This document shows, piece after piece, positions 1 through 33,417 of a stretch of DNA of 33,417 nt. A program made the position numbers and the translations under genes. The notes under the pieces are model-generated. The model ran no database searches. It was not told the DNA's origin and worked only from the letters and a program-made list of their open reading frames with translations. How positions within the stretch are numbered: the stretch's first letter is position 1; each line of letters begins with the position of its first letter. The stretch comes from Prevotella sp. (GTDB taxonomy: Bacteria; Bacteroidota; Bacteroidia; Bacteroidales; Bacteroidaceae): contig JAFZAP010000005.1 of NCBI GenBank assembly GCA_017557185.1, positions 1 to 33,417 on the forward strand, read 5' to 3'.

Positions 1-61
1 CCCACAGATTCCACTGATGACGCTCTAAGTTTGTAGCGTCTAAGAAAAAGATAGGATTTCT

Positions 62-93
62 TTTGCTTAGTCAGGCTCGATTCCGTACCTTTG
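62..93 (+). promoter_or_regulatory. Bacteroidota-type promoter in IS110 left end
   Basis: TTTG at 62-65 is followed after 20 nt by TACCTTTG at 86-93. This matches the Bacteroidota sigma-ABfr consensus (TTTG, 19-21 nt, TAnnTTTG). Transcription would start near 97-99, about 180 nt before the transposase ATG. That placement suits expression of a non-coding leader RNA as well as the transposase. Confidence 0.65.
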
Positions 94-97
94 TTGT

Positions 98-277
98 AAG
101 AAGGAGGAACCGGCCTGCTGGAGAGGGAAACTCTAGATGACACGGAGACAAGCCCATAATCTGCATCAGTCCTCCCAGCCGCGTTGCAAGCTCTGATAGA
201 ATGATAACGGCTTCGAGCCTAATTAGAGTTTAGAGTCAATGCAACTATGCCGATTCCTTTTAAAACAGTACAAAGGT
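98..277 (+). ncRNA. Candidate IS110 bridge RNA
   Basis: This 180-nt leader lies between a good promoter and the IS110 transposase start. Pairings seen by eye give three parts. A 5' stem-loop has AGAG 122-125 with CTCT 131-134. A first large hairpin has GGAGGA 103-108 with TCCTCC 170-175 and GATG 136-139 with CATC 164-167, enclosing an internal loop at 140-163. A second large hairpin has GTTGCA 183-188 with TGCAAC 240-245 and CTCT 191-194 with AGAG 225-228. Known IS110 bridge RNAs have a 5' stem-loop, a target-binding loop and a donor-binding loop, and are about 180 nt long. That function is inferred here. An 8-nt stretch in the second loop (213-220) is perfectly complementary to 73-80, as a donor guide might be to the element end. 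Confidence 0.5.
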
Positions 278-1318
278 ATGAAAAAAATCTTTATCGGCAT
301 CGATTTTTCGAAAGAAAAGTTTGATGCAACGGTCATCAAGGCCGAGGGAGTCGAGGAGCGTGCAGAGAGAAAGCACGAAGTGTTTGACAACAAGGTAAGC
401 GGTTTCCGCCGCCTGATCAAATGGGTAAAGTCCGTCCAGGACGAGCAGGACACGAGCCTCTGGCTGTTCTGCGGGGAAAACACAGGTGGCTACAGCAAGG
501 CATTGTGCAACTATCTCTACGGAAGCGGCTATGACATGTGGCTGGAGAATGCGCTAAGCATCAAGCGCAGCTCTGCATTGCAACGCACGAAGAGCGACAA
601 AGCGGACGCAGGTGTCATTGCCGAGTATGCCATGCGCAACTATGACCAGATGCGTCTGTACAAGCCCCTAGGAAAGAACCTGGAGCGTCTGCGTGAGGTG
701 TTTCTCTATCGTCATAATCTGGTAAAGCTGAAGGCCGGTATGACTACGAGAAAGGGAGAGAAGAAGCTTACACAGGACAAGTCCGATATCAGCCGCTTCA
801 TGGCCATGAGCAGCAAGCATCTCATCAGTGAGTTTAACAAGAAGATAGCAGAATGCGACATGAGAATAGAGAAGATTATCTGCGAGGACGAGGAACTGCG
901 GAGGAACTTCGAGATCATCACCTCTGTGCCTGGCGTAGGAACGCAGAACGCTGTATGTCTGATGGTCTACACTGACAACTTCTGCCGGTTCGACTATAAC
1001 TCGCGCAAGATAGCCTGCTATTATGGAGTGGCACCATTTGGCAGGCAATCAGGAACCAGTGTCAACACACCGCCACACGTTAGTCCCTTTGCCAACAAGC
1101 TAATCAAGGCACTGCTGGCTCAGGCGGCACTGGCATCTGTCAACTTCTGCCCGCAGATGGCGATATACTACCACAGGCTTGTCGAAGCGGGGAAGAAAAA
1201 GCCCGTTGCAGTCAATAACGTAAAGAATAAACTATTACATATCATCACAGCTATGGTAAGAAAAGGAGAAAAGTACAACCCAGACCACGACTATTATGCA
1301 GCACTTAAGGCGGCATGA
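278..1318 (+). CDS. IS110 family DEDD transposase
   Basis: This 346-aa recombinase catalyses RNA-guided, scarless insertion and excision of the element. The N-terminal RuvC-like DEDD domain shows D9 (in GIDFSK), E67 (in GENTGG), and D107 and D110 (in KSDKADA). A middle coiled segment follows (about 135-205). The C-terminal Transposase_20 domain begins at ITSVPGVG (about 214) and carries the catalytic serine S258 in GRQSGTS. All key residues and the usual length of about 330-350 aa are present, so it looks active. I chose ATG 278 over the in-frame ATG at 239. The protein aligns with the family from MKKIFIGID, and 239-277 overlaps the closing stem of the putative bridge RNA. No second open reading frame is present in the element. 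Confidence 0.93.
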   Translation: MKKIFIGIDFSKEKFDATVIKAEGVEERAERKHEVFDNKVSGFRRLIKWVKSVQDEQDTSLWLFCGENTGGYSKALCNYLYGSGYDMWLENALSIKRSSALQRTKSDKADAGVIAEYAMRNYDQMRLYKPLGKNLERLREVFLYRHNLVKLKAGMTTRKGEKKLTQDKSDISRFMAMSSKHLISEFNKKIAECDMRIEKIICEDEELRRNFEIITSVPGVGTQNAVCLMVYTDNFCRFDYNSRKIACYYGVAPFGRQSGTSVNTPPHVSPFANKLIKALLAQAALASVNFCPQMAIYYHRLVEAGKKKPVAVNNVKNKLLHIITAMVRKGEKYNPDHDYYAALKAA

Positions 1319-1384
1319 GGGTCAAAGTGTTAAATATATAGTTAAAACGAGAAAAATATTAGGAATTTAACATAGAATGCAGAT

Positions 1385-1412
1385 TTCTAAGGAATGAAGG
1401 AATTGAGGAATC
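1385..1412 (+). repeat. AAGGAATTGAGGAAT word repeat, inverted copy at 1681-1705
   Basis: Tandem words of the form TAAGGAAT/GAAGGAAT/GAGGAAT run from 1385 to 1412. The reverse complement of 1681-1705 gives a closely similar series (TTCTAAGGAACTAAGGAAT and onward). The two copies bracket the cloverleaf element and the shared 36-nt sequence, so the bracketed 270 bp may be one composite repeat unit. Confidence 0.55.
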
Positions 1413-1474
1413 AAATGATGTGGATTTTTAAGAAACAAATTAGAACTAATTAGGAAAAATGTTATTTATGCGCG

Positions 1475-1510
1475 CTCGGCTCTGCCGCTTGCGTAGTAAA
1501 ACGGAGCAAG
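1475..1510 (+). repeat. Dispersed 36-nt repeat, copy 1
   Basis: These 36 bases, starting CTCGGCTCTGCCGCTT, match the reverse complement of 30445-30480 at 32 of 36 positions by eye. Both copies lie in intergenic DNA next to other repeats. Nothing suggests translation. Confidence 0.6.
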
Positions 1511-1515
1511 AATGA

Positions 1516-1670
1516 AACGAACGAAATTGGATCATGGAGGGCGATTCCGTGCGCGGAATCATAACGTTTGACAGAGCCGGCATTGACAAGCTCGTTTGTC
1601 ATGCAGACTCTATCGAACGTGTGACGATGGTGAGAAACACCATCTCCTCCATGAACCGATTTCATTCGTT
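1516..1670. repeat. Cloverleaf-shaped palindromic element (MITE-like or structured RNA)
   Basis: The outer arms 1516-1540 and 1646-1670 are inverted copies matching at 22 of 25 positions. Between them lie three hairpins. Hairpin 1 is 1543-1549 with 1554-1560 (GATTCCG/CGGAATC, loop TGCG). Hairpin 2 is 1580-1604 (a stem of about 9 bp with one bulge), lengthened by AGAG 1573-1576 with CTCT 1608-1611 and ACGT 1564-1567 with ACGT 1617-1620. Hairpin 3 is 1626-1632 with 1638-1644 (GATGGTG/CACCATC). The result is a closed stem with three arms. Whether it works as DNA (a small non-autonomous repeat) or as RNA is unknown. Confidence 0.5.
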
Positions 1671-1830
1671 GAATTCGCTTCCTTCTATTCCTTAGTTCCT
1701 TAGAATCATCTGGGCAAAATATTAATGATAATTTGTGGATAATTCGTGCTAATTTGTGTAAAGTTGTTTTATGTTGTCGATGTTGTTTTCAAATCGCTGC
1801 TCGGGGCGAAATGAAAAATCGGGGGCATAA

Positions 1831-1862
1831 TTTGTCGGAATGAAAAAATGTTTGTATCTTTG
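1831..1862 (+). promoter_or_regulatory. Promoter of the GH105 gene
   Basis: TTTG 1831-1834, 20 nt, then TATCTTTG 1855-1862 match the Bacteroidota consensus. The start site would be near 1867, giving a leader of about 44 nt before the ATG at 1911. Confidence 0.7.
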
Positions 1863-1910
1863 CAATGCTTTTGAGATGCACAGCGAACACAATCTATTAT
1901 CGATACAAGG

Positions 1911-3032
1911 ATGATGAAAAGGGCTTTACTACTTGCAATGACAGCGTTCTGCATGATGACGGTGCAGGCTGCGGGGTGGACGGCGCAGCAGGTGCGCGAC
2001 ATCGTGTACAAGGTGAATAACTCGTGGCAGCTGCGGCACGACCAGGAACGGTCGTTCTGGGACCCGGCGGTGTACCACACGGGAAACATGGAGGCGTTCT
2101 TCACGTTCGGCAACGTGGCGTGGTATGAGTATTCGAAGCAGTGGGCCGACAGGAACCTCTGGCAGGGTGCCCGCGAGCCGGATGCCGCGAAGTGGAAGTA
2201 CAAGCAGTATGGCGAGTCGATGCAGCACGTGCTGTTCGGCGACTGGCAGATTTGCTTCCAGACGTATCTCGACCTGAACTCGGTGTTCCCCGCCGAATTC
2301 AAGGTGGCGCGGGCGAAGGAGGTGATGGGCTACGAGGCCGACTCGGATGCCGATGACTACTGGTGGTGGGCCGATGCGCTGTATATGGTGATGCCGGTGA
2401 TGACGAAGATGTATAAGCTCACGGGCGACGAGAAGTACCTGGAGAAGATGCACGCGAACTGGGAGTATGCCAACTCGATCATGTACGACAAGGAGACGGG
2501 CCTGTACTTCCGCGACGGGAAGTATGTGTATCCCAAGCATACCACCGCCGCCGGCAAGAAGGACTTCTGGGCTCGGGGCGACGGCTGGGTGCTGGCAGCG
2601 TTTGCGAAGGTGCTGAAGGACGTGCCGAAGAAGCACAAGCACCGCAAGCAGTACGAGGAGTACTTCCGCAGGCAGGCGGCGGCTGTGGCGGCCTGTCAGC
2701 AGGACGAGGGCTACTGGACGCGCTCGATGCTCGACCCTGAGCAGGCTCCGGGCCGCGAGACGTCGGGCACGGCACTGTTCTGCTACGGTCTGCAGTGGGG
2801 TATCAACAACGGTGTGCTCGATGCGAAGAAATACCAGCCTGTTGCCGACAAGGCGTGGCAGTATCTGGCCACCATCGCCCTGCAGCCTGACGGCACCGTG
2901 GGCTATGTGCAGCCCATCGGCGAGAAGGCAATCCCCGGACAGGTGGTCGACCAGAAATCGGTGACGAACTTCGGCACGGGTGCCTTCCTGCTGGCGGCGT
3001 GCGAGTATTATAGGCACATTCTTAGTTTATAG
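1911..3032 (+). CDS. GH105-type unsaturated rhamnogalacturonyl hydrolase (glycosyl hydrolase family 88/105)
   Basis: The 373-aa exported protein has a signal peptide at 1-20 ending QAAG. Family members form an alpha6/alpha6 barrel and remove the unsaturated uronic acid left at the non-reducing end by polysaccharide lyases, by hydration of the double bond. WWADAL (152-157) supplies the catalytic aspartate D155. KDFWARGDGW (217-226), RETSGTA (282-288) and FGTGAFLLA (354-362) are further conserved segments. ATG 1914 is an equally possible start. A repeat word begins inside the last codons and supplies the TAG stop (3030-3032). The gene starts an apparent unit with the two glycosyltransferases downstream, although the functions differ. 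Pectin-type oligosaccharide is the likely substrate, but this is not proven. Confidence 0.85.
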   Translation: MMKRALLLAMTAFCMMTVQAAGWTAQQVRDIVYKVNNSWQLRHDQERSFWDPAVYHTGNMEAFFTFGNVAWYEYSKQWADRNLWQGAREPDAAKWKYKQYGESMQHVLFGDWQICFQTYLDLNSVFPAEFKVARAKEVMGYEADSDADDYWWWADALYMVMPVMTKMYKLTGDEKYLEKMHANWEYANSIMYDKETGLYFRDGKYVYPKHTTAAGKKDFWARGDGWVLAAFAKVLKDVPKKHKHRKQYEEYFRRQAAAVAACQQDEGYWTRSMLDPEQAPGRETSGTALFCYGLQWGINNGVLDAKKYQPVADKAWQYLATIALQPDGTVGYVQPIGEKAIPGQVVDQKSVTNFGTGAFLLAACEYYRHILSL

Positions 3033-3055
3033 TTCATAGTTTATAGTTTATAGTG
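3022..3055 (+). repeat. TAGTTTATAG word repeat spanning a stop codon
   Basis: Three to four degenerate copies of TAGTTTATAG/TAGTTCATAG run without a break across the GH105 stop codon to just before the next gene's ATG at 3059. They are one of several different word repeats filling short spacers in this window. Confidence 0.7.
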
Positions 3056-3058
3056 TCC

Positions 3059-4333
3059 ATGCGAATCCTGATTGTTAACACAAGTGAGCTGACGGGTGGG
3101 GCGGCGGTAGCTGCGAACCGCCTGAAAGATGCTCTGAACAACAACGGCGAGAAGGCGAAGATGCTGGTGGGCGACAAGGTCACCGACGACATCACGGTGG
3201 TAGGCCTGAAGCAGTCGTGGCGAAAACGCTGGCACTTCCTCTGGGAGCGCTGGGTGGTGTTCTGGCGCCTGCATCTGACGAAGCACAATCTGTTTGCCAT
3301 CGACATCGCCAATGCCGGCACCGACATCACGCGGCTGCCGGAGTTCAAGGAGGCCGACGTCGTGAACCTGCACTGGGTGAACCAAGGCATGCTGTCGCTG
3401 GGAAACATCCGGAAGATTCTGGATTCCGGCAAGCCGGTGGTGTGGACGATGCACGACATGTGGCCTGCCGCCGCCATCTGCCACCTGACGCTGGGCTGCC
3501 AGTACTACAAGACGCAGTGTCGCCGCTGCAAGTACCTGCCGGGTCACGGGTCGGACAACGACCTAGCGGTGAGCGTGTGGCAGAAGAAGAAGGCGATGCT
3601 GAACGGCCGCCACGTGTGGTTCGTGGCTTGCAGCAGGTGGCTGGCAGGCGAGGCGAAGCAGAGTGCGCTACTGAAGGGTCAGAGCATCACCCATATTCCG
3701 AACCCCATCGATACGCGTGTGTTCTGCAGGAAGGACAAGGCGGAGGCCCGCCAGCGGCTCGGACTGCCGGAGGAGAAGCGGCTGCTGCTGTTTGTGTCGC
3801 AGCGTGTGGACAACGAGAACAAGGGCATGCAGTATCTCGTGGAGGCCTGCCAGAAGCTCACGGCGCAGTATCCCGAGATGGCCGAGGACACCGGTATCGT
3901 CGTGCTGGGCGGTCACGCCGAGGAGATAGAAGGTCAGCTGCCTTGGCCCACCTATGCGCTGGGCTATGTCGCCGACACCCATCGCATCGTGGATGTTTAT
4001 AATGCCGCCGATGTGTTTGTGCTGCCGTCGCTATCGGAGAACCTGCCGAATACCATCATGGAGGCGATGGCGTGCGGTGTGCCGAGCATCGGCTTCAACG
4101 TGGGGGGCATCCCCGAGGAGATTGACCACCGCCAGAACGGCTATGTGGCGAAGTATCGCGACGCCGACGACCTGGCGGCAGGCATTCGGTGGGTGCTCTG
4201 CGATGCCGACCGCGAGGCGCTGTCGCGTCAGGCGGTGCGCAAGGTGGTGACCAGCTATTCGCAGCAGAGCGTGGCGCTGCGCTACACGGAAGTTTACTAT
4301 GAGGCACTGGCCTCCAAGCAATTCAGACTATGA
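3059..4333 (+). CDS. Glycosyltransferase family 4 protein
   Basis: This 424-aa GT-B fold transferase is cytoplasmic and probably adds a sugar from a nucleotide donor to a surface polysaccharide or lipid-linked glycan. The N-terminal domain starts MRILIVNTSELTGGAAVAAN, the acceptor-side loop typical of WcaC-like enzymes. C141, C147, C154 and C157 form a cysteine cluster often seen in this subfamily. The C-terminal donor domain shows HIPNPID (212-218), LFVSQRVDNENKG (244-256) and the E-x7-E motif in SENLPNTIMEAMACG (E327 and E335). ATG 3059 is preferred over the in-frame GTG at 3053, which lies in the word repeat. The gene overlaps the next by ATGA, so the two are probably translationally coupled. 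Confidence 0.9.
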   Translation: MRILIVNTSELTGGAAVAANRLKDALNNNGEKAKMLVGDKVTDDITVVGLKQSWRKRWHFLWERWVVFWRLHLTKHNLFAIDIANAGTDITRLPEFKEADVVNLHWVNQGMLSLGNIRKILDSGKPVVWTMHDMWPAAAICHLTLGCQYYKTQCRRCKYLPGHGSDNDLAVSVWQKKKAMLNGRHVWFVACSRWLAGEAKQSALLKGQSITHIPNPIDTRVFCRKDKAEARQRLGLPEEKRLLLFVSQRVDNENKGMQYLVEACQKLTAQYPEMAEDTGIVVLGGHAEEIEGQLPWPTYALGYVADTHRIVDVYNAADVFVLPSLSENLPNTIMEAMACGVPSIGFNVGGIPEEIDHRQNGYVAKYRDADDLAAGIRWVLCDADREALSRQAVRKVVTSYSQQSVALRYTEVYYEALASKQFRL

Positions 4334-5145
4334 TACGGTTTTCAATCATCACCTGCACCTACAATGCCGCGAAGGAGGTGGGGCGCACCCTCGACAGCGT
4401 GCTCGCACAGACCTACCACCACGTGGAGCATCTCGTCATCGACGGGGCGTCGAAGGATGCCACGATGCAGCTGGTGCGTGACTACCAGAAGGAATCGGAA
4501 GAGGCCGACAACGACCACGAACTGGTCGTGGTGTCGGAACCCGACAGCGGTCTCTACGATGCGATGAACAAAGGCATCGGTCTGGCTACGGGCGACTACC
4601 TCGTGTTCCTGAATGCGGGCGATGTGTTCCCGTCGGCCGACACGCTGGAGCTCGTAGCGGGTGCGGTGGGCGACGGCGAGGCGCTGCCGGGCGTGCTCTA
4701 CGGCGATACCGACATCGTCGACGACACGGGCCGCTTCCTGCGTCACCGACGTCTGCAGCCTCCTGCCGAAGGGCTGTCGTGGCGGTCGTTCCGGCACGGT
4801 ATGCTGGTGTGCCATCAGGCATTCTATGCGCGTGCCGACCTGGCGAAGCGCAACCTGTATGACCTGAGCTATCGCTATAGTGCCGATGTGGACTGGTGTA
4901 TCCGCGTGATGAAGGATGCGGAGGGTGAGAGCACGAAGCCACAGGAGCCCTCGTTGGCTCCCGCGCCGCTCTCCACGAAGTATGTGGGGATGGTGGTGGT
5001 GAACTACCTCGACGGCGGTCTCACCACGAAGAACCATCGCCGTTCGCTGCGCGAGCGTTTCCGGGTGATGCGCCACCACTATGGTCTGCCCGTCACCCTC
5101 TGGATGCATTTCACGTTCCTGTTCCGAGCCCTTTTGAAAAAATAG
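4330..5145 (+). CDS. Glycosyltransferase family 2 protein (WcaE-like)
   Basis: This 271-aa GT-A fold enzyme has the expected MIRFSIITCTYNAAKEVGRT start, QTYHHVEHLVIDGASKD (27-43), the YDAMNKGIGLATGDYL segment (76-91) and the metal-binding NAGD (95-98). Such proteins transfer one sugar during surface polysaccharide synthesis. The donor and acceptor cannot be read from sequence. The start is fixed by the ATGA overlap with the GT4 gene. The segment at about 197-215 (GES to PLST) is Pro/Ser-rich and could be an inserted linker. No flippase, polymerase or sugar-nucleotide gene lies nearby, so this is a small glycosyltransferase pair rather than a full capsule locus. Confidence 0.88.
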   Translation: MIRFSIITCTYNAAKEVGRTLDSVLAQTYHHVEHLVIDGASKDATMQLVRDYQKESEEADNDHELVVVSEPDSGLYDAMNKGIGLATGDYLVFLNAGDVFPSADTLELVAGAVGDGEALPGVLYGDTDIVDDTGRFLRHRRLQPPAEGLSWRSFRHGMLVCHQAFYARADLAKRNLYDLSYRYSADVDWCIRVMKDAEGESTKPQEPSLAPAPLSTKYVGMVVVNYLDGGLTTKNHRRSLRERFRVMRHHYGLPVTLWMHFTFLFRALLKK

Positions 5146-5159
5146 GAGCCTACCCCCCG

Positions 5160-5265
5160 CCTGCCCCTCCGTCGCGAATGGGGATTCGCTCCCCTTTGTG
5201 GGGCCGCAGCCACACCGGTGGCTGCTCTAAAGACCCCAGTCGCCCTAAAGGGAGGGGAGAGGACG
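5160..5265. repeat. Multi-hairpin GC-rich intergenic repeat
   Basis: Several inverted repeats follow one another: GCGAAT/ATTCGC (5174-5189), CCCC/GGGG (5191-5203), GCAGCCAC/GTGGCTGC (5206-5225) and CCCTAAAGGG, ending in GGGAGGGGAGAGG (about 5251-5263). The last part resembles the GGGAGGGG palindromes found inside the GH43 gene. It could also act as a terminator for the glycosyltransferase genes, but no U-run follows. Confidence 0.55.
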
Positions 5266-5321
5266 GTTCAATGCGACTGCGTCGCGGTTCAATTAGTTCA
5301 AATGCCCTTCGGGCGGTTCAA
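5265..5321 (+). repeat. GGTTCAA repeats alternating with small hairpins
   Basis: GGTTCAA (5265), hairpin GCGAC-TGC-GTCGC (5273-5285), GGTTCAA (5286), AGTTCAA (5295), hairpin GCCC-TTC-GGGC (5304-5314) and GGTTCAA (5315) form an alternating series just upstream of the sialidase-like gene. I see no TAnnTTTG box here. Confidence 0.6.
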
Positions 5322-5341
5322 GAGGTTATAAAATTATTACT

Positions 5342-6508
5342 ATGTGCCGATTTCTAATGTTATTCTTCGCGGGTATATGTTCTTTCTGCTCGTATGGGCA
5401 GACAGCGCCCGCCGTCACCCAAGAGTTTATCTATGATGGGGCATCGTTCCCCTCGTGTCACGCCTCCACCATCGTGGAGTTGCAGAATGGCGACCTGCTC
5501 GCTGCCTGGTTTGGCGGTGAGTATGAAGGGCATCCCGATGTGAAGATTTGGATATCGCGCAAGTATTTCGGTGCCACACGCTGGACGCACCCCGTCGTCG
5601 CTGCCGACGGAACGTTCCAAATGGAGAATGGAGAATGGAAAATGAAAAATGGCGAGCAACTCGCCCGCATCGCCGGCCTCGACTCGACCGATCACGGCCG
5701 CAAGGCCTGCTATAACCCCGTGCTCTGTCAGATGCCTGATGGCGAGGTGCTGCTGTTCTTCAAGATCGGCCGCTTCGTGCAGGACTGGACAGGCTGGCTG
5801 GTGCGCTCGCGCGACAACGGGCTGACGTGGTCGGAAAAGGAACCGTTGCCCGAAGGATTCCTCGGACCCGTGAAGAACAAGCCGGAACTGACTGCCGACG
5901 GTCGCCTGCTATGTCCCAGCAGTACGGAGAAAGAGGGTTGGAAGATTCACTTCGAGGCCTATCAGCTCGACAAGAATGGACATTTCCCCGATGGTGAAAA
6001 CCTCTCGGCGCGCGCCACGATGATTGGTCCGGTGGTGGCCGAGCAGGCTGTCAAGACATTCGAAGACGAGCCATCGCCCATCGGCTGCATACAGCCCAGC
6101 ATCCTACGACTCGCCGATGGCCGGCTGAAGGTGCTCTGCCGCTCACAGAACGGCCGCCTGGCCACCAGCTATAGCAGCGATGAAGGCCGCACGTGGACGC
6201 CTGTCGTGCTCTCCGACCTGCCCAACAACAACTCGGGCACCGATGCCGTCACCTTGAAGGACGGTCGGCACGTGCTTGTCTATAACCCTGTTGCCACACC
6301 GAAAGGAGAGAACGGAGGGGCGCGCACACCCCTCTCTGTGGCCATCAGCGACGACGGCGAACATTGGCGCCAGTTGGCAACGCTCGAGGACAGTCACATC
6401 AGCGAATATTCCTACCCCGCCGTCATCAGCGGTCGCGACGGCACTCTTCACATCACCTATACCTGGCGGCGCGAGCTCATCCGTTACGCGGAAATACAAA
6501 AGCCGTAG
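5342..6508 (+). CDS. Exported sialidase-like BNR-repeat glycosidase
   Basis: This 388-aa protein has a signal peptide (about 1-20, ending SYGQ) and a six-bladed propeller fold inferred from three Asp-box motifs: SRDNGLTW (156-163), SSDEGRTW (278-285) and SDDGEHW (336-342). The N-terminal FPSCHASTIVELQNGDLLAAW (36-56) is the classic BNR_2 sialidase start. Related proteins hydrolyse sialic acids or other 2-keto-sugar acids, some of them in pectin. The exact substrate is unknown. Residues 93-106 (QMENGEWKMKNGEQ) are encoded by a G/A-rich word repeat and look like an in-frame insertion between propeller strands. The gene converges with GH97, with only 3 bp between their ends. Confidence 0.82.
   Translation: MCRFLMLFFAGICSFCSYGQTAPAVTQEFIYDGASFPSCHASTIVELQNGDLLAAWFGGEYEGHPDVKIWISRKYFGATRWTHPVVAADGTFQMENGEWKMKNGEQLARIAGLDSTDHGRKACYNPVLCQMPDGEVLLFFKIGRFVQDWTGWLVRSRDNGLTWSEKEPLPEGFLGPVKNKPELTADGRLLCPSSTEKEGWKIHFEAYQLDKNGHFPDGENLSARATMIGPVVAEQAVKTFEDEPSPIGCIQPSILRLADGRLKVLCRSQNGRLATSYSSDEGRTWTPVVLSDLPNNNSGTDAVTLKDGRHVLVYNPVATPKGENGGARTPLSVAISDDGEHWRQLATLEDSHISEYSYPAVISGRDGTLHITYTWRRELIRYAEIQKP
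5618..5659 (+). repeat. In-frame ATGGAGA/ATGGAAA word repeat in sialidase-like gene
   Basis: Tandem words GGAGAAT, GGAGAAT, GGAAAAT, GAAAAAT occupy 5622-5650 and encode residues of the form MENGEWKMKNGE. The composition differs sharply from the GC-rich coding DNA on both sides. Confidence 0.6.
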
Positions 6509-6511
6509 CAG

Positions 6512-8488
6512 CTACTCTATGATTGCCGCCCAGCCGCCGTTTGGTGCGAGATGGATGGGGAGCGAGGCACCTTGCGCGTTGTCGGGCACGGTGATGGAGA
6601 ACTGCTGACGGTTGTAGTGCATGCCCTGATAGTCGGCATTCTTTCCATCGCGGAAGGCGTTGAGCTGATAGGTGCCGGGCATGAGGAAGTTGAGCGGAAT
6701 CTGCAGGTCGCGCGCCTTGTTGTTGGTGATGGCGCCGATATACCACTTCAAATCTTTCCGTTTTGCTACCACGACGTATTCGCCGGCTTCGGCGGCAAGA
6801 CAGCGCGTCTCGTCCCAAGTGGTGGGAACCGAGGCGATGAAGCGTGTGCATTCGTCGTTCTGGTAGTAGCGTGTGGGGTTGTCGGCCAGCATCTGCACAC
6901 CGCTCTCGAGCACGACGTAGAGGGCCATCTGGAAGGCGCGGGTGCCCATTGCTCCGCTGTTGGGCCTCGTGGCACGATACTGGCGGGGCTGCATATTGTT
7001 CATGCCGCCAGGCGTGAAGTCGGCTGCTCCCACCGCATTGCGGATGAAGGGAATGAACACGGTGTTGTCGGGGGTGCAGCCTTCCATCTGCTCCAGTCCG
7101 AGGACGCCTTCATAACTGATGAGGTTGGGATATTCGTATTCGAGTCCGGCAGGCGAGAACGCCCCGTGGAAATCGACGATGATGTGATGACGGGCAGCCT
7201 CCTCGACGACGCGCTTGTAGAAGTTAGTCATCCACTGATCGGCATGATCCATAAAGTCGATCTTCACGGCCGTGATGCCCCACTGCTCATAGGTGCTGAA
7301 GATGGTGTCGATGTTCTGCCACACGGCGAGCCAAGGCAGCCAGAGAATGATCTTCACGCCTTTCGAATCACAGTATTTAATCAGGTCAGGCAGGCGCAGC
7401 TCGTCGTTGCCGACAAACGGATCGCGGGTGGACTTGGCCCAGCCCTCGTCGAGCAGGATGTAGCGCAGCCCGTACTTCGCAGCGAAATCGGCGAAGTAGC
7501 AATAGGTGTCGTAATTGCAGCCGAAGCGGAAGTCGACGTCGGCTCCGTAGGGTGCGGCGCCGTTCCACCACTCCCACGACACCTGTCCGGGATGAATCCA
7601 GCTGGTGTCCTTCAGCGTGTTGCGGCGGGCGAGCTGTACGGGAATGGTCTGCTCGATGATGCCGCGACTATTGGTGACGGCGACCCAGCGCCAAGGAAGC
7701 GAGCGGCGGCCGGAGGTGCGGGCAATGTAGGGTGCCTCCTCGACGATGCGCTCCGAGCGGTCACCGCTGGGCTCCCACTTCAAGGGTGCCTTCGGATAGA
7801 TGGGGGAGAGGGCGTCGCCTGAAGGGGTGAGGAATTGATGGGGGTAGTCGTCGACATCGCTCTCACCGATGAGCAGCTGGGTGTCGTTGTTGCCCGAGAG
7901 CAGGAAGGGAACGGTGGCCTGCCGGCGGTCGGAGGCTGCCCATTCGGCGATGGTGCTTGTGCGATAGCGCTCCTCGTAGCTGGTGTTGAAGTTCTCGGGT
8001 GCGGTCTGATAATGAGCGGTGAAGCCGCTGGCAGGCGTCAGGCGGAAGTGGTCGTCGAAGACATCGATGGTGCCCTTGCGGCTGAGCACGAAGCGATAGG
8101 CCACGCAGTTGTTCATGACGCGCAGCACTAGTTGGCAGTTGGAACCCAGCGAGATGGCGGTCTCGTTGTAGTTCTCATAGATGGTGGAGAACTTCAGGGG
8201 CACCACAGGCAGGAAGCTGTTTTTCACGCGGCGCGTCTTGCCCACCGACACACTGCCCTTGGGCAGCGTCTCTTTGCCGAGATTCAGTGAGATGTCGCTG
8301 AGGGTGTAGACGACCTGTCCGTTTTTCTTCACGGTGTAGCCCAGCTGACCCTTTTCAGTGTTCAACTGAACAACGATTGTGCCGTCGGGCGAGGAGATGG
8401 TGCGAGCCTCGCCTCCTGCAAACATAGGCAGGGAGGGTGCAAGGACCATCAGTAAGAGTAGGAGTTTTTGCTTGATAGATTTTTCCAT
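6512..8488 (-). CDS. Glycoside hydrolase family 97 protein (retaining type)
   Basis: This 658-aa exported enzyme has a signal peptide (MEKSIKQKLLLLLMVL onward), an N-terminal beta-sandwich GH97_N domain (about 30-270) and a TIM barrel (about 290-560). VKIDFMDHADQ places an aspartate at residue 411 where retaining members have their nucleophile, and E460 in YEGVLGLE fits the acid/base. Inverting SusB-type alpha-glucosidases lack that aspartate, so an alpha-galactosidase-like retaining enzyme is more likely. ILLDEGWAKSTRDPF (about 344-358) and FHGAFSPAGLEYEYPN (about 440-455) are family signatures. I chose ATG 8488, since the upstream ATG 8521 lies above the predicted transcription start. The gene is divergent from purL. 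Confidence 0.92.
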   Translation of the reverse strand: MEKSIKQKLLLLLMVLAPSLPMFAGGEARTISSPDGTIVVQLNTEKGQLGYTVKKNGQVVYTLSDISLNLGKETLPKGSVSVGKTRRVKNSFLPVVPLKFSTIYENYNETAISLGSNCQLVLRVMNNCVAYRFVLSRKGTIDVFDDHFRLTPASGFTAHYQTAPENFNTSYEERYRTSTIAEWAASDRRQATVPFLLSGNNDTQLLIGESDVDDYPHQFLTPSGDALSPIYPKAPLKWEPSGDRSERIVEEAPYIARTSGRRSLPWRWVAVTNSRGIIEQTIPVQLARRNTLKDTSWIHPGQVSWEWWNGAAPYGADVDFRFGCNYDTYCYFADFAAKYGLRYILLDEGWAKSTRDPFVGNDELRLPDLIKYCDSKGVKIILWLPWLAVWQNIDTIFSTYEQWGITAVKIDFMDHADQWMTNFYKRVVEEAARHHIIVDFHGAFSPAGLEYEYPNLISYEGVLGLEQMEGCTPDNTVFIPFIRNAVGAADFTPGGMNNMQPRQYRATRPNSGAMGTRAFQMALYVVLESGVQMLADNPTRYYQNDECTRFIASVPTTWDETRCLAAEAGEYVVVAKRKDLKWYIGAITNNKARDLQIPLNFLMPGTYQLNAFRDGKNADYQGMHYNRQQFSITVPDNAQGASLPIHLAPNGGWAAIIE

Positions 8489-8518
8489 GATGGCAGGTTT
8501 TCGTTTGGTTATTATCTG

Positions 8519-8548
8519 CAAAGGTAATAAAAAATGATGTATTGCAAA
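8519..8548 (-). promoter_or_regulatory. Promoter of the GH97 gene
   Basis: On the minus strand TACCTTTG lies at 8526-8519, with TTTG at 8548-8545, 18 nt upstream. The start site would be near 8514, giving a 26-nt leader to ATG 8488 and excluding ATG 8521. Confidence 0.65.
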
Positions 8549-8576
8549 AAAAATGCATGAGAAATGTGGTGCTTTC

Positions 8577-8608
8577 TGCTATTATCTCGAAAAAAATGGC
8601 TACCTTTG
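8577..8608 (+). promoter_or_regulatory. Promoter of purL
   Basis: TACCTTTG at 8601-8608 is a clear -7 box. The -33 element is weak (a T-rich stretch near 8573-8580). The start site would be near 8613, so translation from ATG 8650 is supported and the upstream ATGs at 8542-8596 are excluded. Confidence 0.6.
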
Positions 8609-8649
8609 CAAGCAAATTTAAAACATCAACACTATTCACAGGAACGAGC

Positions 8650-11600
8650 ATGATACTTTTTTTCAAGACTCCCCAAAAGACCGTCATCGCTACGGCCATC
8701 AACCACACCCCAAGTAAGGAAGAAACCAGTGCACTCTGTTGGCTCTATGGACAGGCCACACTGCTCGACGCACAGCAGTTGGAAGGGTTCTTCGTGGGTC
8801 CGCGTCGGGAAATGATTACGCCGTGGAGCACAAATGCCGTTGAGATTACACAGAACATGAGCCTCAGCGGCATTTCGCGTATTGAAGAGTTCTTCCCCGT
8901 AGCTTCGGCCGATGCCGACTACGACCCGATGCTGCAACGCATGTATGAGGGTCTTAACCAGGAAGTATTCACCGTGAACATACAGCCCGACCCCATCCGA
9001 TATATCGACGACCTGGAAGCTTATAACGAACAGGAGGGCCTGGCGCTGTCGGCCGAGGAAATCAGCTATCTGCACGATATAGAGAAGCAGAACGGCCGTC
9101 CGCTCACCGACTCTGAGATCTTCGGCTTTGCCCAGATCAACTCCGAGCACTGCCGTCATAAGATTTTCGGCGGAACATTCATCATCGATGGCGAGGAGAA
9201 AGAATCGTCGCTCTTCGCGATGATCAAGAAGACGACCAAGGAGCATCCCAATAAGATTCTGTCGGCCTACAAGGACAATGTGGCGTTTGCACAGGGTCCG
9301 GTGGTGGAACAGTTTGCTCCCTCCGATCAGTCGACGGCCGACTGGTTCGAGGTGAAGGATATCGAGAGCGTGATTTCGCTGAAGGCGGAGACACACAACT
9401 TCCCGACGACGGTGGAACCTTTCAACGGTGCCGCTACGGGTACGGGCGGTGAGATACGCGACCGTATGGGCGGTGGCACGGGTTCGTGGCCCATCGCCGG
9501 TACGGCGGTCTATATGACGAGCTATCCGCGTCTCGACACGGAAGACGGCGAGGTGCGCGATTGGGAAGACCTGCTGCCTGTTCGCCAGTGGCTCTATCAG
9601 ACGCCCGAGCAGATTCTCATCAAGGCTTCGAATGGTGCCAGCGACTTCGGAAACAAGTTCGGTCAGCCGCTGATCTGCGGTTCGGTGCTTACGTTTGAGC
9701 ATCAGGAAGGCGAGGAGAAGTATGCTTACGACAAGGTGATCATGCTGGCTGGCGGCGTGGGCTATGGCAAGAAGCGCGACTGCCTGAAGAAAGAACCGCA
9801 GAAAGGAAACAAGGTGGTCGTGGTCGGTGGCGACAACTATCGCATCGGACTGGGCGGCGGCTCGGTGTCGTCGGTCGATACGGGCCGCTACAGTAACGGC
9901 ATCGAACTAAATGCTGTGCAGCGTGCCAACCCGGAGATGCAGAAGCGTGCTTATAACCTCGTGCGAGCATTGGTGGAAGAAAACCAGAATCCCGTTGTGT
10001 CGATTCACGATCACGGCTCAGCAGGCCATCTGAACTGTCTGTCGGAACTGGTTGAGGAATGTGGCGGTGAAATCGATATGACGAAACTTCCCATCGGCGA
10101 CCAGACACTTTCAGCGAAGGAGATTATTGCCAACGAGAGTCAGGAACGCATGGGACTGCTCATCGACGAACAGCACATCGAGCATGTGCGCCAGATTGCT
10201 GAGCGCGAGCGCGCTCCGCTTTATGTGGTCGGCGAGACCACGGGCGATGCCCACTTCTCGTTCCGTCAGGGCGATGGCGTGAAACCTTTCGACCTCGACG
10301 TAGCACAGATGTTCGGTCATTCGCCGAAGACCATCATGCGCGATAACACTGTGGAGCGTTTGTACGAGCCTGTGGAACACGATGCGACGGTTTCGCACCA
10401 AACGCTGAACGAATATGTGGAGCGTGTGTTGCAACTAGAGGCTGTGGCCTGCAAGGACTGGCTGACGAACAAGGTTGACCGCTCTGTGACGGGTAAGATT
10501 GCCCGCCAGCAGTGTCAGGGTGAGATACAGCTGCCGCTCTCCGACTGTGGTGTGGTGGCTCTCGACTATCGTGGCCGCAAGGGAATTGCTACGGCGCTGG
10601 GACATGCCCCGCAGGCAGGACTGGCTTCGCCCGAAGCCGGCAGCGTGCTTTCGGTGGCCGAGTCGCTTACGAATATCGTCTGGGCACCGCTTGCGGAAGG
10701 TCTGCAGAGTGTGTCGCTCTCGGCCAACTGGATGTGGCCCTGCCGCTCGCAGGAGGGCGAGGACGCCCGTCTCTACAAGGCTGTAGAGGCACTGAGTGAT
10801 TTCTGCTGTGCCCTCGGCGTGAATGTACCTACAGGAAAGGACTCGCTGTCGATGTCGCAACAATACCCCAACGGCGAGAAGATCATCGCCCCGGGCACTG
10901 TCATTGTGAGCAGTGGCGGCGAGGTCGACGACGTGCGGAAGGTTGTCAGCCCCGTGCTGGTGAACAACAAGCGGTCGAGTATCTATCACATCGACTTCTC
11001 GTTCTGCGAGCAGCGTCTCGGCGGTTCGGCCTTTGCGCAGAGTCTCGGTAAGGTGGGCAGCGATGTGCCGACGGTCACGAATCCCGAGTACTTCGTCGAT
11101 TGCTTCAATGCCGTGCAGGAACTCATTCGTCGCGGTTGGGTGATGGCCGGTCACGATATCTCGGCAGGCGGACTGATTACAACACTGCTTGAGATGACCT
11201 TTGCCAACAAGAAGGGCGGTATGCACATCAATCTGCATGATATCTGTGCCGACGGCGATGTCGTCAAGACACTCTTCGCTGAGAATCCCGGTGTGATTAT
11301 CCAGGTGAGCGATGAACATAAGTTCGATCTGCGCGACTATCTGGAGGATGTCGGTGTGGGATTCGCCAAGATCGGCTATCCGATAGAGAACGACCGACAG
11401 CTGATTATCAAGAATGGCGATGACGAGATAGAATTCGACATCGACCACCTCCGTGATGTGTGGTATAAGACGAGCTATCTGCTCGACCGCCGTCAAAGCC
11501 GCAACGGAATGGCCCGCGAGCGTTTCGAGAACTACAAGCAGCAACCGCTGGAGATGCGGTTCCCGCGTGGGTTCTCGGGCAGTCTGCGCCAGTATGGACT

Positions 11601-12396
11601 ATCGTGGAGGCGAGAGCCGCTCGGAAAGGCGAAAGACAAAGCAACCCCGAAGGCAGCTATCATCCGCGAAAAGGGTACGAATGGTGAGCGCGAGATGGCT
11701 TACTGCCTCTATCTGGCAGGCTTCGAAGTGAAGGATGTCATGATGACCGATCTGATCACAGGCCGTGAGACACTCGACGAAGTCAACATGATTGTGTTCT
11801 GTGGCGGATTCTCGAATAGCGACGTGCTCGGTTCGGCAAAGGGCTGGGCTGGTGCCTTCCTCTACAACCCCAAGGCAAAGGAGGCTCTCGACCGCTTCTA
11901 TGCTCGCGAGGACACGCTGTCGCTTGGCATCTGCAACGGTTGTCAGCTGATGGTGGAACTGGGACTGGTCGACAAGTCGGCTCAGGCAAAGATGCTCCAT
12001 AACGTATCGCGCAAGTTCGAGAGCGGCTTCCTCACATTGGATATTCCCGAGAACGATAGCGTGATGTTCCGCACGCTCGGCGGTTCGAAGCTTGGCATTT
12101 GGGTGGCTCACGGTGAAGGCCGTTTCTCGCTGCCCGAGGGCGAGCAGAAATACAATATCGTGGCGAAATACAACTATCACGGCTATCCCGCCAATCCCAA
12201 CGGCTCCGACTTCGATGTGGCCGGCATCTGCTCGGCCGACGGGCGTCATCTGGCTATGATGCCCCACTTGGAGCGTGCCCTCTTCCCCTGGCAGAATGCG
12301 TGGTATCCGCAGAACCGCCGTCTGGACGAGGTCACCCCGTGGATGGAAGCATTCGTGAACGCACGGAAGTGGGTTGAGAATAAGATGACAAAGTGA
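8650..12396 (+). CDS. purL: Phosphoribosylformylglycinamidine synthase (large, single-chain)
   Basis: This 1248-aa enzyme converts FGAR plus glutamine and ATP to FGAM in step 4 of purine synthesis. The order is an N-terminal PurS-like domain, a linker, a tandem AIRS-type synthetase core (KAETHNFPTTVEPFNGAATG near 246-265, with GGGTGSWPIAGTAVYM beyond) and a class I glutamine amidotransferase. The amidotransferase nucleophile is C1095 in GICNGC, and the His/Glu pair is H1206/E1208 in MPHLER. Its length matches the single-chain PurL of Proteobacteria and Bacteroidales rather than the split PurS/PurL/PurQ form. ATG 8650 is supported by the promoter position. The stop overlaps the start of a chromate-transporter-family gene (GTGA). 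Confidence 0.97.
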   Translation: MILFFKTPQKTVIATAINHTPSKEETSALCWLYGQATLLDAQQLEGFFVGPRREMITPWSTNAVEITQNMSLSGISRIEEFFPVASADADYDPMLQRMYEGLNQEVFTVNIQPDPIRYIDDLEAYNEQEGLALSAEEISYLHDIEKQNGRPLTDSEIFGFAQINSEHCRHKIFGGTFIIDGEEKESSLFAMIKKTTKEHPNKILSAYKDNVAFAQGPVVEQFAPSDQSTADWFEVKDIESVISLKAETHNFPTTVEPFNGAATGTGGEIRDRMGGGTGSWPIAGTAVYMTSYPRLDTEDGEVRDWEDLLPVRQWLYQTPEQILIKASNGASDFGNKFGQPLICGSVLTFEHQEGEEKYAYDKVIMLAGGVGYGKKRDCLKKEPQKGNKVVVVGGDNYRIGLGGGSVSSVDTGRYSNGIELNAVQRANPEMQKRAYNLVRALVEENQNPVVSIHDHGSAGHLNCLSELVEECGGEIDMTKLPIGDQTLSAKEIIANESQERMGLLIDEQHIEHVRQIAERERAPLYVVGETTGDAHFSFRQGDGVKPFDLDVAQMFGHSPKTIMRDNTVERLYEPVEHDATVSHQTLNEYVERVLQLEAVACKDWLTNKVDRSVTGKIARQQCQGEIQLPLSDCGVVALDYRGRKGIATALGHAPQAGLASPEAGSVLSVAESLTNIVWAPLAEGLQSVSLSANWMWPCRSQEGEDARLYKAVEALSDFCCALGVNVPTGKDSLSMSQQYPNGEKIIAPGTVIVSSGGEVDDVRKVVSPVLVNNKRSSIYHIDFSFCEQRLGGSAFAQSLGKVGSDVPTVTNPEYFVDCFNAVQELIRRGWVMAGHDISAGGLITTLLEMTFANKKGGMHINLHDICADGDVVKTLFAENPGVIIQVSDEHKFDLRDYLEDVGVGFAKIGYPIENDRQLIIKNGDDEIEFDIDHLRDVWYKTSYLLDRRQSRNGMARERFENYKQQPLEMRFPRGFSGSLRQYGLSWRREPLGKAKDKATPKAAIIREKGTNGEREMAYCLYLAGFEVKDVMMTDLITGRETLDEVNMIVFCGGFSNSDVLGSAKGWAGAFLYNPKAKEALDRFYAREDTLSLGICNGCQLMVELGLVDKSAQAKMLHNVSRKFESGFLTLDIPENDSVMFRTLGGSKLGIWVAHGEGRFSLPEGEQKYNIVAKYNYHGYPANPNGSDFDVAGICSADGRHLAMMPHLERALFPWQNAWYPQNRRLDEVTPWMEAFVNARKWVENKMTK

Positions 12397-12938
12397 CGAA
12401 TATGCTGTTGCAACTGTTCAAGACATTTGGTAAGATAGGGGCCTTCACGCTGGGTGGAGGCTATGCGATGATTCCGATCATTGAGAGCGAGGTGGTCGAT
12501 AAGCACCGATGGATTTCGCGCGAGGAGTTTCTTGATCTCATCGCTGTGGCACAAAGCTGTCCGGGCGTGTTTGCCATTAATATCTCGACATTCATCGGCT
12601 ACAAGCTGCGCAGGGAGAGTGGTGCCATCGTCTCGGCGATAGGAGCAGCCCTGCCCTCGTTCCTCATCATCCTGATTATTGCTATGTTCTTCCATCGCTT
12701 CATGGATGTTCCCTGGGTGGCAGCCATGTTTCGTGGCATCCGCCCTGCTGTGGTAGCCCTCATCGCTGTTCCGACATTCAATCTGACTAAGAGCGCACAC
12801 ATCACGCTTTCCACCTGTTGGATTCCCATCGTCACTGCGCTACTCATCTGGCTGCTGGGTGTCAACCCTGTGGTAATCATCATCGCGGCAGCCGTCATCG
12901 GCTATCTCTACGGACAGTTCATCAGTCCAACTGAATAA
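12393..12938 (+). CDS. Chromate transporter family protein, first half-size subunit
   Basis: This 181-aa membrane protein carries one CHR domain. It begins LFKTFGKIGAFTLGGGYAMIPII and has the conserved AQSCPGVFAINISTFIGYKL segment, followed by about five hydrophobic helices. Half-size CHR proteins are usually encoded as adjacent pairs that assemble with opposite topology. The substrate may be chromate or sulfate, or unknown; the name reflects family only. GTG 12393 overlaps the purL stop (GTGA). ATG 12402 is the alternative start and would remove three residues. Coupling to purL suggests co-expression, but I know of no direct functional link. Confidence 0.88.
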   Translation: MTNMLLQLFKTFGKIGAFTLGGGYAMIPIIESEVVDKHRWISREEFLDLIAVAQSCPGVFAINISTFIGYKLRRESGAIVSAIGAALPSFLIILIIAMFFHRFMDVPWVAAMFRGIRPAVVALIAVPTFNLTKSAHITLSTCWIPIVTALLIWLLGVNPVVIIIAAAVIGYLYGQFISPTE

Positions 12939-12947
12939 GAAACTATC

Positions 12948-13523
12948 ATGATATACTTCTATCTGTTCATCACGTTTTTTGAGATCGGACTCTTCGGGTT
13001 CGGTGGCGGATACGGCATGCTCTCGCTCATCCAGACGGAGACCGTTGTCCACCACCAATGGCTGTCGTCGGCAGAATTCACCAATATCGTTGCCATCTCC
13101 CAGATGACACCGGGTCCTATCGGCATCAACTCCGCCACCTATTGTGGCTACACAGCAGTTCAGAATGCAGGCTATAGTGGCTTCATGGCCATACTGGGGT
13201 CGTTCACGGCAACGTTTGCACTTGTGCTGCCATCGCTGATTCTGATGATACTCATCAGTAAATTGTTTATGAAGTACATGGACACGCCTGTGGTTCAGAA
13301 CATTTTCAGTGCGCTGCGCCCCGTTGTCGTAGGACTGCTCGCTGCTGCCACTCTGTTGCTGATGAACGCTGAGAATTTCTCTTCACCCGCTATCAACCCT
13401 TGGCAGTTCTGGATTAGCATCGCCCTTTTCGTTGCCACATTTGTCGGAACGAAATACGTGAAGATCAATCCTATCAAGATGATTTGCTACGCGGCATTCG
13501 CAGGGCTTATCCTGCTCTATTGA
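12948..13523 (+). CDS. Chromate transporter family protein, second half-size subunit
   Basis: This 191-aa partner of the preceding gene also has one CHR domain: FFEIGLFGFGGGYGMLSLIQ near the N terminus, then SQMTPGPIGINSATYCGY with the conserved PGP, then hydrophobic helices to the C terminus. It starts 9 bp after the first subunit's stop, consistent with a two-subunit carrier. Its TGA stop overlaps the TAG stop of the convergent HlyD-type gene by 7 bp, so no terminator separates the two units. Confidence 0.9.
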   Translation: MIYFYLFITFFEIGLFGFGGGYGMLSLIQTETVVHHQWLSSAEFTNIVAISQMTPGPIGINSATYCGYTAVQNAGYSGFMAILGSFTATFALVLPSLILMILISKLFMKYMDTPVVQNIFSALRPVVVGLLAAATLLLMNAENFSSPAINPWQFWISIALFVATFVGTKYVKINPIKMICYAAFAGLILLY

Positions 13524-14695
13524 TGGATACTCATCCCGTCCTCCTCTGTTGAAATAATCTTTGGACCACGCACAAGGTCGTTTTTCGTGATGCCACTGAG
13601 GATTTCGATGCGAATGCCATCGCTCAGTCCCGTCTTCACACTGCGACGTTCGTATTCTTTTTTCTTGCCTTCACCCTTGATTACATATACAAATGTCTTG
13701 CCCTCGCTGAACTCGATGGCGCTCTCGGGGATGGTGAGCGCATGCTTCACCTCTGCCAGCACGATATTCGCATTGGCTGAGTAGCCGCTACGAATCTGCG
13801 CAGCACTGATGCCACCTTCGCCAATCGGCTGTGGGGCCTTCTTGCGCTCTGTCATCTGCCGCTGGCGCACGGCAGCCTTCAACTCAAACTGGTTGGCACC
13901 GTTGCTCTCGACAGCTTTTGGTGAAATGTATTCAAGCGTGGCATCGAATGTCAGGTTTTGCATAGCACCAATCGTAATCTGCATAGGCATTCCAGCCACG
14001 AGGCTTCCCACTTCCGTTTCGTCGATGTTGCCGCGGAAGATGAGGTCGCCCATGTTGGCTACGGTGGCAATCGTGGTACCGTCGTTGAAAGTGTTGGATA
14101 GGATGACGGAGTTTCCCACCTTCACGGGAACATCGAGGATGAGACCTGTGATGGTGGAACGGATGAGTGTCGACGAAGCGGATGCATTGCTCCTTGAGAC
14201 ACCGTCGCGAACAACCTGCAACTGGTCGTTGGCGGCTGTGACCTCTTCGCGGGCTTGTCGGTAGGTCTGGCGAATCTTATCATATTCGTCGGCCGACACC
14301 AGTCCCTTGTCGAATAGTACCTGCTCGCGGTCGAGGTCGGTCTTTGCCTGCTGGGCATTCACGGTGGCCAGGCGCACACGGGCTTGTGCCGACGACAGCT
14401 GTTGCATGTCGGGAATCACTTTCACACGGGCGATGACTTCGCCAGCTTGGACGTGGTCGCCAGCCTCCTTCATGATTTCTGCAATGATTCCGCTGATTTG
14501 CGGCTTCACGTTCACTTCGTTGCGAGGTTCAATCTTTCCGGTCACCACGGTTGTCTTCTTCAGGTCCATCACCTCTGGTGTGAATTCCTCGAAGACATCG
14601 GGTTTCGGCTGCGACTTCATCCACAGAAACACGAACATGCCGATGAAGACCAGTGCCACTAAGGCTGCAATCACGATTTTGAAATACTTCTTCAT
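13517..14695 (-). CDS. HlyD/MacA-type periplasmic adaptor of an ABC efflux system
   Basis: This 392-aa protein has one N-terminal membrane anchor (about 5-26) and then a lipoyl-like half (about 55-85, VKPQISGIIAEIMKEAGDHV). A coiled-coil hairpin (about 100-165, LSSAQARVRLATVNAQQ onward), a second lipoyl/beta-barrel region and a C-terminal membrane-proximal domain follow. Such adaptors link inner-membrane ABC permeases to an outer-membrane channel. ATG 14695 is preferred over 14719 because the hydrophobic anchor begins at MKKYFKIVIAAL. It is the last gene of the minus-strand run, after two MacB-type permeases and their ATPase. No TolC-like channel gene lies in the window, so it must be elsewhere. 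Confidence 0.9.
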   Translation of the reverse strand: MKKYFKIVIAALVALVFIGMFVFLWMKSQPKPDVFEEFTPEVMDLKKTTVVTGKIEPRNEVNVKPQISGIIAEIMKEAGDHVQAGEVIARVKVIPDMQQLSSAQARVRLATVNAQQAKTDLDREQVLFDKGLVSADEYDKIRQTYRQAREEVTAANDQLQVVRDGVSRSNASASSTLIRSTITGLILDVPVKVGNSVILSNTFNDGTTIATVANMGDLIFRGNIDETEVGSLVAGMPMQITIGAMQNLTFDATLEYISPKAVESNGANQFELKAAVRQRQMTERKKAPQPIGEGGISAAQIRSGYSANANIVLAEVKHALTIPESAIEFSEGKTFVYVIKGEGKKKEYERRSVKTGLSDGIRIEILSGITKNDLVRGPKIISTEEDGMSIHQ

Positions 14696-14721
14696 ATTGT
14701 CTTGATGTTGTTTTTGCAATG

Positions 14722-15966
14722 TTATTCGTCGCGCATGGCATCGACAGGCTTGATGCTCATGGCACGTCCTGCGGGAGCGAGTCCCGCCAATACACCCAGT
14801 ATGCTGAGCAAAACGACTGCTCCGATGGCAGTCCAGAAGCCCACTTGGTAGTGGGCATTGACGATTCCATCGGTGGTGTTGCCCATCTCCACCATCTGCA
14901 GGATGATCACGGCAAACAGGATGCCGCTCATGCCGGCGACAGCCGTGAGCAGAATGCTCTCGCTGATGATCTGACTGAGAATGTCGCGCGGTGTAGCTCC
15001 GATGGCACGTCGGATGCCGATCTCCGTAGTCCGTTCACGCACGGTAACCATCATGATATTCGACACGCCGATAGCACCTGCCAGTAGTGTACCGATGCCC
15101 ACGAGCCAAATCAGGAAGTTGACACCTCGGAACATGCTGTCCATCATACCGAACAACACCTCCGTATTGAACACGGTGACAGCTTTCTCGTCGGTGGGAT
15201 CAATATGGTGGGCACGGGCCACGACCTCTCGGATGTGCTGAGCGATGTTGCTCATCGTCACGCCAGGCTTTGCCGTCAGACAGATCAGGTCGACCTGGTT
15301 GCCCATGTTATATGCCTGTTGCATGAGCGACATCGGAATGCAGACGCTCTCTTCTGCAGAGCCGTTGATGCTGACATTGCCCGCACTGTAGTCGACGCCT
15401 ATCACACGATAATAGGTGGAGTCGATTCGCACCATCTCACCGCAAGGGTCGCCGCCTTGCGGGAAGAGCGTCTTGTAGACCTTCTTGCCAAGTACGCAAA
15501 CTTTGCGGCCCTGCGCGATATCCATGTCGTTGAGGAAGCGGCCATAGCGCATCTGCGGCTCTTCCACCTTGGCATAGTCGGCGAGTAACCCCTTGACGTT
15601 ACTGCTGTAGCGATTGTCGCCAGCCACCACTGTGCGTCCCCATTTCGACAAGGCGGGTGTCACGATGTCGAGTTCAGGCACTTGTGCTATCAGTCGTTCC
15701 ACATCGTTCATGTCGGCACCCCACTGGCGGCCTTTGCGGAATCCGTGATAGGGCTTCGTGGTGGGTTGGGCAAAGACGAATGCCGAATTGGTGGCAAATC
15801 CCTCGAACTCTCGCGACAGCGATTCTTTCAGGCCGTCGCCTCCGCCGATGAGGCCGACCAGCATGAATACACCCCAGAACACGCCGAAGCCTGTAAGCAA
15901 CGATCGGCTCTTGTTGCGAGTGAGCGTATCGATGATTTCGCGATATGTGTCGATGTCGATTTTCAT
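14722..15966 (-). CDS. MacB/FtsX-type ABC transporter permease
   Basis: This 414-aa protein has one N-terminal helix (about 22-45, SLLTGFGVFWGVFMLVGLI), a large periplasmic MacB_PCD domain (about 50-260) and three C-terminal helices with the FtsX signature. The signature runs from GVSNIMMVTVRERTTEIGIR to RRAIGATPRDILSQIISES (about 298-330). It ends with AGRAMSIKPVDAMRDE, the usual FtsX tail. Such permeases couple cytoplasmic ATP hydrolysis to periplasmic substrate expulsion. It starts 18 bp after the upstream permease of similar design, which suggests the two form a heterodimer. Confidence 0.92.
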   Translation of the reverse strand: MKIDIDTYREIIDTLTRNKSRSLLTGFGVFWGVFMLVGLIGGGDGLKESLSREFEGFATNSAFVFAQPTTKPYHGFRKGRQWGADMNDVERLIAQVPELDIVTPALSKWGRTVVAGDNRYSSNVKGLLADYAKVEEPQMRYGRFLNDMDIAQGRKVCVLGKKVYKTLFPQGGDPCGEMVRIDSTYYRVIGVDYSAGNVSINGSAEESVCIPMSLMQQAYNMGNQVDLICLTAKPGVTMSNIAQHIREVVARAHHIDPTDEKAVTVFNTEVLFGMMDSMFRGVNFLIWLVGIGTLLAGAIGVSNIMMVTVRERTTEIGIRRAIGATPRDILSQIISESILLTAVAGMSGILFAVIILQMVEMGNTTDGIVNAHYQVGFWTAIGAVVLLSILGVLAGLAPAGRAMSIKPVDAMRDE

Positions 15967-15984
15967 TGATGAGTTCTTGAGAAG

Positions 15985-17244
15985 TTATTCTGCCCTGAGG
16001 GCTTCGATAGGACGAATGTGTGCTGCTTTGCGGGCAGGCACGAGACCTGCCAGTGTACCGGCGATAATCATGACGATCGTAGCCTCGATGCAGACGTCGA
16101 AGCCCACAGTGGGATCAACGAACATCGTAGCCTCGAAGAGTCCGGTGCTCACTTTTTCGTGTCCGATGGTGGCATCCATATAGAGGTTGGCGGCGATGCC
16201 GAGTAGCATGCCGATATATCCGAAGAACGTCGTGATGAGCACACTTTCGATGATGATCAGTCGTAGGATGGCATTCGGTGTGGCACCGATGGCTTTGCGA
16301 ATGCCAAACTCCCGAGTGCGCTCCTTCACGGTGATCAACATGATGTTCGACACACCCACGATGCCCGATAGCAGTGTGAAGATACCGATAATCCACAATG
16401 CCGTGCGGATGATGCTCATACCGGTGTTCATCTGCAGGTTTTGTGTGAAGCGGTTCCAGATCCATACCGATTCCTCATCATCGGGTGCGGCGCGGTGGTT
16501 TTTGTTCAGCACGGCGCGGTATTCCTTCTCGAAGTCTTCGTTCTGTTTCATGGAGTTCAGCCCATGGAACGAATACTGCAGCGTGCCCACGCGGTCACCA
16601 CGGTTATACATGGAACGTAAGGTCGTGAAAGCGGTGAACACCTCCGAGCTCATGCGGCTTTGGTCTTCTTTTAGGATGCCCACCACGTTGAAGGCGATTC
16701 CGCTGACGTTGACATGTTGCCCGATGAGGCTTTCCGGCTGGTGGGGCAGCAGTTCTTTTGCCTGGTCTTCGCTCATGACGAGAACCTTTCGCTTCTCACG
16801 CATGTCGATATCGTTGATGAAACGGCCATACCGCATCTCCCGCTTGCTGATGGCGGCATCGTTGGGATAGACCCCCGATAGTTGCACGCTGATGTAGTTC
16901 TCGCCGAGACTCACCGTAAGCCCACCTTGTGAGAGTTGGGCTCCCACCTCATCGATGTGGCTGGTGAAATCGCGGTTGGTTGCATCAAGGTCGACCTGTC
17001 GTAGTTGGATGGAGCGTCCTTCCTTCAGTCCGTCGTAAGCCTTCGAGGTCTGACCGCCGAATATCTTCATGGAGTTAGAGAGAAAGCGGCCTGTGTTCTG
17101 TGTTATAGCATTGATGAGCCCATTGCCGGCGCCGAGCAGGAAGATCAGCATGAAGATGCCCCACGCCACAGCGAATCCCGTTAGCGTGGTGCGCAACTTG
17201 TTACGCTTTGCCGTTGACCATATTTCCGCAAATATATCCTGCAT
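15985..17244 (-). CDS. MacB/FtsX-type ABC transporter permease
   Basis: This 419-aa protein has the same plan as its downstream neighbour: helix 1 at about 20-42 (TLTGFAVAWGIFMLIFLLGA), a periplasmic MacB_PCD domain, then GVSNIMLITVKERTREFGIR and RKAIGATPNAILRLIIIES near 300-335, and the tail ARKAAHIRPIEALRAE. The two proteins are clearly paralogous but divergent in the periplasmic domain. The ATPase gene lies immediately upstream across a 41-bp word-repeat spacer. Confidence 0.92.
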   Translation of the reverse strand: MQDIFAEIWSTAKRNKLRTTLTGFAVAWGIFMLIFLLGAGNGLINAITQNTGRFLSNSMKIFGGQTSKAYDGLKEGRSIQLRQVDLDATNRDFTSHIDEVGAQLSQGGLTVSLGENYISVQLSGVYPNDAAISKREMRYGRFINDIDMREKRKVLVMSEDQAKELLPHQPESLIGQHVNVSGIAFNVVGILKEDQSRMSSEVFTAFTTLRSMYNRGDRVGTLQYSFHGLNSMKQNEDFEKEYRAVLNKNHRAAPDDEESVWIWNRFTQNLQMNTGMSIIRTALWIIGIFTLLSGIVGVSNIMLITVKERTREFGIRKAIGATPNAILRLIIIESVLITTFFGYIGMLLGIAANLYMDATIGHEKVSTGLFEATMFVDPTVGFDVCIEATIVMIIAGTLAGLVPARKAAHIRPIEALRAE

Positions 17245-17246
17245 AT

Positions 17247-17285
17247 CTCTTTATACCCTTTACACCCTTTACACTCCTTACACCT
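17247..17285 (-). repeat. GTAAAGG word repeat between ATPase and permease genes
   Basis: Read on the minus strand, the spacer is a run of words GTAAAGG, GTAAGGA, GTAAAGG, GTAAAGG, ATAAAGA. It fills the whole gap between the ATPase stop and the permease ATG and puts purine-rich AAAGG words just before the start codon. Any ribosome-binding role is inferred. Confidence 0.55.
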
Positions 17286-18005
17286 TTACTTCATCACTCC
17301 TCCTGTGCCGAAGGGGCTGGCCTTGTGGTCGAGATTCTCCTCGATGTTGCCGATAATTCCATCCTTGATGTGGATGATCTTATCGGTTTCGTTGGCCACG
17401 CCACTCTCGTGGGTCACCACGACGATGGTCTTGTGCTCCTCCATGTTGAGTTGCTTCAACAATTGCATCACCTCCACTGACGTACGAGAGTCAAGGGCAC
17501 CCGTAGGCTCATCGGCCAGGATGATTTTCGGCTGTGTGATCAGTGCCCGTGCGATGGCTACACGCTGCTTCTGTCCGCCAGAGAGTTCGTTAGGGTAGTG
17601 TTCTGCCCAGTCCAACAGTCCGAGTCGTTCCAGATAGTCCAATGCCATCTGGTGGCGCTTGCGTCGCGACACCCCCTGATAGAACAAAGGCAGTTCCACA
17701 TTCTCCACAGCTGTCTTGAAGCCAATCAAGTTGAACGACTGGAAGATAAAGCCAATCATGTGGTTACGGTATTCTGCCGCCCGCTTCTCCGAGAGGTTCT
17801 TGATGAGCGTGCCTGCCAGATAGTATTCCCCTTCGTCGTAGTTGTCGAGGATACCTAATATATTAAGTAATGTCGACTTACCCGAACCCGATGCGCCCAT
17901 GATGCTGACGAATTCGCCCTCACCGATGTGCAAGTCGATTCCCTTCAGCACGTGAAGCGGCTGAGCACCGAAGTAAGTCTTGTTGATGTTCTTAAGTTGT
18001 ATCAC
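17286..18005 (-). CDS. ABC transporter ATP-binding protein (MacB/LolD type)
   Basis: This 239-aa cytoplasmic ATPase drives the two permeases encoded next to it. Walker A is GASGSGKST (37-45), the Q-loop is FIFQSFNLI (87-95), the signature is LSGGQKQR (141-148), Walker B is IILADEP (161-167) with E166, and the H-loop is VVTHE near 198-202. The order and length match the family used with MacA/MacB-type systems. The start is GTG at 18005, giving MIQLKNINKTYFG, the normal N terminus. No ATG start is available nearby. Confidence 0.94.
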   Translation of the reverse strand: MIQLKNINKTYFGAQPLHVLKGIDLHIGEGEFVSIMGASGSGKSTLLNILGILDNYDEGEYYLAGTLIKNLSEKRAAEYRNHMIGFIFQSFNLIGFKTAVENVELPLFYQGVSRRKRHQMALDYLERLGLLDWAEHYPNELSGGQKQRVAIARALITQPKIILADEPTGALDSRTSVEVMQLLKQLNMEEHKTIVVVTHESGVANETDKIIHIKDGIIGNIEENLDHKASPFGTGGVMK

Positions 18006-18008
18006 CTA

Positions 18009-18050
18009 ATTTACCTCTTACCTATAACCTATTACCTATAACCTATCTAT
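18009..18050 (-). repeat. CCTATAACCTATTA word repeat reaching the stop of the thioredoxin-TonB gene
   Basis: On the plus strand the words ACCTCTTA, CCTATAA, CCTATTA, CCTATAA, CCTATC follow one another. The minus-strand TAG stop of the thioredoxin-TonB gene (18049-18047) lies inside the array, as happens with the TAGTTTATAG array at 3022. Confidence 0.6.
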
Positions 18051-18973
18051 CCTGCCACGTTGCCGTGATAGTCAATACGGAAGTTGATGGGCAGTTCGTA
18101 TTCCACTTTCATCGGGATGCCGTTGCGGACGCCGGGCTTCCACTTCGGCATATTCGACACCACACGGACAGCCTCTTCTGCAAACAGCTCGAGCACTTTC
18201 TCGCGGGTGCGCCGCTTCTCGTCGCCTTGCAATCGTTGGAAAGGCTTGCGGTCTTCAACGGTGATGCGGTTCTGCACCACGCGCACATCGCTGATGGTGC
18301 CGTCGGTGTTCACAATGAACTTCACGACGGTCTGTCCTTCCAACCCGTAGTTGGAGGCTACGCGCGGATAGTTGATATGTCGGCTCAGATAGACCATCAT
18401 GGCATTATCGCCGCCGGGGAACGTAGGCTCGCAGGCCCGCCGTGACCGAGGTATCTTCACCCGCGAGTAGTCGAGGTGCTTCAATCGCTCGCTCAGTTTC
18501 TCAATCTGCACGGTGGCGAGCAGCACCTTTCCTTCAGTGTTGAGCACATACATCGACGGTATCCACTTGATGCCGAAGGCCTGTGCGGTGAGCGACTGCT
18601 GCATCTTCTTCATCTCGCAGAACTGCAGTCCCTCCATACCACTCTCGCTGACATAGTTCCACCACTTGTCGCGGTCGGTGTCGTAGGAGATATGGATGAA
18701 CACCAGGCTATCGCTGGCGTTCCCAGCCTCGATGCGTTTCATCTCGGGCATGTCCTTCCGGCAGTCGGGACACCACGAAGCCCAGAAGTGCAGCACTACG
18801 TATCGGCCGCGCAGGTCGTTCAGGCGGGTGTTCGATGTGCTGTCCACCATGAAGTCTGGAGCCTCCATGCCGTTTCGCAGCATCGACTGCGCGTAGAGCG
18901 AGTCTAAGTCTTGTGCCTTGACACACAGGGCACAGAGAAGGCATATCACATAGAGGAGGAATATTCTTTTCAT
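18047..18973 (-). CDS. Periplasmic thioredoxin-like protein fused to a TonB C-terminal domain
   Basis: This 308-aa protein has a signal peptide (1-20, ending CVKAQ). A TlpA/redoxin domain spans about 35-165 with the active site WCPDC (67-71) and the cis-proline segment IPS (138-140). A TonB_C domain follows at about 183-300. The latter shows FPGGDNAMMVYLSRHINYP (185-203), GLEGQTVVKFIVNTDGTISD (210-229) and MPKWKPGVRNGIPM (275-288), which is the Bacteroidota TonB/BlaR1-associated consensus. Apart from the signal peptide there is no membrane anchor and no proline-rich stretch of a classical TonB. It probably works in periplasmic thiol chemistry next to an outer-membrane receptor, but this is inferred. 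It lies upstream of, and is probably co-transcribed with, the MacB-type genes. Confidence 0.88.
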   Translation of the reverse strand: MKRIFLLYVICLLCALCVKAQDLDSLYAQSMLRNGMEAPDFMVDSTSNTRLNDLRGRYVVLHFWASWCPDCRKDMPEMKRIEAGNASDSLVFIHISYDTDRDKWWNYVSESGMEGLQFCEMKKMQQSLTAQAFGIKWIPSMYVLNTEGKVLLATVQIEKLSERLKHLDYSRVKIPRSRRACEPTFPGGDNAMMVYLSRHINYPRVASNYGLEGQTVVKFIVNTDGTISDVRVVQNRITVEDRKPFQRLQGDEKRRTREKVLELFAEEAVRVVSNMPKWKPGVRNGIPMKVEYELPINFRIDYHGNVAG

Positions 18974-19009
18974 AGGAAGATAGTTGGGGATTCGTTGTTA
19001 TTGTCGTTT

Positions 19010-20725
19010 TCAGTTTTCACTTTTCGCTGCCGAAGTGATTTCCAACACCTGGTCACAGTAATCGACTACGGCAGGACGATGGGTGATGAAGATCACGGTC
19101 TTGCCCTTGCGCCCCAGCACGTTCTGCAGCAGTTGGCGTTCGGTGTCGGGGTCGAGGGCGCTGGTGGCTTCGTCGAAAAGCATTACCGGTCGGTTGCGCA
19201 GCAGGGCACGGGCGATGGCGATGCGTTGGGCCTGTCCCTCGCTCAGTCCGCCGCCTTTCTCTGAACACACGGTGTCGAGGCCCTTCGGCAGTTCGTCGAC
19301 GAAGTCGGCACAGGCATCGTGCAGGGCTTCCCGCATGTCTTCATCGGTGGCATCGAGGCATCCCAGCCGCAGATTCTCGCGAATGGTACCGCTCAACAGG
19401 GTGTTGCCCTGTGGCACATAGACAAGGTTGCAGCGCAGGCGTGGTGACACGGGCTGCACGTGGCGGTCGTCGTAGACCTCGATCTTTCCCTGTTGCGGAC
19501 TCATCAACGCGAGGATCAACCTCACCAGCGTGGTCTTGCCGGCACCTGTCTCGCCTAGCACCGCCGTGCAAGTGCCCGGACGGAAGTCGAACGACAGATT
19601 GTTGAGCACAAGGCTGTCGCCAGCGGCTTGGTCAGTCTTGTCGGCATCTTGTTCAGCATAGGAGAAGGTCACGTCGGTGAAGCGGATGCCGCACGGCGAT
19701 TTCATATAGATGGAGTCGCCCTGCTCTTCCAAGGGATTCTCTTCCAGTTCCATGAGACGTTCGGCAGCTGTGAACACCGAGACGAACTGCGGCACGAGCT
19801 TTGTCAGTGAGCGGGCAGGACTCTGAATCTTGTTCACCAGTTGCAGGAAGGCCGTCATACCGCCAAACGACAGCGTACCCTTTGACATGCGCAGAGCTGC
19901 CCAGAGGAAAGCGACCAGATAGCCCAAGGCGAAGCCGAAGTTCACGATGAGGTTCGACACCACGCTGAATGCGGTGCGCTTCACGACGTTCTGGCGCAGT
20001 TCGCTCTGCGTAGCCTCCAGCCTGTCCACCATGTGATCATCGCTCTCGAGTGTCTTGATGAGCATGCGGTTCTGGATGGTTTCCTGCAACACGCTCTGCA
20101 CCTTTGAATCGCTGGTGCGAACCTGGCGGGTGAGGTGCCGCATGCGTCCCACATAGATCTTGCTCAGGCCGATGAACACAGGGATGATGGCTACGGTGAT
20201 GAGTGCCAGCACGCGGTCCATAGAGAAGAGATAGCAGAAGGCACCTATAAACAGCGCCGCCACAGAGAGCGTGCTTGGAATGACCTCGGTGAGGAAGTTC
20301 ACGACGTTGTTGACATCGAACTCCAGTCGGTTGAGCACATCGCCCGAATGGCGGCTCTCCTTACCCTGCCATTGGGAGCGAAGGATGCGGTCGAGCATGT
20401 GTTGCTGCATGCGGTTCTGGGCGCGGATGCCCAGGATGTTCTTGATCCAGATGCTCGAGATATGCAGGGCGAAGTCGGCAAGGATAAGTACTGCCATGAT
20501 GCCCACAGCCACATACAGCGACCCCTGGGCAACACCCTCTGCCACCTCGATGGCATGTTGCACAGCCCACACCTGAGCCAGCGACACCACCACCGACAAT
20601 AAGCCGATGGCAGCATTCAGCCCGGCTTGCAGGCGGTTGCCCCGCCAAGCGCGCCACAACCATTTTAGGATGTCGCGTACCGAATATTTCTGTCCCTTCA
20701 GAAGGGAGGCTGTGCGTCTGGTCAT
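19010..20725 (-). CDS. ABC exporter with fused permease and ATPase (MsbA-like)
   Basis: This 571-aa half-transporter acts as a homodimer in the inner membrane. Its six helices lie in about 30-310. The nucleotide-binding domain starts near 350, with Walker A GETGAGKTT (391-399), an ABC signature LSEGQAQR and Walker B VMLFDEATSALD. The signature has LSEGQ in place of LSGGQ, a tolerated variant in exporters. The substrate cannot be told from sequence; lipids, peptides or drugs are all possible. The gene lies between nadK and the thioredoxin-TonB gene on the same strand with short spacers, so it may be read from the nadK promoter. Confidence 0.9.
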   Translation of the reverse strand: MTRRTASLLKGQKYSVRDILKWLWRAWRGNRLQAGLNAAIGLLSVVVSLAQVWAVQHAIEVAEGVAQGSLYVAVGIMAVLILADFALHISSIWIKNILGIRAQNRMQQHMLDRILRSQWQGKESRHSGDVLNRLEFDVNNVVNFLTEVIPSTLSVAALFIGAFCYLFSMDRVLALITVAIIPVFIGLSKIYVGRMRHLTRQVRTSDSKVQSVLQETIQNRMLIKTLESDDHMVDRLEATQSELRQNVVKRTAFSVVSNLIVNFGFALGYLVAFLWAALRMSKGTLSFGGMTAFLQLVNKIQSPARSLTKLVPQFVSVFTAAERLMELEENPLEEQGDSIYMKSPCGIRFTDVTFSYAEQDADKTDQAAGDSLVLNNLSFDFRPGTCTAVLGETGAGKTTLVRLILALMSPQQGKIEVYDDRHVQPVSPRLRCNLVYVPQGNTLLSGTIRENLRLGCLDATDEDMREALHDACADFVDELPKGLDTVCSEKGGGLSEGQAQRIAIARALLRNRPVMLFDEATSALDPDTERQLLQNVLGRKGKTVIFITHRPAVVDYCDQVLEITSAAKSEN

Positions 20726-20737
20726 ATCTTTGTTAAA

Positions 20738-20792
20738 CTATCAACTGTCAACTATCAACTCTCAACTACTTGGAGGGCCGGGGTGGGGCTTC
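20738..20792 (-). repeat. CAACTATCAACT word repeat plus GC-rich repeat
   Basis: The words AACTATC, AACTGTC, AACTATC, AACTCTC, AACTA run from 20739 to 20767. The GC-rich GGAGGGCCGGGGTGGGGCTT follows at 20771-20790, a member of the GGAGGGG-type repeats. Together they fill the spacer between nadK and the ABC exporter gene. Confidence 0.6.
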
Positions 20793-21713
20793 CTACCTCG
20801 CATCCAACCCCCACATCATCTTCTCGCGCAGCGTGGCGAAGTAGTGCTGCGAGGCACGCTTCACGATGCGCACCGTGTGGGGAGCCTTACGGATGACGAG
20901 CTGTATGCGATCGTCGAGCGATGCCGACCGCCCGTCGACAGCCACGAGGTAGTTGTGTGTACGGCTCTCAACGGTAAGATCTATCACGCTGTCGTCGTTG
21001 ATGACGATGGGACGGATGTTGAGCGAGTGGGGGGCAACGGGCGTCAGACAAAGAATGCCCGTCAGCGGAGCCATAATCGGACCGCCGTTCGAAAGGTTGT
21101 AAGCCGTTGAACCTGTCGGCGTCGAAACAACGAGTCCGTCGGCCTGGTAGGTCACGAGGTCATTGCCGTTGATGCGGGCGTGGATGGTGATCATCGAGGC
21201 ATTGTCGCGCTTCAGCACGGCGATATCGTTCAAAGCGTAGGGATAGCCCTTTCTCCGCTCTTCTCTCCGCTCTCCGCGTTCCACTTCCTCAATCCCTATC
21301 ACGGCATGCTCCTCTACGATGCAGGTACCGTTATAGATTTCGTCGAAGGCTTCGTCGATGTCGGCAGGCAGGAAGTCAGCCAGGAAACCCAGCCGCCCTG
21401 TGTTCACGCCGATGATGGGAATACCCGAGTTGCCCACGTGGCTGGCGGTCTTCAACAACGTTCCGTCACCGCCCATCGAGATGGCGTAGTCGGCAGGGAA
21501 GTCGAGCTTGTCGAACACGCGCACGCCCTCCCAGAGTTCACTCTCCACTCTCCTCTCACCATTCTCCTCTCTTTTCAGGAAGTCGTAGAATGTGCGCTCC
21601 ACGAACACTTCTGCCCCGCGTCTGTGCAGACAGCTGAGTAGCAGCGCCATTGAGGCCGATTTCTTCGTTTGGTATTCGTTGCCGAAAACGGCAAATCTGA
21701 GTTTCTGATCCAT
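20793..21713 (-). CDS. nadK: NAD kinase
   Basis: This 306-aa cytoplasmic enzyme phosphorylates NAD to NADP using ATP or polyphosphate. GGDGTLLKTA (81-90) is the catalytic GGDG motif, NTGRLGFLADF (104-114) follows, and TPTGSTAYNLSNGGPI (198-213) is the NAD-binding signature. Residues 48-64 and 143-155 are highly charged and are encoded by G/A-rich word repeats not expected in the family. They account for the slight excess over the usual length of about 290 aa. The start at 21713 suits a promoter at 21775-21745 and a 27-nt leader. It is first in a minus-strand run of seven genes. Confidence 0.95.
   Translation of the reverse strand: MDQKLRFAVFGNEYQTKKSASMALLLSCLHRRGAEVFVERTFYDFLKREENGERRVESELWEGVRVFDKLDFPADYAISMGGDGTLLKTASHVGNSGIPIIGVNTGRLGFLADFLPADIDEAFDEIYNGTCIVEEHAVIGIEEVERGERREERRKGYPYALNDIAVLKRDNASMITIHARINGNDLVTYQADGLVVSTPTGSTAYNLSNGGPIMAPLTGILCLTPVAPHSLNIRPIVINDDSVIDLTVESRTHNYLVAVDGRSASLDDRIQLVIRKAPHTVRIVKRASQHYFATLREKMMWGLDAR
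21246..21290 (-). repeat. In-frame GGAGAGCGGAGAG word repeat in nadK
   Basis: On the coding strand the words GGAGAGC, GGAGAGAA, GAGCGGAGA encode EVERGERREERRK (143-155) just before the conserved LNDIAVL segment. This is the second of two such stretches in the gene. Confidence 0.6.
21524..21572 (-). repeat. In-frame GAGAGGAGAATGG word repeat in nadK
   Basis: On the coding strand GAGAGGAGAATGG, TGAGAGGAGAG and TGGAGAGTGAA encode residues of the form REENGERRVESE (48-59). The words are very like those in the sialidase-like gene (GGAGAATGGAGAAT), so the same repeat family probably entered both genes. Confidence 0.6.
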
Positions 21714-21744
21714 CTCGCAGCGTTACTATTTTGGAATTTGATGG

Positions 21745-21775
21745 CAAAGGTACAATTTTTTTTCATCGGATGCAA
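21745..21775 (-). promoter_or_regulatory. Promoter of nadK
   Basis: On the minus strand TACCTTTG is at 21752-21745 and TTG at 21775-21773, 20 nt upstream. Transcription would begin near 21740 and read nadK and perhaps the six genes after it. Confidence 0.7.
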
Positions 21776-21935
21776 GAAATTCCCAATATTTTACTGGCTA
21801 TTTGTCGAAAGCGTCATTCAAGGCACATAAAGGGCCTTCCTCTTTTCGGGGGCACAGCTATCGATTGACTGGAGCATTGCCTTCATGTGTCAGTTGCAAT
21901 GCTTTCGTGTGGCGATCATATTGACCTAGTTTTGC

Positions 21936-22067
21936 AAATCAACTTATTTTAATCAGTAAATTAACTTAATTTGATCAGTAAATTAACTTATTTTACTCAG
22001 CAAATTAACTTATTTTACTTGGTAAATTAACTTAATTTACCGAACAAATTAACTTAATTTACTTTTC
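21936..22067. repeat. Six 22-bp direct repeats, each a near-palindrome
   Basis: Units begin at 21936, 21958, 21980, 22002, 22024 and 22046, exactly 22 bp apart. Each starts with AAATTAACTTAWTTT (AAATC in unit 1) and ends with six or seven variable bases. AAATTAACTTAATTT is a perfect odd palindrome about the central C, kept fully in units 2, 5 and 6. The 22-bp period is about two helical turns and would place palindromes on one face of the DNA. The flanks contain GGAGCATTG (21871) and its reverse complement (22073), and an 18-bp inverted pair with 16 matches (21896-21913 and 22127-22144). Confidence 0.85.
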
Positions 22068-22219
22068 TACCTCAATGCTCCGGGTTCACTACTTCATTGC
22101 TCCTGAATCACCAAAGCATTGCTGTTGGCACACGAAACGATTGCTCCGTGACTTCAATCCTTATGTTTCAGGTAAATACGTGCGATTGTTGTGCGAGAAA
22201 GAAAAATACCGCTGATTCC

Positions 22220-22250
22220 TTGTTTTTTCCAACTTTTCTTCGTAACTTTG
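22220..22250 (+). promoter_or_regulatory. Promoter of the DJ-1/ispD/recG unit
   Basis: TTG 22220-22222, 20 nt, then TAACTTTG 22243-22250. The start site would be near 22255, giving a 32-nt leader. Confidence 0.65.
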
Positions 22251-22286
22251 TAGCCTAATCGTGAAACCAAACAACAACCAAGAACA

Positions 22287-22859
22287 ATGGCAAAAGTATA
22301 TGTATATATGGCCGACGGCTTCGAGGACATCGAGGCCTTGGCACCCATCGACATCCTGCGCCGAGGTGGAATGGATGTGGTGACCGTCAGCGTGATGGAC
22401 TATCAGCTTGTGGAGAGCGCACACGGCGTGAGCATGATGGCCGACACGATGTTTGAAGACATAGAGTCGTTCGACGATGCCGATCTGCTGGTGCTGCCCG
22501 GAGGCATGCCCGGTGCTTCCAACCTCTACAATCATGCAGGTTTGCGCGAACTACTCGTCAGCCAGTATGAGCGACAGGGGCGTATCGCCGCCATCTGTGC
22601 CTCGCCGGGCGTGGTGCTGGCCCCGCTGGGCATCCTCGACGGAAAGCGTGCCACATGCTATCCGGGCTTCGAGAAGGCCTTTGCCGATACGACCTACACG
22701 GCCGATCTCGTGACAACCGACGGCCTCGTCACCACCGCTTGCGGACCCGGTGCCGCTATGGCCTTCGGCTATGAGCTGCTCCGCCTGCTGGGTGCCGCAG
22801 CTGCTGCCGATGCTCTGCAGGAAGGGATGATGTATAACAAATTGATGATGAAGCGTTGA
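22287..22859 (+). CDS. DJ-1/PfpI family protein
   Basis: This 190-aa member of the ThiJ/DJ-1/YajL family has a cytoplasmic flavodoxin-like fold. C104 in AAICASPGV is the conserved nucleophile-elbow cysteine, and E16 in DGFEDIEAL is its acidic partner. YajL-type proteins are linked to protection against oxidative or carbonyl stress, and the reaction here is unknown. The length is standard. The last codons overlap the next gene by TTGA, indicating coupling to ispD. Confidence 0.92.
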
Positions 22860-23563
22860 AAAACGAGGATTACATCATCATTGTGGCAGGCGGTAAGGGC
22901 TTGCGAATGGGTGGCGACGTGCCGAAGCAGTTTCTGCCCATCGGCGGACGGCCTGTGCTGATGCACACGCTGCAACGGTTCCGCGACTATAGCGAGGAGC
23001 TGCAGATTATTCTCGTGCTGCCTCGCGAGCAGCAGGAGTACTGGAAGGAGTTGTGCAGAGATTACGGTTTCACGGTGGAGCACCGTGTGGCCGATGGCGG
23101 TGCAACGCGCTTTCACTCCGTGCAGAACGGCCTCGCCCTGATTCCCGACGATGCTCAGGGCGTCGTGGGTGTTCACGATGGCGTGCGCCCCTTCGTGAGC
23201 CTCGACGTCATCGCCCGTTGTTATGACACAGCCCGCCAGACCGGAACCGCAATCCCTGTGGTGCCTGTCGTGGAAACGCTCCGCTACATCGACGACGAGG
23301 AACAAGCATCCCGAACGGTGTCGCGTGCCGACTATCGCCTTGTGCAGACCCCTCAGACCTTCGACATACAACTCTTGAAAGCCGCCAACAGCTACGCTTT
23401 GTCCGTCTGCGGCGATTCTGTCGCTGCCATCGCCTCGCGCTTCACCGACGACGCTTCTGTGGTGGAAGCCTACGGCCGACAAGTCTCCCTCGTCAACGGC
23501 AACCGCGAGAATATCAAGATTACCACTCCCTTTGATTTGAAAGTCGCTGAGGCTATGCTATGA
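22856..23563 (+). CDS. ispD: 2-C-methyl-D-erythritol 4-phosphate cytidylyltransferase
   Basis: This 235-aa enzyme transfers CMP from CTP to MEP in the non-mevalonate isoprenoid pathway. [20 protein letters not shown] (11-30) is the CTP-binding signature, and VHDGVRPFV and TPQTFD are further IspD motifs. The only start that keeps the signature in its normal place is a TTG at 22856, overlapping the DJ-1 stop as TTGA. No ATG or GTG lies before the signature. The gene ends with an ATGA overlap into recG. Confidence 0.94.
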
Positions 23564-25683
23564 ACATCCTCGATCAAGACATCAAGTACTTGCCCGGTAT
23601 GGGTCCGCGGCGCACCGAGATTCTACAGAAGGAGCTCGGCATCGATACGTGGGGCCAGCTGCTGGAGTACTATCCTTACAAATATGTCGACCGCAGTCGC
23701 GTATATCGAAGCGATGAGTTGCAGGCCGACATGCCGTTTGTGCAGCTGAAAGGCAAGATACTGTCGTTCGAGGAGTTCAGTCAGGGAGCGCGCAAGAAGC
23801 GCATCGTAGCACACTTCACCGATGGTTACGGCGTCGTCGACCTCGTTTGGTTCAACGGTACGAAGTATGTCTACAAGCAATACAAGGTGGGCGTAGAGTA
23901 TGTGGTATTCGGCAAGCCGGGCATCTATAACGGGCGATTCCAGTTCTCGCATCCCGACATCGACCCTGCCGATGAACTCGTGTTGTCGGAGATGGGTATG
24001 CAGCCCTACTACATGACCACCGAGAAGATGAAGAGCTGCGGGCTGCAGAGTCGCGGAATGGAGAAGATCATCAAGGCGTTGCTGGAGCGCATCAGCCTCT
24101 CCTCGGGTAGCGATGTGGTGAAAGGAGTTATCGCGGAGACGCTGCCGCCCTTCATCACCGGCCGGCTGCATCTCTGTTCGCGCGATGAGGCCCTGCGCTG
24201 GATACACTATCCGCAGACACCCGACGAGATGCAGCGTGCCCGTGTTCGCCTGAAGTTCGAAGAACTGTTCTATGTGCAGCTGAACATCCTGCGCTATGCC
24301 AGCGACCAGCGCCGCAAGTATCGGGGCAATGTGTTTCCGCATGTGGGTGCCATTTTCAATTCCTTCTACCACGAGCACCTGCCCTTCGAACTCACGGGAG
24401 CACAGAAGCGCGTGATGCACGAGATACGTGCCGACATGCGGTCGGGACGGCAGATGAACCGCCTGTTGCAGGGTGATGTGGGCTCGGGGAAGACACTTGT
24501 CGCGCTGATGTCGATGCTCATCGCACTCGACAACGGCTTCCAGGCTTGCATGATGGCACCGACGGAGATTCTTGCCGAGCAGCACCTGCAGACCATCCGC
24601 GAGTTCCTGGGTACGATGCCCGTCCGCGTGGAACTGCTCACGGGTGTCGTGAAGGGCAAGAAGCGCACGGAGATTCTTCGCTCGCTCCACGACGGTTCGA
24701 TACAAATCGTTGTGGGCACTCATGCGTTGATAGAAGATACGGTGCAGTTCCACAAGCTCGGGTTGGCGGTGATCGACGAGCAGCATCGCTTCGGCGTGGC
24801 ACAGCGCGCGAAGCTCTGGGCAAAGAGCGAGAACCCGCCACACGTGCTGGTGATGACGGCGACGCCCATCCCGCGTACGCTGGCGATGACCATCTACGGC
24901 GACCTCGACGTGAGCGTCATCGACGAACTCCCGCCAGGTCGCAAGCCCATACAGACCATACATAAGTTTGATAACCAGCAGACATCGCTCTATCACGGCA
25001 TTCGCCAGCAGATAGCGCTCGGCCGTCAGGTGTATATCGTGTTCCCGCTCATTAAGGAAAGCGAGAAGATGGACCTGCAGAACCTCGAGGAAGGCTTCGA
25101 GGCGCTGCGCATTGCCTTCCCCGAATTTCAGTTGAGCAAGGTGCACGGCAAGATGAAGCCTGCCGAGAAGGAGGCTGAGATGCAACGCTTCGTGAATGGC
25201 GAGACGCAGATTCTCGTTGCTACGACGGTGATCGAGGTTGGTGTGAACGTGCCGAATGCATCGGTGATGGTCATCCTCGAGGCACAGCGCTTCGGCTTGT
25301 CGCAGCTGCACCAGTTGCGAGGGCGTGTGGGACGCGGTGCCGACCAAAGCTATTGCATCCTCGTCACCAGCTACAAGCTCTCGGCGGAGACGCGGAAGCG
25401 CATCGACATCATGTGCGAAACCAACGACGGCTTCGAGATTGCCGAGGCCGACTTGAAGTTGCGAGGTCCTGGCGATTTGGAGGGAACACAGCAGAGTGGC
25501 ACGGCCTTCGACTTGAAGATTGCCGACATTGCCCGCGACGGACAGCTCGTACAGCTCGCCCGCGATGAGGCACAGCACATCATCGATGACGATCCCACCT
25601 GTCAGAGCCCCCTGTATCGGCTGCTCTGGAACCGCCTGCGCCAGCTCCGCAAAAGCCATATCAACTGGGCTGCCATTTCATGA
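23560..25683 (+). CDS. recG: ATP-dependent DNA helicase RecG
   Basis: This 707-aa helicase remodels stalled forks and branched recombination intermediates. The N-terminal wedge/OB region covers about 1-270. Helicase motif I is GDVGSGKT (305-312), motif II is DEQH (406-409) in the RecG-typical [10 protein letters not shown], motif III is [11 protein letters not shown], and motif VI is in LRGRVGRG. The C-terminal [14 protein letters not shown] is also RecG-specific. The length is close to the usual 690 aa. The start is fixed by the ATGA overlap with ispD. Confidence 0.97.
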
Positions 25684-25785
25684 AGAAGAACAACCTTCAA
25701 TTCATAAAATACTAAAAAAACATGCACATTTATACAATAGAACATACTAAAAAATAATAAAAACCGTTAAACAATAGGGTGTATC

Positions 25786-25817
25786 TTTGATACTTATGGT
25801 ATTTTTTTGTACCTTTG
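25786..25817 (+). promoter_or_regulatory. Promoter of the M23/LysM peptidase gene
   Basis: TTTG 25786-25789, 20 nt, then TACCTTTG 25810-25817. The upstream element is itself part of another TATCTTTG (25782-25789). Start near 25822, giving an unusually long leader of about 125 nt. Confidence 0.7.
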
Positions 25818-25821
25818 CCCC

Positions 25822-25946
25822 GTATTTTTGCTTCTTTAAGCGAAGAATTAGTGTCTGCTATTGGGTTTTTGTAGTGCTCAATGGGGTTTATCGGACACAG
25901 GTATTTGAGTTCCTTCGTGTGAAGGACGAACCTAAAACAAGTGAAT
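25822..25946 (+). promoter_or_regulatory. Long structured 5' leader of the M23/LysM gene
   Basis: Two helices are visible. GTGTCTG 25851-25857 pairs with CGGACAC 25892-25898, with one G-U. TCCTTC 25911-25916 pairs with GAAGGA 25921-25926 across GTGT, ending about 20 nt before the start codon. No known riboswitch class was recognised. A control role is inferred from the length, since other leaders here are 0-45 nt. Confidence 0.35.
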
Positions 25947-26921
25947 ATGGATTTTAAGAAAATAGTAAAGACTTTAGCACTCACAGCGTTTTTCACTCTT
26001 TGTGGCGGACATGTCGCCGCTCAGGATCTCCTGGCTAGCCAGGCTCCGGTCGACAAGAAGATGAAAACCGTCGATACGCTCACATTCAATCAACTTCTGG
26101 AACGCGAATACTCCGGCCTGCCCGCAGAGGAACTCTATGCCGACTGGAACAACGTGTATGCACATCGTGCCACGCAGCTGCCCGATCAGTACAGGATCGA
26201 CCTGCGTGATTTCAGCATGCCTACTCCCAGCCGCGTGATCACCTCGAACTTCGGTCCTCGTTGGGGACGCCAGCATAAGGGTCTTGATATCAAGGTTTAT
26301 ACCGGCGATACCATTCGCGCAGCCTTCTCAGGCATGGTGCGCATGGTGAAATTCGAAGCAAAGGGCTATGGTAAGTATATCGTGATCCGTCACGACAACG
26401 GCTTGGAGACCATCTATGGTCACCTCTCGAAGCAGCTCGTCAAGGAGAACCAAGTGGTGAAGGCTGGCGATGTCATCGGCCTCGGTGGCTCGACAGGCCG
26501 CTCTAATGGTTCGCACCTGCACTTCGAGACGCGTCTCTGCGGTGTGGCTCTGAACCCTGCCCTGATGTTCGACTTCCGTGCTCAGGATGTGACGGGCGAT
26601 TTCTATGTCTATCGCAAGAAGTCTTATGAGCGCGAGGCTGCTGAGGCTACCCGCCTGCGTGGTGTGCAGGGCAATGGTAGCTACAATCCTGCCGACGTGC
26701 ACTCTACCGCTGTGGCACAGAATAGCAGCAATGGCAGCAGCGAGCGTAAGCAGACTACCTACGCTTCATCGGCTAGTCGCAAGGTGCATAAGGTGAAGAG
26801 CGGCGAGACCCTCTACCGCATCGCTACGAAGTATGGTGTGAGCGTAGAGCAGTTGCGCAAGCTCAACGGACTGAAGAAGGACTCCAGCATCCGTCCGGGC
26901 CAGCTCATCCGTTACTCTTAA
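25947..26921 (+). CDS. Exported M23 peptidase with C-terminal LysM domain
   Basis: This 324-aa cell-wall endopeptidase or divisome-type factor has a signal peptide (1-26, ending HVAAQ). Its LytM/M23 domain spans about 95-205 with zinc ligands H110 and D114 (in HKGLDIK) and H192 in HLHFE, plus H159 in YGHLS and H190. All catalytic residues are present, so it should be active on peptidoglycan cross-links. A single LysM domain (about 280-324, VKSGETLYRIATKYGV) binds peptidoglycan. The linker between them is Ser/Asn-rich. ATG 25947 is preferred; GTG 25941 is an in-frame alternative. Confidence 0.93.
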   Translation: MDFKKIVKTLALTAFFTLCGGHVAAQDLLASQAPVDKKMKTVDTLTFNQLLEREYSGLPAEELYADWNNVYAHRATQLPDQYRIDLRDFSMPTPSRVITSNFGPRWGRQHKGLDIKVYTGDTIRAAFSGMVRMVKFEAKGYGKYIVIRHDNGLETIYGHLSKQLVKENQVVKAGDVIGLGGSTGRSNGSHLHFETRLCGVALNPALMFDFRAQDVTGDFYVYRKKSYEREAAEATRLRGVQGNGSYNPADVHSTAVAQNSSNGSSERKQTTYASSASRKVHKVKSGETLYRIATKYGVSVEQLRKLNGLKKDSSIRPGQLIRYS

Positions 26922-26948
26922 TGAATTATTTTCGGAACAACGAATAAG

Positions 26949-26980
26949 AAGGGGTTGCACTGCGGTGCAATCCCTTTGTT
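26949..26980 (+). terminator. Intrinsic terminator after the M23/LysM gene
   Basis: A 12-bp stem (26949-26960 with 26965-26976, one G-T pair) with a 4-nt loop TGCG is followed by TTTGTT. It lies 28 bp past the stop codon. Confidence 0.75.
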
Positions 26981-27020
26981 GTAGGGAACTATATAGGCGA
27001 TGAAATGGCAGAGCACAAAG

Positions 27021-27264
27021 GCGGCCTGTAAGGCCAGCGAGCTATCAGCCCAGGGCATCGCCCTGGGAAGTATGGCATAAGAGGAACTGCGCCCTACAGG
27101 GGCAACGGACGGAGCAGCGAGGGCCATCGTGCTTGCACGTTTGGCCGAGTCGTGACGGACGAAGGCGAAGCCAAAAGCTTTTGCACTTACAGCGCGAAAA
27201 GTCCTTCGAACATACAAAACCCAGGGCGTTGCCCTGGGCTATTTGCTTATTGGCCTTCAGGCCG
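27021..27264. repeat. REPIN-like inverted pair of GC-rich palindromic modules
   Basis: The left arm (27021-27067) and right arm (27220-27264) are inverted copies of one module: CCCAGGGCGWTGCCCTGGGC, an AT-richer spacer, then a GGCCTT..AGGCC hairpin. The 150 bp between them contain further hairpins, among them GGCCA 27122-27126 with TGGCC 27142-27146, enclosing CGTGC/GCACG, and GCCC-TACA-GGGC near 27091-27102. No gene lies in 26922-27339. Such paired repeats are typically moved by RAYT transposases; none is in this window. Confidence 0.65.
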
Positions 27265-27339
27265 TTTTATGAAACCATATTCCTACGTCATCTCCAATAT
27301 CATAGCCTTGTCGTATGGCTGCGGGACCACAATGGCGTC

Positions 27340-30300
27340 TTACTGCTTGTCCGAGCGTTGATAAATGGCGAAGTGGTCGAAGGAGGCAGAGGCTTCGTTG
27401 TCGGTGTAGGTGACTTGGAAGAGGCCCACCTTCACCTTTTCAGGCATGCGCATCTCCACGGGCGAGCCAGTGGTCTCAGTCCATTGCTGACCGTCGGCGC
27501 TGGTGCGGATGATGAACGTGTTGCCCTGTCGCTCAATCATCAGCCACGGGTCATATTGCCAGCTGTTGCCGCGCGGGAACTGCGGGCGACGACCGTGATG
27601 CGAAACGGTGGTGAGCATATTGCCACAGTTGTAGTTGGGGAAGATACCCATCTGCACAATCTGCTGGTTCTGCGGGTCGGTGTCGTCAAGCACCATCAGT
27701 CCACCCTCGTTGTAGCTGGGTGTGCGACGATGCTCGCTTCCCGTCAGATCGCTGAGATGACAGATGGCAACGAAGTCGCCCGTGATCATTTCGTACTTCA
27801 TCGGACCGTTCTGCGCAGCGAAGGCATTGAAGTTGCGGCCTTTGGAAGTGAGGGTGAGCCTCTCCCCCGACCCCTCCCCCATAGGGAGGGGAGAAAGGAT
27901 ATTAAAGTCGGAGTTTTTGGTAGAGATGGTTTTTGAGGCTATCTTCTTGCTGTCTTTCTCCCCAAGGTTCGCCATTGCGGTAATGGTGTATTTGCCTGGC
28001 TTGGGTAAGGAAAGAAGGCCCACCCCCTCCCCCTCCCGTAGAGGGAGGGGAGTAGATAGTTTTGTTCCTATCACGCTGACCTTGTTGAAGCCGGGCTGGA
28101 TGATGTTACCTGCTTTGTCGACAAGGCGTACGCTGAGCAGCTGTGGTGTAAGGGCGGCTACTTCTATACGGGCTCCCTTCAGCTCCTGTTGCGCAGCCTT
28201 GGCTTGCAGCTTCTCTGCAGCTGCAAGGTCGTAGTCGAGAGGTGCCTCATAGTGGGCTTTCACCTCGTCGGCAGAAATTGTTCTATCGTAGATGGCGAGT
28301 GCGTGCAGATAGCCGTTGAAGGGGGAGTTACCCTCGAAGGAAGCACCAATCTGGATATAGCCGCGTGGTCGCAGAACGAGCATCATGTTTTTCTCCGACA
28401 CCTGCCGACCGTTCAGGTAGTGGCGTTCCATATAGCCGTCATAAGTGACCACCCAGTGTTGCCACTCGCCTTCGTGCTGCTTGATGAGTGGCGAGCCGCT
28501 GTTCTCGAATGTTGCATTGTGCATCATCAGTCCGTTTTGCGGATCACTGCCGTTACAAAGCTCCACGGTGGAAAGATCGTGGCGGTCTGGGATGAGTTGT
28601 ACGATGCACTCGTTGCGGTCGACACTGGGATTCAGCACCCATGCTTCAATGCTATAGGGAGCGCTGTAGTTCATGCAGTCGGGTAAGGGACGATCACTGC
28701 GGAAGGGCCCACCCCTAGCCCCTCCCAAAAGGGAGGGGGAATTACTGCCAGTGAAATGGAAGGCTGGACGACCGTCGCGCAGTTCAATTGATAGGGCATT
28801 ACCCTTGAAGACGTATTCATTACTCACGAGTTCTGTGACCTGCGTCCCAACGGGATAGTCCTTGGCGTTCAAGTTGATGATAGGTGCCGAAGAGCCCTTG
28901 CAGCCAGGAGCTCCGCCGGCGATATCGGCATGACGCTCCTTCCAGGCAGAAGACTCTCCCCTCCCTTTGGGGGAGGGGTCGGGGGAGAGGCTTTTGAGGA
29001 CTTTCACATTCCAAATCCCCCCGAAGTGACCGTTCATCTCGCGACCGGTCACCCAAATGCGCAGATAGCGGGCTGAGGTGAGGCCCGTGTCGATCATCGG
29101 GGAACCTGGCTGGGTGTTGTTGGTGTGGTCGGCATAGAGCGTCCACTGCTGTCCGTCGCGAGACGTTTCTATTTTGTATTGGTAATAGAACGTTGCAAAC
29201 TCGAACTGTGTTTGCACCTCCGAGAAAGACTTCACGTCACCCAAATCGATTTCCAGGTAATCCTCTCCATTACAGGTGGCAGGTCGCCAAAGGGTGGCGT
29301 TGTTGTCGTCGGTGGCATATTGCGGGCGATAGTCGTCGCTGTAGTAGCTCGAGGCCGTAGTCGCAGCTCCGAAGGCGAGATTCTCCCTTGTGGGAAGATC
29401 GCGAACCGAGCGCGGTAACACGCCGTCGTGGGTGGGCTTGACCTTTTCAATCTTGCCATCAGGGGTGAAGTGCAGTTCGTCGATACAAATCTGGCGATTG
29501 AAGCCGTGGGTGGCCTGCGGGATGTTATGGCGGTGATACACGATGTAGTATTCGTCGCCGTCCTGCAGGATGCTATGGTGACCAGGACCGTGGACAGTCT
29601 GGTCTTCGTTGGTTTCAAGGATGCAGCCCTGATACTCATACGGACCCATAGGCCCCACCGTGCTTGTGGCATATTGCACACGATAGGTGTGATCGTGGCA
29701 CGAGCCGGAGGAATAGGTGAAATAGTAGATGCCATTGCGCTTCAGCACAAACGGTGCCTCGAAGAAGTCCTTGATCTCGGTATTCAGGATGAGCTTCTTG
29801 TCGGCAAACGACTTCATGTCGGGATTGAACTTTGCTACACCGCAGCCGAAGCCGTCGTAGATGCCCCACGTGCCGAAATAGATGTAGATCTGGCCGTCGT
29901 CGTCGACGAAGGTCTGGCCGTCAAGGGTGATGGCGTTATGAACAAAGCGGTCCTCGACGAGCACGGCGTCATCGCTGCCCAACACGTTCTTCCACGGGCC
30001 GAGAGGCGTTGGCCCCACGCCTTCGTGCAACACACACGGCTCACAGTAGAAGTAGCGATAGAGGCCGTCGGCGGTCTGCATCACGTCAGGTGCCCACACA
30101 ACTTCTGTCGTCGGCCAGTCCATGATATGATTCGTCCAAGTGCGAAAGTCCTTCGACGTCCACACCTGAGCCGGTCCGTAGCCGTTGCCCGTGCCGTCGG
30201 TGGTGGCATATAAATAATAGGTGTCGCCAAACTTGCGGATGGTGGGATCGGCGAAATAGCCGGGGATAAACGGATTGCCCGCACCGGGGGTGTTCCATTG

Positions 30301-30396
30301 GGCTGGCTGCTGGGGCTGCTGGTCGGGCTGCGATACTATCGCAGCATTCAGAACAGCAGGAATGGCTGCGAGAAGCAAAAGAAGGACTTTCTTCAT
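27340..30396 (-). CDS. Multidomain GH43 glycosidase with inserted repeat peptides
   Basis: This 1018-aa exported protein starts with a signal peptide (1-19). The GH43 five-bladed propeller (about 40-330) carries D50 (FADP), D104 (WAPD) and E213 (EAPF) as the base, pKa modulator and acid of the family. A discoidin-like (F5/8C) module follows at about 338-467, a LamG/concanavalin-like module at about 505-720, a small helical/Ig-like stretch at about 720-825, and a beta-xylosidase C-terminal-type module at about 855-1014. GH43 enzymes cleave arabinose- or xylose-containing glycans. Four in-frame peptides (near 469-481, 553-565, 781-794 and 834-847) are encoded by GC-rich palindromic repeats and fall at module borders or surface loops. 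The reading frame stays open. Confidence 0.9.
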   Translation of the reverse strand: MKKVLLLLLAAIPAVLNAAIVSQPDQQPQQPAQWNTPGAGNPFIPGYFADPTIRKFGDTYYLYATTDGTGNGYGPAQVWTSKDFRTWTNHIMDWPTTEVVWAPDVMQTADGLYRYFYCEPCVLHEGVGPTPLGPWKNVLGSDDAVLVEDRFVHNAITLDGQTFVDDDGQIYIYFGTWGIYDGFGCGVAKFNPDMKSFADKKLILNTEIKDFFEAPFVLKRNGIYYFTYSSGSCHDHTYRVQYATSTVGPMGPYEYQGCILETNEDQTVHGPGHHSILQDGDEYYIVYHRHNIPQATHGFNRQICIDELHFTPDGKIEKVKPTHDGVLPRSVRDLPTRENLAFGAATTASSYYSDDYRPQYATDDNNATLWRPATCNGEDYLEIDLGDVKSFSEVQTQFEFATFYYQYKIETSRDGQQWTLYADHTNNTQPGSPMIDTGLTSARYLRIWVTGREMNGHFGGIWNVKVLKSLSPDPSPKGRGESSAWKERHADIAGGAPGCKGSSAPIINLNAKDYPVGTQVTELVSNEYVFKGNALSIELRDGRPAFHFTGSNSPSLLGGARGGPFRSDRPLPDCMNYSAPYSIEAWVLNPSVDRNECIVQLIPDRHDLSTVELCNGSDPQNGLMMHNATFENSGSPLIKQHEGEWQHWVVTYDGYMERHYLNGRQVSEKNMMLVLRPRGYIQIGASFEGNSPFNGYLHALAIYDRTISADEVKAHYEAPLDYDLAAAEKLQAKAAQQELKGARIEVAALTPQLLSVRLVDKAGNIIQPGFNKVSVIGTKLSTPLPLREGEGVGLLSLPKPGKYTITAMANLGEKDSKKIASKTISTKNSDFNILSPLPMGEGSGERLTLTSKGRNFNAFAAQNGPMKYEMITGDFVAICHLSDLTGSEHRRTPSYNEGGLMVLDDTDPQNQQIVQMGIFPNYNCGNMLTTVSHHGRRPQFPRGNSWQYDPWLMIERQGNTFIIRTSADGQQWTETTGSPVEMRMPEKVKVGLFQVTYTDNEASASFDHFAIYQRSDKQ
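27859..27895 (-). repeat. In-frame palindromic repeat 4 in the GH43 gene
   Basis: CCCCTCCCCCATAGGGAGGGG forms a palindrome around CATA; its centre is within 27871-27892. It encodes LSPLPMGEGSGERL (834-847) between the Ig-like stretch and the C-terminal module. Confidence 0.8.
28021..28052 (-). repeat. In-frame palindromic repeat 3 in the GH43 gene
   Basis: CCCCTCCCGTAGAGGGAGGGG-type palindrome encoding STPLPLREGEGVGL (781-794) inside an Ig-like region, between strands VSVIGTK and KPGKYTITAMA. Confidence 0.8.
28704..28741 (-). repeat. In-frame palindromic repeat 2 in the GH43 gene
   Basis: CCCCTCCC-AAAA-GGGAGGGG core with a flanking GGGCCCACCCCTAG arm. It encodes SPSLLGGARGGPF (553-565) within the LamG-like module. 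Confidence 0.8.
28954..28990 (-). repeat. In-frame palindromic repeat 1 in the GH43 gene
   Basis: CTCTCCCCTCCC-TTT-GGGGGAGGGG core, followed by TCGGGGGAGAGG. It encodes LSPDPSPKGRGES (470-482) at the border of the discoidin-like module and the LamG-like module. Confidence 0.8.
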
Positions 30397-30397
30397 A

Positions 30398-30447
30398 TAC
30401 GGATTGACGATTTACGGATTTACTGATTTACGATTTACGGATTTCTT
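30398..30447. repeat. GATTTACG word repeat upstream of the GH43 gene
   Basis: The words GGATTGAC, GATTTACG, GATTTACT, GATTTAC, GATTTACG, GATTTC run next to the GH43 start codon. The same words return at 30482-30498. No TAnnTTTG promoter is evident in the spacer. Confidence 0.65.
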
Positions 30448-30480
30448 TCTCCATTTTATTACGAAAGCGGCAGAGCCGAG
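30445..30480 (-). repeat. Dispersed 36-nt repeat, copy 2
   Basis: This is the inverted counterpart of 1475-1510, 32 of 36 bases the same. The cloverleaf element that follows copy 1 is absent here; word repeats follow instead. Confidence 0.6.
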
Positions 30481-30506
30481 TCCGATTTACGATTTTACCT
30501 TGTTGA

Positions 30507-30597
30507 CTTTTCCCTTTATGCCCTTTCACTCCCCTTTATGCCCTTTAAGCCCTATCACTCCCCTTTATGCCCTTTAAGCCCTTTATGCCCTTTTATC
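30507..30597. repeat. CCCTTTATGCC word repeat
   Basis: Eight or so degenerate words (CCCTTTATGC, CCCTTTCACTC, CCCTTTAAGC, CCTATCACTC) run from 30507 into the end of the M1 aminopeptidase gene. Together with the preceding repeats they account for almost the whole 196-bp spacer. Confidence 0.7.
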
Positions 30598-33094
30598 TTG
30601 TCAAATAGTAGGCATTCTCTTTCAGTTTATTCATCAGAGCCGGCGAGAGGGTAGGGTGACTGGTGATCCAGCTTTTCACGATGCCTTTTGCCTCCTCGCT
30701 CTTGTGTCCGCTGATCAGTGACGAGAGCCAGTAGCCCGGGAAGAAAATATCTCCTGTGCGCTGGACATCCTCAAGGGCATCGAGACCGGGGGCGAGATAG
30801 CGGTTGCTGAAAGGTTCACGCGTGGGGTCGTTGAGCAAAGCGAGCAGCGACCGTGCCCAGGGTTCGACACGTCGGTTCTCAGCCTTCAGCAAATCGTTGA
30901 AGAGCTGCTGCTGAGCCTGTTCGTCGGGATTACATGCCTGCGAGATATAATCGAACTCCGCGCGCTCATCGTCGGTTTTCAGCCTACTGCGCTGCGTGGT
31001 GAGAATCTGCTGCCATTCCGCAGGGCGCATGATGGCCAGATGATAGGCCATGTGCGTGTAGTCGCGTTCGTCGAGCAGGTCGCTTCCCTTGGTCTGCCAA
31101 AGCGTGTAGATGTTGTCGAGGATGCTCTTCGAGGTAGCGGATGTGGAGAGCATACGCAGCAGTTGCTGTCGTACGCTGGTGAGCGAGTGCTGTTGCGCGT
31201 GGTTGTAGAGGGTGTACTCCGCGAAGCTTCGTTCGTCGGGTGTCACGTCTTTCAGTATTCGTGCGAGATAGTTGCAGATGGTTGTGGAAACGAGCGGGTT
31301 TTCCTCCTGCGCGAGATAGGTGATGAGGGTGCCTAGCATCCATGCTGCTGTGGTGTTGCCCATCAGGTAGTTCTCATAGAGCGTCATCAGTGCTGCCTGC
31401 CGATGCAGGGCATTGGGCTCGGTCTGACAGGTGAAGCCGAGGAAGAGCAGCGTGTTGTCATCGCAGACGAAACGTCCGTAGCCCAGACCGTCGAGGTTGG
31501 GAATGACCAGCGGCTGACGGCGCGAGTCGGTGGCGACGGCCACTGCCGGCACGGTCACCTGTGGTGCTGCCGAGAACACGCTCACCTCATCGGTGCGGAA
31601 CCCCTGCTGCTGTCGGCTGTCGCTGATGACCACACCCAGCGCGAAGTCCTGCTTCCAGACGAGTCGCCGATGATAGGGATCCTGCTGGCTGACGATGATA
31701 CTGCCGTCCTGTTGCCGTTCGCAAGTGACGGTGGGCAGTCCTTTCTCTTGCACCCACACATCACTAAAGGCCTTGGCGCTGTGTTCAGGGGCGAATTCGT
31801 CGAGCACACTCACCAGGTCGTCCCACGTCGCATTGCCGAAGGCATATTTGTTCAGATAGGCCCGCAAGCCGTCACGCAGAGCCTTTTCGCCCTTGATAAG
31901 TTCCAGCTGTCGCATCATGATTGGTGCCTTGTGGTAGATGATGTTACCATAGAGCAGGCCCGCCCCGTTCAGGTTGTCGAGCGGCTGCTGGATGGGATGT
32001 GTGCCTTCGGTGCGGTCGGTGGCGAGGGCGGAAGGATAGTGGTTGCGCAGGAACAGCAGGTCGTGGTTGATGTCGGGGAACTGCTCGCGCGAGATCTTAT
32101 CGGCCATGAAGTTGGCAAAGACCTCCTTCGTCCATACATCGTCGAACCACTTCATCGTGACAAGGTCGCCGAACCACATGTGTGCAGTCTCGTGAGCGAT
32201 GAGGTTCAGGCGTGTCAACTCCTCGTCGGGCGTGGGATTCTGTCCGAGGAATATCTCACGGTCGGTAAACTGTATGCAGCCCGGATGCTCCATACCGCCA
32301 AACTGATAGCCCAGCAAGACGACAAAGCTGTATTTCTCGAACGGATAGCGGATGTTCGTGTAACGCTCCATCCAGGTCAGCGACAGCGCCACCTGGTCGA
32401 ACACCTTCGACAGCTGTGCCACCTTCTTCGGATCGGTTTCGCGATAGAGGGCCGTCAGTTCGCGTCCGTCGCGTGTGGCCTTCTGCACCTGGAACTTCCC
32501 TGCGGTGAAGGAGAACAGATACGTCGGGATGGGCTTCTGTGTCTGGTTCGAGATGCTCACCCAGCCATCGGGCAGGTTCAGCTTCAGTGCGAACTGTGCC
32601 TTCAGGTCGGGTTGGTCGAAACAGGGGAACACCGAACGCGCATGATCGGGCACGAAGAGCGTGTAGAGATACTCGTCGGAGCGGTTCAGCGCCTTGTCGC
32701 CACTTTGTCCCATCACTTCGATGATGTTCTCGCCCTCGCGCAGATAGCGTTTCGGAATGATAATGTGTTCATCGCGCAACACCGTCTTCACACCCTTTCC
32801 GTTCACGCCGATGACCTTCTCCAACTGCTCCGGCGAACCTTGGAAGTCCAGTTGCAGGTCCTCGCTGCCACTCCATGTGAAGCGCAGGATCTCCATGAAG
32901 GTCACGGCTTCCTCCTTGCGTTCCGGAACGGTGAACGTCAGCGAATAATGGATTTCACTTACATGTGCGGCACGCTCGGTGGCCAGTGCCCGCGAAACAC
33001 CTTTCTCGATGGCTGCCGCAGAGGCGGTGGCACTTGCCATCCACGACATCGCTGCAACCAGCGAAAAGAGAATACATACAGATAATCGTTTCAT
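30593..33094 (-). CDS. M1 family aminopeptidase
   Basis: This 833-aa zinc aminopeptidase has a signal peptide (about 1-26, MKRLSVCILFSLVAAMSWMA) and probably acts in the periplasm to trim peptides. The order is an N-terminal beta domain, a thermolysin-like catalytic domain with GGMEH (266-270, in place of the usual GAMEN exopeptidase motif), HETAH (301-305) and the third zinc ligand E324 in WTKEVFA, then a helical ERAP1_C-like C-terminal domain (about 520-833). The HExxH-x18-E spacing is exact. ATG 33094 is chosen, since the in-frame ATG 33109 lies upstream of the -7 box. Confidence 0.93.
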   Translation of the reverse strand: MKRLSVCILFSLVAAMSWMASATASAAAIEKGVSRALATERAAHVSEIHYSLTFTVPERKEEAVTFMEILRFTWSGSEDLQLDFQGSPEQLEKVIGVNGKGVKTVLRDEHIIIPKRYLREGENIIEVMGQSGDKALNRSDEYLYTLFVPDHARSVFPCFDQPDLKAQFALKLNLPDGWVSISNQTQKPIPTYLFSFTAGKFQVQKATRDGRELTALYRETDPKKVAQLSKVFDQVALSLTWMERYTNIRYPFEKYSFVVLLGYQFGGMEHPGCIQFTDREIFLGQNPTPDEELTRLNLIAHETAHMWFGDLVTMKWFDDVWTKEVFANFMADKISREQFPDINHDLLFLRNHYPSALATDRTEGTHPIQQPLDNLNGAGLLYGNIIYHKAPIMMRQLELIKGEKALRDGLRAYLNKYAFGNATWDDLVSVLDEFAPEHSAKAFSDVWVQEKGLPTVTCERQQDGSIIVSQQDPYHRRLVWKQDFALGVVISDSRQQQGFRTDEVSVFSAAPQVTVPAVAVATDSRRQPLVIPNLDGLGYGRFVCDDNTLLFLGFTCQTEPNALHRQAALMTLYENYLMGNTTAAWMLGTLITYLAQEENPLVSTTICNYLARILKDVTPDERSFAEYTLYNHAQQHSLTSVRQQLLRMLSTSATSKSILDNIYTLWQTKGSDLLDERDYTHMAYHLAIMRPAEWQQILTTQRSRLKTDDERAEFDYISQACNPDEQAQQQLFNDLLKAENRRVEPWARSLLALLNDPTREPFSNRYLAPGLDALEDVQRTGDIFFPGYWLSSLISGHKSEEAKGIVKSWITSHPTLSPALMNKLKENAYYLTR

Positions 33095-33098
33095 GTTG

Positions 33099-33129
33099 CA
33101 AATATACATATTTTTATTTGTTTCTCAAA
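33099..33129 (-). promoter_or_regulatory. Promoter placed for a leaderless mRNA of the M1 aminopeptidase
   Basis: On the minus strand TATATTTG lies at 33106-33099 and TTTG at 33129-33126, 19 nt apart. The start site is expected 4-6 nt past the box, that is at or next to the A of ATG 33094. Confidence 0.6.
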
Positions 33130-33158
33130 ACAAAAAGCAAGAACATAAGTTTTTTACA

Positions 33159-33198
33159 ACGGAAATAAACGGAAATAAAACGGAAAACACGGAAATTT
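33159..33198 (+). repeat. ACGGAAATAA word repeat
   Basis: Four degenerate words (ACGGAAATAA, ACGGAAATAAA, ACGGAAAAC, ACGGAAATTTT) lie upstream of the M1 aminopeptidase promoter in a gene-free, AT-rich stretch (33110-33417). Confidence 0.7.
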
Positions 33199-33304
33199 TC
33201 ATTTAAACATCTAAAAACAATAAATTTACGAAAAAGACTATTATTATTTGCCTGCGCGCTCGCCTTTCTTTTTATTGGAAACAAATTAGTTACTATGTTT
33301 GCAG

Positions 33305-33388
33305 ACGCCAACAGTTGAATTTGGCTATTCGAACACCGCTCTCGGGGGCTTCGAGCCCCCTGCCGCGAGGCAGCCCCTCGGTGTTTTT
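33305..33388 (+). ncRNA. Candidate small structured RNA with promoter and terminator-like end
   Basis: A TATGTTTG box at 33294-33301 would start RNA near 33305. A 7-bp closing stem (33332-33338 with 33379-33385) encloses two hairpins, GGGGGC-TTCGA-GCCCCC (33344-33360) and TGCC-GCGA-GGCA (33361-33372). It ends in a T-run (33384-33388), as in an intrinsic terminator. The -33 element is poorly spaced (TTG 33275-33277, 16 nt). One frame is also open through the window end, encoding about 40 residues without an ATG, so a dispersed coding-like repeat is the alternative reading. Confidence 0.35.
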
Positions 33389-33417
33389 CATAGTTTTCTG
33401 AGCAAAAAGTTGGTACG

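Follow-up and report, generated by a model that had tools for sequence, protein, structure and literature searches.

How four palindromic repeats can reside in a single protein-coding gene while its reading frame stays open is the question raised by a 33,417-nt stretch of a Prevotella genome (here called the window). A preliminary description of this stretch read the frame-preserving invasion of one GH43 gene as the sign of a repeat that is tuned to be translatable, by analogy with the Rickettsia palindromic elements (RPE). Alternatively, such a repeat might insert without regard to the frame and be filtered by selection afterwards.

The GH43 gene and its four repeat copies

The host gene is located on the minus strand (27340..30396). 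According to its open reading frame (ORF) and Pfam matches, it encodes a 1018-aa protein that combines GH43 (envelope at residues 40-315), F5/8 type C (346-461), laminin-G-like (578-713) and DUF1349 (857-1011) domains. The nearest named relatives of the gene belong to Prevotella or Prevotellaceae MAGs, and the source genome comprises 3.35 Mb in 116 contigs and is 89% complete. All four palindromes were recovered where they had been described, within this single open frame, and all of them represent a short form of the repeat. Copy 1 (28955..28992, minus strand; peptide SLSPDPSPKGRGES) occupies the linker between the F5/8C and laminin-G-like domains. The remaining three lie on the plus strand, so that the gene reads the opposite strand: copy 2 (28706..28741) as NSPSLLGGARGGP, copy 3 (28016..28051) as TPLPLREGEGVGL and copy 4 (27857..27894), found in a variable linker before DUF1349, as LSPLPMGEGSGERL. 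Over 38 nt, copies 1 and 4 are complementary to 97%. When three or fewer mismatches are allowed, the pattern CCCTCCCNNNGGGAGGG has eight matches in the window, five of them within the four GH43 copies, compared with a mean of 1.55 and a maximum of five in 100 shuffles. An alignment of 13 copies was converted into a hairpin covariance model termed R1, which recognizes the four GH43 copies with E values of 1e-11 to 3e-10, a match that follows by construction from their presence among the 13. An Rfam search over 25000-31500 gave no match at the gathering score, and no RNA structure beyond a plain hairpin was detected in the four copies, whose z-scores of -1.3, -2.8, -1.3 and -1.3 are mostly those that C/G-rich letters would give. 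Two further repeats are present in the window. An inverted pair downstream of the GH43 gene (27030-27067 / 27220-27257) carries a CCCAGGGC-N-GCCCTGGG hairpin, is 82% complementary over 38 nt and represents another, possibly dispersed palindrome, and 22-bp AT-rich repeats are arranged head to tail around AAATTAACTTATTTTACTCAG at 21912-22063.

In the protein, the repeats span approximately residues 469-482, 552-564, 782-794 and 834-847, all of them outside the Pfam envelopes. In an AlphaFold model with a mean pLDDT of 71.5 (22 sequences), each of the four peptides coincides with or adjoins coil of low confidence, the pLDDT being below 50 at residues 477-479, 552-562 and 839-843 and averaging 53 over the block 781-790. 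Low values in this model are not confined to the repeats and are also predicted elsewhere, mainly in the laminin-G-like and DUF1349 regions. The earlier view that all copies lie at module borders is borne out for the GH43 gene, where they are situated between domains, but not genome-wide, where approximately 21 of 41 in-gene copies lie inside a Pfam domain (envelopes read by hand).

It had also been proposed that each palindrome adds about 13 residues. In a comparison with orthologues at the DNA level, copy 2 is the sole clean net insertion (33 nt). At site 1, the linker is equally long in an orthologue of 88% identity, which indicates that copy 1 replaced sequence rather than adding to it. 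Site 3 combines insertion with replacement and, like site 4, is situated in a variable stretch.

Reading frames across the repeat family

The short form, approximately 36 nt long, consists of a C-rich tail (AGCCCCACCCC) followed by a CCCTCCC-loop-GGGAGGG hairpin, and the unit can be written as AGCCCCACCCC...GGGAGGGG. At least 142 R1 copies exist in the genome at E values up to 1, of which 141 fall below 4e-4; the number is a lower bound, as 150 of 1340 candidates were scored. A degenerate hairpin pattern found 11 sites, compared with none for the same pattern read backwards. The profile of the 142 copies starts sharply at AGCC, fades after the 3' G-run and exhibits next to no conservation beyond, and the commonest core length is 36 nt (65/142). 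The short form is a hairpin in the range of 20-40 nt with many dispersed copies. Close or tandem neighbours are occasional and include three copies arranged head to tail (C72:5271-5391). The repeat is present in 79 of 120 congeneric genomes, and beyond the genus it is scattered, with 12 positive genomes, including the source genome, among 149 from the order. Exact matches to the short-form pattern were also observed in two IMG/VR contigs (L335-L337), one of which is 109 kb long and carries two copies. At another locus (L006, ~2619-2665), an AT-rich repeat (TTTACGATTTAC...) adjoins a palindrome copy and looks like a different small insert, apparently within the same coding region.

Two spacer copies had been described in addition to those in the GH43 gene. 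The one at 20771-20790 is a weak, degenerate short copy (20749..20793, minus strand, E 7e-4) located at the stop codon of an NAD kinase-like ORF (20793-21713, minus strand; named by eye). The other, at 5251-5263, turned out to be the right end of a longer element of approximately 115 nt (5146..5262, plus strand) directly 3' of the stop codon of a glycosyltransferase-like ORF (4330-5145; also named by eye). This long form has the same ends as the short form and an inner stretch of approximately 80 nt with a structured middle, and it may be either the parent of the short form or a short form that received an insert. A profile of six long copies identified 18 copies of at least 80 nt in 357 kb of sequence from the source genome. 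In a further 996 kb of loci, about 10% of them again from the source genome, all matches were in loci of the source genome. Five of the 18 near-full long copies are in frame with coding-like flanks. They are distributed over four ORFs. One of these, for a PGA_cap protein, holds two copies, the next two encode a DegT-type aminotransferase and a citrate lyase ligase/CitG protein, and the fourth is an ORF on contig C7 that runs off the stretch.

For the genome-wide analysis of in-gene copies, up to 1.5 kb was fetched on each side of every match outside the window, and the flanks were classed by codon usage and open frame with a custom script (codon log-odds, 150-nt flanks, ORFs of at least 120 aa, many of them cut by the ends of the stretches). 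Of the 142 copies, 41 are embedded in an uninterrupted frame and belong to 34 ORFs. Coding sequence was assigned to a single flank for 36 copies, to both flanks but on opposite strands for two and to neither flank for 63. At random places, the script called 62% in-gene and hence misses genes, so that some copies with one, opposite-strand or no coding flank may be genic. Within the thresholds of this script, whose misses may hide some, frame-shifted and stop-broken in-gene copies were both absent (0/142 each). All 34 host ORFs have a Pfam match. They include CAZymes (GH2, GH35, GH38, GH43, GH92 and GH130) as well as topoisomerase I, MnmA, an RsmD-like methyltransferase, Ham1, the exonuclease VII large subunit (XseA), epimerases, a protein with UvrB-interaction and CarD domains (Mfd-like) and a radical SAM/TRAM protein. 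The GH43 gene carries four copies, two ORFs (in L110 and L106) carry three each and the other 31 carry one each. Housekeeping proteins in which the insert lies inside a domain are MnmA, Ham1, XseA and the RsmD-like protein. Net inserts at clean sites amount to 39 nt in the GH35 gene, 39 nt in an epimerase gene and 45 nt in the MnmA gene, next to the 33 nt at site 2 of the GH43 gene. The in-gene copies are not more decayed than those outside (median R1 score 46.3 vs 40.9, p 0.04).

Do these figures call for a repeat adapted to translation, i.e., one that is stop-free in the right frames, has a length that is a multiple of three and can therefore live inside genes? The copies have on average 4.94 of six frames open, 109 of 142 have five or six, the commonest core length is divisible by three and at least 41 copies reside in genes, all of which would be expected of such a repeat. 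Yet letter shuffles of the same copies average 4.80 open frames, against 4.27 in random genomic 45-mers. Five or six open frames occur in 65% of the shuffles, so that the real copies are in slight excess, and all six are open in 42 of 142 copies compared with 28% of shuffles, which is no excess. As the copies are related, they count as one consensus rather than as 142 trials. The share of matches with a length divisible by three is alike in genes (20/41) and outside (31/63; Fisher p 1.0). No single frame or conserved peptide is used either, since the in-gene copies fall into all six classes of frame and orientation (11/3/1 in the same and 6/10/10 in the opposite orientation), and the long form is open in two to five frames only. 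With openness near that of shuffles, all frame classes in use and no difference in length between genic and other copies, the proposal of a repeat tuned to be translatable is not supported, and adaptation to translation is considered very unlikely.

A simulation of insertion gave an estimate of the role of selection. Real copies pasted at random places kept the frame in 26% of cases, shifted it in 30% and introduced a stop in 7%; 23% were one-sided and 14% non-coding. The stretches used had been chosen around copies and possibly contain fewer genes than the genome at large. With the 63 non-coding copies as the yardstick, approximately 120 in-frame and 170 broken insertions would be expected, compared with the 41 and 0 observed; selection thus appears to have eliminated the broken insertions together with some two thirds of those in frame. 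Consequently, random insertion combined with purifying selection suffices to explain in-frame palindromes with intact host frames, and no special design of the repeat is needed.

Taken together, the palindromes are probably copies of a small mobile repeat of two forms that lands widely, with frame-breaking copies purged and tolerated in-frame copies persisting nearly neutrally until they decay. In this model, the four GH43 palindromes would derive from a non-autonomous element that occurs as a form of approximately 36 nt and one of approximately 115 nt with the same ends. Insertions that break the frame or bring in a stop codon would be removed by selection, as their lack suggests. In-frame insertions located in linkers or in loops that tolerate them would survive as mostly neutral peptides rich in Pro, Ser, Gly and Arg, 11-15 residues long (approximately 40 for the long form), and would decay later. 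Such a repeat would require no fitting to translation; its G+C richness leaves most frames open.

Presence and absence in orthologous genes

The alignment of GH43 orthologues comprises 24 rows, which correspond to 16 distinct genes because eight genes apparently occur twice, as L156-L163 and as L184-L191. Fifteen of the 16 clearly lack all four peptides. At sites 1-3, the repeat peptides are found in 0 of the 16, and at site 4 the sixteenth (L159, equal to L187) exhibits a look-alike, SPTLGEGPGAG, that is not recognized by R1 at E 0.1; it may reflect chance or the decay of a copy. Distant homologues with the same peptides at the same places, which would mark the peptides as ancestral protein sequence, are thus not seen among the 16 apart from this single look-alike. 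Searching 39 GH43 loci with R1 revealed in-frame copies at other places in three distinct orthologues, with the peptides TLPFREGQGVG (L158), TPLPSKGRGRGG (L127) and APPYREGTGEG (L179). A further match in L178 is weak and not alike, and two in L182 lie outside the ORF. The L127 ORF (genome G022) additionally contains the segments FNSSILQSFNS and HSSLLSPL, which look like in-frame inserts of another, AT-richer repeat family.

Similar patterns were found for other host genes. The MnmA-type protein carries a 15-aa insert (peptides such as SPTPNPSPVGRG) in an otherwise conserved stretch and Ham1 carries one in a variable loop; each is missing from 29 of 29 orthologues, namely the best 29 loci from 96 (MnmA) and 82 (Ham1) genomes with matches. 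In genome G063, for which 17 of the 34 host genes were queried and those in L047 and L111 gave no row, the peptide is absent from all 15 host genes found. In the closer genome G340, the peptide is shared in the helicase and acetyltransferase genes and possibly in the topoisomerase I gene, and it is decayed in the GH130 gene. Several other host genes of G340 contain a different filler of their own in the same loop, so that length variation in some loops also has other causes. In the ADH gene (L125), the repeat again replaces a segment of about equal length. Judging from presence and absence between species, copies have landed at many places. The loop of the RsmD-like methyltransferase that harbours the palindrome (L071:1264-1908; L331) was observed to hold approximately 60 extra residues in the G340 orthologue, with a different tandem peptide (AALPAAQQPYTAEGPYT...), and neither feature in G063; this loop may be a hotspot at which more than one kind of repeat enters in frame.

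These comparisons also bear on a functional explanation, according to which the Pro/Ser/Gly-rich spacers are selected as flexible linkers in exported enzymes. Their composition is similar to that of known linkers, all four GH43 sites lie between domains and several hosts are glycoside hydrolases. Most orthologues nonetheless lack the peptides, which moreover differ with the frame in which the repeat is read, and in several housekeeping hosts (MnmA, Ham1, XseA and the RsmD-like protein) the insert lies inside a domain. Selection for a linker function is considered extremely improbable.

One observation is not predicted by simple descent and neutral decay: in the helicase gene, the copies in two species are identical (36/36 nt) though their flanks differ. 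A more far-reaching reading would be that a two-form selfish repeat of Prevotella-type gut bacteria re-enters the same tolerant enzyme loops, is kept identical by re-insertion or homogenisation, is moved by an enzyme of an as yet undescribed kind and steadily supplies free-living bacteria with new protein loops. This reading is tentative and on balance rather doubtful.

Movement of the repeat and comparison with known systems

According to the model of a mobile repeat filtered by selection, a trans-acting factor would copy the repeat, leaving no target-site duplication and at times deleting sequence at the site of insertion. Flanking matches of at least 5 nt occur at 13 of 142 copies, compared with approximately 10.7 expected from re-paired flanks, so that target-site duplications are not in excess and insertion is evident from the comparison between species only, not from a terminal scar.

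Two alternatives concern the moving step alone and overlap with the preferred explanation in all other respects. The first holds that the copies are canonical REP elements moved by a RAYT, i.e., a Y1 tyrosine transposase. The size, the hairpin, the occasional close or tandem neighbours and the lack of target duplication are in agreement with this, and the source genome has three Y1-family (PF01797) hits. One of these Y1/RAYT-like genes (L005 1240-1870), however, lies between two mutually inverted hairpins of the GTAGGGGCAGACCCCCGTGTCTGCCC type, which differ from the R1 repeat and apparently constitute a GTAG REP of its own. The profile of the 142 copies shows the AGCCCCACCCC tail and no GTAG or CGTC tag at the hairpin foot, with GTAG occurring in the loop only. 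Among 33 Y1 loci (three from the source genome and 30 of the other matches), none has R1 at both ends and three have any R1 match, two of them weak; at the one from the source genome, the repeat is about 1 kb away. On the assumption that both surveys drew the same 120 congeneric genomes, the presence of the repeat is not significantly associated with that of Y1 (50/29/23/18, p 0.55), a Y1 hit being found in 73 of them. Genomes with at least ten copies lean towards a Y1 hit (28/39, odds ratio 2.0, p 0.11), but 11 of the 39 lack one. The PF01797 search identified no mobilising enzyme for the repeat, and movement by a RAYT is regarded as distinctly unlikely.

In the second alternative, the repeat would spread without transposition, as GC-rich hairpins recombine with one another or cause template switching while the DNA is replicated. 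It would account for the lack of target duplication, the replacements at two sites (GH43 site 1 and the ADH gene), the head-to-tail triplet and the copy in the helicase gene that two species share letter for letter although its flanks have diverged. It is contradicted by sites at which a single complete unit was cleanly inserted and by the sharp 5' edge over 142 copies, and this route, too, is judged unlikely.

If the repeat is indeed mobile and filtered by selection, a large lineage of gut bacteria, in which hundreds of species have been sequenced, bears a load of in-frame palindromes like that of RPE, and the dense Prevotella tree allows presence and absence, decay and effects on the protein to be followed. 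The copies would provide natural insertion-scanning data for the loops of conserved enzymes. They also serve as a warning that such peptides in database proteins can be inserts of mobile elements rather than features of a family.

Among the titles and abstract openings listed from the open-access literature, no description of this repeat family in Prevotella was found, and the following comparisons refer to related systems as far as the cited descriptions extend. Small repeats also occur in another Bacteroidota genome, as the MITEs of Porphyromonas gingivalis (PMC4596501, PMC5771137); target-site duplication, a mark of MITEs, was not in excess of chance for the present repeat. In the same phylum, subclass 2.6 of TnpA_REP is described with hairpin repeats that have copies elsewhere in the genome (PMC6006769). 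These repeats flank the transposase gene, whereas the present one does not do so at the 33 Y1 loci. Enterobacterial RU/ERIC and Neisseria Correia elements are small, non-autonomous repeats with open frames fused to genes (PMC2759123, PMC2229807). They are described as approximately 100-170 nt long, mostly with target duplications or TA ends, in contrast to approximately 36 nt and no target duplication here. In the account given in PMC2759123, none lies inside conserved domains, whereas about half of the in-gene copies do so in the present case.

GTAG- or CGTC-tagged REP are described as single or paired hairpins of 20-40 nt. In several species they lie within ORFs, among them genes for DNA repair and tRNA modification, and an ORF may hold two; the authors of this account argue that inactivating insertions were purged (PMC3733652). 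Compared with this account, the present repeat has no tag and no association found with a RAYT, and it reaches four copies per gene. The likeness to RPE put forward in the preliminary description holds in outcome, as an invading repeat is open in frame at four sites of the GH43 gene. For R. conorii, 44 RPE integrations are described, nearly half of them in ORFs and with a conserved peptide per element (PMC10969869; see also PMC2229807; Ogata et al.). By these accounts, both are palindromes that occur outside genes and, in frame, within many conserved genes that are unrelated to one another and whose proteins tolerate them; here, 41 copies lie in 34 Pfam-matched ORFs. The described RPE are approximately 100-150 nt long (PMC2229807, PMC10969869), a range reached by the long form of approximately 115 nt but not by the 36-nt form. 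Each RPE family is reported to encode one conserved peptide, whereas the present repeat has no fixed frame or peptide, and it resides in a 3.35-Mb Prevotella genome, unlike the RPE of Rickettsia. In-frame palindromes in genes are thus already known; what differs here is the missing GTAG/CGTC tag, the lack of a detected RAYT link, the freedom of frame, the small size and the host phylum.
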